64,000 bases of DNA, taken from assembly GCA_026168455.1 (NCBI GenBank), contig CM047430.1, positions 74,267,006 to 74,331,005 of the forward strand, in the 5' to 3' direction. Below, in pieces: positions 1 through 64,000 of this stretch. Both the position numbers and the translations under genes were made by a program. The notes beneath the pieces were generated by a model. That model was not told the DNA's origin, searched no databases, and saw only the letters and a list, made by a program, of their open reading frames with translations. Position 1 is the stretch's first letter, and every line of letters begins with the position of its first letter. Source of the DNA: Theocolax elegans (Eukaryota; Arthropoda; Insecta; Hymenoptera; Cerocephalidae).

Positions 1-16
1 CTTTTGATTAGAAACA

Positions 17-235
17 AATAGTATATTACATACCATGGCCAGTAAAATAAGAAATGTCTCGGATCACGTGTAATTGTCGGCCGAGGCGAAGCCGAGGTGG
101 ACGAACATGTGATCCGAGGCTTTCTTTTTTACTGGCCAAGGTGTGTATACTATTTTTCTGCTCGACGTTGCCGGAAAACGGCAACTTCAATTCGTGCAGC
201 GGCCGAGAAGTTGCCGCTTTCCGGCCGGAGGGCAG
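17..235. mobile_element. Small hairpin MITE(s) inserted in an AT-rich repeat
   Basis: Bases 36-138 form an imperfect palindrome. The arm TGGCCAGTAAAA...CTCGGATCAC returns inverted as GTGATCCGAG...TTTACTGGCCA, and a GC-rich inner hairpin with a GCGAAGC core lies at about 80-95. A second structured block follows at 153-235, with a GTTGCCG/CGGCAAC hairpin at 168-185 and inverted TTTTCTGC/GCAGAAAA ends. Comparison with the related repeat at 4140-4160 shows that sequence 17-235 interrupts a continuous TTAGAAACA...GGTTATTT stretch, so it is an insertion. No coding capacity is seen. Whether this is one element or two nested ones is unclear. Confidence 0.55.
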
Positions 236-666
236 AAAAGGTTATTTAAGGAATGCCTTTGTTTATAATAATTAAAATAAATATATGGGCTCTGTAACTA
301 AAGGGAAAAATAAATTGGATATAATTATGGATTAAAACGCAAATTTTGAAAGAGGGTGCAAATTACGAATTACGGGAGAAATGGAAGAAACAGGTTTTTA
401 TTTATATACCGCTAAAATGTTATAAATAATTCTTTAAAGCTAATACAAAAATTAATTTAATTAAGAAGAAAGTTTTATTACTCTTAAAGTACAAAATATT
501 AATGACATATAGAACTCTTGGCGATGACTTAAATAAATTAATTTTAGGAGGTAAAGTTCTATTTAGATCTGTTTCAAATAATCTAAAATTTTAATAGGTT
601 TTTACTAAATACTACAATTAAGTATATGCACTTTACTATTTTTGGTAAGTTAATTGTTCATTACCA
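236..666 (+). repeat. AT-rich dispersed repeat, copy 1 (truncated)
   Basis: This stretch matches 2233-2660 and 4150-4560 base for base over long runs (for example the segment around GGATATAATTATGGATTAA and the GAGGTAAAGTTCTATTTA segment). A further inverted copy lies at 11336-11913. It is interrupted on the left by the hairpin element at 17-235 and on the right by the palindromic element at 667. No ORF of interest is present. Confidence 0.75.
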
Positions 667-1626
667 TATATATATGGGCTATTTCACATCAGTGGTACGA
701 TGAAAATTTTAAATCACTCCAAATTTTGTGAACAGACTGGAAATATCTTCCAGATGATAGAAAAAAATTTTTAGGGGTTAAAAATAATTTGCCTAAGAGT
801 TATTCCACCATGAAAAATGGAAATTTTTCAATTTTCTAGAAAAATTTCTATTTTCAAAGCCATTTATCTCAAAATCTATTGATTTTTTTAAAAATACATT
901 ATAAACAACTTTTGTTCAAAATAATCTTTAGAACTTATCTACTTGGGTTACAATTCTTAATTTTAAAATCTCGAAGAGATAGAACGCCCGGAAATATTGA
1001 ATATCAAAAAAAGGCGACCACGCCACAATCGAATTTTATCTTACACCGCTCAAAAGATCACATTTTTTAAGAGCTTTCGAATGGCGGTGGTTAGATTATT
1101 GGCCAAGACCGCTGGTGTAAGTTATGCCCTAAAATACATGAAAATTAGTGATTTTATGAGGTTTATGGCGTATAACACCAGCAGTCTTGGCCAATAATCT
1201 AACCACAGCCATTCGAAAGCTCTCCAAAAATGTGATCTTTTGAGCTGTGTTAGATCAAAATCGATTGTGGCGTGGTCGCCTTCTTTTTATATTAATTATT
1301 TTTGAGTGCCCTATCTCTTCGAGATTTTAAAATTAAGAATTGTAACCCAAGTAGATAAGTTCTAAAGATTATTTTGAACAAAAGTTGTTTATAATGTATT
1401 TTTAAAAAAATCAATGTATTTTGAAATAAATGGCTTTGAAAATAATAATTTCTCTAAAAAATTGAAAAATTTCCATTTTTCATGGTGGAATAACTCTTAG
1501 GCAAATTATTTTTAACACCTCAAATTTTTTTTCTATCTTCTGGAAGATATTTCCAGTCTGTTCACAAAATTTGGAGTGATTTAAAATTTTCATCGTACCA
1601 CTTGACGTGAAATAGACCATATATAT
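667..1626. mobile_element. Palindromic MITE/foldback element, about 0.96 kb
   Basis: The left arm (667 to about 1135) and right arm (about 1155 to 1626) are near-complete reverse complements meeting at a short loop near 1145. Outer ends read ATATATGGGCTATTTCAC on the left and GTGAAATAGACCATATAT on the right. Inner arms contain GATTATTGGCCAAGACCGCT and its complement. No transposase is encoded, so this is a non-autonomous element. One arm of the same family is found again inside each arm of the giant palindrome (about 5340-5586 and 8545-8790). The ends lie in TA microsatellite, so the exact target duplication cannot be fixed. Confidence 0.8.
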
Positions 1627-3000
1627 GTATATATATGTATGTATGTATGTGGGTGTGTGTGCGTGTGGCGGAATATTTATATAATATATATATTTTAAAA
1701 TTGTTTTTTCAAGAATACATAATATATGTATTTTTTCCGTGCGCAAAAAAAAGTTGTGAACATAACTTGAAAGAATGTGTATTTGTTTACTCATTCTTGA
1801 TAAAACTCATAAAATTTTTAAACGTATACTCAATAATAATAACGGATCTAAAATTCAATGTAATGCTTTAAATACAGATGCAAAATTGTTTGAAGATGAA
1901 ATAAATATTAATCAAGTATAACATACACTTTTCCAAATATCCATATGATATATACAATGGGTTAAAAATTAAATATATTAATTATTGCATTTTTAAGATA
2001 ATTCTATTATAAACAGTATAGGCAAAAGAAAATTCAAATTTTAACAGTGGCAATATAAAATACGAATTACATTTGCATAGATTTTCAAAAACTATTAATT
2101 TAGGAGCATTTAATTTAAATATTTTTTAAATTAATATTTCAAAATTGTATGGATATATAAGTGTGTAGTTAATTTATATTTATATAACACAATATTTTAA
2201 ATAAACAAGTATGTATTTATTAGAAACAGAAGGATAATTAAGAAATGAATTTGTTTATAATAATCAAAATAAATATTTGGGCTCTGCATAGTAAAAATAA
2301 ATTGGATATAATTATGGATTAAAACGCAAATTTTGAAAGAGGGTGCAAATTACGAATCACGGGAGAAATGGAAGAAACAGGTTTTTATTTATATAGCGCT
2401 AAAATTTTATAAATAATTCTTTAAAACTAATACAAAAATTAATTTAATTAAGAAGAAAGTTTTATTACTCTAAAAGTAGAAAATATTAATGACATAGAAA
2501 TTTTGGCGATGATCGTTCGTCATTAAATAAATTAATTTTAGGAGGTGAAGTTCTATTTATAACCGTTTAAAATAATCCAAAATTTTAATAAGTTGTTAAC
2601 TAAAATACTACAATTTAGTAAGTATATGTACTTTACTATTTTTGGTAAGTTAATTTTTCATTAACATTTATAATTTTTAAAATATAAATTTAAGCTTTAT
2701 AAGAATTCATATAGTTTAAAATTTACAGTTAACATTTAATATGTCTCTATTTTTTTTATTATTTTTATTCTGATTTCATTACACTAAATTTTGGTAAATT
2801 TTTATTTATAAATTATAATAACTATAGCTATACCTCCAAGGTGTTGTGTGAATCTGTTTAATTTTTAAGGTGTCCATGGTAGTGAAAAAATGATACAATT
2901 TAAAATATTATTTTAAATAAATTAATTACGAAAAACCTTTTTCGAAATTAAAAATAGGGGGTTGGCGCGCGAAGCGCGCAGGGGGGCGAAGCCCCCTAGT
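1627..3000 (+). repeat. AT-rich dispersed repeat, copy 2, with GC hairpin end
   Basis: The first part (1627-1840, TA/GT microsatellite then TTTTTTCAAGAATACAT) recurs at 5587-5810, inverted at about 8330-8540, and with changes at 11007-11130. The stretch 1850-2015 recurs at 11165-11325. The 2233-2900 block is shared with copies 1, 3 and the inverted copy. The unit finishes in two perfect GC hairpins followed by CTAG and a TA microsatellite (2965-3000). There is no protein-coding potential. The layout of a long AT-rich body with a terminal hairpin and CTAG recalls non-autonomous Helitron ends, but the 5' end was not identified. Confidence 0.6.
2965..2999 (+). other. Twin GAA-loop DNA hairpins ending in CTAG
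   Basis: Two adjacent perfect inverted repeats are seen: GCGCGC-GAA-GCGCGC at 2965-2979 and GGGGGC-GAA-GCCCCC at 2982-2996. The second runs straight into CTAG (2996-2999) and a TA tract. Both contain the GCGAAGC core, known for forming an unusually stable DNA mini-hairpin. A decayed equivalent sits inverted at 11334-11360. This could be a rolling-circle element terminus, but that is inference. Confidence 0.6.
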
Positions 3001-3860
3001 ATATATATATATATCTTCCTATATTATATAGTTCCAACAAAAAATTTGGAACTCAGACCCACCACCTCTCTCCACCTCCCTCCACCTCCATCCACCGACC
3101 CTCCACTACCCTTCCACATTTTAAGGTAAAATTCTTTTAAATTAAACATTTTTTGTTTGTTATATTATTTCGGTATCTCCCTCCACCTCCCTCCAGTCCC
3201 CTCCACTAACCCTCCTCTACACCCTTCACTTAATCCTCCACCGTGATTATGCGCCGTATTATGAAAATCGCGTTATTACTCCAGCTAAGGTCTAATTGTA
3301 TATTGTCAGATACACGAAATTGTGCAGAAATACATGGAAATGTATGAAAGTGTACGAAAATTTAAAAATAAAATCTTTTTAGTGCACCCTTTACCCTACA
3401 TATATACATATCTGAAACAGCGGCAGCGGCAGCGTTGTGATAATTATCGCTCGCGCGAGAAGTAGTACCACTTACTTTTTATTTTCGTTCGAATCACGAA
3501 GAAACAACTAGTTTCTTCTCTCTCGCTCTCTTTTTTTCGCTTGACCACTCTGTAAGGCAGGAACAACTCTCAACTGCCGAGTTATTTGTGTCGGGCGTAT
3601 ATATTAGGATAACACCACAAAAATATCACAGAAAACTCTCTTCGATAAAATAACTAATTAAACCGGGACGTTTAGACACACGTGTCCTCGCGATATCTCT
3701 CGTGTACCGGTAGTCCTGTGCGCGCGATCGCTCTCCTACGAATTTTCGATTTTCGTTGCGCGGGCATCGGTCATTCGAGTCGTTGGCTATATCTATATAT
3801 ATATATAACGCTCGTGTTTACCTACCGAATTCGTATAATGGTGAGTGAATATCACTTACC
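3001..3860. other. Unassigned region with a CCACCTC pyrimidine-rich repeat
   Basis: 3058-3245 is a pyrimidine-biased tract of short CTCCACC-type units, strongly strand-asymmetric. 3415-3800 is GC-richer than its neighbours and contains GGCAGC repeats, a CTCTCTCGCTCTC stretch and CG-rich patches, resembling a promoter or LTR-like segment, but no boundary repeats or second copy are visible. The 84-residue open frame at 3682-3936 shows no recognisable domain and is not called as a gene. Confidence 0.4.
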
Positions 3861-4850
3861 ATTACACCATATGATATACAATGGGTTAAAAATTACATAC
3901 ATTAATTGTTGCATTTTTAAGATAATTCTATTATAAATAGTAATGGCAAAAGCAAATCAAATTTTAACATTGGCAATATAAAATATGAATTACATTAGAA
4001 AAGTTTTTCAAAAATTATTAATTTAGAAGCATTTAATTTAAATATTTTTTAAATAAAAATTTCAAAACTATGGATATATAAGTGAGTAGATAATGTATAT
4101 TTATGTAAAACAATATTATAAATAAACAAATATGTATTTATTAGAAACAGAAGGTTATTTAGGAAATGAATTTGTTTATAATAATCAAAATACATATATG
4201 GGCTCTCTAACTAAAGGGAAAAATAAATTGGATATAATTATGGATTAACACGCAAATTTTGAAAGAGGGTGCAAATTACGAATTACGGGAGAGATGGAAA
4301 GGTTTATATTTATATGCCGCTAAAATGTTATAAATAGTTCTTTAAAATCAATACAAAAATTTATTTATTTTATAAAGTACAAAATATTAATGACATAGAA
4401 CTTTTGGCGATGATCATGTGTCATTAAATAAATTATTTTTAGGAGGTGAAGTTCTATTTAGATCCGTTTAAAATAATCCAAAATTTTAATAAGTAGTTAC
4501 TAAATACTACAATTTAGTAAGTATATGTACTTTACTATTTTTTGTAAGTTAATTTTTCATTAACATTTATAATTTTTAAAATATAAATTTAAGCTTTATA
4601 AGAATTCATATAGTTTAAAATTTACAGTTAACATTTAATATGTATCTATTTTTTTAATTATTTTTATTCTGATTTCATTACACAAAATTTTGGTAAAAAC
4701 TTTTATTTATAAATAATAATCGTATTTAAAAAAAAAATTAAATTTTTGGTATAAAACCCAATGCACTATAACAGTACCTCCAAGGTGTTGTGTGAATCTG
4801 TTTAATTTCTAAGGTGTTCATGGTAGTGAAAAAATAAGCGTGCAGGGGGC
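3861..4850 (+). repeat. AT-rich dispersed repeat, copy 3
   Basis: It begins at the ATATACAATGGGTTAAAAAT block shared with 1950 and 11265. It continues through the same body as copies 1 and 2 and ends with the GGTGTTCATGGTAGTGAAAAAA segment also found at 2870-2890. The terminal GC hairpins are degenerate here (GTGCAGGGGGCGATA near 4832-4850). There is no coding capacity. Confidence 0.7.
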
Positions 4851-4878
4851 GATACTATATATATATATATACATATAT

Positions 4879-7800
4879 ATCAAAAGGCGCGATAGCGCCT
4901 GCACGCAAGTATGCAGGCGCGTAAGCCCTTGTTATACAGCTAACTAGCCCCTCAGATATTTTATATTTTCATAAATATAGAATTATACTATGTATTTATG
5001 CATCGACAAATCTCATATCTATTTTTTAATTAATTCTTCACTTTACAATAAATCCGGTTCGGATTCATAGATGCATAGTGAAGAAATTCGATGTTATTAT
5101 AATTGCTTGCTGATTTCCGTTTCTCGATTTTTGCTATTTCCACTTTCATTTTCATTCGATGCAAACAAAAAGAGATAGCGTCATAGGAGATGCGAAAGAT
5201 AGAAAGAGACGAAATTTTTTCCAGCCCATGAGAGATCGCCTACAGAGGTAAAAACTGTTAGCAAGTTGTTTGAGAAGTAGCCGCAAAGAGGGAGCTTCGG
5301 CGCTACTCTCAGCTATTACACACATAGTATATATATAAACAAAAGTGGTTTGTAATGTTTTTTAAAAAAAATCAACAGATTTTTAGATAAATGGCTTTAA
5401 AAATAGAAATTTTTCTAAAAAATTGAAAAATTCCCACTTTTCATGGTCAAATAACTCTTAAGCAAATTATTTTTAACACTTAAATTTTTTTTGTATGTTC
5501 TGGAAGATGTTTCCAGCCTGTTCTCAAATTTTGGAGTGATTTAAAATTTTCATCGTACCACTTGACGTGAAATAGCCCATATATATGTATATATATGTAT
5601 GTATGTATGTGGGTGTGTGTGCGTGCGGCGGAATATTTATATAATATATATATATATATTTTAAAATTGTTTTTTCAAGAATACATAATATATGTATTTT
5701 TTCCGTGCGCAAAAAAAAAGTTGTGAACATAACATGAAAGAATGTGTATTTGTTTACTCATTCTTGATAAAACTTATAAAATTTTTAAACGTATACTCAA
5801 CTTTGATTCAAACTCCCACATTTTTTCTACTTATTCATATTTTAATTACAACTTTTTATAAGTAATTTATACTGCATAATAGTTTTCTGCAATTGAAAAA
5901 ACTGAAATCAAAAACACCTTTCAAAAAGGTGTCAAAACCCGCAAGTATTGTGTTATTCTAATCAAACTTTGAAAATTGTTATCTGATGAATAAAATTGTT
6001 ATCTGTCTGATAAATTTTAAAGTATAAGATAAAAATATCTTTGATTCTAATTCCCATATTTTCTCTACTTATTTATATTTTAATTACACCATTTCTATAT
6101 CTACCTTATATTCCATAATATTTTTCTGCAATTGAAAGTATTCAATTCGAAAACACCTTCCAAGAAGGTGTCAAAACCCGCAAGTATTGTGTTATTCTAA
6201 TCAAACTTTGAAAATTATTATCTGATAAATAAATTCTGCAATTCAATCTGACATTGTTATCTAATAAATAAATAATTTTATTTCTAACTACCTTATTTTA
6301 CCTATTTCTTTGAATTTTAATTAAACATTTTTTTTAAATATTACGAAAATTTCGTATAAAAAACTTCTGCCATTGAAAGAATTGAAATCAATCTGAAATC
6401 GACAAGTATTTTGAATCGTACCATAAATTTATATTTTAAATAAACATTTACTTAAACTTCGTAAAAAGTTTCTGCAATTGAAAGCACTAAAATCAAACTG
6501 TAATCGACAAGTATTTTGAACCATGCAAAAATTTCTACCAATCTGAATACAGATTTTTTTTTATGAGAAGTATCTTTCACTATTATTTTTCATTTCTAGC
6601 CCTCACATGTTTTCCAGTAATAAATAAATAATATTCTAATGATATTAATTTGTGCAAAATTAATTTCTGCAATACTAATAAACTGGACATTTCTTTTTTA
6701 TTCTTTTAAATAATAAAATAATACTTGCACTACCGTTGGTTAAACGCTTCATATGTGTGTTAATTCTGACTTACTAATGTATTCCTTTACATTTATGAAA
6801 TTATAATACCGTGAAGAAACTGCAATGAGTAATAATAAATAAATATAGCAATACTTTCTGGTAATTTTATTATCCTACATCACCAATGAAAAAATAGACA
6901 TCATTTTTTTTATCTAATAAAGTTCTCAAAAGAGGCTTGCGATGGCTCGGTCGGTAGGGCGTCGGACTCGTAATCTGGAGGTCCCAGGTTTGATTCCCGG
7001 CCCCGGCCGATTGATACAAGCACCACTGGCGACTGTATTTTCAACAAGTGCTTTCTTCACCAAGACATCCTATGACCTCCGTCGCAGATTAGCACCAGTT
7101 TGGGAGCATAAGAAGAGCGACGTTAAAATAATAAAAAAAAAAGAAAAAGTTTTCATATCAGTAAACTCAGTATATTGCCTTGCGGTTATTTTTTTAAATA
7201 CAAGTTTTGCTTAGTAGTTATGTAAAATAATTGTTATTTCACTTAACTAAGTATATATACAATCTGTCATATTTTACCAATTAATTAATTAATTAATAAG
7301 ATATAATAGCTAAGATGTATGTAATTATTTATAAAATGTAACATCAGTTAATATAGTCAGAATTAACACATATATGAAGCGTTTAACCAACGGTGGTGCA
7401 AGTATTATTTTATTATTTAAAAGAATAAAAAAGAAATGTCCAGTTTATTAGTATTGCAGAAATTAATTTTGCACAAATTAATATCATTAGAATATTATTT
7501 ATTTATTACTGTAAAACATGTGAGGGCTAGAAATGAAAAATAATAGTGAAAGATACTTCTCATAAAAAAAAAATCTGTATTCAGATTGGTAGAAATTTTT
7601 GCATGGTTCAAAATACTTGTCGATTACAGTTTGATTTCAGTGCTTTCAATTGCAGAAACTTTTTACGAAGTTTAAGTAAATGTTTATTTAAAATATAAAT
7701 TTATGGTACGATTCAAAATACTTGTCGATTTCAGATTGATTTCAATTCTTTCATTGGCAGAAGTTTTTTATACGAAATTTTCGTAATATTTAAAAAAAAT

Positions 7801-9250
7801 GTTTAATTAAAATTCAAAGAAATAGATAAAATAAGGTAGTTAGAATTAAAATTATTTATTTATTAGATAACAATGTCAGATTGAATTGCAGAATTTATTT
7901 ATCAGATAATAATTTTCAAAGTTTGATTAGAATAACACAATACTTGCGGGTTTTGACACCTTCTTGGAAGGTGTTTTCGAATTGAATACTTTCAATTGCA
8001 GAAAAATATTATGGAATATAAGGTAGATATAGAAATGGTGTAATTAAAATATAAATAAGTAGAGAAAATATGGGAATTAGAATCAAAGATATTTTTATCT
8101 TATACTTTAAAATTTATCAGACAGATAACAATTTTATTCATCAGATAACAATTTTCAAAGTTTGATTAGAATAACACAATACTTGCGGGTTTTGACACCT
8201 TTTTGAAAGGTGTTTTTGATTTCAGTTTTTTCAAATGCAGAAAACTATTATGCAGTATAAATTACTTATAAAAAGTTGTAATTAAAATATGAATAAGTAG
8301 AAAAAATGTGGGAGTTTGAATCAAAGTTGAGTATACGTTTAAAAATTTTATAAGTTTTATCAAGAATGAGTAAACAAATACACATTCTTTCATGTTATGT
8401 TCACAACTTTTTTTTTGCGCACGGAAAAAATACATATATTATGTATTCTTGAAAAAACAATTTTAAAATATATATATATATATATTATATAAATATTCCG
8501 CCGCACGCACACACACCCACATACATACATACATATATATACATATATATGGGCTATTTCACGTCAAGTGGTACGATGAAAATTTTAAATCACTCCAAAA
8601 TTTGAGAACAGGCTGGAAACATCTTCCAGAACATACAAAAAAAATTTAAGTGTTAAAAATAATTTGCTTAAGAGTTATTTGACCATGAAAAGTGGGAATT
8701 TTTCAATTTTTTAGAAAAATTTCTATTTTTAAAGCCATTTATCTAAAAATCTGTTGATTTTTTTTAAAAAACATTACAAACCACTTTTGTTTATATATAT
8801 ACTATGTGTGTAATAGCTGAGAGTAGCGCCGAAGCTCCCTCTTTGCGGCTACTTCTCAAACAACTTGCTAACAGTTTTTACCTCTGTAGGCGATCTCTCA
8901 TGGGCTGGAAAAAATTTCGTCTCTTTCTATCTTTCGCATCTCCTATGACGCTATCTCTTTTTGTTTGCATCGAATGAAAATGAAAGTGGAAATAGCAAAA
9001 ATCGAGAAACGGAAATCAGCAAGCAATTATAATAACATCGAATTTCTTCACTATGCATCTATGAATCCGAACCGGATTTATTGTAAAGTGAAGAATTAAT
9101 TAAAAAATAGATATGAGATTTGTCGATGCATAAATACATAGTATAATTCTATATTTATGAAAATATAAAAAATCTGAGGGGCTAGTTAGCTGTATAATAA
9201 GGGCTTACGCGCCTGCATACTTGCGTGCAGGCGCTATCGCGCCTTTTGAT
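4879..9250. mobile_element. Giant palindromic (foldback-type) element
   Basis: The left arm (4879-6770) and right arm (7357-9250) are reverse complements of about 1.89 kb each with very few differences. The loop of roughly 590 bp (6771-7356) holds a SINE. The ends read ATCAAAAGGCGCGATAGCGC and its complement. Just inside each end are two consecutive perfect hairpins, GGCGC-GATA-GCGCC and GCCTGCA/TGCAGGC. Each arm also contains one arm of the 667-1626 palindromic family and an AT-rich repeat with AACACCTT motifs. No ORF encoding a transposase or polymerase is present. Either a non-autonomous long-TIR DNA element or an inverted duplication around the loop could explain it. Confidence 0.8.
6932..7142 (+). 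mobile_element. tRNA-derived SINE, copy 1
   Basis: The head shows RNA polymerase III promoter elements: an A-box-like TGGCTCGGTCGGTAGGGCG and a B-box GGTTTGATTCC, one base off consensus. It is followed by a non-tRNA body (ATTGATACAAGCACCACTGG...GAGCGACGTTAAAATAAT) and an A-rich tail. It is about 90% or more identical to the copy at 12861-13073. Imperfect flanking direct repeats AAAGTTCTCA (6919-6928) and AAAGTTTTCA (7146-7155) suggest a target duplication. It sits in the loop of the giant palindrome and is absent from the arms. Confidence 0.85.
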
Positions 9251-10950
9251 TTCGCGCGCTTATCTAATAATTGTACATAATTGCGCATGTCAATAAGATT
9301 TAAATGGCTCATATAATAACCGTCTGTCATGTTTTCATTTGTTTTTACCTGACTGCTTTTGCTTTTTCTTTGTGTTAACTACGTTGTGTTTTGTTCCAAT
9401 TATTTATTTATTTATTTATTGTTTATTTATTTATTTATTTTATTTTAATGTTTTCTATTTTTATAATAATGTGTAAATCACATAAAGGAGAGGTAAATCT
9501 TAGCTATATACTTATCTTCGAGAATATGTATTTATTATACTTTGTCTTTAATTCATAGTGCAACGATTCAGAGATACTACGAAAGAATTTTTATAATTTT
9601 TAATGAATATTGACGTGTAGTAAGTTACCAATGTAATAATTATAATATATGTATATCCAATCTTGTTATTATAATTTAATGTAAAATATGTGTAATAAAG
9701 GTAATGCCTGAAGAGGATGGAGTATTTCCATCGAAACGTTGCAATGTAATGTAAACAATACAGTGTGTTCATCAATGATCGATATAATACCTAATCTACT
9801 ATATCGTTAACATTGTTAAGAAATATAGTATACACACCGGCATTACTATCGATCGAAGCAGTGTAATTAAGTTCATACACTCTTGCTTAGAATAAAATAA
9901 TTGGAAGTTCATATATTTTTCTCGAAAATGCGAATCTCCATACAACGAACGATCGTTATAAATCCAATTCTGTAAACACGTCAATTAAGGGACTGGTTCG
10001 TCCAAACGTTTATAATCGCAACATCAAACCCGATTCGACTGTAAAAGGAGACAAAAAATTTAGAGGAAAGAAAAAGAGCTATCGATACCCTAATAAAGTA
10101 TGTTGTAAGGAAAAGCCTAGAGGTAAACATGATCTCCGTAAAGACGAGTTTCTCGTGCATATATATATATATATATCTGCGAAGAGAGCACGTGGCTGCA
10201 ATTATTGGCCACGCGCCTCTGATCTTTTTAAATAGCCAATCCTCGTGATGTAATCTTCTATCCCATATATATATATATATATATATATAGATAAAAGGTT
10301 TATGTACGTAACAACTCCTCGTGACTCTAGGTAGTGTATATTTATGTGCAACGCACTAGCACATACGAAGACGCACAGTGTATATATGTACGAGCCTGAC
10401 TGCGCTGCCGATTTGCTCTGTATTCTGCCTTACAAAGATTAACTTTCGCCTCGTCACATGCGGTGGTTTGCGTAACCGCGCTCTCGGTTTCTCTCTAACG
10501 ATATATACCGTTCCCATTAGCATTCGCGCGAACCGTCCCGACTATCCCTTTTTTCGCGAGTGGATCTCTCTACACATATCCACATATATTTCTCGCCTTA
10601 CATTACCTGCACTGTTACATCGAGGAAAATATTGAATTATCCGGAGATGGTCCGGTGAATTTTGTCGGAATTGTAAACTCTCGACCGCTGGTGTTGTAAA
10701 GAAAACAGTGTTGTACACAATTTTACAATGACGATGAATTGCATGCTGCTGTATATATATAGTAAACTTGGGAATAGGGGATTATGCCGCCCAAGAAAGA
10801 GAGGGAAGATACGAAGTTTATAATGTGCAAGCGAGTGGTTTAGATTACGGAGCCCTGGCACAATAAACTGCCCACCCCCTACCAGTGGTGGAAAACAGAC
10901 AGAAGATCCAAATTTATTATGTCGGGCGTCGTAAACCCCAAGCACAAAAT
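9251..10950. other. Unassigned AT-rich region with microsatellites
   Basis: It contains a TTTA microsatellite (about 9400-9455), TA runs at 10158-10175 and 10265-10290, and a moderately GC-richer stretch at 10330-10650 without a recognisable product. The open frames (9548-9775, 9799-9984, 10378-10635) show no domain, no second copy in the window and no convincing start context. It may be unique host sequence or old transposon remnants. Around 9708-9745 there is a CTGAAGA...GAAACG motif discussed among the rejected items. Confidence 0.35.
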
Positions 10951-10954
10951 TAAA

Positions 10955-11004
<50 letters not shown>

Positions 11005-11335
11005 CAAAATTATGTTTTTTCAAGAATAGATAACGTATGAATTTTTTCTATGCGCAAAAAATAGTTGTGAATATAACTTAAAAGTATGTGTATTAGTTTA
11101 CTCATTCCTGATAAAACTCATAAATTTTTTAAATGTGTTCTCAATAATAATAACGGATCTAAAATTCAATGTAATGCTTTAAATACAGATGCATAATTGT
11201 TCGAAGATAAAATAAATATTAATCAAGTATAACATACGCTTTTCCAAATATTCATCTGATATATACAATGGGTTAAAAATTAAATACATTAATTATTGCA
11301 ATTTTAAAATAATTCTATTATAAACATATATATCT
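10951..11335 (+). repeat. TA microsatellite and partial copy of the AT-rich unit
   Basis: 10951-11003 is an uninterrupted TA-rich run. The part from about 11007 to 11328 matches 1690-2015 (TTTTTTCAAGAATA..., CAATGTAATGCTTTAAATAC..., ATACAATGGGTTAAAAATTA) with scattered differences. It then meets head-on the inverted copy that begins at 11336. Confidence 0.65.
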
Positions 11336-11913
11336 AGGGGGCTTCCCCCCCCCTGCGCGCCGATCCCTTATTTTTAATTTCAAAAAAGGTTTTTTGTAAT
11401 TAATTTATTTAAAATAATGTTTTATATTGTATTATTTTTTCACTACCATGGACACCTTAGAAATTAAACAGATTCACACAAAACCTTGGAGGTACTGTTA
11501 TAGTGCATTGGGTTTTATACAAAACATTTAATATTTTTTTAAATACGTTTATAATTTATAAATAAAAGTTTTTACCAAAATTTAGTGTAATGAAAACATA
11601 ATAAAAATAATAAAAAAAAATAGAGGCATTTTAAATGTCAACTGTAATTTTAAACTATATGAATTTTTATAAAGCTTAAATTTGTATTTTAATAATTATA
11701 AATGTTAATGAAAAATTAACTTACCAAAATAGTAAAGTGCATATACTTACTAAATTGTAGTATTTAGTAACTACTTATTAAAATTTTAGTTTTTAATGGA
11801 TCTAAATAGAACTTCACCTCCTAAAATTAATTTATTTAATGACGAAGGATCATCGCCAAAAGTTCTATGTCATTAATATTTTGGACTTGTAGAGTAATAA
11901 AACTTTCTTCTTA
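11336..11913 (-). repeat. AT-rich dispersed repeat, inverted copy 4
   Basis: This is the reverse complement of 2440-2999. It starts at the decayed CTAG plus GC hairpin (GGGGGCTTCCCCCC). It runs through the TTTCACTACCATGGACACC segment and the AACTTCACCTCCTAAAATTAA segment, and breaks off in AAACTTTCTTCTTA just before the LINE ORF1 remnant. No genes are present. Confidence 0.75.
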
Positions 11914-11955
11914 AATTTCCATTATGGCGAATTATGGTAAGTTAATATTACTAAT

Positions 11956-13226
11956 ATGACGGAAGAGAGATTGCCACCTGAGGCGATCCCTCTTGAAATA
12001 AATTACAAATGTCATCCAAAAATACAAAGTGCAACAGTGGTGTGTTTATTATGTGATAGTGAATACCATCGTAGTGATTTTAATAGAAAAAAGGGTCGAA
12101 TCTACATAACTCAATCGCTAGTTATATGCAAAGAACACGAAGGCGAAGACATAACCTTAAAAATGCAAAAAAATCCACAGGTGATAATTGCTAAATTAAA
12201 AAGTGAAATGGAAAATGTGAAAAATAAATAGGCAAACTTAAAAAACAAAATACATTGAACTAAAAGAAAACTGTGATAAAGCTAAAGTAGTGAAACAAAA
12301 CAATATTAGTAAAGAAAGTGAGTGCAATCTAAATGATAAGAAAAATATCAAGATAGAAATATAGAAAATATTATAAAAGATAATGAAAATTTAAAATCTT
12401 TTAAATGGTGAGTTAATAGATAAAAATAATATATTAAAAGAACTGAATAGTGAACTAAAAGAAAATAACATAATGTTAAAAGAAAAAATGCACACGCAAA
12501 CGTATACGCAAATAACAGCTATCACATATGCACACGTAGCAAATAATACATACGAAAAAATTAACGTTCCAAATATACTAATTAAAGCAAACAATAACGA
12601 ATCAACCGAAAACATTTTCAAAAAAACGAAACAAATAATAACAGAAAAAACAAAATTATCTATAAATTCAATATATAAAACAAAAGATAAAAATATTGTA
12701 AAATGTAAAAACATTAATGATATAGAAAAAATTGAAGACATTTTTAAAAAAAAAAGAAGATTAGATGCAAAAATAGAAATTAAACAAAAAAAGAATTCAC
12801 GATTGATAATTACTAGAATTGAAAGTAATTTGGAAAATACAGAATGAAATAAAAGAAGAATTGAGGCCTGCGATGGCTCGGTCGGTAGGGCGTCGGGCTC
12901 GTAATCTGGAGGTCCCAGGTTCGATTCCCGGCCCCGGCCGATTGATACAAGCACCACTGGCGAATGTATTTTCAATAAGTGTTTTCTTCACCAAGACATC
13001 GTATGACCTCCGTCGCTGATTAGCACCGGTTTGGGAGCATAAAAAGAGCGACGTTAAAATAATTAAAAAAAAAGAAATAAAAGAAGAAAATATGCTGACA
13101 CAAGACGAAGAAATAAAAGTAGTGTACAAATACTCTAATCAGAAAAACAATACATGGTCTGTTATAATTGAAGTTAATTCTAAAGCATATGATTTCTTAA
13201 TGAAAGACAAAAAAATATATTTCGGA
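11956..13226 (+). pseudogene. Non-LTR retrotransposon ORF1 remnant, interrupted by a SINE
   Basis: The opening frame (11956-12231, 91 codons from an ATG) has a PHD-like zinc-binding pattern with Cys and His pairs (YKCHP, VVCLLCDSEYHRS, VICKEHEG) and then a coiled-coil-like K/E-rich run. It stops at a TAG at 12229-12231. Further stops follow, and a second frame (12473-12847) carries a gag-like/RRM-type domain (VPNILIKANNN..., SRLIITRIESNLEN). One frame change near 12838-12845 separates it from the continuation, which resumes after the SINE at 13089 and reads to 13226 (EIKVVYKYSNQKNNTWSVII). There it is cut off by retrotransposon B-like LTR sequence. Such ORF1 proteins are RNA-binding nucleocapsid-like partners of an ORF2 endonuclease-RT, which is absent here. 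The Jockey/I-like superfamily is likely; the exact clade is not determinable. Clearly non-functional. Confidence 0.75.
12861..13073 (+). mobile_element. tRNA-derived SINE, copy 2, with perfect 15-bp target duplication
   Basis: It is the same family as the copy at 6932, with a perfect B-box GGTTCGATTCC and A-box-like TGGCTCGGTCGG. The flanks GAAATAAAAGAAGAA at 12846-12860 and 13074-13088 are identical 15-mers. This is the expected signature of target-primed reverse transcription. The insertion lies inside the LINE ORF1 remnant, so it is younger than that LINE copy. It is not a tRNA gene: the 3' half of the cloverleaf is replaced by SINE body and an A-rich tail. Confidence 0.95.
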
Positions 13227-15508
13227 TGCGCGTAGTTAAAAATTATCGAATCCCATGCATTTTCTGTATCGCTTCGTAGTTAATTCGGAGAATTTGCTGT
13301 CCCCCTTTTATTACTGCGACGTTACCCAAAGAACGGCTTAATTTATTACTTCCTTCTAATGCTCGAATTTTCTAGTCGATGTTTCCCATTGCCGGCTCTT
13401 CTCCGAGCATTGATTTTAGTGTGCAGTACAAAAAAACTCTTGCGTAACCCTTCGTTTCGATCTCACTATCGGCGATCCCGCTTATATGCGTATTGGCTTT
13501 GAATAATATCTTCAACTCTACTTATCAGTCTCTTTTTCGTTTGAAACACTCGTAAAATAATCTGTTCCTTAGCTCTATTTTATATTACTGCATTTATTTA
13601 GAATCAATCTTTATCAACCTTATTTTGTTCGTCTTCTACGCCGTATTTTTATTCTAAACTACGCAGTACTTTTTACGAAAAATAATAATATAATTTTCGT
13701 CGGGACGCGACAACTCCCCCCCTTTTTAAAAACGACGCCCTCGTCGTTGATCAATATAATTATTATATTATTATTTCTCTTAACATAAGATATCATACTT
13801 AATTTTAAATTATAAACATTATTTCGATTAATTTTTCTTTATTTCTTATGGTGAACTTTATAAACCATATTACAATTATTTATTTCGTAGTTCAACTTTG
13901 TTTGTTATTACGTTACATACTTCGAGTACATTATTTCAAACAGTTTAACAGTATTGATATAATTCACCTATACAAATAGATACGTAATAAAAAAAATTTT
14001 ATTATTACAATTTTTATTCTAGATATTCCGAAAAATTGTATAATTATTATTAAATGTGTTTTCTATAGTTAACAAAAAAATTTATTTATCTTTAGTTTGT
14101 ACCCTTAATTTTTAGTATACATCAAGTCATGTTAAAAATATATGTTACTAGTATTTTTTTTTTCGTAGCCACATATTTTTTTTTACAAAATTTTCAATTT
14201 TCTTCTATAATATTTGTATGCTTACTTATATATTTTCTAAAAAGTTAAACAAAAGAGTTAAATATTAGTTTACTTTTTTTTTACATTTATTCAATTAATA
14301 ATTCTACTGTTACGAATTGTTGAAGAGAAGAAAAAAAAAAATTTCCTATTCTCCCTTTAATGTGAACAATGTTAGTATATCCTATCTTGATAATATATTT
14401 ATATATTTTTATAAAAGGATTAGGAGTGAAGAAAATTTAATTTTCTTTGCTCCCCCTCCCCACCAAACTAAAACGAACACATAATTTTTTTACTTTTTTT
14501 TTTTTTTTTAGAATTTTCTTTTCAGCCATTATAAACAAAGATTCACTTTTAATAGAATATAATATATAATTAAGAAATAGTTAATTTAGTTTCATAAGAA
14601 AAAGATACAATCGATACAAATGAAAAAAAATAAAATGAGCATTACATAAGTGACAGTGCGAAAATTGAGTAGGCTAAGTAGGCCCATATAGAACCATCCT
14701 CCTATATCTTGAGAGAAAGAGTAGACTACACTGAATAAACGGTATGACAGAATAACCCAAACATTTACGGAACTGCCCGATGCTTGCGCATCATAGAATT
14801 GTGGTACCAACGTTCGTTTTTATTAATTAATTCCTAATACATTTTAATTTATTAATTTATTAATTAATTTATTACTTAATTCCATTGTTTCACGTTAAAA
14901 TGACTAATTTACACTCTTTTTATTTTTATATTTTGAGGAATTATTTAAATATTCGTCATTTTCTTGATTTTATTTAAACTAACAACTGTAGAAACTTATT
15001 TGTTATGTTCAAGTAATATAAAGAGAAATCGTTTGAATTTCTTTACTTTTTATTTTCCAATGAAAGAATATTTATTTTGAATAATATTTAAATAAATTCA
15101 CCAGAATTTTATTACTAATGATATTATTTTTGTATTTTTTTTTTTTGCTACACATTGTATTATTGGTAATATAAACACGAGAAAAATATTATTTATCTGT
15201 ATCAATTATCATTGGATATCCTGAAATGTTTTATAAAATTTTTTAAATTTATTCTAAACAATTAACATACTTATTGTTTATAAATAAGAGGAAAATATTC
15301 TAACGTGCCTGTCTTAGGTTTTATATTATTAGTTCTATATAAAACTTAAATAATCGTATGGAATTAATCGTATGAAAATAAGTGTTGTTTTATTTTTTTA
15401 AACCTTTTTATTGTATATACATTGTTTGTTTTAATCAGTTTTATGAACAAAGTATTAGATTGAACACTAGTATGAACTGCATTGGCATAAATACTAAATT
15501 GTACAATT

Positions 15509-16906
15509 TGTGACGTGTCCACTGGGGATTAGGGTGGAGTCACGAGATAATACAAAAAAGAACAAATAAAACGATTGCAGGTTTATTGCACTCAAGGTGC
15601 TCAAGAGTAATACACGGCAAAGCAGCGGCTTTGCCGTTCAAAATTGCCAGTCACGTTGGCCGCGGTCGCTCGCGTTCGCGCAATTGCGGGCCGTCCCGCA
15701 CCTAACCACGCGTCGCGCACACACACTTAAAGGAAGCTGGATTTGGGAGGAAGGAGCACGGCTCACCTGGACGCTCGTCTCCTGGGTCCCTCGGACACAC
15801 ACGTGGTTCGAAAAAATTGTGGTATTTCCGGGTTGCACGATCGGTGGTCGGTCGCAGTCTGTCGAGTATCGGCACGCACGAAGCGAGAGAGTTTTCCCTC
15901 GGCGTATTGCGCAGGCGCGCCTACTCTCGCGTCTCGAGTCGTGCGCGCTCGGCTCAGTTCGTACTGGCCGCTCGGGCCGTGATTTCGCTGCCTCGACGGA
16001 GATGTTTACGACGTTGGCTTCTTTTGGTGCTGGATGGCGATCAAGTAATTGCGGCCCTGCTGAGAAGACTGTCTGCGAGGTAAACTTTAAATCGTTCCTT
16101 ATTACTTTGATTTTAAGCTAATTCGAGCCTCTCGAGTTTCTTCGTTGCAGGTGCCGTATGTTGTGAATACGGGATCTTCGGCTCGGAGTGTCCGGACAGC
16201 TGGAGCACATCGGCGTCTCATAACAGCCCTCAGTGAGCGGAGCCAGGCAGCGGTGAATCGTCGTGGTCCTATGGAGTGCCGCCAAGGTAATTTACCTACT
16301 TTCCTCGGGCTCTATCTAGATGTTTATTTGTGTCTGCCATAACCTCAACTAGACATGTCATCTCCTTTCCTGCTGGTCCTATTGACATACCTGGGAGAAG
16401 CTATGCCTGGTTATAGCTTCTCCATCCTCGTTCCTTAGTAGTCGACCAACTTATTGATTAATTACCGTTTCAGGTACTCTGATTGGCAGTACACCATGGC
16501 TTGAGCGCAAGGGCGCTAACTCATTCCAAGGCCTGGAGTCTTCACCTGGGCTGCTCAACCTCGGAGGCTTCTCTTGGGTGCTGGAGAGGGCAATCAAGGC
16601 TGGATGGGACCTGGGGATATGATACGGGTCCTTACTGGTGCTGGAGAAGACATAAGGATGCTGGATCAACGGAACAGTGTGTGTGTGTGCCATTGTGCGC
16701 AATCAGGAGTCGCATCTCCTTTGCTTCGGGTTCTGCTGCTTACTACGCATTGTAAGCTTATATCGGTTGCACACATTCGCATATGTGTGTCTAATAGGAC
16801 TTAATTGGTATGTATTACTTCGCATAGTAAGCTTGACAGGTGCTATACAATACCTTGTCTCGCTAGTTTATTTCTAAGTGACATGTAGTATAACTACAAT
16901 GTCACA
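15509..16906. mobile_element. LTR-like element (probable solo LTR) with 4-bp target duplication
   Basis: It starts TGTGACGTGTCC and ends GTCACA, so TG...CA with a short TGTGAC/GTCACA terminal inverted repeat. AATT is duplicated at 15505-15508 and 16907-16910. The empty site is seen intact in the sister copies near 26022 and 27804, so the borders are firm. Length is 1398 bp. It is GC-rich compared with its surroundings. Two intron-like segments with GT/AG ends are visible on the plus strand, 16080-16150 and 16287-16473. The end near 16879-16905 is itself a hairpin (GTGACATGTAGT...ACTACAATGTCAC). A solo LTR is the best reading; a non-autonomous DNA element is not excluded. No supported protein. 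Confidence 0.7.
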
Positions 16907-17385
16907 AATTTTAATTATTATTGTTTTTATTAATAGTTGAATTTTGAACTTTATCCACAAAATTAACAAATTAATCGAATTTTCTGCATTTTTTTATTAA
17001 AATCAACATTAGAAATATTCTCATACTTTGATTTTGAATCGATGATTTTATCCGACATGTGTATTGATACTATTTGTGAGTTCACTTTACTTAATTACTT
17101 TAATTAATGAAGTTTTAAACCTTTTTTTTTTTAATTATTAATTTTAAAATTCTTTCTTTTCCCTCCTCTTCTCGTTTCTCTGCAATCGTTGTTTTGTTGT
17201 ACAGATTCTCCTGTGTCCATTGAGTCTAGTGTTAGATTTTTTTTGTTTCTAGTATGCTAAACTCTCCTTATATATTTATACCTGCGCGACCAGTAAGAAA
17301 ATATGACTAATTAACAGAATTACTAGAGTCAAGGTGAGTTCAGTTGTATTTATTTATATAGGTTTACATTTTAAATGGTATGTAA

Positions 17386-17759
17386 GAAGGATAAGTGACC
17401 GTGTTGCTGGACCATTTACCGCAACGAGGAGGAAAGGGTGCAACTAAGCACTCCTTAGGAAGGATAAGTGACAGTGTTGCTGGACCATTTACCGCAACGA
17501 GGAGGAAAGGGTGCAATCAAGCACTCCTTAGGAAGGATAAGTGACAGTGTTGCTGGACCATTTACCGCAACGAGGAGGAAAGGGTGCAATCAAGCACTCC
17601 TTAGGAAGGATAAGTGACAGTGTTGCTGGATCATTTACCGCAACGAGGAGGAAAGGGTGCAATCAAGCACTCCTTAGGAAGGATAAGTGACAGTGTTGCT
17701 GGATCTTTTACCGCAACGAGGAGGAAAGGGTGCAATCAAGCACTCCTTAGGAAGGATAG
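17386..17759. repeat. 73-bp minisatellite, five units
   Basis: Unit type AAGGATAAGTGACAGTGTTG... repeats head to tail five times with few substitutions. It is the same family as 26503-27315 and 28284-29097 in element B and marks this stretch as B 3' non-coding region. Confidence 0.95.
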
Positions 17760-18179
17760 GATATAGGTTTTAGGTTTAGTGATGTGTTAGACTCCAATGA
17801 TTCTATTTTATTGTAAATCATTTTTTTTTATATATATATATAACAATTAAATTTAAATTTGACTAAGTTCAACTGACATTGAAAATTTAAACCTTTTTCT
17901 TACTTTCCTTTGTACATTAACATCATTGTTATCTTAGGCGAGAAGAGTAAAGAGAAAAAGACCTTTTTTTTTTTGTTATTTGCTTTATTCGTTTCTAGTT
18001 TAATAATCGCGTATTTATTTAATTTAAGTGAGTGTATGCTTTTCTTGTAATGATCTTTCCGTATAATAAAAAATATTATTTCCTTGTAGTTTATTTTCGC
18101 CGTTAATTTAGATATATACACATTATTTTTATATCGTTTTTTTTGTATAAAGTCAGATAAATTGAAATAATTTTATTTT

Positions 18180-18730
18180 ACGCCTTTAATTATTTTAAAA
18201 GGCCGTGCTCTGGGAAATTCCACCAACCATAGTGGACAAAGAGTACGATAGGCCTTCAATAATCTAAAAGTAAAGCATTTGGTTCGGAGAGACCGATATT
18301 ATTATACATATACATATTACCAAACGTTAAAATTTTGTAACAAATAACTCGCGATACGGTCTAAAAATTCGCGCTCTGGCTGGTGGCTTTTTCCACCACC
18401 AGAGGGAGACGACTATCTCTCTACACTCGTTGGAGAGATCGTCGTCTGTTTTCTATATATATAGCCGCAGAACATCTTGCTGGCGTCGCATATCATCTTG
18501 CGACAGGCGTCTAAGGTAAGATCTCCAGTTCCTTACTGAGGAGTCCAAACTGGAGATCGAGGACGAAACGCCTTTAATTATTTTAAAAGGACGTGCTCTG
18601 GGAAATTCCACCAACCATAGTGGACAAAGAGTACGATAGGCCTTCAATAATCTAAAAGTAAAGCATTTGGTTCAGAGAGACCGATATTATTATACATATA
18701 CATATTACCGAACGTTAAAATTTTGTAACA
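18180..18730 (+). mobile_element. Retrozyme-like hammerhead element, 1.4-unit tandem copy
   Basis: 18180-18342 and 18568-18730 are direct repeats of 163 bp with only a few substitutions, giving a unit of 388 bp of which about 1.4 copies are present. The unit is strongly structured: CTCTGG-C-TGGTGG pairs with CCACCA-CCAGAG at 18374-18404. A 15-bp stem with one mismatch forms at 18408-18447 (AGACGACTATCTCTC against GAGAGATCGTCGTCT). CGTGCTCT pairs with AGAGTACG with one G-U pair. A complete hammerhead ribozyme lies at 18505-18573, straddling the unit junction. Tandem units with a self-cleaving motif and no ORF are the hallmark of retrozymes and hammerhead satellites, whose RNAs circulate as small circles. 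It lies between the B fragment and a possible host exon. Confidence 0.75.
18505..18573 (+). ncRNA. Hammerhead self-cleaving ribozyme, stem-III-open topology
   Basis: Read as RNA, stem III is AGGCGU (18505-18510) with ACGCCU (18568-18573), and the predicted cleavage follows C18511 in the GUC triplet. Stem I is UAAGG (18512-18516) with CCUUA (18531-18535). The conserved CUGANGA core is present as CUGAGGA (18536-18542). Stem II is GUCC (18543-18546) with GGAC (18561-18564), and the GAA core is 18565-18567 followed by A18568 paired to U18510. Every invariant core position of the family is kept. The two capping loops (18517-18530 and 18547-18560) carry an 11-nt perfect complementarity, GATCTCCAGTT versus AACTGGAGATC, which would allow a kissing interaction. 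Stems I and II are closed, so this is type III. Activity is inferred. Confidence 0.85.
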
Positions 18731-18981
18731 CACTAATATTTGGTTAGTGAAATGTCCTACCATTGTTACAACTGTTTTCAGAGACTGTTTATCACTGTTT
18801 AGTATTTTTGAAATCACAGCCTGTATCACGATTATTGCGTTCATGTATTAACTTTAGCACTTGAGCTTGTAATGCAATTCTTCTTGTAAAACATATTTCG
18901 CTTAATTCTTTTTCATGCGATAAAGCCTTAGCTAATAAACGATTCTGAGCTTTTTCTTTCTGGTATACTAGAAATATAAAT
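18731..18981 (-). other. Possible host exon fragment (coiled-coil frame 18792-18975)
   Basis: On the minus strand a frame of about 57 codons runs from an acceptor-like TTTCTAG just before TATACCAGAAAGAAAAAG down to a stop near 18792. It encodes a basic, heptad-like helix (KEKAQNRLLAKALSHEKELS..., RIALQAQVLKLIHERNN). It is less AT-biased and more protein-like than neighbouring frames, and no second copy is in the window. The pattern loosely recalls the short N-terminal coiled coil of shugoshin-type proteins, but this is only a resemblance by eye. The LTR of element A inserts directly upstream (18982), so the rest of any gene is not visible. Confidence 0.3.
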
Positions 18982-20087
18982 TGTAACGGTAGACGGTTCA
19001 CGCGAGACGAAAATCGTACCGATCGCGTGAGTCTACCGTTGAAGACGCGTAAGGCGCATGCGTAGGCAGTATCGTTCGAACCTCGAACAACACGAGATCG
19101 GCAGTATCGTTCGGTTCGCGGCGCGACCTAACTTGAAGTCAGTCAAGGCCCCGTGACTCCGAACTGTGGCGAAGGAGAGAGAGAGGGAGAGAGAGGGTCC
19201 GAGAGAGAGAAAGCGAGAAAAAGCGGACACCGAGAGTGCTAACCCGCAACGTCGAAAAGACAAGTAAGTCCTGGCCAGGCGTACGCCGGTTCAAAAGCCC
19301 GACGCGATCCGCGAGCGGCATCGGGATACGCGCGGTACCCCGACGCACCATATCGTCCGGGCGAGAGGGCGGATACTCTCGCCGTGTCTCTCTCTATTGC
19401 GTAGGCACGCGTTCAATAAGCCGGAGTGCTCCACACTCCGGCAATAATCTACCCGTACCAGGCCTTCTGCCTAACCAGGTGCTCGATACCTGGTGTAATC
19501 TCATTCCCCTGGACATATCGAAACGCCGTGTTTCGGAACGTAATTTGCGGCGGGCGCACACACACGCATACGCGCACTGTATACATTCTAAGTTCCCGTG
19601 TTTGTTTACACTCTTATTATTTAACCGTTATTGAGCCAAGGTTTAGCATTGCCTTGGCTCGTCCCGACATAATTTATAAGTTTTTGTATCCTATTAATTT
19701 TTTATTTATTTAGAATAAATTACACTGACATTTTTAATCGCGAGTGTCGATTCATTAAACCCGTGAGTAGTTCCTATCCCAAAGGCGAATACCGCCATGC
19801 CCCGCGGGTGTCGTGCATTGTACTTAGCACGACACACTTAACTGAGTAGCCGAGTACGAGCATCAACGGAGGATAAGTGTGCACTAGATAAGTGCACACA
19901 TTGTACACAGGGAAGACGTCGTCGTGCGGAGCTTGAGGCTAGCTCGCACCACTCCAAGGACGGTTCCGACGATCGGTTAGCTGTCTGGTAATACAGCTGA
20001 TCGGCATACGGAGAATATTTCCTGTGCATTGAGGATATGCACAGGACAATTAAAACCCTCCTGAATCACCAGAATAACCCTGTTACA
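18982..20087 (+). repeat. 5' LTR of retrotransposon A
   Basis: It begins TGTAACGGTAGACGG and ends CCCTGTTACA, with TGTAAC/GTTACA as terminal inverted repeat, about 1106 bp. A primer binding site follows two bases later. It is GC-richer than its surroundings, includes a GA-rich tract near 19170-19215, and has AATAAA at about 19712 as a possible polyadenylation signal. The matching 3' LTR is not in the window, so target duplication cannot be checked. Confidence 0.85.
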
Positions 20088-20089
20088 AC

Positions 20090-20107
20090 TGGCGCCCAAC
20101 ACGTGAG
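20090..20107 (+). promoter_or_regulatory. Primer binding site of element A (tRNA-Lys-like)
   Basis: TGGCGCCCAAC directly after the LTR is complementary to the 3' end of animal tRNA-Lys(CTT) including CCA. The match weakens after eleven bases (ACGTGAG). Position and sequence are typical of Ty3/mdg4-type elements. Confidence 0.8.
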
Positions 20108-21086
20108 TTTCCTTGGGATAGGGAAAAGCACTTAAATTAAATATTTCGACTTTTTAAATTGTTGCGTGTGGAAACCGCAACAAGTGGTTGCGAGGACGTT
20201 GCGAGTTCGTCGCGACGACCACACGTAAACAACAACACAAGTCGAGTATATTAAGTCAATTCCGAGAATTCAATCGAAATAATACTTATTATTTTCGAGT
20301 GAAAATAAAATTTAACGCGTGTGATAATTAAATTTCCTGAGTTAATAATTTATAAAATTTAAAGTTTCTATAAACAAATTAAAAATTTTTTTTTCTTGGA
20401 AATTCATAAATTTTTTGTAAATTTTCCGAATTCTCAAGATTTTTTCAATTTTTTCAAATTTTTTAAATTTTCCAAATTTTTTCAAATTTTTCAAGTTTTT
20501 TCAAGATTTTCAAATTTTTCTCAAATTTCTAAAATTTTTCAAGATTTTTGATTTTTTTGAATTTTTCCAAATATTTCAAATTTTTCGAGGTTTTTGAGAA
20601 TATTTCAAATTTTTGTTATATTTGTCGAATTTAAAAATTTTTTTCAATTTGTTTCAAATCTTTGAAACAATCCGAATAATTTTGGAAAATCGTATTACAG
20701 CTGATTAATAATTCCTTAGATAGAGTAGCTTAATTTTACAAAGTGAAAAATAAAGCGTGTGTGCGTCATAAAATCGTAAACACCCCGAACGATACCATTT
20801 AGATATTGTAATTTCTCGCGATATATTTCTGCGTAGCATAATAGGCGAGAGAGAGACAATAGATTTGGTGTAAAGTGTACGCTAATATTTAACCAATTAA
20901 TTATTTAATTAATTGGCATTAAATTAATAGTGAAAAATTGAATAAAATTTTATAATTACATATTATAGTTAAAATTCTTTTTTATTAATTAGAATCAGTT
21001 TAAATTACATATCACAATAAAAAGTGATATATATTCAAAAAATTGTGTGGGCAAAAATAAAACACTTATTGTTTTATTCGGATAAT
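20108..21086 (+). other. Leader of element A, first part, with CAATTTTT low-complexity tract
   Basis: This is untranslated internal sequence of element A between its primer site and the insertion point of element B. 20385-20670 is dominated by irregular repeats of TTTTTCAAA/AATTTTTCAAG. The leader resumes at 38584 after the B insertion; the duplicated TAAT (21083-21086 and 38584-38587) marks the join. No gene is present. Confidence 0.8.
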
Positions 21087-21476
21087 TGTCACGTCCAGAC
21101 TTGCACCAATTACCATAAAAAATATTACAAGAAGGCAAATGGTTAATAAACCATTCGCGTTCCTTTCGCTCTTGTTTGACTAGGACTAGCCTTACGTCTC
21201 CGGGAGTAGCGAGCGAAGTTATTTTGAGAGTAGAGATGCAGGATATAATGTGGGATAAATAAAATAATATATGTTTTATTTCGTATTAATTATGCATTAT
21301 TTATTTAAATATAATATGCTGTTTTTCTTTAAATGAACACGTGAAACTAAATTATTACAGCTTTTTAATGGGCAAAAACACATAAATTTACACTATTTTA
21401 TTAACAATTGTATAAAATTATGTAAGTCGAATAACGATTAATTTTGATTAAATAAACAAATGTATGGCGAACATAT

Positions 21477-22894
21477 CGTCGTTCCCCGATAAGAAGGTGC
21501 TACCTCGGAATCCGGTTGTAAAAGGTCCTACCTCGGAGTCCGGTTATAAAAGGTGCTACCTCGGAGTCCGGTTATAAAAGGTGCTACCTCGGAGTCCGGT
21601 TATAAAAGGTGCTACCTTGGAGTCCGGTTATAAAAGGTGCTAACTCGGAGTCCGGTTATAAAAGGTGATAACTCAGGAGCGAAATTTCAGTCTATGATTT
21701 TAAGTTGGTACTACTGCAAGTGTAAGCTCAGCAATAAGATTGACAATTGTTTTTGGCAATTTTATAAAAGATTGTTTTTATTTATCTATTAGTTATTTAT
21801 TATTATTTAGTAGTACCTATGCGTATATCATCAAAAAATTTAAATAAACGTAATTCAGGTAAAGTTATTATTTAGTTTGAATATATTTTAAACTGTTTCT
21901 TTTTATATTTTAATCTCCAAAATAAGAAAATTACGTCGACATATATATGTACTAAACTTTGATAATATCATATATAGATTCAATAGATAATCATTGATAA
22001 ATTATAAAATTATAAATTATACTACTGCAAAAGTTAAAAAACTAATTATGATGAGTAGTAACTGCAGAAAATACATGGTAAATAATAATTAAGTATGTTT
22101 AACCCCCCTGCGTACGCGTAATATACAAATCACGTATATTTTGGACGAGATATCTCGGGATACTGCGCCAGGGGGTTAAATGATAAAAATATAAGCTAAA
22201 TGCGTAAATTTTAATAATTTCTCGCAAACTGTCATTTTTCGCAATTTTAATTTTAATTTGATAAATGTAATTTAACACTGATACCTCTTAAACTCTCAAC
22301 TATTCAATTTTGGCGGTTGTATTCGAATCATTTTGTACCTTATTCCATTTCTCTCCCTTGTTTAACTCTAGCGAAAAAATCTCACTCCGTAAAACAGAAC
22401 CTTCGGCAGTTGTGTCGAAATGTATTATAAAAATTGAGTTATTTAAAACCAACAATTGACTAAAGTGTATATTTCATCTATTTTGTTTTAATTATAATTA
22501 TTATAAACATTATGTTACGGTATTAAGTTTTACGATATATTGTTAAATTCCGCATTAAAAATAAGAGTACAACGTTAAATAATAGATAAATAAAAATAAT
22601 CTTTTATAAAATTGCCAAAAAACAATTGTCAATATTATTGCTGAGCTAAACCGGCAGTAGTACCAACTTAAAATCATAGACGAAAAATTCGTTCCTGAGT
22701 TATCACCTTTTATAACCGGACTCCGAGTTAGCACCTTTTAAAACCGGACTCCGAGGTAGCACCTTTTATAACCGGACTCCGAGGTAGCACCTTTTATAAC
22801 CGGGCTCCGAAGTAGCACCTTTTATAACCGGATTCCGAGGTAGCACCTTTTATAATCGGATTCCGAGGTAGCACCTTCTTATCGGGGAACGACG
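21477..22894. mobile_element. Foldback element with inverted arrays of 28-bp subrepeats
   Basis: The outer ends are CGTCGTTCCCCGATAAG and its exact complement. ATAT is duplicated on both sides (21473-21476, 22895-22898), and the empty site is intact at about 37387 in the other LTR. Each arm of about 330 bp begins with about seven tandem 28-bp units (GGTGCTACCTCGGAGTCCGG...), inverted on the other side. The arms continue through ACAATTGTTTTTGGCAATTT and its complement. No transposase is present. The tandem-repeat terminal arms match the architecture of FB-type foldback transposons. Confidence 0.9.
22103..22175. mobile_element. 73-bp TTAA-flanked mini-palindrome (piggyBac-like MITE?)
   Basis: TTAA at 22099-22102 and 22176-22179 flanks a short segment starting CCCCCCTGCGTACGCG and ending ACTGCGCCAGGGGG, with inner CACGTATATT and GATATCTCG palindromes. 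TTAA duplication with CCC/GGG termini is the piggyBac superfamily signature. It is nested within the foldback element. Very short, so chance cannot be excluded. Confidence 0.45.
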
Positions 22895-24234
22895 ATATTA
22901 ACACATTATAGAATAAAAAAAAATACACAAGGTTATTTTATTATATACATTAATAATCAATAATTGAAATAGGAATCATTATAAGTAAATGCAGATAAAA
23001 TAAAAAAATGGTTGTCGTTTAAAACATGAATTATAGTTACTAAATTGTAATTCAAACCGTGAATATTTCAATTCAAATACAATGTAACGAATAATTATTA
23101 TAAATAAATTGTAATATGTAATAATAATTGTTTTAAAAGAAAAACGGTTGGTTCAGCAATCGAAATAACATAAAATACCAGGTTTGCCTTTACGAATAAT
23201 ACAAGCGTATAGATAGCCGAAAAGAATATACCTTAAGTACCCAAATATATAGATATATATATGTATATATATATATATGTGTGTGTATATTCGGTGAGGA
23301 ACGAAGGTCCGCCTTGAACGTGGGTAACGGTGTCAGATTGCCGTATAATGTCCTGCTAGACCTGCGGGCGTCGACGTTAGATGTGTATGCTGTTGGAGCT
23401 CGACGATTTCCAGATGTCGAAGTCGTAGTTCCTCGACTATGGCTTGTAGATGTCAATGATACGCCTCGATTCCTCTTGTGATTTTTAATACGTATTACTT
23501 AAAGTTCAAGTAGCAGAGCCACGCCCTCGGATAAAAATCAAAGAGTTGTCCAGCAGAGCTTCGCCTTGCGAAAGCTTTAGATGAAAATTTAGGAGTGCCT
23601 GTGTCTCTTCTGGGTCCTCTTTATATACCCTAAAATCCTATGCATCTGTCCTTGTCTTACGCTTCGCCTTGTCTTACACTTTGCCTTATATGGAGATGTG
23701 TAAGTAGTTCTCGATTTTTCTGTGCTTGCACCCGATTGGACCGTTAGATGTGCGTAGTTAAAAATTATCGAATCCCATGCATTTTCTGTATCGCTTCGTA
23801 GTTAATTCGGAGAATTTGCTGTCCCCCTTTTATTACTGCGACGTTACCCAAAGAACGGCTTAATTTATTACTTCCTTCTAATGCTCGAATTTTCTAGTCG
23901 ATGTTTCCCATTGCCGGCTCTTCTCCGAGCATTGATTTTAGTGTGCAGTACAAAAAAACTCTTGCGTAACCCTTCGTTTCGATCTCACTATCGGCGATCC
24001 CGCTTATATGCGTATTGGCTTTGAATAATATCTTCAACTCTACTTATCAGTCTCTTTTTCGTTTGAAACACTCGTAAAATAATCTGTTCCTTAGCTCTAT
24101 TTTATATTACTGCATTTATTTAGAATCAATCTTTATCAACCTTATTTTGTTCGTCTTCTACGCCGTATTTTTATTCTAAACTACGCAGTACTTTTTACGA
24201 AAAATAATAATATAATTTTCGTCGGGACGCGACA

Positions 24235-24250
24235 ACTCCCCCCCTTTTTA
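24235..24250 (-). promoter_or_regulatory. Polypurine tract of element B
   Basis: On the minus strand TAAAAAGGGGGGGAGT directly abuts the 3' LTR (TGTCGCGTCC). This is the expected plus-strand primer for reverse transcription and fixes the LTR boundary. The same tract occurs at 13713-13729 in the B fragment. Confidence 0.9.
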
Positions 24251-25113
24251 AAAACGACGCCCTCGTCGTTGATCAATATAATTATTATATTATTATTTCT
24301 CTTAACATAAGATATCATACTTAATTTTAAATTATAAACATTATTTCGATTAATTTTTCTTTATTTCTTATGGTGAACTTTATAAACCATATTACAATTA
24401 TTTATTTCGTAGTTCAACTTTGTTTGTTATTACGTTACATACTTCGAGTACATTATTTCAAACAGTTTAACAGTATTGATATAATTCACCTATACAAATA
24501 GATACGTAATAAAAAAAATTTTATTATTACAATTTTTATTCTAGATATTCCGAAAAATTGTATAATTATTATTAAATGTGTTTTCTATAGTTAACAAAAA
24601 AATTTATTTATCTTTAGTTTGTACCCTTAATTTTTAGTATACATCAAGTCATGTTAAAAATATATGTTACTAGTATTTTTTTTTTCGTAGCCACATATTT
24701 TTTTTTACAAAATTTTCAATTTTCTTCTATAATATTTGTATGCTTACTTATATATTTTCTAAAAAGTTAAACAAAAGAGTTAAATATTAGTTTACTTTTT
24801 TTTTACATTTATTCAATTAATAATTCTACTGTTACGAATTGTTGAAGAGAAGAAAAAAAAAAATTTCCTATTCTCCCTTTAATGTGAACAATGTTAGTAT
24901 ATCCTATCTTGATAATATATTTATATATTTTTATAAAAGGATTAGGAGTGAAGAAAATTTAATTTTCTTTGCTCCCCCTCCCCACCAAACTAAAACGAAC
25001 ACATAATTTTTTTACTTTTTTTTTTTTTTTTAGAATTTTCTTTTCAGCCATTATAAACAAAGATTCACTTTTAATAGAATATAATATATAATTAAGAAAT
25101 AGTTAATTTAGTT

Positions 25114-25332
25114 TCATAAGAAAAAGATACAATCGATACAAATGAAAAAAAATAAAATGAGCATTACATAAGTGACAGTGCGAAAATTGAGTAGGCTAAG
25201 TAGGCCCATATAGAACCATCCTCCTATATCTTGAGAGAAAGAGTAGACTACACTGAATAAACGGTATGACAGAATAACCCAAACATTTACGGAACTGCCC
25301 GATGCTTGCGCATCATAGAATTGTGGTACCAA
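25114..25332 (-). CDS. Small hydrophobic open frame in the 3' region of element B
   Basis: This is a 72-codon frame in the sense orientation of element B, from an ATG. It has a mixed N-terminal half (MVPQFYDAQASGSS) and a C-terminal half rich in I, F, L and C (VMLILFFFICIDCIFFL) that would suit a membrane anchor. An identical frame sits at 14592-14810 in the B fragment. Those two copies are almost identical along their whole length, so conservation of the frame is no evidence of selection. No family is recognised. It may be chance in AT-rich DNA. Confidence 0.2.
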   Translation of the reverse strand: MVPQFYDAQASGSSVNVWVILSYRLFSVVYSFSQDIGGWFYMGLLSLLNFRTVTYVMLILFFFICIDCIFFL

Positions 25333-26502
25333 CGTTCGTTTTTATTAATTAATTCCTAATACATTTTAATTTATTAATTTATTAATTAATTTATTACTTA
25401 ATTCCATTGTTTCACGTTAAAATGACTAATTTACACTCTTTTTATTTTTATATTTTGAGGAATTATTTAAATATTCGTCATTTTCTTGATTTTATTTAAA
25501 CTAACAACTGTAGAAACTTATTTGTTATGTTCAAGTAATATAAAGAGAAATCGTTTGAATTTCTTTACTTTTTATTTTCCAATGAAAGAATATTTATTTT
25601 GAATAATATTTAAATAAATTCACCAGAATTTTATTACTAATGATATTATTTTTGTATTTTTTTTTTGCTACACATTGTATTATTGGTAATATAAACACGA
25701 GAAAAATATTATTTATCTGTATCAATTATCATTGGATATCCTGAAATGTTTTATAAAATTTTTTAAATTTATTCTAAACAATTAACATACTTATTGTTTA
25801 TAAATAAGAGGAAAATATTCTAACGTGCCTGTCTTAGGTTTTATATTATTAGTTCTATATAAAACTTAAATAATCGTATGGAATTAATCGTATGAAAATA
25901 AGTGTTGTTTTATTTTTTTAAACCTTTTTATTGTATATACATTGTTTGTTTTAATCAGTTTTATGAACAAAGTATTAGATTGAACACTAGTATGAACTGC
26001 ATTGGCATAAATACTAAATTGTACAATTTTAATTATTATTGTTTTTATTAATAGTTGAATTTTGAACTTTATCCACAAAATTAACAAATTAATCGAATTT
26101 TCTGCATTTTTTTATTAAAATCAACATTAGAAATATTCTCATACTTTGATTTTGAATCGATGATTTTATCCGACATGTGTATTGATACTATTTGTGAGTT
26201 CACTTTACTTAATTACTTTAATTAATGAAGTTTTAAACCTTTTTTTTTTTAATTATTAATTTTAAAATTCTTTCTTTTCCCTCCTCTTCTCGTTTCTCTG
26301 CAATCGTTGTTTTGTTGTACAGATTCTCCTGTGTCCATTGAGTCTAGTGTTAGATTTTTTTGTTTCTAGTATGCTAAACTCTCCTTATATATTTATACCT
26401 GCGCGACCAGTAAGAAAATATGACTAATTAACAGAATTACTAGAGTCAAGGTGAGTTCAGTTGTATTTGTTTATATAGGTTTACATTTTAAATGGTATGT
26501 AA

Positions 26503-27315
26503 GAAGGATAAGTGACCGTGTTGCTGGAGCATTTACCGCAACGAGGAGGAAAGGGTGCAACTAAGCACTCCTTAGGAAGGATAAGTGATGGTGTTGCTGG
26601 AGCATTTACCGCAACGAGGAGGAAAGGGTGCAACTAAGCACTCCTTAGGAAGGATAAGTGATGGTGTTGCTGGAGCATTTACCGCAACGAGGAGGAAAGG
26701 GTGCAACTAAGCACTCCTTAGGAAGGATAAGTGACGCCTGAGGTTGCCTGGACCATTTACCGCAACGAGGAGGAAAGGGTGCAATCAAGCACATCCTTAG
26801 GAAGGATAAGTGACGGTGTTGCTGGACCATTTACCGCAACGAGGAGGAAAGGGTGCAATCAGCACTCCTTAGGAAGGATAAGTGACGGTGTTGCTGGACC
26901 ATTTACCGCAACGAGGAGGAAGGGTGCAATCAAGCACTCCTTAGGAAGGATAAGTGACAGGTGTTGCTGGACCATTTACCGCAACGAGGAGGAAAGGGTG
27001 CAATCAAGCACTCCTTAGGAAGGATAAGTGACAGTGTTGCTGGATCATTTACCGCAACGAGGAGGAAAGGGTGCAATCAAGCACTCCTTAGGAAGGATAA
27101 GTGACAGTGTTGCTGGATCATTTACCGCAACGAGGAGGAAAGGGTGCATCAAGCACTCCTTAGGAAGGATAAGTGACAGTGTTGCTGGACCATTTACCGC
27201 AACGAGGAGGAAAGGGTGCAATCAAGCACTCCTTAGGAAGGATAAGTGACAGTGTTGCTGGACTTTACCGCAACGAGGAGGAAAGGGTGCAATCAAGCAC
27301 TCCTTAGGAAGGATA
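26503..27315. repeat. 73-bp minisatellite, about 11 units, indel-rich
   Basis: Head-to-tail units of 73 bp, each with two small hairpins (GTGC/GCAC and TTGC/GCAA). Unlike its sister array at 28284 it has many one- or few-base indels, such as an odd insertion at about 26730-26750 and missing bases at about 26860, 26921, 27150 and 27263. That is more like uncorrected sequence than natural divergence. Confidence 0.95.
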
Positions 27316-28283
27316 GGATATAGGTTTTAGGTTTAGTGATGTGTTAGACTCCAATGATTCTATTTTATTGTAAATCATTTTTTTTTTATATATATATAAA
27401 TTCACCAGAATTTTTTACTAATGATATTATTTTTGTATTTTTTTTTTTGCTACACATTGTATTATTGGTAATATAACACGAGAAAAATATTATTTATCTG
27501 TATCAATTATCATTGGATATCCTGAAATGTTTTATAAAATTTTTTAAATTTATTCTAAACAATTAACATACTTATTGTTTATAAATAAGAGGAAAATATT
27601 CTAACGTGCCTGTCTTAGGTTTTATATTATTAGTTCTATATAAAACTTAAATAATCGTATGGAATTAATCGTATGAAAATAAGTGTTGTTTTATTTTTTT
27701 AAACCTTTTTATTGTATATACATTGTTTGTTTTAATCAGTTTTATGAACAAAGTATTAGATTGAACACTAGTATGAACTGCATTGGCATAAATACTAAAT
27801 TGTACAATTTTAATTATTATTGTTTTTATTAATAGTTGAATTTTGAACTTTATCCACAAAATTAACAAATTAATCGAATTTTCTGCATTTTTTTTATTAA
27901 AATCAACATTAGAAATATTCTCATACTTTGATTTTGAATCGATGATTTTATCCGACATGTGTATGATACTATTTGTGAGTTCACTTTACTTAATTACTTT
28001 AATTAATGAAGTTTTAAACCTTTTTTTTTTTAATTATTAATTTTAAAATTCTTTCTTTTCCCTCCTCTTCTCGTTTCTCTGCAATCGTTGTTTTGTTGTA
28101 CAGATTCTCCTGTGTCCATTGAGTCTAGTGTTAGATTTTTTTTGTTTCTAGTATGCTAAACTCTCCTTATATATTTATACCTGCGCGACCAGTAAGAAAA
28201 TATGACTAATTAACAGAATTACTAGAGTCAAGGTGAGTTCAGTTGTATTTGTTTATATAGGTTTACATTTTAAATGGTATGTA

Positions 28284-29097
28284 AGAAGGATAAGTGACCG
28301 TGTTGCTGGAGCATTTACCGCAACGAGGAGGAAAGGGTGCAACTAAGCACTCCTTAGGAAGGATAAGTGATGGTGTTGCTGGAGCATTTACCGCAACGAG
28401 GAGGAAAGGGTGCAACTAAGCACTCCTTAGGAAGGATAAGTGATGGTGTTGCTGGAGCATTTACCGCAACGAGGAGGAAAGGGTGCAACTAAGCACTCCT
28501 TAGGAAGGATAAGTGATGGTGTTGCTGGACCATTTACCGCAACGAGGAGGAAAGGGTGCAATCAAGCACTCCTTAGGAAGGATAAGTGACAGTGTTGCTG
28601 GACCATTTACCGCAACGAGGAGGAAAGGGTGCAATCAAGCACTCCTTAGGAAGGATAAGTGACGGTGTTGCTGGACCATTTACCGCAACGAGGAGGAAAG
28701 GGTGCAATCAAGCACTCCTTAGGAAGGATAAGTGACAGTGTTGCTGGACCATTTACCGCAACGAGGAGGAAAGGGTGCAATCAAGCACTCCTTAGGAAGG
28801 ATAAGTGACAGTGTTGCTGGATCATTTACCGCAACGAGGAGGAAAGGGTGCAATCAAGCACTCCTTAGGAAGGATAAGTGACAGTGTTGCTGGATCATTT
28901 ACCGCAACGAGGAGGAAAGGGTGCAATCAAGCACTCCTTAGGAAGGATAAGTGACAGTGTTGCTGGACCATTTACCGCAACGAGGAGGAAAGGGTGCAAT
29001 CAAGCACTCCTTAGGAAGGATAAGTGACAGTGTTGCTGGATCTTTTACCGCAACGAGGAGGAAAGGGTGCAATCAAGCACTCCTTAGGAAGGATAGG
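28284..29097. repeat. 73-bp minisatellite, 11 units, clean copy
   Basis: It shows eleven regular units. The first three share GGAGCATT and CAACTAAGC variants, the rest GGACCATT/GGATCATT and CAATCAAGC variants. The gradient of variants is the same order as in 26503-27315, so the two arrays are copies of each other. Confidence 0.95.
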
Positions 29098-29666
29098 ATA
29101 TAGGTTTTAGGTTTAGTGATGTGTTAGACTCCAATGATTCTATTTTATTGTAAATCATTTTTTTTTTTATATATATATATAACAATTAAATTTAAATTTG
29201 ACTAAGTTCAACTGACATTGAAAATTTAAACCTTTTTCTTACTTTCCTTTGTACATTAACATCATTGTTATCTTAGGCGAGAAGAGTAAAGAGAAAAAGA
29301 CCTTTTTTTTTTGTTATTTGCTTTATTCGTTTCTAGTTTAATAATCGCGTATTTATTTAATTTAAGTGAGTGTATGCTTTTCTTGTAATGATCTTTCCGT
29401 ATAATAAAAAATATTATTTCCTTGTAGTTTATTTTCGCCGTTAATTTAGATATATACACTATTATTTTTATATCGTTTTTTTTTTGTATAAAGTCAGATA
29501 AATTGAAATAATTTTATTTTAAGTTGAATGTATGCCAATTGTGATTACAAGATAATAAATATTATTCTATTGACAACTTTTAGAACTGTAAAATATATAT
29601 ATAAGTGCGTATACATATTTTCAAGCACATTGGGGCTATTATATATTATCTACCTATGTTTAGGCA

Positions 29667-30968
29667 CTACAAAGGTTCCATATATGAATATCTTAACCTA
29701 TTAACATGCACTATTTTCGTTTTATTATGAGCTAGCTCTATTTTTACATTTCCCTTGTTATTAACTATTTCTAAAATCCGATGTGGTCCAGTATATTGAT
29801 CGCCTAGTTTGTATTTCTTCCCTCCTTTTAATAACCAGACATTATCCCCTGTCTGAAATTCTTGATGATTGGCTTTCCTGTCGTAATAGAATTTTGACCT
29901 ATGTTTAGAAGCTATTAATTTTTCTCGCGCGATTCCCTGTATTTCGTTTAAACGTTGTCGTAAATTTATAATGTAATCATCATACGTTGGAACTCGTTCT
30001 CGTGGGTCTAAAGGTTCGTTTGATGGTAGTCGCGCTTTTCGTGCAAAAACAATTTCAAAAGGCGTGTAGAGATGACCCTCCTGTACCGACGTATTATATG
30101 AAAACGCGGCTAATTCGCATAACTCATCCCATGAGTCATTTCTTTCTATCATTGTTTTTAAATAATCTGCTAAGCTGCTATGAAAACGCTCAACGGAGTT
30201 GGACTGAGGGTGATAAGCCGTGGTTTTAACTTGTTTAATCTTAAAAATTTTCGCTACTTCTCTCATCAGACTACTTAAAAATGAGGTACCTTGGTCGGAG
30301 ATAATTAACAACGGGGCGCTAAAAATTGAAAAGTGTCGACGGACTAACGCTTCGGCGATCATTGCCGCGGTCGCGTCTGGTATGGGTATCGCCATACAGT
30401 ATTTTGAAAGGTTACATTGAATGGTTAATATATTATTGTTATTATTTCGAGATCTGGGAAATGGTCCCACAAGATCGACCGATATGGATTCCATAGCCGA
30501 GTACGGAGTATCTGTTATTATCATACGTTGTTTAGTTTTAACACGAACCAATTTTTTTAGTTGGCAAGTTAAACAATGTCTAATGTAGTTTTGTACATCT
30601 TTCTTAATGTCTGGCCAATAAAAACGTTGTTTTATACGTTTATAGGTTTTTGTTACCCCTTTATGTCCTGCACAAGCAGACTCGTGCATTTCGCGAATAA
30701 TATTTTCCCTATTACTCTCTTCCACACATTTTATGAATCCTAAACAAATAATTATTTTTACATTAATTTTTCGTAGGGTTATACTTATTTGTTTCAATAT
30801 TTCGTTCCATGAAACGTTTTCAATAAATTCGCTCTTTGCGATACTTATTGAACGTAATTTTTCTTTTAATATAATATTTTTCAAATTTAATAGATTCGTT
30901 TTTAGATTGTTAATAATTTCTGAAGTACTCAGTCGCTCTTCGTCACGTAACACCATAGCAAAATGCAT
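29667..30968 (-). CDS. Pol of element B, integrase portion (frame-separated)
   Basis: The integrase inserts the reverse-transcribed element into chromosomal DNA in the nucleus. The 433 residues counted from the first Met show the zinc-binding HHCC domain (H95, H102, C132, C135) and the catalytic core with D165, D225 and E260, an exact D-35-E spacing. They end with a C-terminal GPH-type module near residue 393 (YTGPHRILE), comparable to the GPY/F domain of Ty3 integrases. All catalytic residues are present. The frame is open upstream of this Met to at least 31010 and overlaps the end of the RT frame. The Met is therefore unlikely to be a true start: this is the C-terminal part of Pol separated by a one-base frame change near 31010-31020. 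No env follows. Confidence 0.95.
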   Translation of the reverse strand: MHFAMVLRDEERLSTSEIINNLKTNLLNLKNIILKEKLRSISIAKSEFIENVSWNEILKQISITLRKINVKIIICLGFIKCVEESNRENIIREMHESACAGHKGVTKTYKRIKQRFYWPDIKKDVQNYIRHCLTCQLKKLVRVKTKQRMIITDTPYSAMESISVDLVGPFPRSRNNNNNILTIQCNLSKYCMAIPIPDATAAMIAEALVRRHFSIFSAPLLIISDQGTSFLSSLMREVAKIFKIKQVKTTAYHPQSNSVERFHSSLADYLKTMIERNDSWDELCELAAFSYNTSVQEGHLYTPFEIVFARKARLPSNEPLDPRERVPTYDDYIINLRQRLNEIQGIAREKLIASKHRSKFYYDRKANHQEFQTGDNVWLLKGGKKYKLGDQYTGPHRILEIVNNKGNVKIELAHNKTKIVHVNRLRYSYMEPL

Positions 30969-31006
30969 TTTTCCGTTTTTGTTATTGATTCTTATTTCTC
31001 CTGGAT

Positions 31007-33943
31007 TTAAATTGGAAAAATGAGGTAATATAATTTTGAAGCCAAATTTCTGGATCCTTCATCTAAAGGCATTCCAGTCGTAGTTATGAAATAAACGTAA
31101 TTATCTTTCCTCATAAAGAGTTGTTCTTTAACTTCAATGAATTTCTTTTCATCATTTGGTTCTTCGTAAACATCCTTCTCTTCCCAGGACTCGTCAAACT
31201 TGTTGTTAAAATTATCTATCTCCATGGGTTGTAATCTTTTGTCTGAGTTGACTATCGTTTCAATTTCCTCGGGGGCTTCTTGTATTATGGGAAGGTTTTT
31301 GACTGGTTCTTTTGATATATTTGACTTGTTGGGTCGTTTAGCTCTCTTTTCGTTGTAGTTTGGCCGTGTTATTTTTCCTGCACGACTGCGTGTTTCCATA
31401 GAATGATTTTTAATAACATAAACGGGTTCTTCTATTGGATTTCTTGATAACGCGTCAGCATTAACGTTACTTTTACCGGCTTTGTATACAATGTCAAAGT
31501 CGTATGCATTCAGTTTTATTCTCCATCTACTAACTCTGGATGTCGGATCTACTGAGTTTTTGAACCAAACAAGTGGTTTATGATCTGTTATAATGAGGAA
31601 ACGACGGCCTCTTAGATAGCAATCGAACTGAGTAACGGCATACAGTATGGCTAATGCTTCCCTTGAATAAGTATCATATTTTTGCTCGGCTTTGTTTAAT
31701 ACCCGCGAAACATACGCAACTGGTAGGTCGGTTCCCACCTCTCCTTGTGATAATATTGCTCCTATTGCTGTACCGCTAGCGTCACAAGTCACTATAAATG
31801 GTTTATTAAAATCTGCAATTTGTAGTATTGGTTGTTTACACAATTTTTCTCTTAAATCATCGAATGCCTTTTGAACCTCGCTGGACCATAGGAAAGGTGC
31901 GTCTTTCTTTAATAAATTACTTAATGGTCTAGCTATACCCGAAAAATTCGCAATGAATCGTCTATAATAACCTGCTAATCCTAAAAATTGACGTATGTTT
32001 TTCACTGTTTTTGGAATTGGAAATTTTTTTACTGCTTCTAATTTTTTTGGATCCGGCAAAACACCTTCTGGTGATAGTACGTGTCCCAGATACACTACTT
32101 CTCTCTTCAAAAATTCACATTTGTCTGGCTGTAATTTCAGATTTGCGGCGCGTACTCTTTGCAAAAATTTTTCAAACTTTTGGTTATGCTCCTGAATATT
32201 TTTAGCGTATATAACTGCGTCGTCAAGGAATAAAAATATTTCTTTGCCTTGCATGCCTTCGAAAACACGATCAATCATTCTTTGAAAAGTGGCTGGAGAA
32301 TTGCATAATCCCATAGGCATTGTTTTAAATTGAAATAAACCGAATGAAGATGCGAAAGCTGTTTTGTGTCGATCTTCTTGTGCTAATGGAACTTGTAAAA
32401 ATCCTTGACATAAATCCAAGACGGTGAATACACGATTTTCTGGTCCGATTTGATCGATAATATCTAGTATATTAGGTAATGGGTATCGATCTTTTACGGT
32501 TTTATCGTTTAATTGTCGAAAATCGACAACTAGTCGGTATCGTTTATTACCCTGACTATCAGGCTTTTTTGTTACTAGAAAAACAGGTGATGTATAATTG
32601 GAACTTGATGGTTCAATTATGTCTCCTTCAATCATTTCTTTTAATTGTTTATCAAGTTCGCTTTTGAGAGCATGAGGAAATCTATATGGCTTAGCTGTGA
32701 TTGGTATGTCGTCGACAGTCGGTATCTTATGTTCTATAGCATTTGTCACGCCTAATTTTTCTCCTTTTAGACAGAAACAATCCGAATATTTATCAATTAA
32801 ATTTTCTATAGATTGTCTTTGTTCCTCGTCCATTTTATCAAAATGCAATGCTTCTTTTAATCGTTCATTACGATTAAGTGTACTCGTATCCTCCGTTATG
32901 TTAAGTATCCTCGCTTCAGATCGATTGTCAGAAATGTCGTGTATGTCGACCTCTTCACTTTCATAACTATAAAAATTATTAATATAAGGTTTATTTGAAT
33001 AAACCAAATAACTGTTATTCATTTCGTTTTCGTGTATGGCTTCGACAAATTCGCTTCGTAAATTTTCGTTTATAACTCGTTCATTCAATAAAAAATCGCT
33101 AGGGTCCTCATCCTGTTCATTTTCTTCCTGTATGTTTATTAAATTCTCGTTATTTATCTCATTTTCAGTTTCTTCAGTTCCTTGTTTATTTATCCATAAT
33201 ATTTCGGTTCTCGGGATAGTATCTAACTCTTCCCCCGACATAACCAATTCTTTGTTATTCAATTTACTAACATTTTTATCACGAGGTCCGCATTTATCGC
33301 CCTCCTCGATTTCGTAATCCATTCTTACTGGACAATTCATTATTTTATCAACAAAATCTTGCTTATTTTCACGAGGTCCGCACTTATCGCCCTCCTCGAT
33401 TTCGTAATCCATTCGTACTGGACAATTCATTTTTTTATCAACAAAATCTTCCTTATTTTCACGAGGTCCGCATTTATCGCCCTCCTCGATTTCATAATCC
33501 ATTTGTACTCGACAATTCATCTTTTTATCAACAAAATTTTCCTTATTTTCACGAGGTCCGCATTTATCGCCCTCCTCGATTTCATAATCCATTTGTACTC
33601 GACAATTCATCTTTTTATCAACAAAATTTTCCTTATTTTCACGAGGTCCGCATTTATCGCCCTCCTCGATTTCATAAACCATTTGTACTCGACAATTATT
33701 AACTGTCTTATTCAATAAATTTTCTTCATTTTTTATTTCATTTTCAATATCATACTTCAGGTCAACTTCGTTTTCATAATTAGTACAGGATGGACTCCCA
33801 CCCATCCTATCGAACAATGGTGCTTCAATAATACCATAATTTTCAGTAATTTCATCAAATTTCTCTTTAATACGTGGCTCAGCCACATCACATACCCGTG
33901 GCTGCGCTTTTCCATTATTTATTTGTAATCGTTCTTTCTTCAT
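31007..33943 (-). CDS. Pol of element B, reverse transcriptase-RNase H
   Basis: This 978-residue frame copies the element RNA into DNA. Residues 1-400 are an unusual acidic linker containing five tandem 30-residue repeats (83-221). The RT domain spans about 420-640, with catalytic D510 in TVLDL and D574/D575 in FLFLDDAVIYA. RNase H follows with D721 (TCDAS), E762 (SREALAI) and D787 (ITDHKP), and ends near 840 with NADALSR. These are all the expected catalytic residues for the Ty3 class. Its ATG overlaps the stop of the protease frame (TAATG at 33945-33941), and its own stop at 31007-31009 precedes the integrase frame, which lies in -1. Most gypsy-like elements have protease, RT and integrase in one frame, so both breaks are abnormal for this copy or are sequence errors. 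Confidence 0.95.
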   Translation of the reverse strand: MKKERLQINNGKAQPRVCDVAEPRIKEKFDEITENYGIIEAPLFDRMGGSPSCTNYENEVDLKYDIENEIKNEENLLNKTVNNCRVQMVYEIEEGDKCGPRENKENFVDKKMNCRVQMDYEIEEGDKCGPRENKENFVDKKMNCRVQMDYEIEEGDKCGPRENKEDFVDKKMNCPVRMDYEIEEGDKCGPRENKQDFVDKIMNCPVRMDYEIEEGDKCGPRDKNVSKLNNKELVMSGEELDTIPRTEILWINKQGTEETENEINNENLINIQEENEQDEDPSDFLLNERVINENLRSEFVEAIHENEMNNSYLVYSNKPYINNFYSYESEEVDIHDISDNRSEARILNITEDTSTLNRNERLKEALHFDKMDEEQRQSIENLIDKYSDCFCLKGEKLGVTNAIEHKIPTVDDIPITAKPYRFPHALKSELDKQLKEMIEGDIIEPSSSNYTSPVFLVTKKPDSQGNKRYRLVVDFRQLNDKTVKDRYPLPNILDIIDQIGPENRVFTVLDLCQGFLQVPLAQEDRHKTAFASSFGLFQFKTMPMGLCNSPATFQRMIDRVFEGMQGKEIFLFLDDAVIYAKNIQEHNQKFEKFLQRVRAANLKLQPDKCEFLKREVVYLGHVLSPEGVLPDPKKLEAVKKFPIPKTVKNIRQFLGLAGYYRRFIANFSGIARPLSNLLKKDAPFLWSSEVQKAFDDLREKLCKQPILQIADFNKPFIVTCDASGTAIGAILSQGEVGTDLPVAYVSRVLNKAEQKYDTYSREALAILYAVTQFDCYLRGRRFLIITDHKPLVWFKNSVDPTSRVSRWRIKLNAYDFDIVYKAGKSNVNADALSRNPIEEPVYVIKNHSMETRSRAGKITRPNYNEKRAKRPNKSNISKEPVKNLPIIQEAPEEIETIVNSDKRLQPMEIDNFNNKFDESWEEKDVYEEPNDEKKFIEVKEQLFMRKDNYVYFITTTGMPLDEGSRNLASKLYYLIFPI
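33281..33697 (-). repeat. 90-bp coding minisatellite in pol
   Basis: About 4.6 tandem units of 90 bp encode NCRVQMDYEIEEGDKCGPRE and the following ten residues (ENKENFVDKKM type). Units differ by a few substitutions (CRVQ/CPVR, NFVDKK/DFVDKI) and keep the frame. The repeat lies in the linker between protease and RT. No known domain is recognised. Confidence 0.95.
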
Positions 33944-34731
33944 TAATCCATAACAATTTTCACTTGCTTTACATGTATTTTCCTTAGATCCGACGCCTCG
34001 TCGATCTGATGTACTTGTATTTCGTCATCTTTATAATCGTCATATAACTCTTGTTCTTTTTCACTGTAATTGTATAGGTTTTTGTCGTTGCCATTTTGAT
34101 TTCTTTCATTTTTTTGTTCTTGTTCGTAGATTTCATACGATTCGTTTGTGTCAAATTTTATAAACGTTTCATCATTTTCGTGTAATTGAAAATCACCTGA
34201 CGTTTCTGAGTCACTATCGGTATAATTATAAAATCTTGAATTTTTCATGTTCGTATAACCATTGTTTTCCCTTGGTTTTGGCATATATCGTATTGATTTT
34301 CGGTCATAATTTTCGATATTCTCCATTATATATATCGATTCATCCGTTTGCATATTATTTGCATTTTCAAAGGGGAGGATTAATCCGTTAAATTCTAAAT
34401 ATTGTTCCAAATAATTGATTTTTGCATCGTTTCTACGGAAAAAATCGGTGCCTAAGATTCCGTCTTGTTGTATAGGAAACGAATCATGTACTAAATTGAG
34501 TTCCACGGGAGATCCTTCGAAATCTACTCTGATTTTACCACGAGTAGTTAATGAGTGGTCCGTTATGCCTTTTAACAATATAATATCATTTTCGTCAATT
34601 TTTACGCGAGAGTCTACCTCTGACTCTTTAATTAGACTTACCGATGCTCCTGTATTTAGCAAGAATTTTAACGGACGTCTTAACTGACCGGTATCGAAGA
34701 TTACGACCGGGGCTGAACTCTGTTGGCTTAA
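33943..34731 (-). CDS. Pol of element B, aspartic protease segment with mutated active site
   Basis: The frame has no ATG. It is open from within the gag stop region in -1 relative to gag, so gag-pro expression by frameshifting is likely, although no canonical slippery heptamer is visible at the gag stop. It contains a retropepsin-like fold: PLKFLLNTGASVSLIK (active-site loop), then the flap region and the ILGTDFF motif that normally follows, then an acidic tail. The active-site triad reads NTG instead of DTG (AAT codon at about 34656-34654), which removes the catalytic Asp expected in the family. The frame ends in TAA overlapping the ATG of the RT frame. This protease is probably inactive in this copy. 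Confidence 0.85.
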   Translation of the reverse strand, partial: LSQQSSAPVVIFDTGQLRRPLKFLLNTGASVSLIKESEVDSRVKIDENDIILLKGITDHSLTTRGKIRVDFEGSPVELNLVHDSFPIQQDGILGTDFFRRNDAKINYLEQYLEFNGLILPFENANNMQTDESIYIMENIENYDRKSIRYMPKPRENNGYTNMKNSRFYNYTDSDSETSGDFQLHENDETFIKFDTNESYEIYEQEQKNERNQNGNDKNLYNYSEKEQELYDDYKDDEIQVHQIDEASDLRKIHVKQVKIVMD

Positions 34732-34733
34732 AT

Positions 34734-36923
34734 TTATTTTCGCGGTGCGGAGGGGACGTTTGAGCGGGTTTCCGCGCTCGAAGTAGAGGGAATTTGATTC
34801 GTAGCCTCTCTCTCGACCCTCCTCGGAGAGAGAGTATCGGTGTTTCCCTGATTTTGATTTCCTTCTCTTATTTCTCTTTGTAACTTATAACAATCGCGCT
34901 TTATGTGACCGGGTTTTCCGCAATGAAAACAAGTAACTGGTGATTTTATATTATTATTCGATTCGTTATTAATATATCGTGATTCTTGGGAAGTTGGATT
35001 AACCGGCTCGCGCACACCGCGAGTCCCGGAATTATTTCCCCGATCTTCTTTGTTAAATTGTTGCGATGAATATTTATTATTATTATAACGAACAAAGGAA
35101 TCATTTTTATCTCTGTCTCTATTTGGTAAAAATTCCGTCTGATTTTGATACTCATTCCAACCACCAAATTGTAAATTTGGTCTATTATAATTACGACTGT
35201 TATCCGAGCGATTTTGTGGGCTATATGAACTGTTTATGGGATTGCGTCGGTTGTTATTATCGGAAAATCTTTCCGCAAAACTTCGTGCTAATTTGAAACA
35301 ATTTATGACTCCATGACCAGTCTTAGAACAATATTGACATACAATTGGAGAGTTATTAGAAATATAGTTTACTTTACGCGTTTCTCGAGTTGAACGAGAA
35401 CGAGCCTCTTCTCGGCTCGGCGTCTCCTCGTCCAAGACGCTAGAAGCGAACTCGCGCTCCACCTCGAGCGCTTGTTCACGAGCTTGTTTTATAGAACTTG
35501 GAGTCCCTAATCGCGCACGAATTTCCCAACGAAGCCCTTTTAAAAAGAATTTTAAACAATCTCGCCTTAGTTCAAGCATGAAATGATCTGCTATCGCAAC
35601 TCGTCCCTCTCTGTCGGCCGCTTTGACTATTTCATTTTTTATTTCTTGTAACCGATTAAAATAAGCAACGACTGTCTCATTGTTTTTCTGTTTTAATTTA
35701 GCAAGTTCTCCCGTCCACTCGTAATATGTTTTTATCGATCCGAAGGTGTTTTCGAAAAAATCGGATATCTCTTTGATAGAATTAAAATTTTCTCCGCGCG
35801 CACAAGTTAAAGCTTCCCCATATAAATGCATTCGAATAAGTTTTGTTAATTCTTTCTCGTACTCCGACGGTAAAATTTCTTTTGCTTCATTGCATCCGTC
35901 CAAAAATTGTGATAAATTTATGTTATGACCGTTAAACCGCGGTATTAAATCTAGAGCGTCCTTTAGCGATAAACCTCGAATTTGAGACGTCATTGTTTTA
36001 TTATTAATTTGTTTTTTAACTTCACTCCTATCTAGTTTTTTTGGTTTTGTTCCGGTGCTTGTTCTTAATTCGTCTAAATTAATTTTATTAAATAATTCGT
36101 CTTTAATCTTAGAAGAGTTTGCTTGTTCGGGTGATCTTTTAATTAATTGATTATCGAAGGGAATTGTAAAATCTGACGCGCCTTGAATTAGTTTTTCGTC
36201 GAGTACTTTCGCCGTGTCTGTCACTAGTGCCTTTGCTTCCTCAGTCTCTTTTTCGATCGGTGCGGAAAAAATATTTAACGCGCCTTTAATCTTATTTATG
36301 ATACCTTGAAAAGTTGTCCCTTTTTTTACACTTTCTTGTAAACTTTCTATGATTTTAGGTTCCTCGAGATAAGAATCTAACAACTCTTTTTTTACTTCAG
36401 TCGCGAGCCGTTTTCTTACCGAGCTTATAACGTTATCCGGTGTTAAAATCAATGGTTCATATGGACGATAAATTGGGGCTGGCGTACTAAAATTTACAGG
36501 ATTATTCGCGATAATTTCTTTTTGTTCCTCGTAATTCAAAACTGCGGGTTTTAAACTAAAATGTTTTACGCGCGTGGGAGTAATTATTGTGTCTTCTTGT
36601 TCGTCTTCACTAACTTCGGAAATAGAAAGATCAGTTGGAAAAAAAGGTTCTCTATATTCAAAATCGCGAGGTATTTTTATAGATAACGAAATATTTGCTG
36701 CACTTTTTTCTAGTCTATCCTTTAAATAATTTATTTCTTTTGTCAAATTTTGCACTGTTTCCCTAGGAGTTTTAGTTAAATCGAAAGTATCGAGAGTCTG
36801 AACTTTTTCTTTGTATAAATTTAATAACGTATCATTCATAGAAAATTCTAAACTCGTGTTTCTTTGTTTATTTACATAACAATCAGTATTTTTAGGCGAA
36901 CCTGACATTTTATATCTAAACAC
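34734..36923 (-). CDS. Gag polyprotein of element B
   Basis: This 729-residue structural protein packages the element RNA into virus-like particles in the cytoplasm. The N-terminal 300 residues are a long, partly acidic extension with helical K/E-rich stretches, unusual in length. A retrotransposon capsid domain lies at about 315-480 (LIPRFNGHNINLSQFLDGCN, then the YFNRLQEIKNEI and FFLKGLRWEIRARLG segments). Two CCHC zinc knuckles follow at 529-542 (CQYCSKTGHGVINC) and 665-678 (CFHCGKPGHIKRDC), separated by an Asn/Arg-rich linker that fits RNA binding. The start may be Met1 or Met6 (MSGSPKN). The frame is intact. It lies 60 bp inside the primer binding site, as expected. Confidence 0.95.
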   Translation of the reverse strand: MFRYKMSGSPKNTDCYVNKQRNTSLEFSMNDTLLNLYKEKVQTLDTFDLTKTPRETVQNLTKEINYLKDRLEKSAANISLSIKIPRDFEYREPFFPTDLSISEVSEDEQEDTIITPTRVKHFSLKPAVLNYEEQKEIIANNPVNFSTPAPIYRPYEPLILTPDNVISSVRKRLATEVKKELLDSYLEEPKIIESLQESVKKGTTFQGIINKIKGALNIFSAPIEKETEEAKALVTDTAKVLDEKLIQGASDFTIPFDNQLIKRSPEQANSSKIKDELFNKINLDELRTSTGTKPKKLDRSEVKKQINNKTMTSQIRGLSLKDALDLIPRFNGHNINLSQFLDGCNEAKEILPSEYEKELTKLIRMHLYGEALTCARGENFNSIKEISDFFENTFGSIKTYYEWTGELAKLKQKNNETVVAYFNRLQEIKNEIVKAADREGRVAIADHFMLELRRDCLKFFLKGLRWEIRARLGTPSSIKQAREQALEVEREFASSVLDEETPSREEARSRSTRETRKVNYISNNSPIVCQYCSKTGHGVINCFKLARSFAERFSDNNNRRNPINSSYSPQNRSDNSRNYNRPNLQFGGWNEYQNQTEFLPNRDRDKNDSFVRYNNNKYSSQQFNKEDRGNNSGTRGVREPVNPTSQESRYINNESNNNIKSPVTCFHCGKPGHIKRDCYKLQREIREGNQNQGNTDTLSPRRVEREATNQIPSTSSAETRSNVPSAPRK

Positions 36924-36964
36924 ATTATTCCTTTAATCTCTTTTTTTCTCTCAAAAATGTGAGT

Positions 36965-36982
36965 TTCCCGGCCGATGCACCA
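36965..36982 (-). promoter_or_regulatory. Primer binding site of element B, tRNA-Gly(GCC)
   Basis: The plus strand reads TTCCCGGCCGATGCACCA, identical to the 3' 18 nt of animal tRNA-Gly(GCC) with its CCA. The element-sense strand is therefore a perfect 18-nt primer site. It lies 26 nt from the LTR border, further than usual. Confidence 0.9.
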
Positions 36983-37008
36983 AATTTATTATAATAATTA
37001 ATACAATC

Positions 37009-38583
37009 TGTCACGTCCAGACTTGCACCAATTACCATAAAAAATATTACAAGAAGGCAAATGGTTAATAAACCATTCGCGTTCCTTTCGCTCTTGTTTG
37101 ACTAGGACTAGCCTTACGTCTCCGGGAGTAGCGAGCGAAGTTATTTTGAGAGTAGAGATGCAGGATATAATGTGGGATAAATAAAATAATATATGTTTTA
37201 TTTCGTATTAATTATGCATTATTTATTTAAATATAATATGCTGTTTTTCTTTAAATGAACACGTGAAACTAAATTATTACAGCTTTTTAATGGGCAAAAA
37301 CACATAAATTTACACTATTTTATTAACAATTGTATAAAATTATGTAAGTCGAATAACGATTAATTTTGATTAAATAAACAAATGTACGGCGAACATATTA
37401 ACACATTATAGAATAAAAAAAAATACACAAGGTTATTTTATTATAAACATTAATAATCAATAATTGAAATAGGAATCATTATAAGTAAATGCAGATAAAA
37501 TAAAAAAATGGTTGTCGTTTAAAACATGAATTATAGTTACTAAATTGTAATTCAAACCGTGAATATTTCAATTCAAATACAATGTAACGAATAATTATTA
37601 TAAATAAATTGTAATATGTAATAATAATTGTTTTAAAAGAAAAACGGTTGGTTCAGCAATCGAAATAACATAAAATACCAGGTTTGCCTTTACGAATAAT
37701 ACAAGCGTATAGATAGCCGAAAAGAATATACCTTAAGTACCCAAATATATAGATATATATATGTATATATATATATGTGTGTGTATATTCGGTGAGGAAC
37801 GAAGGTCCGCCTTGAACGTGGGTAGCGGTGTCAGATTGCCGTATAATGTCCTGCTAGACCTGCGGGCGTCGACGTTAGATGTGTATGCTGTTGGAGCTCG
37901 ACGATTTCCAGATGTCGAAGTCGTAGTTCCTCGACTATGGCTTGTAGATGTCAATGATACGCCTCGATTCCTCTTGTGATTTTTAATACGTATTACTTAA
38001 AGTTCAAGTAGCAGAGCCACGCCCTCGGATAAAAATCAAAGAGTTGTCCAGCAGAGCTTCGCCTTGCGAAAGCTTTAGATGAAAATTTAGGAGTGCCTGT
38101 GTCTCTTCTGGGTCCTCTTTATATACCCTAAAATCCTATGCATCTGTCCTTGTCTTACGCTTCGCCTTGTCTTACACTTTGCCTTATATGGAGATGTGTA
38201 AGTAGTTCTCGATTTTTCTGTGCTTGCACCCGATTGGACCGTTAGATGTGCGTAGTTAAAAATTATCGAATCCCATGCATTTTCTGTATCGCTTCGTAGT
38301 TAATTCGGAGAATTTGCTGTCCCCCTTTTATTACTGCGACGTTACCCAAAGAACGACTTAATTTATTACTTCCTTCTAATGCTCGAATTTTCTAGTCGAT
38401 GTTTCCCATTGCCGGCTCTTCTCCGAGCATTGATTTTAGTGTGCAGTACAAAAAAACTCTTGCGTAACCCTTCGTTTCGATCTCACTATCGGCGATCCCG
38501 CTTATATGCGTATTGGCTTTGAATAATATCTTCAACTCTACTTATCAGTCTCTTTTTCGTATAATTTTCGTCGGGACGCGACA
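37009..38583 (-). repeat. 5' LTR of element B
   Basis: It is 1575 bp with TGTCACGTCC and GGACGCGACA ends. It differs from the left LTR by about four substitutions, a TA-repeat length change near 37765, the 149-bp deletion at 38560, and absence of the foldback insertion. U3/R/U5 limits are not resolved from sequence. Confidence 0.95.
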
Positions 38584-38957
38584 TAATTTTAATTTTTTTT
38601 TTACTATAAAAGAGGTGTTTGTAGTACCCACAATTAATATTTTATATTTAATTATTAAATCCTTACTCTGGTAATATCAAGCCGATATTGTTACAACTTT
38701 GTATAACCAGAGTCGAAGTAACCCACACAACCTTGCATTAGCGTACACGGTAGGACAAAGCCAGAGCAACCCAATAGTTAGGCCGTATAGTCCAATCATA
38801 TATAATTTTTGTATTTTGCGATTATAATTGTGCGCCTTAGGGAAAACGCGAGCGAACGACCCCACGATAGCCGCGCAATTGAACTGCTCTGGTAAGGCGA
38901 ATTGAATTATTTTTTTGTATTTATTATAAATTATTTATTTAAATCGTTATTATAAAT
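38584..38957 (+). other. Leader of element A, second part
   Basis: It continues element A after the B insertion (TAAT duplicate 38584-38587) up to the gag ATG. It includes an ACTCTGGT...ACCAGAGT inverted pair (38665-38712) and an AT-rich stretch directly before the start codon. No other gene is seen. Confidence 0.8.
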
Positions 38958-40080
38958 ATGGCGTGTTCGACACAACAGAAGATCGAAGACTGGTGTTTGT
39001 TTTATAGAGACAAATATATTTGTCAATATCTTAATGACCTGTCACTTAAAGATACAGGCAATAAATTTGACAAATTAAGTCGTCTGACAAAATGGCTCCT
39101 AGGAGATTACGAGCCAAGGGATTTCATTGAAGAACCTGAGCAAGATGAAATCACCGTCTGGCAACATCGGGAAGAACTCAGGCAAAATTTTATCACAAAA
39201 TATATCTCGGCAGAACACCCGTGGGAGAACTCGACAATTGACGACAACACAAGCCATCCATTATTAACTCTTAACAACGATGAAAAAGTTAAAGAAAATA
39301 TGGAAACAAGTCGTAGAAGAGTTCAACACCTCCAAGACAATGAAACCACCGCATTATTGCAAGAAACCACGGAATCAACATCAACGAATGACAAAGCTGC
39401 CGACAGCATTACAAACGATGATAAAAATTCAAACAGAATAAGACTCACTGCAACAGACGGAGGATCATTCGAAATCCCACTTGAATTCGCAAATTTTATG
39501 CAGGGAATGTCAGACACGGTTAAGCAATTAACTGAAAAGGTAAACGCGCTGACAGCAGCGCAATCTCAGCCTATTTTAACAAGCACTAGACTGGACCAGC
39601 CACGACACGAAGTCCGGAGCCAACGACAGCAAGTAGGATTCCAGGACACAATGACGTACCATTACCTGGACAATACAACCGAATTACCACAACCTGACCC
39701 CCCAGCACCACTCGCAAGGAGAGTCGGCCAAGCCTGGGAGGGGGGAAACTTCCAATGTCAGGAAAGACTTGGAAATACGAGTGGTACCAGGACCGAGAAC
39801 AGCACCTGGCAGAGAAGTGCAGGACAGTCGCTGAGAGACGTCGGTCAAATTGTCCGGAAATGGGGACTACAGTTCTCAGCAGATGGCGACCAGAGCATAG
39901 ACTCATTTCTCGAACGAGTCGAGGAATGTCGGATTCTGGCCAATCTTTCAGAATCCGAATTGCTAAGCTCACTGCCAGAGTTATTCAAAGGCGTCGCAGC
40001 ACTCTGGTTCAAAAACGAAAGAGATATGTGGTCGACGTGGTCCGAATTCCAAAAAGAAGCTCGTCACTGGTTCGGAACAA
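38958..40080 (+). pseudogene. Gag of element A, truncated in the capsid domain
   Basis: The frame from ATG 38958 remains open to 40271, but only about 374 codons look like Gag. The N-terminus (residues 14-50, RDKYICQYLNDLSLKDTGNK) resembles the SAP-like helix-turn-helix seen in some insect Ty3/mdg4 Gag proteins. An acidic, low-complexity middle follows. From about residue 298 there is a clear capsid N-terminal domain (RKWGLQFSADGDQSIDSFLE, then a VEECRILANLSESELL helix and AALWF). Similarity stops near FGTNL at about 40080, where unrelated repeat sequence begins and supplies the last 60 codons. Zinc knuckles, protease and RT are absent. The 21-kb distance from the LTR is explained by the B insertion. 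Confidence 0.85.
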
Positions 40081-40084
40081 ATCT

Positions 40085-40636
40085 TACTATCAAGCATTAT
40101 TTTATACGAGAAACTATTCAAAAAATGTCTTGTTTAAGTCTTGTAAATTATACGGCATTACATTCAAGATTTTGTAAAAGTCTCGTTGAGTATCTCGCGT
40201 TTGTTCAAGTTTTTATGCGAGATTTTCGAAAATATAAAATTATCATTGTAAATGTCTGGATTGTTATCTAGTTATTTATAGAAAATATAAAAAAAATCCC
40301 GTTGAGAGTCTCGCGTTTATTCTATATTTAATGCAAGATTTTCGAAAATAAAAAATTGTCTATATTAAAGTCTTGCTGTTATTTGACATTTTATGCAAGA
40401 CTAAGTCTAAAAAAATAAGAAGTCTCGCGTTTAATCTAGATTTGATGCGAGAATTTTAAAAGTACAAAATTATCTTTATAAAAGTCTTGCGTGTTATCTG
40501 GTATTTTATGCGAGACCTTAAGTCTCCAAGAATAATATGTCTCGGATAAGTCTTGCAAAGTGGCCTATTCGAGACTTCTCCGAGACTTTTGAAAGATTTA
40601 CCAAGCGAGACTTCGGCAAGACCAGCGCGAGACTTT
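40085..40636 (+). repeat. Degenerate ~115-bp repeat with TCTCGCG inverted motifs
   Basis: Segments starting TCTCGCGTTT recur near 40193, 40308 and 40423, each followed about 25-30 bp later by TGCGAGA/TGCAAGA. Each therefore forms an imperfect hairpin. The related AAGTCTTGC...GCGAGAC pairs lie near 40371 and 40481. The motifs become denser at 40537-40636 just before the satellite starts. It occupies the junction between truncated element A and the satellite array. No coding function. Confidence 0.7.
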
Positions 40637-43600
40637 TTTTTTTACACGGGAGTGGAGCTAACTTTCAGCATAAGGCAGCTAAAATGAGCTTAAGTTTCCT
40701 TGTTTCAGCTCATTTCAAGCCGCAGACAGCTTGGAGACACTGATCTTATTGCAGTGCAGCTAGCTTTCAGCTTAAAGTAGCTAAAATGAGCTTAAGTTTC
40801 CTAGTTTCAGCTCATTTCAAGCCGCAGACAGCTTGGAGACACTGTTCTTACTGCAGTGGAGCTAACTTTTAGCTAAAATAAGCTTAAGTTTGCTTGTTTC
40901 AGCTCATTTCAAGCCGCAGACAGCTTGGAGACACTGTTCTTATTGCAGTGGAGCTAACTTTCAGCTTAAGGTAGCTAAAATGAGCTTAAGTTACCTGCTA
41001 GTGTGGTAACGTTTCCGAAAATCAATAATGTCAGTTGCAATTGTTATGATAACAGCAAGTCAGTCAAAGTCCAGACTTTTGCTTCTTGCCGTCATCCGAA
41101 ATATCAACACATAGACGGGTATCTTATAGTTGTCTCCAATCTATGGTATTTTAATAACCTGATTGCTGTCAAAAAAATCTTACGTACTTAGGACCCTAAC
41201 TTCCACTGCTAGACAAATGGGAAAATATTTCTAGCCTTATTCAGCTTGTTTCAGCTTGTTTCAGCTCATTTCAAGCCGCAGACAGCTTGGAGACACAGTT
41301 CTTACTGCAGTGGAGCTAACTTTTAGCTAAAATGAGCTTAAGTTTCCTTGTTTCAGCTCATTTCAAGCCGCAGACAGCTTGGAGACACTGTTCTTATTGC
41401 AGTGGAGCTAACTTTCAACTTAAGGCAGCTAAAATGAGCTTAAGTTTCCTTGTTTCAGCTCATTTCAAGCCGCAGACAGCTTGGAGACACTGTTTTTATT
41501 GCAGTGGAGCTAACTTTTAACTAAAATGAGTTTAAGTTTCCTTGTTTCAGCTCATTTCAAGCCGCAGACAGCTTGGAGACACTGTTCTTATTGCAGTGGA
41601 GCTAACTTTCAGCTTAAGGTAGCTAAAATGAGCTTAAGTTACCTGCTAGTGTGGTAACGTTTCCGAATATCAATAATGTCAGTTGCAATTGTTATGATAA
41701 CAGCAAGTCAGTCAAAGTCCAGACTTTTGCTTCTTGCCGTCATCCGAAATATCAACACATAGACGGGTATCTATAGTTGTCTCCAATCTATGGTATTTTA
41801 ATAACCTGATTGCTGTCAAAAAAATCTTACGTACTTAGGACCCTAACTTCCACTGCTAGACAAATGGGAAAATATTTCTAGCCTTATTCAGCTTGTTTCA
41901 GCTTGTTTCAGCTCATTTCAAGCCGCAGACAGCTTGGAGACACTGTTTTTATTGCAGTGGAGCTAACTTTCAGCTTAAGGTAGCTAAAATGAGCTTAAGT
42001 TTGATTGTTTCAGCTCACTTCAAGCCGCAGATAGCTTGGAGACACTGTTCTTATTGCTGTGGAGCTAACTTCCAGCTTAAGGTAGCTAAAATGAGCTTAA
42101 GTTTCCTTGTTTCAGCTCATTTCAAGCCGCAGACAGCTTGGAGACACTGTTCTTATTACAGTGGAGCTAACTTTCAGCTTAAGGCAGCTAAAATGAGCTT
42201 AAGTTTCCTTGTTTCAGCTCATTTCAAGCCGCAGACAGCTTGGAGACACTGATCTTATTGCAGTGCAGCTAGCTTTCAGCTTAAAGTAGCTAAAATGAGC
42301 TTAAGTTTCGTAGTTTCAGCTCATTTCAAGCCGCAGACAGCTTGGAGACACTGTTCTTACTGCAGTGGAGCTAACTTTTAGCTAAAATAAGCTTAAGTTT
42401 CCTTGTTTCAGCTCATTTCAAGCCGCAGACAGCTTGGAGACACTGTTCTTATTGCAGTGGAGCTAACTTTCAGCTTAAGGTAGCTAAAATGAGCTTAAGT
42501 TACCTGCTAGTGTGGTAACGTTTCCGAAAATCAATATGTCAGTTGCAATTGTTATGATAACAGCAGGTCAGTCAAAGTCCAGACTTTTGCTTCTTGCCGT
42601 CATCCGAAATATCAACACATAGACGGGTATCTATAGTTGTCTCCAATCTATGGTATTTTGATAACCTGATTGCTGTCAAAAAAATCTTACGTACTTAGGA
42701 CCCTAACTTCCACTGCTAGACAAATGGGAAAATATTTCTAGCCTTATTCAGCTTGTTTCAGCTTGTTTCAGCTCATTTCAAGCCGCAGACAGCTTGGAGA
42801 CACTGTTTTTATTGCAGTGGAGCTAACTTTCAGCTTAAGGTAGCTAAAATGAGCTTAAGTTTGATTGTTTCAGCTCATTTCAAACCGCAGACAGCTTGGA
42901 GACGCTGTTCTTATTGCAGTGGAGCTAACTTTCAGCTTAAGACAGCTAAAATGAGCTTAAGTTTCCTTGTTTCAGCTCATTTCAAGCCGCAGACAGCTTG
43001 GAGACACTGATCTTATTGCAGTGCAGCTAGCTTTCAGCTTAAAGTAGCTAAAATGAGCTTAAGTTTCCTAGTTTCAGCTCATTTCAAGCCGCAGACAGCT
43101 TGGAGACACTGTTCTTACTGCAGTGGAGCTAACTTTTAACTAAAATGAGCTTAAGGTTCCTTGTTTCAGCTCATTTCAAGCCGCAGACAGCTTGGAGACA
43201 CTGTTCTTATTGCAGTGGAGCTAACTTTTAACTAAAATGAGTTTAAGTTTCCTTGTTTCAGCTCATTTCAAGCCGCAGACAGCTTGGAGACACTGTTCTT
43301 ATTGCAGTGGAGCTAACTTTCAGCTTAAGGTAGCTAAAATGAGCTTAAGTTACCTGCTAGTGTGGTAACGTTTCCGAAAATCAATAATGTCAGTTGCAAT
43401 TGTTATGATAACAGCAAGTCAGTCAAAGTCCAGACTTTTGCTTCTTGCCGTCATCCGAAATATCAACACATAGATGGGTATCTATAGTTGTCTCCAATCT
43501 ATGGTATTTTAATAACCTGATTGCTGTCAAAAAAATCTTACGTACTTACGACCCTAACTTCCACTGCTAGACAAATGGGAAAATATTTCTAGCCTTATTC

Positions 43601-46600
43601 AGCTTGTTTCAGCTTGTTTCAGCTCATTTCAAGCCGCAGACAGCTTGGAGACACTGTTTTTATTGCAGTGGAGCTAACTTTCAGCTTAAGGTAGCTAAAA
43701 TGAGCTTCAGTTTGATTGTTTCAGCTCACTTCAAGCCGCAGATAGCTTGGAGACACTGTTCTTATTGCTGTGGAGCTAACTTCCAGCTTAAGGTAGCTAA
43801 AATGAGCTTAAGTTTCCTTGTTTCAGCTCATTTCAAGCCGCAGACAGCTTGGAGACACTGTTCTTATTACAGTGGAGCTAACTTTCAGCTTAAGGCAGCT
43901 AAAATGAGCTTAAGTTTCCTTGTTTCAGCTCATTTCAAGCCGCAGACAGCTTGGAGACACTGATCTTATTGCAGTGCAGCTAGCTTTCAGCTTAAAGTAG
44001 CTAAAATGAGCTTAAGTTTCGTAGTTTCAGCTCATTTCAAGCCGCAGACAGCTTGGAGACACTGTTCTTACTGCAGTGGAGCTAACTTTTAGCTAAAATA
44101 AGCTTAAGTTTCCTTGTTTCAGCTCATTTCAAGCCGCAGACAGCTTGGAGACACTGTTCTTATTGCAGTGGAGCTAACTTTCAGCTTAAGGTAGCTAAAA
44201 TGAGCTTAAGTTACCTGCTAGTGTGGTAACGTTTCCGAAAATCAATATGTCAGTTGCAATTGTTATGATAACAGCAGGTCAGTCAAAGTCCAGACTTTTG
44301 CTTCTTGCCGTCATCCGAAATATCAACACATAGACGGGTATCTATAGTTGTCTCCAATCTATGGTATTTTGATAACCTGATTGCTGTCAAAAAAATCTTA
44401 CGTACTTAGGACCCTAACTTCCACTGCTAGACAAATGGGAAAATATTTCTAGCCTTATTCAGCTTGTTTCAGCTTGTTTCAGCTCATTTCAAGCCGCAGA
44501 CAGCTTGGAGACACTGTTTTTATTGCAGTGGAGCTAACTTTCAGCTTAAGGTAGCTAAAATGAGCTTAAGTTTCCTTGTTTCAGCTCATTTCAAACCGCA
44601 GACAGCTTGGAGACGCTGTTCTTATTGCAGTGGAGCTAACTTTCAGCTTAAGACAGCTAAAATGAGCTTAAGTTTCCTTGTTTCAGCTCATTTCAAGCCG
44701 CAGACAGCTTGGAGACACTGATCTTATTGCAGTGCAGCTAGCTTTCAGCTTAAAGTAGCTAAAATGAGCTTAAGTTTCCTAGTTTCAGCTCATTTCAAGC
44801 CGCAGACAGCTTGGAGACACTGTTCTTACTGCAGTGGAGCTAACTTTTAACTAAAATGAGCTTAAGGTTCCTTGTTTCAGCTCATTTCAAGCCGCAGACA
44901 GCTTGGAGACACTGTTCTTATTGCAGTGGAGCTAACTTTTAACTAAAATGAGTTTAAGTTTCCTTGTTTCAGCTCATTTCAAGCCGCAGACAGCTTGGAG
45001 ACACTGTTCTTATTGCAGTGGAGCTAACTTTCAGCTTAAGGTAGCTAAAATGAGCTTCAGTTTGATTGTTTCAGCTCACTTCAAGCCGCAGATAGCTTGG
45101 AGACACTGTTCTTATTGCTGTGGAGCTAACTTCCAGCTTAAGGTAGCTAAAATGAGCTTAAGTTTCCTTGTTTCAGCTCATTTCAAGCCGCAGACAGCTT
45201 GGAGACACTGTTCTTATTGCAGTGGAGCTAACTTTCAGCTTAAGGCAGCTAAAATGAGCTTAAGTTTCCTTGTTTCAGCTCATTTCAAGCCGCAGACAGC
45301 TTGGAGACACTGATCTTATTGCAGTGCAGCTAGCTTTCAGCTTAAAGTAGCTAAAATGAGCTTAAGTTTCCTAGTTTCAGCTCATTTCAAGCCGCAGACA
45401 GCTTGGAGACACTGTTCTTATTGCAGTGGAGCTAACTTTCAGCTTAAGGTAGCTAAAATGAGCTTAAGTTACCTGCTAGTGTGGTAACGTTTCCGAAAAT
45501 CAATAATGTCAGTTGCAATTGTTATGATAACAGCAAGTCAGTCAAAGTCCAGACTTTTGCTTCTTGCCGTCATCCGAAATATCAACACATAGACGGGTAT
45601 CTTATAGTTGTCTCCAATCTATGGTATTTTAATAACCTGATTGCTGTCAAAAAAATCTTACGTACTTAGGACCCTAACTTCCACTGCTAGACAAATGGGA
45701 AAATATTTCTAGCCTTATTCAGCTTGTTTCAGCTTGTTTCAGCTCATTTCAAGCCGCAGACAGCTTGGAGACACAGTTCTTACTGCAGTGGAGCTAACTT
45801 TTAGCTAAAATGAGCTTAAGTTTCCTTGTTTCAGCTCATTTCAAGCCGCAGACAGCTTGGAGACACTGTTCTTATTGCAGTGGAGCTAACTTTCAACTTA
45901 AGGCAGCTAAAATGAGCTTAAGTTTCCTTGTTTCAGCTCATTTCAAGCCGCAGACAGCTTGGAGACACTGATCTTATTGCAGTGCAGCTAGCTTTCAGCT
46001 TAAAGTAGCTAAAATGAGCTTAAGTTTCCTTGTTTCAGCTCATTTCAAACCGCAGACAGCTTGGAGACGCTGTTCTTATTGCAGTGGAGCTAACTTTCAG
46101 CTTAAGACAGCTAAAATGAGCTTAAGTTTCCTTGTTTCAGCTCATTTCAAGCCGCAGACAGCTTGGAGACACTGATCTTATTGCAGTGCAGCTAGCTTTC
46201 AGCTTAAAGTAGCTAAAATGAGCTTAAGTTTCCTGCTAGTGTGGTAACGTTTCCGAAAATCAATAATGTCAGTTGCAATTGTTATGATAACAGCAAGTCA
46301 GTCAAAGTCCAGACTTTTGCTTCTTGCCGTCATCCGAAATATCAACACATAGACGGGTATCTATAGTTGTCTCCAATCTATGGTATTTTGATAACCTGAT
46401 TGCTGTCAAAAAAATCTTACGTACTTACGACCCTAACTTCCACTGCTAGACAAATGGGAAAATATTTCTAGCCTTATTCAGCTTGTTTCAGCTTGTTTCA
46501 GCTCATTTCAAGCCGCAGACAGCTTGGAGACACTGTTTTTATTGCAGTGGAGCTAACTTTCAGCTTAAGGTAGCTAAAATGAGCTTCAGTTTGATTGTTT

Positions 46601-49600
46601 CAGCTCACTTCAAGCCGCAGATAGCTTGGAGACACTGTTCTTATTGCTGTGGAGCTAACTTCCAGCTTAAGGTAGCTAAAATGAGCTTAAGTTTCCTTGT
46701 TTCAGCTCATTTCAAGCCGCAGACAGCTTGGAGACACTGTTCTTATTGCAGTGGAGCTAACTTTCAGCTTAAGGCAGCTAAAATGAGCTTAAGTTTCCTT
46801 GTTTCAGCTCATTTCAAGCCGCAGACAGCTTGGAGACACTGATCTTATTGCAGTGCAGCTAGCTTTCAGCTTAAAGTAGCTAAAATGAGCTTAAGTTTCC
46901 TAGTTTCAGCTCATTTCAAGCCGCAGACAGCTTGGAGACACTGTTCTTATTGCAGTGGAGCTAACTTTCAGCTTAAGGTAGCTAAAATGAGCTTAAGTTA
47001 CCTGCTAGTGTGGTAACGTTTCCGAAAATCAATAATGTCAGTTGCAATTGTTATGATAACAGCAAGTCAGTCAAAGTCCAGACTTTTGCTTCTTGCCGTC
47101 ATCCGAAATATCAACACATAGACGGGTATCTTATAGTTGTCTCCAATCTATGGTATTTTAATAACCTGATTGCTGTCAAAAAAATCTTACGTACTTAGGA
47201 CCCTAACTTCCACTGCTAGACAAATGGGAAAATATTTCTAGCCTTATTCAGCTTGTTTCAGCTTGTTTCAGCTCATTTCAAGCCGCAGACAGCTTGGAGA
47301 CACTGTTTTATTGCAGTGGAGCTAACTTTCAGCTTAAGGTAGCTAAAATGAGCTTAAGTTTGATTGTTTCAGCTCACTTCAAGCCGCAGATAGCTTGGAG
47401 ACACTGTTCTTATTGCTGTGGAGCTAACTTCCAGCTTAAGGTAGCTAAAATGAGCTTAAGTTTCCTTGTTTCAGCTCATTTCAAGCCACAGACAGCTTGG
47501 AGACACTGTTCTTATTACAGTGGAGCTAACTTTCAGCTTAAGGCAGCTAAAATGAGCTTAAGTTTCCTTGTTTCAGCTCATTTCAAGCCGCAGACAGCTT
47601 GGAGACACTGATCTTATTGCAGTGCAGCTAGCTTTCAGCTTAAAGTAGCTAAAATGAGCTTAAGTTTCGTAGTTTCAGCTCATTTCAAGCCGCAGACAGC
47701 TTGGAGACACTGTTCTTACTGCAGTGCAGCTAGCTTTCAGCTTAAAGTAGCTAAAATGAGCTTAAGTTTCCGTAGTTTCAGCTCATTTCAAGCCGCAGAC
47801 AGCTTGGAGACACTGTTCTTACTTGCAGTGGAGCTAACTTTAGCTAAAATAAGCTTAAGTTTCCTTGTTTCAGCTCATTTCAAGCCGCAGACAGCTTGGA
47901 GACACTGTTCTTATTGCAGTGGAGCTAACTTTCAGCTTAAGGTAGCTAAAATGAGCTTAAGTTACCTGCTAGTGTGGTAACGTTTCCGAAAATCAATAAT
48001 GTCAGTTGCAATTGTTATGATAACAGCAAGTCAGTCAAAGTCCAGACTTTTGCTTCTTGCCGTCATCCGAAATATCAACACATAGACGGGTATCTTATAG
48101 TTGTCTCCAATCTATGGTATTTTAATAACCTGATTGCTGTCAAAAAAATCTTACGTACTTAGGACCCTAACTTCCACTGCTAGACAAATGGGAAAATATT
48201 TCTAGCCTTATTCAGCTTGTTTCAGCTTGTTTCAGCTCATTTCAAGACGCAGACAGCTTGGAGACACTGATTTATTGCAGTGGAGCTATCTTTCAGCTTA
48301 AGGTAGCTAAAATGAGCTTAAGTTTGATTGTTTCAGCTCACTTCAAGCCGCAGATAGCTTGGAGACACTGTTCTTATTGCTGTGGAGCTAACTTCCAGCT
48401 TAAGGTAGCTAAAATGAGCTTAAGTTTCCTTGTTTCAGCTCATTTCAAGCCACAGACAGCTTGGAGACACTGTTCTTATTACAGTGGAGCTAACTTTCAG
48501 CTTAAGGCAGCTAAAATGAGCTTAAGTTTCCTTGTTTCAGCTCATTTCAAGCCGCAGACAGCTTGGAGACACTGATCTTATTGCAGTGCAGCTAGCTTTC
48601 AGCTTAAAGTAGCTAAAATGAGCTTAAGTTTCGTAGTTTCAGCTCATTTCAAGCCGCAGACAGCTTGGAGACACTGTTCTTACTGCAGTGCAGCTAGCTT
48701 TCAGCTTAAAGTAGCTAAAATGAGCTTAAGTTTCGTAGTTTCAGCTCATTTCAAGCCGCAGACAGCTTGGAGACACTGTTCTTACTGCAGTGCAGCTAGC
48801 TTCAGCTTAAAGTAGCTAAAATGAGCTTAAGTTTCCTAGTTTCAGCTCATTTCAAGCCGCAGACAGCTTGGAGACACTGTTCTTATTGCAGTGGAGCTAA
48901 CTTTCAGCTTAAGGTAGCTAAAATGAGCTTAAGTTACCTGCTAGTGTGGTAACGTTTCCGAAAATCAATAATGTCAGTTGCAATTGTTATGATAACAGCA
49001 AGTCAGTCAAAGTCCAGACTTTTGCTTCTTGCCGTCATCCGAAATATCAACACATAGACGGGTATCTTATAGTTGTCTCCAATCTATGGTATTTTAATAA
49101 CCTGATTGCTGTCAAAAAAATCTTACGTACTTAGGACCCTAACTTCCACTGCTAGACAAATGGGAAAATATTTCTAGCCTTATTCAGCTTGTTTCAGCTT
49201 GTTTCAGCTCATTTCAAGCCGCAGACAGCTTGGAGACACTGTTTTTATTGCAGTGGAGCTAACTTTCAGCTTAAGGTAGCTAAAATGAGCTTAAGTTTGA
49301 TTGTTTCAGCTCACTTCAAGCCGCAGATAGCTTGGAGACACTGTTCTTATTGCTGTGGAGCTAACTTCCAGCTTAAGGTAGCTAAAATGAGCTTAAGTTT
49401 CCTTGTTTCAGCTCATTTCAAGCCACAGACAGCTTGGAGACACTGTTCTTATTACAGTGGAGCTAACTTTCAGCTTAAGGCAGCTAAAATGAGCTTAAGT
49501 TTCCTTGTTTCAGCTCATTTCAAGCCGCAGACAGCTTGGAGACACTGATCTTATTGCAGTGCAGCTAGCTTTCAGCTTAAAGTAGCTAAAATGAGCTTAA

Positions 49601-52600
49601 GTTTCGTAGTTTCAGCTCATTTCAAGCCGCAGACAGCTTGGAGACACTGTTCTTACTGCAGTGCAGCTAGCTTTCAGCTTAAAGTAGCTAAAATGAGCTT
49701 AAGTTTCGTAGTTTCAGCTCATTTCAAGCCGCAGACAGCTTGGAGACACTGTTCTTACTGCAGTGGAGCTAACTTTTAGCTAAAATAAGCTTAAGTTTCC
49801 TTGTTTCAGCTCATTTCAAGCCGCAGACAGCTTGGAGACACTGTTCTTATTGCAGTGGAGCTAACTTTCAGCTTAAGGTAGCTAAAATGAGCTTAAGTTA
49901 CCTGCTAGTGTGGTAACGTTTCCGAAAATCAATAATGTCAGTTGCAATTGTTATGATAACAGCAAGTCAGTCAAAGTCCAGACTTTTGCTTCTTGCCGTC
50001 ATCCGAAATATCAACACATAGACGGGTATCTTATAGTTGTCTCCAATCTATGGTATTTTAATAACCTGATTGCTGTCAAAAAAATCTTACGTACTTAGGA
50101 CCCTAACTTCCACTGCTAGACAAATGGGAAAATATTTCTAGCCTTATTCAGCTTGTTTCAGCTTGTTTCAGCTCATTTCAAGCCGCAGACAGCTTGGAGA
50201 CACTGTTTTTATTGCAGTGGAGCTAACTTTCAGCTTAAGGTAGCTAAAATGAGCTTAAGTTTGATTGTTTCAGCTCACTTCAAGCCGCAGATAGCTTGGA
50301 GACACTGTTCTTATTGCTGTGGAGCTAACTTCCAGCTTAAGGTAGCTAAAATGAGCTTAAGTTTCCTTGTTTCAGCTCATTTCAAGCCACAGACAGCTTG
50401 GAGACACTGTTCTTATTACAGTGGAGCTAACTTTCAGCTTAAGGCAGCTAAAATGAGCTTAAGTTTCCTTGTTTCAGCTCATTTCAAGCCGCAGACAGCT
50501 TGGAGACACTGATCTTATTGCAGTGCAGCTAGCTTTCAGCTTAAAGTAGCTAAAATGAGCTTAAGTTTCGTAGTTTCAGCTCATTTCAAGCCGCAGACAG
50601 CTTGGAGACACTGTTCTTACTGCAGTGCAGCTAGCTTTCAGCTTAAAGTAGCTAAAATGAGCTTAAGTTTCGTAGTTTCAGCTCATTTCAAGCCGCAGAC
50701 AGCTTGGAGACACTGTTCTTACTGCAGTGCAGCTAGCTTTCAGCTTAAAGTAGCTAAAATGAGCTTAAGTTTCCTAGTTTCAGCTCATTTCAAGCCGCAG
50801 ACAGCTTGGAGACACTGTTCTTATTGCAGTGGAGCTAACTTTCAGCTTAAGGTAGCTAAAATGAGCTTAAGTTACCTGCTAGTGTGGTAACGTTTCCGAA
50901 AATCAATAATGTCAGTTGCAATTGTTATGATAACAGCAAGTCAGTCAAAGTCCAGACTTTTGCTTCTTGCCGTCATCCGAAATATCAACACATAGACGGG
51001 TATCTTATAGTTGTCTCCAATCTATGGTATTTTAATAACCTGATTGCTGTCAAAAAAATCTTACGTACTTAGGACCCTAACTTCCACTGCTAGACAAATG
51101 GGAAAATATTTCTAGCCTTATTCAGCTTGTTTCAGCTTGTTTCAGCTCATTTCAAGCCGCAGACAGCTTGGAGACACTGTTTTTATTGCAGTGGAGCTAA
51201 CTTTCAGCTTAAGGTAGCTAAAATGAGCTTAAGTTTGATTGTTTCAGCTCACTTCAAGCCGCAGATAGCTTGGAGACACTGTTCTTATTGCTGTGGAGCT
51301 AACTTCCAGCTTAAGGTAGCTAAAATGAGCTTAAGTTTCCTTGTTTCAGCTCATTTCAAGCCACAGACAGCTTGGAGACACTGTTCTTATTACAGTGGAG
51401 CTAACTTTCAGCTTAAGGCAGCTAAAATGAGCTTAAGTTTCCTTGTTTCAGCTCATTTCAAGCCGCAGACAGCTTGGAGACACTGATCTTATTGCAGTGC
51501 AGCTAGCTTTCAGCTTAAAGTAGCTAAAATGAGCTTAAGTTTCGTAGTTTCAGCTCATTTCAAGCCGCAGACAGCTTGGAGACACTGTTCTTACTGCAGT
51601 GCAGCTAGCTTTCAGCTTAAAGTAGCTAAAATGAGCTTAAGTTTCGTAGTTTCAGCTCATTTCAAGCCGCAGACAGCTTGGAGACACTGTTCTTTCTGCA
51701 GTGGAGCTAACTTTTAGCTAAAATAAGCTTAAGTTTCCTTGTTTCAGCTCATTTCAAGCCGCAGACAGCTTGGAGACACTGTTCTTATTGCAGTGGAGCT
51801 AACTTTCAGCTTAAGGTAGCTAAAATGAGCTTAAGTTACCTGCTAGTGTGGTAACGTTTCCGAAAATCAATAATGTCAGTTGCAATTGTTATGATAACAG
51901 CAAGTCAGTCAAAGTCCAGACTTTTGCTTCTTGCCGTCATCCGAAATATCAACACATAGACGGGTATCTTATAGTTGTCTCCAATCTATGGTATTTTAAT
52001 AACCTGATTGCTGTCAAAAAAATCTTACGTACTTAGGACCCTAACTTCCACTGCTAGACAAATGGGAAAATATTTCTAGCCTTATTCAGCTTGTTTCAGC
52101 TTGTTTCAGCTCATTTCAAGCCGCAGTCAGCTTGGAGACACTGTTTTTATTGCAGTGGAGCTAACTTTCAGCTTAAGGTAGCTAAAATGAGCTTAAGTTT
52201 GATTGTTTCAGCTCACTTCAAGCCGCAGATAGCTTGGAGACACTGTTCTTATTGCTGTGGAGCTAACTTCCAGCTTAAGGTAGCTAAAATGAGCTTAAGT
52301 TTCCTTGTTTCAGCTCATTTCAAGCCGCAGACAGCTTGGAGACACTGTTTTTATTGCAGTGGAGCTAACTTTCAGCTTAAGGTAGCTAAAATGAGCTTCA
52401 GTTTGATTGTTTCAGCTCACTTCAAGCCGCAGATAGCTTGGAGACACTGTTCTTATTGCTGTGGAGCTAACTTCCAGCTTAAGGTAGCTAAAATGAGCTT
52501 AAGTTTCCTTGTTTCAGCTCATTTCAAGCCGCAGACAGCTTGGAGACACTGTTCTTATTGCAGTGGAGCTAACTTTCAGCTTAAGGCAGCTAAAATGAGC

Positions 52601-54754
52601 TTAAGTTTCCTTGTTTCAGCTCATTTCAAGCCGCAGACAGCTTGGAGACACTGATCTTATTGCAGTGCAGCTAGCTTTCAGCTTAAAGTAGCTAAAATGA
52701 GCTTAAGTTTCCTAGTTTCAGCTCATTTCAAGCCGCAGACAGCTTGGAGACACTGTTCTTATTGCAGTGGAGCTAACTTTCAGCTTAAGGTAGCTAAAAT
52801 GAGCTTAAGTTACCTGCTAGTGTGGTAACGTTTCCGAAAATCAATAATGTCAGTTGCAATTGTTATGATAACAGCAAGTCAGTCAAAGTCCAGACTTTTG
52901 CTTCTTGCCGTCATCCGAAATATCAACACATAGACGGGTATCTTATAGTTGTCTCCAATCTATGGTATTTTAATAACCTGATTGCTGTCAAAAAAATCTT
53001 ACGTACTTAGGACCCTAACTTCCACTGCTAGACAAATGGGAAAATATTTCTAGCCTTATTCAGCTTGTTTCAGCTTGTTTCAGCTCATTTCAAGCCGCAG
53101 ACAGCTTGGAGACACTGTTTTTATTGCAGTGGAGCTAACTTTCAGCTTAAGGTAGCTAAAATGAGCTTAAGTTTGATTGTTTCAGCTCACTTCAAGCCGC
53201 AGATAGCTTGGAGACACTGTTCTTATTGCTGTGGAGCTAACTTCCAGCTTAAGGTAGCTAAAATGAGCTTAAGTTTCCTTGTTTCAGCTCATTTCAAGCC
53301 ACAGACAGCTTGGAGACACTGTTCTTATTACAGTGGAGCTAACTTTCAGCTTAAGGCAGCTAAAATGAGCTTAAGTTTCCTTGTTTCAGCTCATTTCAAG
53401 CCGCAGACAGCTTGGAGACACTGATCTTATTGCAGTGCAGCTAGCTTTCAGCTTAAAGTAGCTAAAATGAGCTTAAGTTTCGTAGTTTCAGCTCATTTCA
53501 AGCCGCAGACAGCTTGGAGACACTGTTCTTACTGCAGTGGAGCTAACTTTTAGCTAAAATAAGCTTAAGTTTCCTTGTTTCAGCTCATTTCAAGCCGCAG
53601 ACAGCTTGGAGACACTGTTCTTATTGCAGTGGAGCTAACTTTCAGCTTAAGGTAGCTAAAATGAGCTTAAGTTACCTGCTAGTGTGGTAACGTTTCCGAA
53701 AATCAATAATGTCAGTTGCAATTGTTATGATAACAGCAAGTCAGTCAAAGTCCAGACTTTTGCTTCTTGCCGTCATCCGAAATATCAACACATAGACGGG
53801 TATCTTATAGTTGTCTCCAATCTATGGTATTTTAATAACCTGATTGCTGTCAAAAAAATCTTACGTACTTAGGACCCTAACTTCCACTGCTAGACAAATG
53901 GGAAAATATTTCTAGCCTTATTCAGCTTGTTTCAGCTTGTTTCAGCTCATTTCAAGCCGCAGTCAGCTTGGAGACACTGTTTTTATTGCAGTGGAGCTAA
54001 CTTTCAGCTTAAGGTAGCTAAAATGAGCTTAAGTTTGATTGTTTCAGCTCACTTCAAGCCGCAGATAGCTTGGAGACACTGTTCTTATTGCTGTGGAGCT
54101 AACTTCCAGCTTAAGGTAGCTAAAATTAGCTTAAGTTTCCTTGTTTCAGCTCATTTCAAGCCGCAGACAGCTTGGAGACACTGTTCTTATTACAGTGGAG
54201 CTAACTTTCAGCTTAAGGCAGCTAAAATGAGCTTAAGTTTCCTTGTTTCAGCTCATTTCAAGCCGCAGACAGCTTGGAGACACTGATCTTATTGCAGTGC
54301 AGCTAGCTTTCAGCTTAAAGTAGCTAAAATGAGCTTAAGTTTCGTAGTTTCAGCTCATTTCAAGCCGCAGACAGCTTGGAGACACTGTTTTTATTGCAGT
54401 GGAGCTAACTTTCAGCTTAAGGTAGCTAAAATGAGCTTAAGTTTGATTGTTTCAGCTCACTTCAAGCCGCAGATAGCTTGGAGACACTGTTCTTATTGCT
54501 GTGGAGCTAACTTCCAGCTTAAGGTAGCTAAAATGAGCTTAAGTTTCCTTGTTTCAGCTCATTTCAAGCCGCAGACAGCTTGGAGACACTGTTTTTATTG
54601 CAGTGGAGCTAACTTTCAGCTTAAGGTAGCTAAAATGAGCTTCAGTTTGATTGTTTCAGCTCACTTCAAGCCGCAGATAGCTTGGAGACACTGTTCTTAT
54701 TGCTGTGGAGCTAACTTCCAGCTTAAGGTAGCTAAAATGAGCTTAAGTTTCCTT

Positions 54755-55345
54755 GTTTCAGTCATTTCAAGCCGCAGACAGCTTGGAGACACTGTTTTCT
54801 TGCCAAGTGGAGCTAACTTTCAGCTCTTAAGGTAGCTAAAATGAGCTTTCCAGTTTGATTGTTTCAGCTCACTTCAAGCCGCAGAATAGCTTGAGACACG
54901 TTCTTATTGCTGTGGAGCTAACTTCCAGCTCTAGGTAGCTAAAATGAGCTTTAAGTTTCTGTTCAGCTCATTTCAAGCCGCAGGACAGCTGGAGACACTG
55001 TTCTTATTGCCAGTGGAGCTAACTTTCAGCTTAAGGCAGCTAAAATGAGCTTAACTTTCCTTGTTTCAGCTCATTTCAAGCCGCCAGACAGCTTGGTAGA
55101 CAATGATCTTATTGCAGTCTTTTTAACTAAAATGAAGGCTTAAGTTTCGTAGTTTCAGCTCATTTCAAGCCGCAGACAGCTTGGAGACACGGTTCTTACT
55201 GCAGTGGAGCTAACTTTTAGCTAAAGATAAGCTTAAGTTTCCTTGTTCAGCTCATTTCAAGCCGCAGACAGCTTGGAGACACTGTTTCTTATTGCAGTGG
55301 AGCTAACTTATCAGCTTAAGGTAGCTAAAATGAGCTTAAGTTACT
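54755..55345. other. Indel-rich patch of the satellite, probable sequence error
   Basis: Within otherwise near-identical monomers this stretch has a cluster of single-base gains and losses (for example TTTCAGTCATTTC, TTGCCAAGTGG, CAGCTCTTAAGG, GAATAGCTTGAGACACG). Flanking units are clean. Confidence 0.7.
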
Positions 55346-58299
55346 GCTAGTGTGGTAACGTTTCCGAAAATCAATAATGTCAGTTGCAATTGTTATGATA
55401 ACAGCAAGTCAGTCAAAGTCCAGACTTTTGCTTCTTGCCGTCATCCGAAATATCAACACATAGACGGGTATCTTATAGTTGTCTCCAATCTATGGTATTT
55501 TAATAACCTGATTGCTGTCAAAAAAATCTTACGTACTTAGGACCCTAACTTCCACTGCTAGACAAATGGGAAAATATTTCTAGCCTTATTCAGCTTGTTT
55601 CAGCTTGTTTCAGCTCATTTCAAGCCGCAGACAGCTTGGAGACACTGTTTTTATTGCAGTGGAGCTAACTTTCAGCTTAAGGTAGCTAAAATGAGCTTAA
55701 GTTTGATTGTTTCAGCTCACTTCAAGCCGCAGATAGCTTGGAGACACTGTTCTTATTGCTGTGGAGCTAACTTCCAGCTTAAGGTAGCTAAAATGAGCTT
55801 AAGTTTCCTTGTTTCAGCTCATTTCAAGCCGCAGACAGCTTGGAGACACTGTTCTTATTACAGTGGAGCTAACTTTCAGCTTAAGGCAGCTAAAATGAGC
55901 TTAAGTTTCCTTGTTTCAGCTCATTTCAAGCCGCAGACAGCTTGGAGACACTGATCTTATTGCAGTGCAGCTAGCTTTCAGCTTAAAGTAGCTAAAATGA
56001 GCTTAAGTTTCGTAGTTTCAGCTCATTTCAAGCCGCAGACAGCTTGGAGACACTGTTCTTACTGCAGTGGAGCTAACTTTTAGCTAAAATAAGCTTAAGT
56101 TTCCTAGTTTCAGCTCATTTCAAGCCGCAGACAGCTTGGAGACACTGTTCTTATTGCAGTGGAGCTAACTTTCAGCTTAAGGTAGCTAAAATGAGCTTAA
56201 GTTACCTGCTAGTGTGGTAACGTTTCCGAAAATCAATAATGTCAGTTGCAATTGTTATGATAACAGCAAGTCAGTCAAAGTCCAGACTTTTGCTTCTTGC
56301 CGTCATCCGAAATATCAACACATAGACGGGTATCTTATAGTTGTCTCCAATCTATGGTATTTTAATAACCTGATTGCTGTCAAAAAAATCTTACGTACTT
56401 AGGACCCTAACTTCCACTGCTAGACAAATGGGAAAATATTTCTAGCCTTATTCAGCTTGTTTCAGCTTGTTTCAGCTCATTTCAAGCCGCAGACAGCTTG
56501 GAGACACTGTTTTTATTGCAGTGGAGCTAACTTTCAGCTTAAGGTAGCTAAAATGAGCTTAAGTTTGATTGTTTCAGCTCACTTCAAGCCGCAGATAGCT
56601 TGGAGACACTGTTCTTATTGCTGTGGAGCTAACTTCCAGCTTAAGGTAGCTAAAATGAGCTTAAGTTTCCTTGTTTCAGCTCATTTCAAGCCACAGACAG
56701 CTTGGAGACACTGTTCTTATTACAGTGGAGCTAACTTTCAGCTTAAGGCAGCTAAAATGAGCTTAAGTTTCCTTGTTTCAGCTCATTTCAAGCCGCAGAC
56801 AGCTTGGAGACACTGATCTTATTGCAGTGCAGCTAGCTTTCAGCTTAAAGTAGCTAAAATGAGCTTAAGTTTCGTAGTTTCAGCTCATTTCAAGCCGCAG
56901 ACAGCTTGGAGACACTGTTCTTACTGCAGTGGAGCTAACTTTTAGCTAAAATAAGCTTAAGTTTCCTTGTTTCAGCTCATTTCAAGCCGCAGACAGCTTG
57001 GAGACACTGTTCTTATTGCAGTGGAGCTAACTTTCAGCTTAAGGTAGCTAAAATGAGCTTAAGTTACCTGCTAGTGTGGTAACGTTTCCGAAAATCAATA
57101 ATGTCAGTTGCAATTGTTATGATAACAGCAAGTCAGTCAAAGTCCAGACTTTTGCTTCTTGCCGTCATCCGAAATATCAACACATAGACGGGTATCTTAT
57201 AGTTGTCTCCAATCTATGGTATTTTAATAACCTGATTGCTGTCAAAAAAATCTTACGTACTTAGGACCCTAACTTCCACTGCTAGACAAATGGGAAAATA
57301 TTTCTAGCCTTATTCAGCTTGTTTCAGCTTGTTTCAGCTCATTTCAAGCCGCAGTCAGCTTGGAGACACTGTTTTTATTGCAGTGGAGCTAACTTTCAGC
57401 TTAAGGTAGCTAAAATGAGCTTAAGTTTGATTGTTTCAGCTCACTTCAAGCCGCAGATAGCTTGGAGACACTGTTCTTATTGCTGTGGAGCTAACTTCCA
57501 GCTTAAGGTAGCTAAAATTAGCTTAAGTTTCCTTGTTTCAGCTCATTTCAAGCCGCAGACAGCTTGGAGACACTGTTCTTATTACAGTGGAGCTAACTTT
57601 CAGCTTAAGGCAGCTAAAATGAGCTTAAGTTTCCTTGTTTCAGCTCATTTCAAGCCGCAGACAGCTTGGAGACACTGATCTTATTGCAGTGCAGCTAGCT
57701 TTCAGCTTAAAGTAGCTAAAATGAGCTTAAGTTTCGTAGTTTCAGCTCATTTCAAGCCGCAGACAGCTTGGAGACACTGTTCTTACTGCAGTGGAGCTAA
57801 CTTTTAGCTAAAATAAGCTTAAGTTTCCTAGTTTCAGCTCATTTCAAGCCGCAGACAGCTTGGAGACACTGTTCTTATTGCAGTGGAGCTAACTTTCAGC
57901 TTAAGGTAGCTAAAATGAGCTTAAGTTACCTGCTAGTGTGGTAACGTTTCCGAAAATCAATAATGTCAGTTGCAATTGTTATGATAACAGCAAGTCAGTC
58001 AAAGTCCAGACTTTTGCTTCTTGCCGTCATCCGAAATATCAACACATAGACGGGTATCTTATAGTTGTCTCCAATCTATGGTATTTTAATAACCTGATTG
58101 CTGTCAAAAAAATCTTACGTACTTAGGACCCTAACTTCCACTGCTAGACAAATGGGAAAATATTTCTAGCCTTATTCAGCTTGTTTCAGCTTGTTTCAGC
58201 TCATTTCAAGCCGCAGACAGCTTGGAGACACTGTTTTTATTGCAGTGGAGCTAACTTTCAGCTTAAGGTAGCTAAAATGAGCTTAAGTTTGATTGTTTC

Positions 58300-59005
58300 A
58301 GCTCACTCAAGCCGCAGATAGCTTGGAGACACTGTTCTTATTGCTGTGGAGCTAACTTCCAGCTTAAGGTAGCTAAAATGAGCTTAAGTTTCCTTGTTTC
58401 AGCTCATTTCAAGCCGCAGACAGCTTGGAGACCACTGTTCTTATTACAGTGGAGCTAACTTTCAGCTTAAGGCAGCTAAAATGAGCTTAAGTTTCCTTGT
58501 TTCAGCTCATTCAAGCCGCAGACAGCTTGGAGACACTGATCTTATTGCTAGTGGCAGCTAACTTCAGCTTAAGGTAGCTAAAATGAGCTTAAGTTTCGTG
58601 TTTCAGCTCATTTCAAAGCCAAGACAGCTTGGAGACACTGTTCTTTTACAGTGGCATAGGCTACTTGGTAGCTAAGTACCTTAGTTCAGCTTGTTTCTAG
58701 TTTCCTTGTTTCAGCTCACTTCAAGCCCGCAGATAGCTTGGAGACACTGTTCTTATTGTCGTGGAGCTAACTTCCAGCTTAAGGTAGCTAAAATGAGCTT
58801 AAGTTTCCTGTTTCAGCTCATTTCAAGCCACAGACAGCTTGGAGACACGTTCTTATTACAGTGGAGCTAACTTTCAGCTTAAGGCAGCTAAAATGAGCTT
58901 AGTTTCCTTGTTTCAGCTATTTCAAGCCGCAGACAGCTTGGAGGACACTGATCTTATTGCAGTGCAGCTAGCTTTCAGCTTAAAGTAGCTAAAATGGCTT
59001 AAGTT
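58300..59005. other. Second indel-rich patch of the satellite
   Basis: It has the same character as 54755-55345: GCTCACTCAAGCC, GAGACCACTG, GCTAGTGGCAGC, TTTCGTGTTTC, and a scrambled stretch at 58640-58700. The spacer-to-spacer distance here is 1272 bp instead of 862, 964 or 974. Confidence 0.7.
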
Positions 59006-62000
59006 TCGTAGTTTCAGCTCATTTCAAGCCGCAGACAGCTTGGAGACACTGTTCTTACTGCAGTGGAGCTAACTTTTAGCTAAAATAAGCTTAAGTTTCC
59101 TTGTTTCAGCTCATTTCAAGCCGCAGACAGCTTGGAGACACTGTTCTTATTGCAGTGGAGCTAACTTTCAGCTTAAGGTAGCTAAAATGAGCTTAAGTTA
59201 CCTGCTAGTGTGGTAACGTTTCCGAAAATCAATAATGTCAGTTGCAATTGTTATGATAACAGCAAGTCAGTCAAAGTCCAGACTTTTGCTTCTTGCCGTC
59301 ATCCGAAATATCAACACATAGACGGGTATCTTATAGTTGTCTCCAATCTATGGTATTTTAATAACCTGATTGCTGTCAAAAAAATCTTACGTACTTAGGA
59401 CCCTAACTTCCACTGCTAGACAAATGGGAAAATATTTCTAGCCTTATTCAGCTTGTTTCAGCTTGTTTCAGCTCATTTCAAGCCGCAGTCAGCTTGGAGA
59501 CACTGTTTTTATTGCAGTGGAGCTAACTTTCAGCTTAAGGTAGCTAAAATGAGCTTAAGTTTGATTGTTTCAGCTCACTTCAAGCCGCAGATAGCTTGGA
59601 GACACTGTTCTTATTGCTGTGGAGCTAACTTCCAGCTTAAGGTAGCTAAAATTAGCTTAAGTTTCCTTGTTTCAGCTCATTTCAAGCCGCAGACAGCTTG
59701 GAGACACTGTTCTTATTACAGTGGAGCTAACTTTCAGCTTAAGGCAGCTAAAATGAGCTTAAGTTTCCTTGTTTCAGCTCATTTCAAGCCGCAGACAGCT
59801 TGGAGACACTGATCTTATTGCAGTGCAGCTAGCTTTCAGCTTAAAGTAGCTAAATGAGCTTAAGTTTCGTAGTTTCAGCTCATTTCAAGCCGCAGACAGC
59901 TTGGAGACACTGTTCTTACTGCAGTGGAGCTAACTTTTAGCTAAAATAAGCTTAAGTTTCCTAGTTTCAGCTCATTTCAAGCCGCAGACAGCTTGGAGAC
60001 ACTGTTCTTATTGCAGTGGAGCTAACTTTCAGCTTAAGGTAGCTAAAATGAGCTTAAGTTACCTGCTAGTGTGGTAACGTTTCCGAAAATCAATAATGTC
60101 AGTTGCAATTGTTATGATAACAGCAAGTCAGTCAAAGTCCAGACTTTTGCTTCTTGCCGTCATCCGAAATATCAACACATAGACGGGTATCTTATAGTTG
60201 TCTCCAATCTATGGTATTTTAATAACCTGATTGCTGTCAAAAAAATCTTACGTACTTAGGACCCTAACTTCCACTGCTAGACAAATGGGAAAATATTTCT
60301 AGCCTTATTCAGCTTGTTTCAGCTTGTTTCAGCTCATTTCAAGCCGCAGACAGCTTGGAGACACTGTTTTTATTGCAGTGGAGCTAACTTTCAGCTTAAG
60401 GTAGCTAAAATGAGCTTAAGTTTGATTGTTTCAGCTCACTTCAAGCCGCAGATAGCTTGGAGACACTGTTCTTATTGCTGTGGAGCTAACTTCCAGCTTA
60501 AGGTAGCTAAAATGAGCTTAAGTTTCCTTGTTTCAGCTCATTTCAAGCCACAGACAGCTTGGAGACACTGTTCTTATTACAGTGGAGCTAACTTTCAGCT
60601 TAAGGCAGCTAAAATGAGCTTAAGTTTCCTTGTTTCAGCTCATTTCAAGCCGCAGACAGCTTGGAGACACTGATCTTATTGCAGTGCAGCTAGCTTTCAG
60701 CTTAAAGTAGCTAAAATGAGCTTAAGTTTCGTAGTTTCAGCTCATTTCAAGCCGCAGACAGCTTGGAGACACTGTTCTTACTGCAGTGCAGCTAGCTTTC
60801 AGCTTAAAGTAGCTAAAATGAGCTTAAGTTTCGTAGTTTCAGCTCATTTCAAGCCGCAGACAGCTTGGAGACACTGTTCTTACTGCAGTGGAGCTAACTT
60901 TTAGCTAAAATAAGCTTAAGTTTCCTTGTTTCAGCTCATTTCAAGCCGCAGACAGCTTGGAGACACTGTTCTTATTGCAGTGGAGCTAACTTTCAGCTTA
61001 AGGTAGCTAAAATGAGCTTAAGTTACCTGCTAGTGTGGTAACGTTTCCGAAAATCAATAATGTCAGTTGCAATTGTTATGATAACAGCAAGTCAGTCAAA
61101 GTCCAGACTTTTGCTTCTTGCCGTCATCCGAAATATCAACACATAGACGGGTATCTTATAGTTGTCTCCAATCTATGGTATTTTAATAACCTGATTGCTG
61201 TCAAAAAAATCTTACGTACTTAGGACCCTAACTTCCACTGCTAGACAAATGGGAAAATATTTCTAGCCTTATTCAGCTTGTTTCAGCTTGTTTCAGCTCA
61301 TTTCAAGCCGCAGTCAGCTTGGAGACACTGTTTTTATTGCAGTGGAGCTAACTTTCAGCTTAAGGTAGCTAAAATGAGCTTAAGTTTGATTGTTTCAGCT
61401 CACTTCAAGCCGCAGATAGCTTGGAGACACTGTTCTTATTGCTGTGGAGCTAACTTCCAGCTTAAGGTAGCTAAAATGAGCTTAAGTTTCCTTGTTTCAG
61501 CTCATTTCAAGCCGCAGACAGCTTGGAGACACTGTTCTTATTACAGTGGAGCTAACTTTCAGCTTAAGGCAGCTAAAATGAGCTTAAGTTTCCTTGTTTC
61601 AGCTCATTTCAAGCCGCAGACAGCTTGGAGACACTGATCTTATTGCAGTGCAGCTAGCTTTCAGCTTAAAGTAGCTAAAATGAGCTTAAGTTTCGTAGTT
61701 TCAGCTCATTTCAAGCCGCAGACAGCTTGGAGACACTGTTCTTACTGCAGTGGAGCTAACTTTTAGCTAAAATAAGCTTAAGTTTCCTTGTTTCAGCTCA
61801 TTTCAAGCCGCAGACAGCTTGGAGACACTGTTCTTATTGCAGTGGAGCTAACTTTCAGCTTAAGGTAGCTAAAATGAGCTTAAGTTACCTGCTAGTGTGG
61901 TAACGTTTCCGAAAATCAATAATGTCAGTTGCAATTGTTATGATAACAGCAAGTCAGTCAAAGTCCAGACTTTTGCTTCTTGCCGTCATCCGAAATATCA

Positions 62001-64000
62001 ACACATAGACGGGTATCTTATAGTTGTCTCCAATCTATGGTATTTTAATAACCTGATTGCTGTCAAAAAAATCTTACGTACTTAGGACCCTAACTTCCAC
62101 TGCTAGACAAATGGGAAAATATTTCTAGCCTTATTCAGCTTGTTTCAGCTTGTTTCAGCTCATTTCAAGCCGCAGACAGCTTGGAGACACTGTTTTTATT
62201 GCAGTGGAGCTAACTTTCAGCTTAAGGTAGCTAAAATGAGCTTAAGTTTGATTGTTTCAGCTCACTTCAAGCCGCAGATAGCTTGGAGACACTGTTCTTA
62301 TTGCTGTGGAGCTAACTTCCAGCTTAAGGTAGCTAAAATGAGCTTAAGTTTCCTTGTTTCAGCTCATTTCAAGCCGCAGACAGCTTGGAGACACTGTTCT
62401 TATTACAGTGGAGCTAACTTTCAGCTTAAGGCAGCTAAAATGAGCTTAAGTTTCCTTGTTTCAGCTCATTTCAAGCCGCAGACAGCTTGGAGACACTGAT
62501 CTTATTGCAGTGCAGCTAGCTTTCAGCTTAAAGTAGCTAAAATGAGCTTAAGTTTCGTAGTTTCAGCTCATTTCAAGCCGCAGACAGCTTGGAGACACTG
62601 TTCTTACTGCAGTGGAGCTAACTTTTAGCTAAAATAAGCTTAAGTTTCCTTGTTTCAGCTCATTTCAAGCCGCAGACAGCTTGGAGACACTGTTCTTATT
62701 GCAGTGGAGCTAACTTTCAGCTTAAGGTAGCTAAAATGAGCTTAAGTTTGATTGTTTCAGCTCACTTCAAGCCGCAGATAGCTTGGAGACACTGTTCTTA
62801 TTGCTGTGGAGCTAACTTCCAGCTTAAGGTAACTAAAATGAGCTTAAGTTTCCTTGTTTCAGCTCATTTCAAGCCGCAGACAGCTTGGAGACACTGTTCT
62901 TATTACAGTGGAGCTAACTTTCAGCTTAAGGCAGCTAAAATGAGCTTAAGTTTCCTTGTTTCAGCTCATTTCAAGCCGCAGACAGCTTGGAGACACTGAT
63001 CTTATTGCAGTGCAGCTAGCTTTCAGCTTAAAGTAGCTAAAATGAGCTTAAGTTTCGTAGTTTCAGCTCATTTCAAGCCGCAGACAGCTTGGAGACACTG
63101 TTCTTATTGCAGTGGAGCTAACTTTCAGCTTAAGGTAGCTAAAATGAGCTTAAGTTACCTGCTAGTGTGGTAACGTTTCCGAAAATCAATATGTCAGTTG
63201 CAATTGTTATGATAACAGCAGGTCAGTCAAAGTCCAGACTTTTGCTTCTTGCCGTCATCCGAAATATCAACACATAGACGGGTATCTATAGTTGTCTCCA
63301 ATCTATGGTATTTTGATAACCTGATTGCTGTCAAAAAAATCTTACGTACTTAGGACCCTAACTTCCACTGCTAGACAAATGGGAAAATATTTCTAGCCTT
63401 ATTCAGCTTGTTTCAGCTTGTTTCAGCTCATTTCAAGCCGCAGACAGCTTGGAGACACTGTTTTTATTGCAGTGGAGCTAACTTTCAGCTTAAGGTAGCT
63501 AAAATGAGCTTAAGTTTCCTTGTTTCAGCTCATTTCAAACCGCAGACAGCTTGGAGACGCTGTTCTTATTGCAGTGGAGCTAACTTTCAGCTTAAGACAG
63601 CTAAAATGAGCTTAAGTTTCCTTGTTTCAGCTCATTTCAAGCCGCAGACAGCTTGGAGACACTGATCTTATTGCAGTGCAGCTAGCTTTCAGCTTAAAGT
63701 AGCTAAAATGAGCTTAAGTTTCCTAGTTTCAGCTCATTTCAAGCCGCAGACAGCTTGGAGACACTGTTCTTACTGCAGTGGAGCTAACTTTTAACTAAAA
63801 TGAGCTTAAGGTTCCTTGTTTCAGCTCATTTCAAGCCGCAGACAGCTTGGAGACACTGTTCTTATTGCAGTGGAGCTAACTTTTAACTAAAATGAGTTTA
63901 AGTTTCCTTGTTTCAGCTCATTTCAAGCCGCAGACAGCTTGGAGACACTGTTCTTATTGCAGTGGAGCTAACTTTCAGCTTAAGGTAGCTAAAATGAGCT

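Follow-up and report, generated by a model that had tools for sequence, protein, structure and literature searches.

The question raised by this locus of Theocolax elegans is how a short piece of DNA carrying a hammerhead ribozyme and no long reading frame came to be inserted in the genome. The window, that is, the whole stretch of 64,000 nucleotides analysed, is situated on contig C6, roughly 0.5 Mb short of its end, and contains a copy of a family denoted here as RZ1 (G000:C6:74285185-74285572 in the genome search). We consider it quite probable that RZ1 is a non-autonomous retrozyme whose hammerhead is of type III, and that its insertion is carried out by a protein of Penelope-like element (PLE) origin, with hammerhead-made circles as template. 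The initial annotation had described a 388-bp unit in 1.4 tandem copies, most of which would fold into hairpins, and both statements hold: positions 18180-18342 recur at 18568-18730 (163 nt, 98% identity, spacing 388, 1.42 copies), and the predicted fold of the unit reaches -128.4 kcal/mol, compared with -90.2 (sd 4.9) for 100 shuffled sequences (z = -7.9). A search for ORFs of at least 120 aa found none overlapping the copy, indicating that RZ1 is non-coding, and comparison of its flanks revealed no recognisable target-site duplication. The copy is a single-arm, 5'-truncated insertion with one hammerhead and one cut site and, having only one hammerhead, it would be unable to release unit-length RNA on its own. 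Its components are collected in Table 1.

Table 1. Components of the RZ1 copy found in the window.
Feature	Position	Strand	Basis
RZ1 copy: one full 388-nt unit and 163 nt of the next	18180..18730	+	repeat comparison
RZ1 388-nt unit, numbered q1-q388	18180..18567	+	repeat and family matches
Partial second RZ1 unit, stopping at q163, which is the family's 'long' end	18568..18730	+	
Type III hammerhead ribozyme; predicted cut 18511/18512	18504..18574	+	RF00008 match; stems and core read directly
Hammerhead stem III, 5' strand (partner strand 18568-18573)	18505..18510	+	
Hammerhead C17	18511	+	read directly
Hammerhead stem I (18512-18516/18531-18535) with 14-nt loop 1; loop-loop segment 18520-18530	18512..18535	+	
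Hammerhead core CTGAGGA	18536..18542	+	read directly
Hammerhead stem II (18543-18546/18561-18564) with 14-nt loop 2, of which 18548-18558 matches 11 complementary nt of loop 1	18543..18564	+	
Hammerhead core GAA	18565..18567	+	read directly
Putative reverse-transcription start hairpin TTTGGT..ACCAAA (about q99-q145); loop holds the 'short' family end (about q128-q133)	18278..18324	+	
'Tail' of about 33 nt separating short and long ends	18310..18342, again at 18698-18730	+	compared with PMC11167929 and PMC3846280

The rest of the window is rich in repeats. A 73-bp minisatellite unit forms three separate arrays (17386-17758, 26503-27315 and 28285-29095), the first of which stops about 420 bp upstream of the retrozyme, and a 28-bp repeat array at 21489-21679 reappears as its reverse complement at 22697-22882, about 1 kb away. 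The ORFs of an LTR retrotransposon, with zinc knuckle, reverse transcriptase, RNase H and integrase domains, occupy 29667-36932 on the minus strand and include a 90-bp tandem repeat (33279-33697) within the coding region, while a large array of a satellite of approximately 102 bp, with 92-bp variants and higher-order blocks, extends from 40651 to 64000.

The hammerhead was found to be a complete type III motif with every core residue, as had been claimed initially: it presents the core CUGANGA and GAA, a predicted cut site after GUC and three stems, of which stem III is open. The covariance-model check proposed in the initial annotation came out divided, because the RF00008 model did match the type III motif (E = 1.5e-5, in 1,501 bases searched), but the score of 35.5 bits lies under the Rfam gathering score of 48.5 and formally fails the score threshold named there. 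This also explains why a plain Rfam scan of the window, in which 48.5 is reached nowhere, lists nothing; the shortfall is likely due to both loops being 14 nt long. On the scale of the whole genome, 36.3 bits corresponds to an E-value of 9.2e-4. The announced 11-nt loop-loop complementarity was equally confirmed, with Watson-Crick pairs at 11 of 11 positions and none of 40,000 shuffled RZ1 loop pairs reaching that length. In the minimum-free-energy fold (-28.6 kcal/mol) this complementarity appears as a plain hairpin, which excludes stems I and II; the three hammerhead stems without the loop-loop helix amount to -13.5 kcal/mol, and the loop-loop duplex itself to -16.4. We hypothesise that the complementarity may behave as a two-state switch, either clamping the active hammerhead or re-pairing as a hairpin. 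The core is kept in 123 of the 127 full RZ1 units, and the sole common variant within the hammerhead (q370 A>G, present in 14 of 30 loci, the window included) preserves the pairing as G-U. However, no sign of selection was found in the conservation of the hammerhead, with 0.64 variants per position versus 0.70 in the rest of RZ1.

Further copies of the 388-bp unit, for which the initial annotation had suggested a search, turned out to be abundant. At least 258 matches were obtained in the 658-Mb genome, a lower bound given that 39 of 1,419 candidates were scored, and 30 loci besides the window were read (L009-L028 and L059-L068). In 24 of these the tandem arrays are divergent, that is, arranged head to head (23 were classified so by script and one, L013, by reading, since an overlapping match had led the script to score it as 'other'); the other six are single-arm loci (L014, L026, L027, L059, L064 and L065). 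A single insertion may hold about 20 units, as is the case in L011. The mean divergence of units within an arm, in loci with at least two full units per arm, ranges from 0.00 to 1.26% (8.18 in the exceptional L060), versus 1.71% between loci, and the six full units distributed over the two arms of L010 show zero differences. This low divergence within loci fits a circular template, although a homogeneous donor array would fit too. Among the single-arm loci, L014 comprises 13.5 units and has its 5' end at q331, no more than 2 nt away from the predicted cut site; a further 24 nt separate this end from the repeated target stretch. Separately, RZ1 pieces are spaced by roughly 17.5 and 18.4 kb in L026 (G000:C790) and in G000:C7:34618823-34656280, apparently within larger repeats.

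Further evidence came from the limits of the insertions. The outer ends of RZ1 cluster at two sites about 33 nt apart, a short one near q130 (q124-q140) and a long one near q163 (q161-q171), and wherever both ends could be classified (20 loci) they were short/long in 19 cases, short/short in one (L023) and long/long in none; an end belonging to neither class was observed in 4 of the 24 divergent loci (L022, L024, L060 and L067). Stretches of 11-18 nt common to both ends of the insertion were found in 18 of 20 cases (19 RZ1 loci plus the window), the exceptions being the window and L022. When 21 of the 24 divergent loci were considered (L022, L060 and L067 were left out), duplications of at least 11 bp appeared in 20 of 21 own flank pairs versus 1 of 420 swapped pairs, and the target-site duplications measured 9-18 bp over the 21 loci. 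These dispersed copies with target-site duplications bear out the initial proposal of a retrozyme, understood as a small non-autonomous retroelement with a hammerhead. Support for the full 'retrozyme/viroid-like' interpretation is partial: viroids and satellite RNAs are replicons without a chromosomal DNA stage, in contrast to the hundreds of chromosomal copies of RZ1, and the viroid-like character and an active circular RNA are putative.

The 26 inner junctions, at which the two arms meet, are scattered over q1-q374 with no pile-up at the cut site, and mostly display 0-7-nt overlaps or filler of up to 36 nt, the larger overlap or filler values corresponding to L009, L013, L060 and L068. In 8 of the 26 the arms stop within 30 nt of one another's position, compared to 4 expected (P = 0.04), an excess suggesting that fold-back or self-priming may underlie a minority of them. 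Both arms hold full units in 12 loci, in six of which the partner arm was the nearest or tied; in L012 and L018 it ranked 14th and 18th of 41. The sequences suggest, in part, that both arms were copied from one RNA. The longer arm lies at the short end in 13 of 19 loci (P = 0.17), and a rule to this effect was dropped. From fold-backs in the assembly one would not expect duplications, fixed ends that are unequal and inner junctions that differ.

A comparable layout was observed among the PLEs of the same genome. With an E-value limit of 0.001, and 150 candidates scored out of 1,713, at least 98 GIY-YIG matches were obtained. In one PLE ORF, of 585 aa, GIY-YIG scores over the Pfam cut-off and RVT_1 under it. 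Among the matches listed, the 18 neighbour pairs within 8 kb were divergent in 13 instances, tandem in five and convergent in none. In the divergent PLE insertion L037/L038 on C4, which is flanked by a 14-bp duplication, one end is short and the other about 44-47 nt longer, somewhat more than the 30-40 bp published for the PLE tail (PMC11167929). Hairpins are predicted at the ends of RZ1 and RZ2 (a second family, described below), with an AT-rich loop in RZ1; for PLE family A, less clearly for families B and C, the predicted folds place the short end inside a hairpin loop and the long end past the 3' strand of that hairpin, as modelled for RZ1 and RZ2. None of 30 GIY-YIG loci resembles RZ1 or RZ2 in sequence, the best matches being of 13-38 nt with E-values of 0.058 or worse, and for this reason no partner is named. 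Rfam gave no hammerhead match at E up to 0.5 in the PLE loci L038, L044, L046 and L048. By eye, the PLE copies L044, L048 and L051 contain a motif, CTGATGAGG..CGAAACGTC, resembling a minimal type I hammerhead, which Rfam left unscored in L044 and L048.

The second family emerged from the genome search with RF00008, in which 68 of 79,098 candidates were scored. At least 14 matches between 36 and 43 bits were obtained; RZ1 was absent from them, its 35.5 bits falling just under the E limit. All 10 loci read from these matches (L069-L078; best match G000:C360:54986-55059) belong to a single family, RZ2, with a 513-nt unit in L069, hammerhead scores of up to 42.9 bits and at least 210 matches in the genome, including tandem arrays on small contigs. 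RZ1 and RZ2 have nothing in common longer than 11 nt. RZ2 also ends at two sites, near q234 and q270, one of each in 4 of 4 clean insertions (L070, L074, L075 and L076), with duplications of 11-13 nt. The remaining loci were left out of this tally: L069 and L078 are cut by the stretch, L072 and L073 share the site of L074, L077 that of L076, and L071 is off-pattern, with ends at q231/q233 and a right flank identical to that of L070. For both families combined, the ends are mixed in 23 of 24 insertions (P = 1.5e-6 under the assumption of independent, even ends), or in 23 of 25 with L071 entered as short/short. Pairing over 11-12 nt between loops of 13-14 nt recurs in two unrelated units; one of 40,000 shuffled RZ2 loop pairs reached 12. 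Across 19 parsed RZ2 motifs, in which overlapping loci were counted twice, 12 Watson-Crick pairs were found in nine and a run of only six in five, the others having 10-12 with or without wobbles, and this unevenness led us to make no claim of covariation. The head-to-head arrays, the two fixed PLE-like ends and the second type III family all lie outside the window, unlike the material on which the initial annotation was based.

Since RZ1 and RZ2 bear PLE-type scars and the RZ1 copy lacks coding capacity, it was concluded that a PLE protein very probably inserts both. In the mechanism envisaged, a genomic RZ1 array would be transcribed and its hammerheads would cut the transcript into 388-nt units, which would then be ligated into circles. 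A PLE protein, with its reverse transcriptase and GIY-YIG endonuclease, would bind the hairpin at about q99-q145 and cut both target strands some 11-18 bp apart. The 3' ends of the two cut strands would then prime reverse transcription, one of them near q163 and that of the opposite strand near q130. Each of the cDNAs would circle the template repeatedly, generating tandem units, until the two cDNA ends met at a variable place and were joined via microhomology or short filler; the outcome would be two head-to-head tandem arrays enclosed by a target-site duplication. A more specific formulation, which we advance tentatively, is that two unrelated type III retrozymes reveal a PLE protein performing two-ended rolling-circle reverse transcription of circular RNA from both cut target strands, with one start per site, the loop-loop complementarity being a switch that clamps the active hammerhead or, as a plain hairpin, protects the finished circle from recutting.

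That the template is a circle generated by the hammerhead is likely, and the reading that competes with this step deserves a substantial share of the probability, if less than half of it: PLE-type insertion could start from long uncut multimeric transcripts, with the hammerhead being a passenger or acting at another step and no circle being needed. In fact, insertion by the PLE protein PAc in vitro was reported to be independent of its hammerhead (PMC11167929), a homogeneous donor array would likewise give homogeneous daughters, and the nested 11-bp hairpin may, according to the predicted fold, hide the ribozyme. The intact core in nearly all full units and the identity of the units on the two arms of L010 argue, weakly, against multimeric templates, and the lack of a pile-up of junctions at the cut site suits circle and multimer alike.

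Two other explanations would dispense with the PLE protein altogether. Mobilisation by a LINE, through target-primed reverse transcription on one strand with inversions produced by twin priming, is compatible with duplications of 9-18 bp. However, twin priming is known to leave only one unit 3' end at the outer ends of an insertion, whereas in RZ1 both outer ends are unit 3' ends, at two positions and one of each; this, together with the fact that the PLEs of the genome display the RZ1 layout, makes a LINE very improbable. Even less credit can be given to an ordinary satellite DNA spread by exchange or as circular DNA and bearing a hammerhead-like sequence by chance. Although some RZ1 copies do lie inside larger repeats (C790 and C7:34.6 Mb) and arrays can grow after insertion, the swapped-flank control of the duplications already disfavours it, as do the dispersed insertions with two fixed ends, the E-value of the hammerhead, and the recurrence in the unrelated RZ2 of a type III motif with 11-12-nt loop-loop complementarity.

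Insertion of RZ1 by a PLE protein agrees well with what has been published on these elements. Frangieh et al. (2024, PMC11167929) reported that PAc cuts and extends both strands and uses two internal start sites, whose spacing corresponds to the 30-40-bp tail, the start site being no different between strands in vitro, and Arkhipova and co-workers (2013, PMC3846280) described rotifer PLEs in which most copies are head to head, one of the inverted copies bears a 31-bp tail and the duplications measure 8-10 bp. RZ1 shares the head-to-head copies, the duplications, two putative internal starts and the one-sided tail (about 33 nt, at one end in 19 of 20 loci). In contrast, PLEs code for a GIY-YIG endonuclease and a reverse transcriptase of their own, and their hammerheads are minimal ones of type I (PMC7761336). 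The metazoan non-LTR retrozymes, for which PLEs were proposed as strong mobilisation candidates (PMC7229834), resemble RZ1 in being short, non-coding, dispersed tandem units (150-450 bp there) with GC below 50% and duplications longer than 4 bp. They differ in bearing type I hammerheads, compared to type III with 11-12-nt loop-loop complementarity in RZ1 and RZ2, and head-to-head arrays are undescribed for them in PMC7229834, where the word 'inverted' occurs 0 times. According to the same source, plant LTR retrozymes do have type III hammerheads, although with LTRs, PBS, PPT, circles of 600-800 nt and duplications of 4 bp, unlike the longer ones of RZ1.

Type III hammerheads with base-paired loop-loop pseudoknots have precedents in insects. 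They were reported in termite and toad HDV-like RNAs, in termite and dipteran genomes and in Drosophila pseudoobscura, while hymenopterans, hemipterans and a cockroach were reported in that study to yield none of this atypical architecture (PMC7936874). Those motifs, isolated in termite genomes, possess a long helix I with an extra hairpin and a short GCCR/YGGC pseudoknot, whereas RZ1 and RZ2 are mobile tandem units with a stem I of 5-6 bp and most of both loops complementary over 11-12 nt. The pDo500 satellite of cave crickets is likewise an insect tandem repeat with a hammerhead, described as satellite DNA (PMC2837043). A scan of viral contigs with a degenerate hammerhead pattern returned 0 matches, and in a literature search, shallow for most of its matches, no description of animal type III retrozymes with PLE scars was recognised.

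The mover of animal retrozymes had previously been only a proposal, with PLEs as a strong candidate (PMC7229834); in the present genome, two retrozyme families unrelated in sequence carry insertion scars matching those of its PLEs. The distinction between plant retrozymes (type III) and animal ones (type I) is blurred by these mobile repeats of a non-plant-like genome, whose type III hammerheads pair over nearly the whole loops. RZ1 and RZ2 represent a large natural sample in which to study how PLEs insert, including the rule that each insertion pairs a short end with a long one, as opposed to the strand-indifferent starts observed in vitro (PMC11167929); they also offer small templates with which to ask whether a PLE reverse transcriptase accepts circular RNA.
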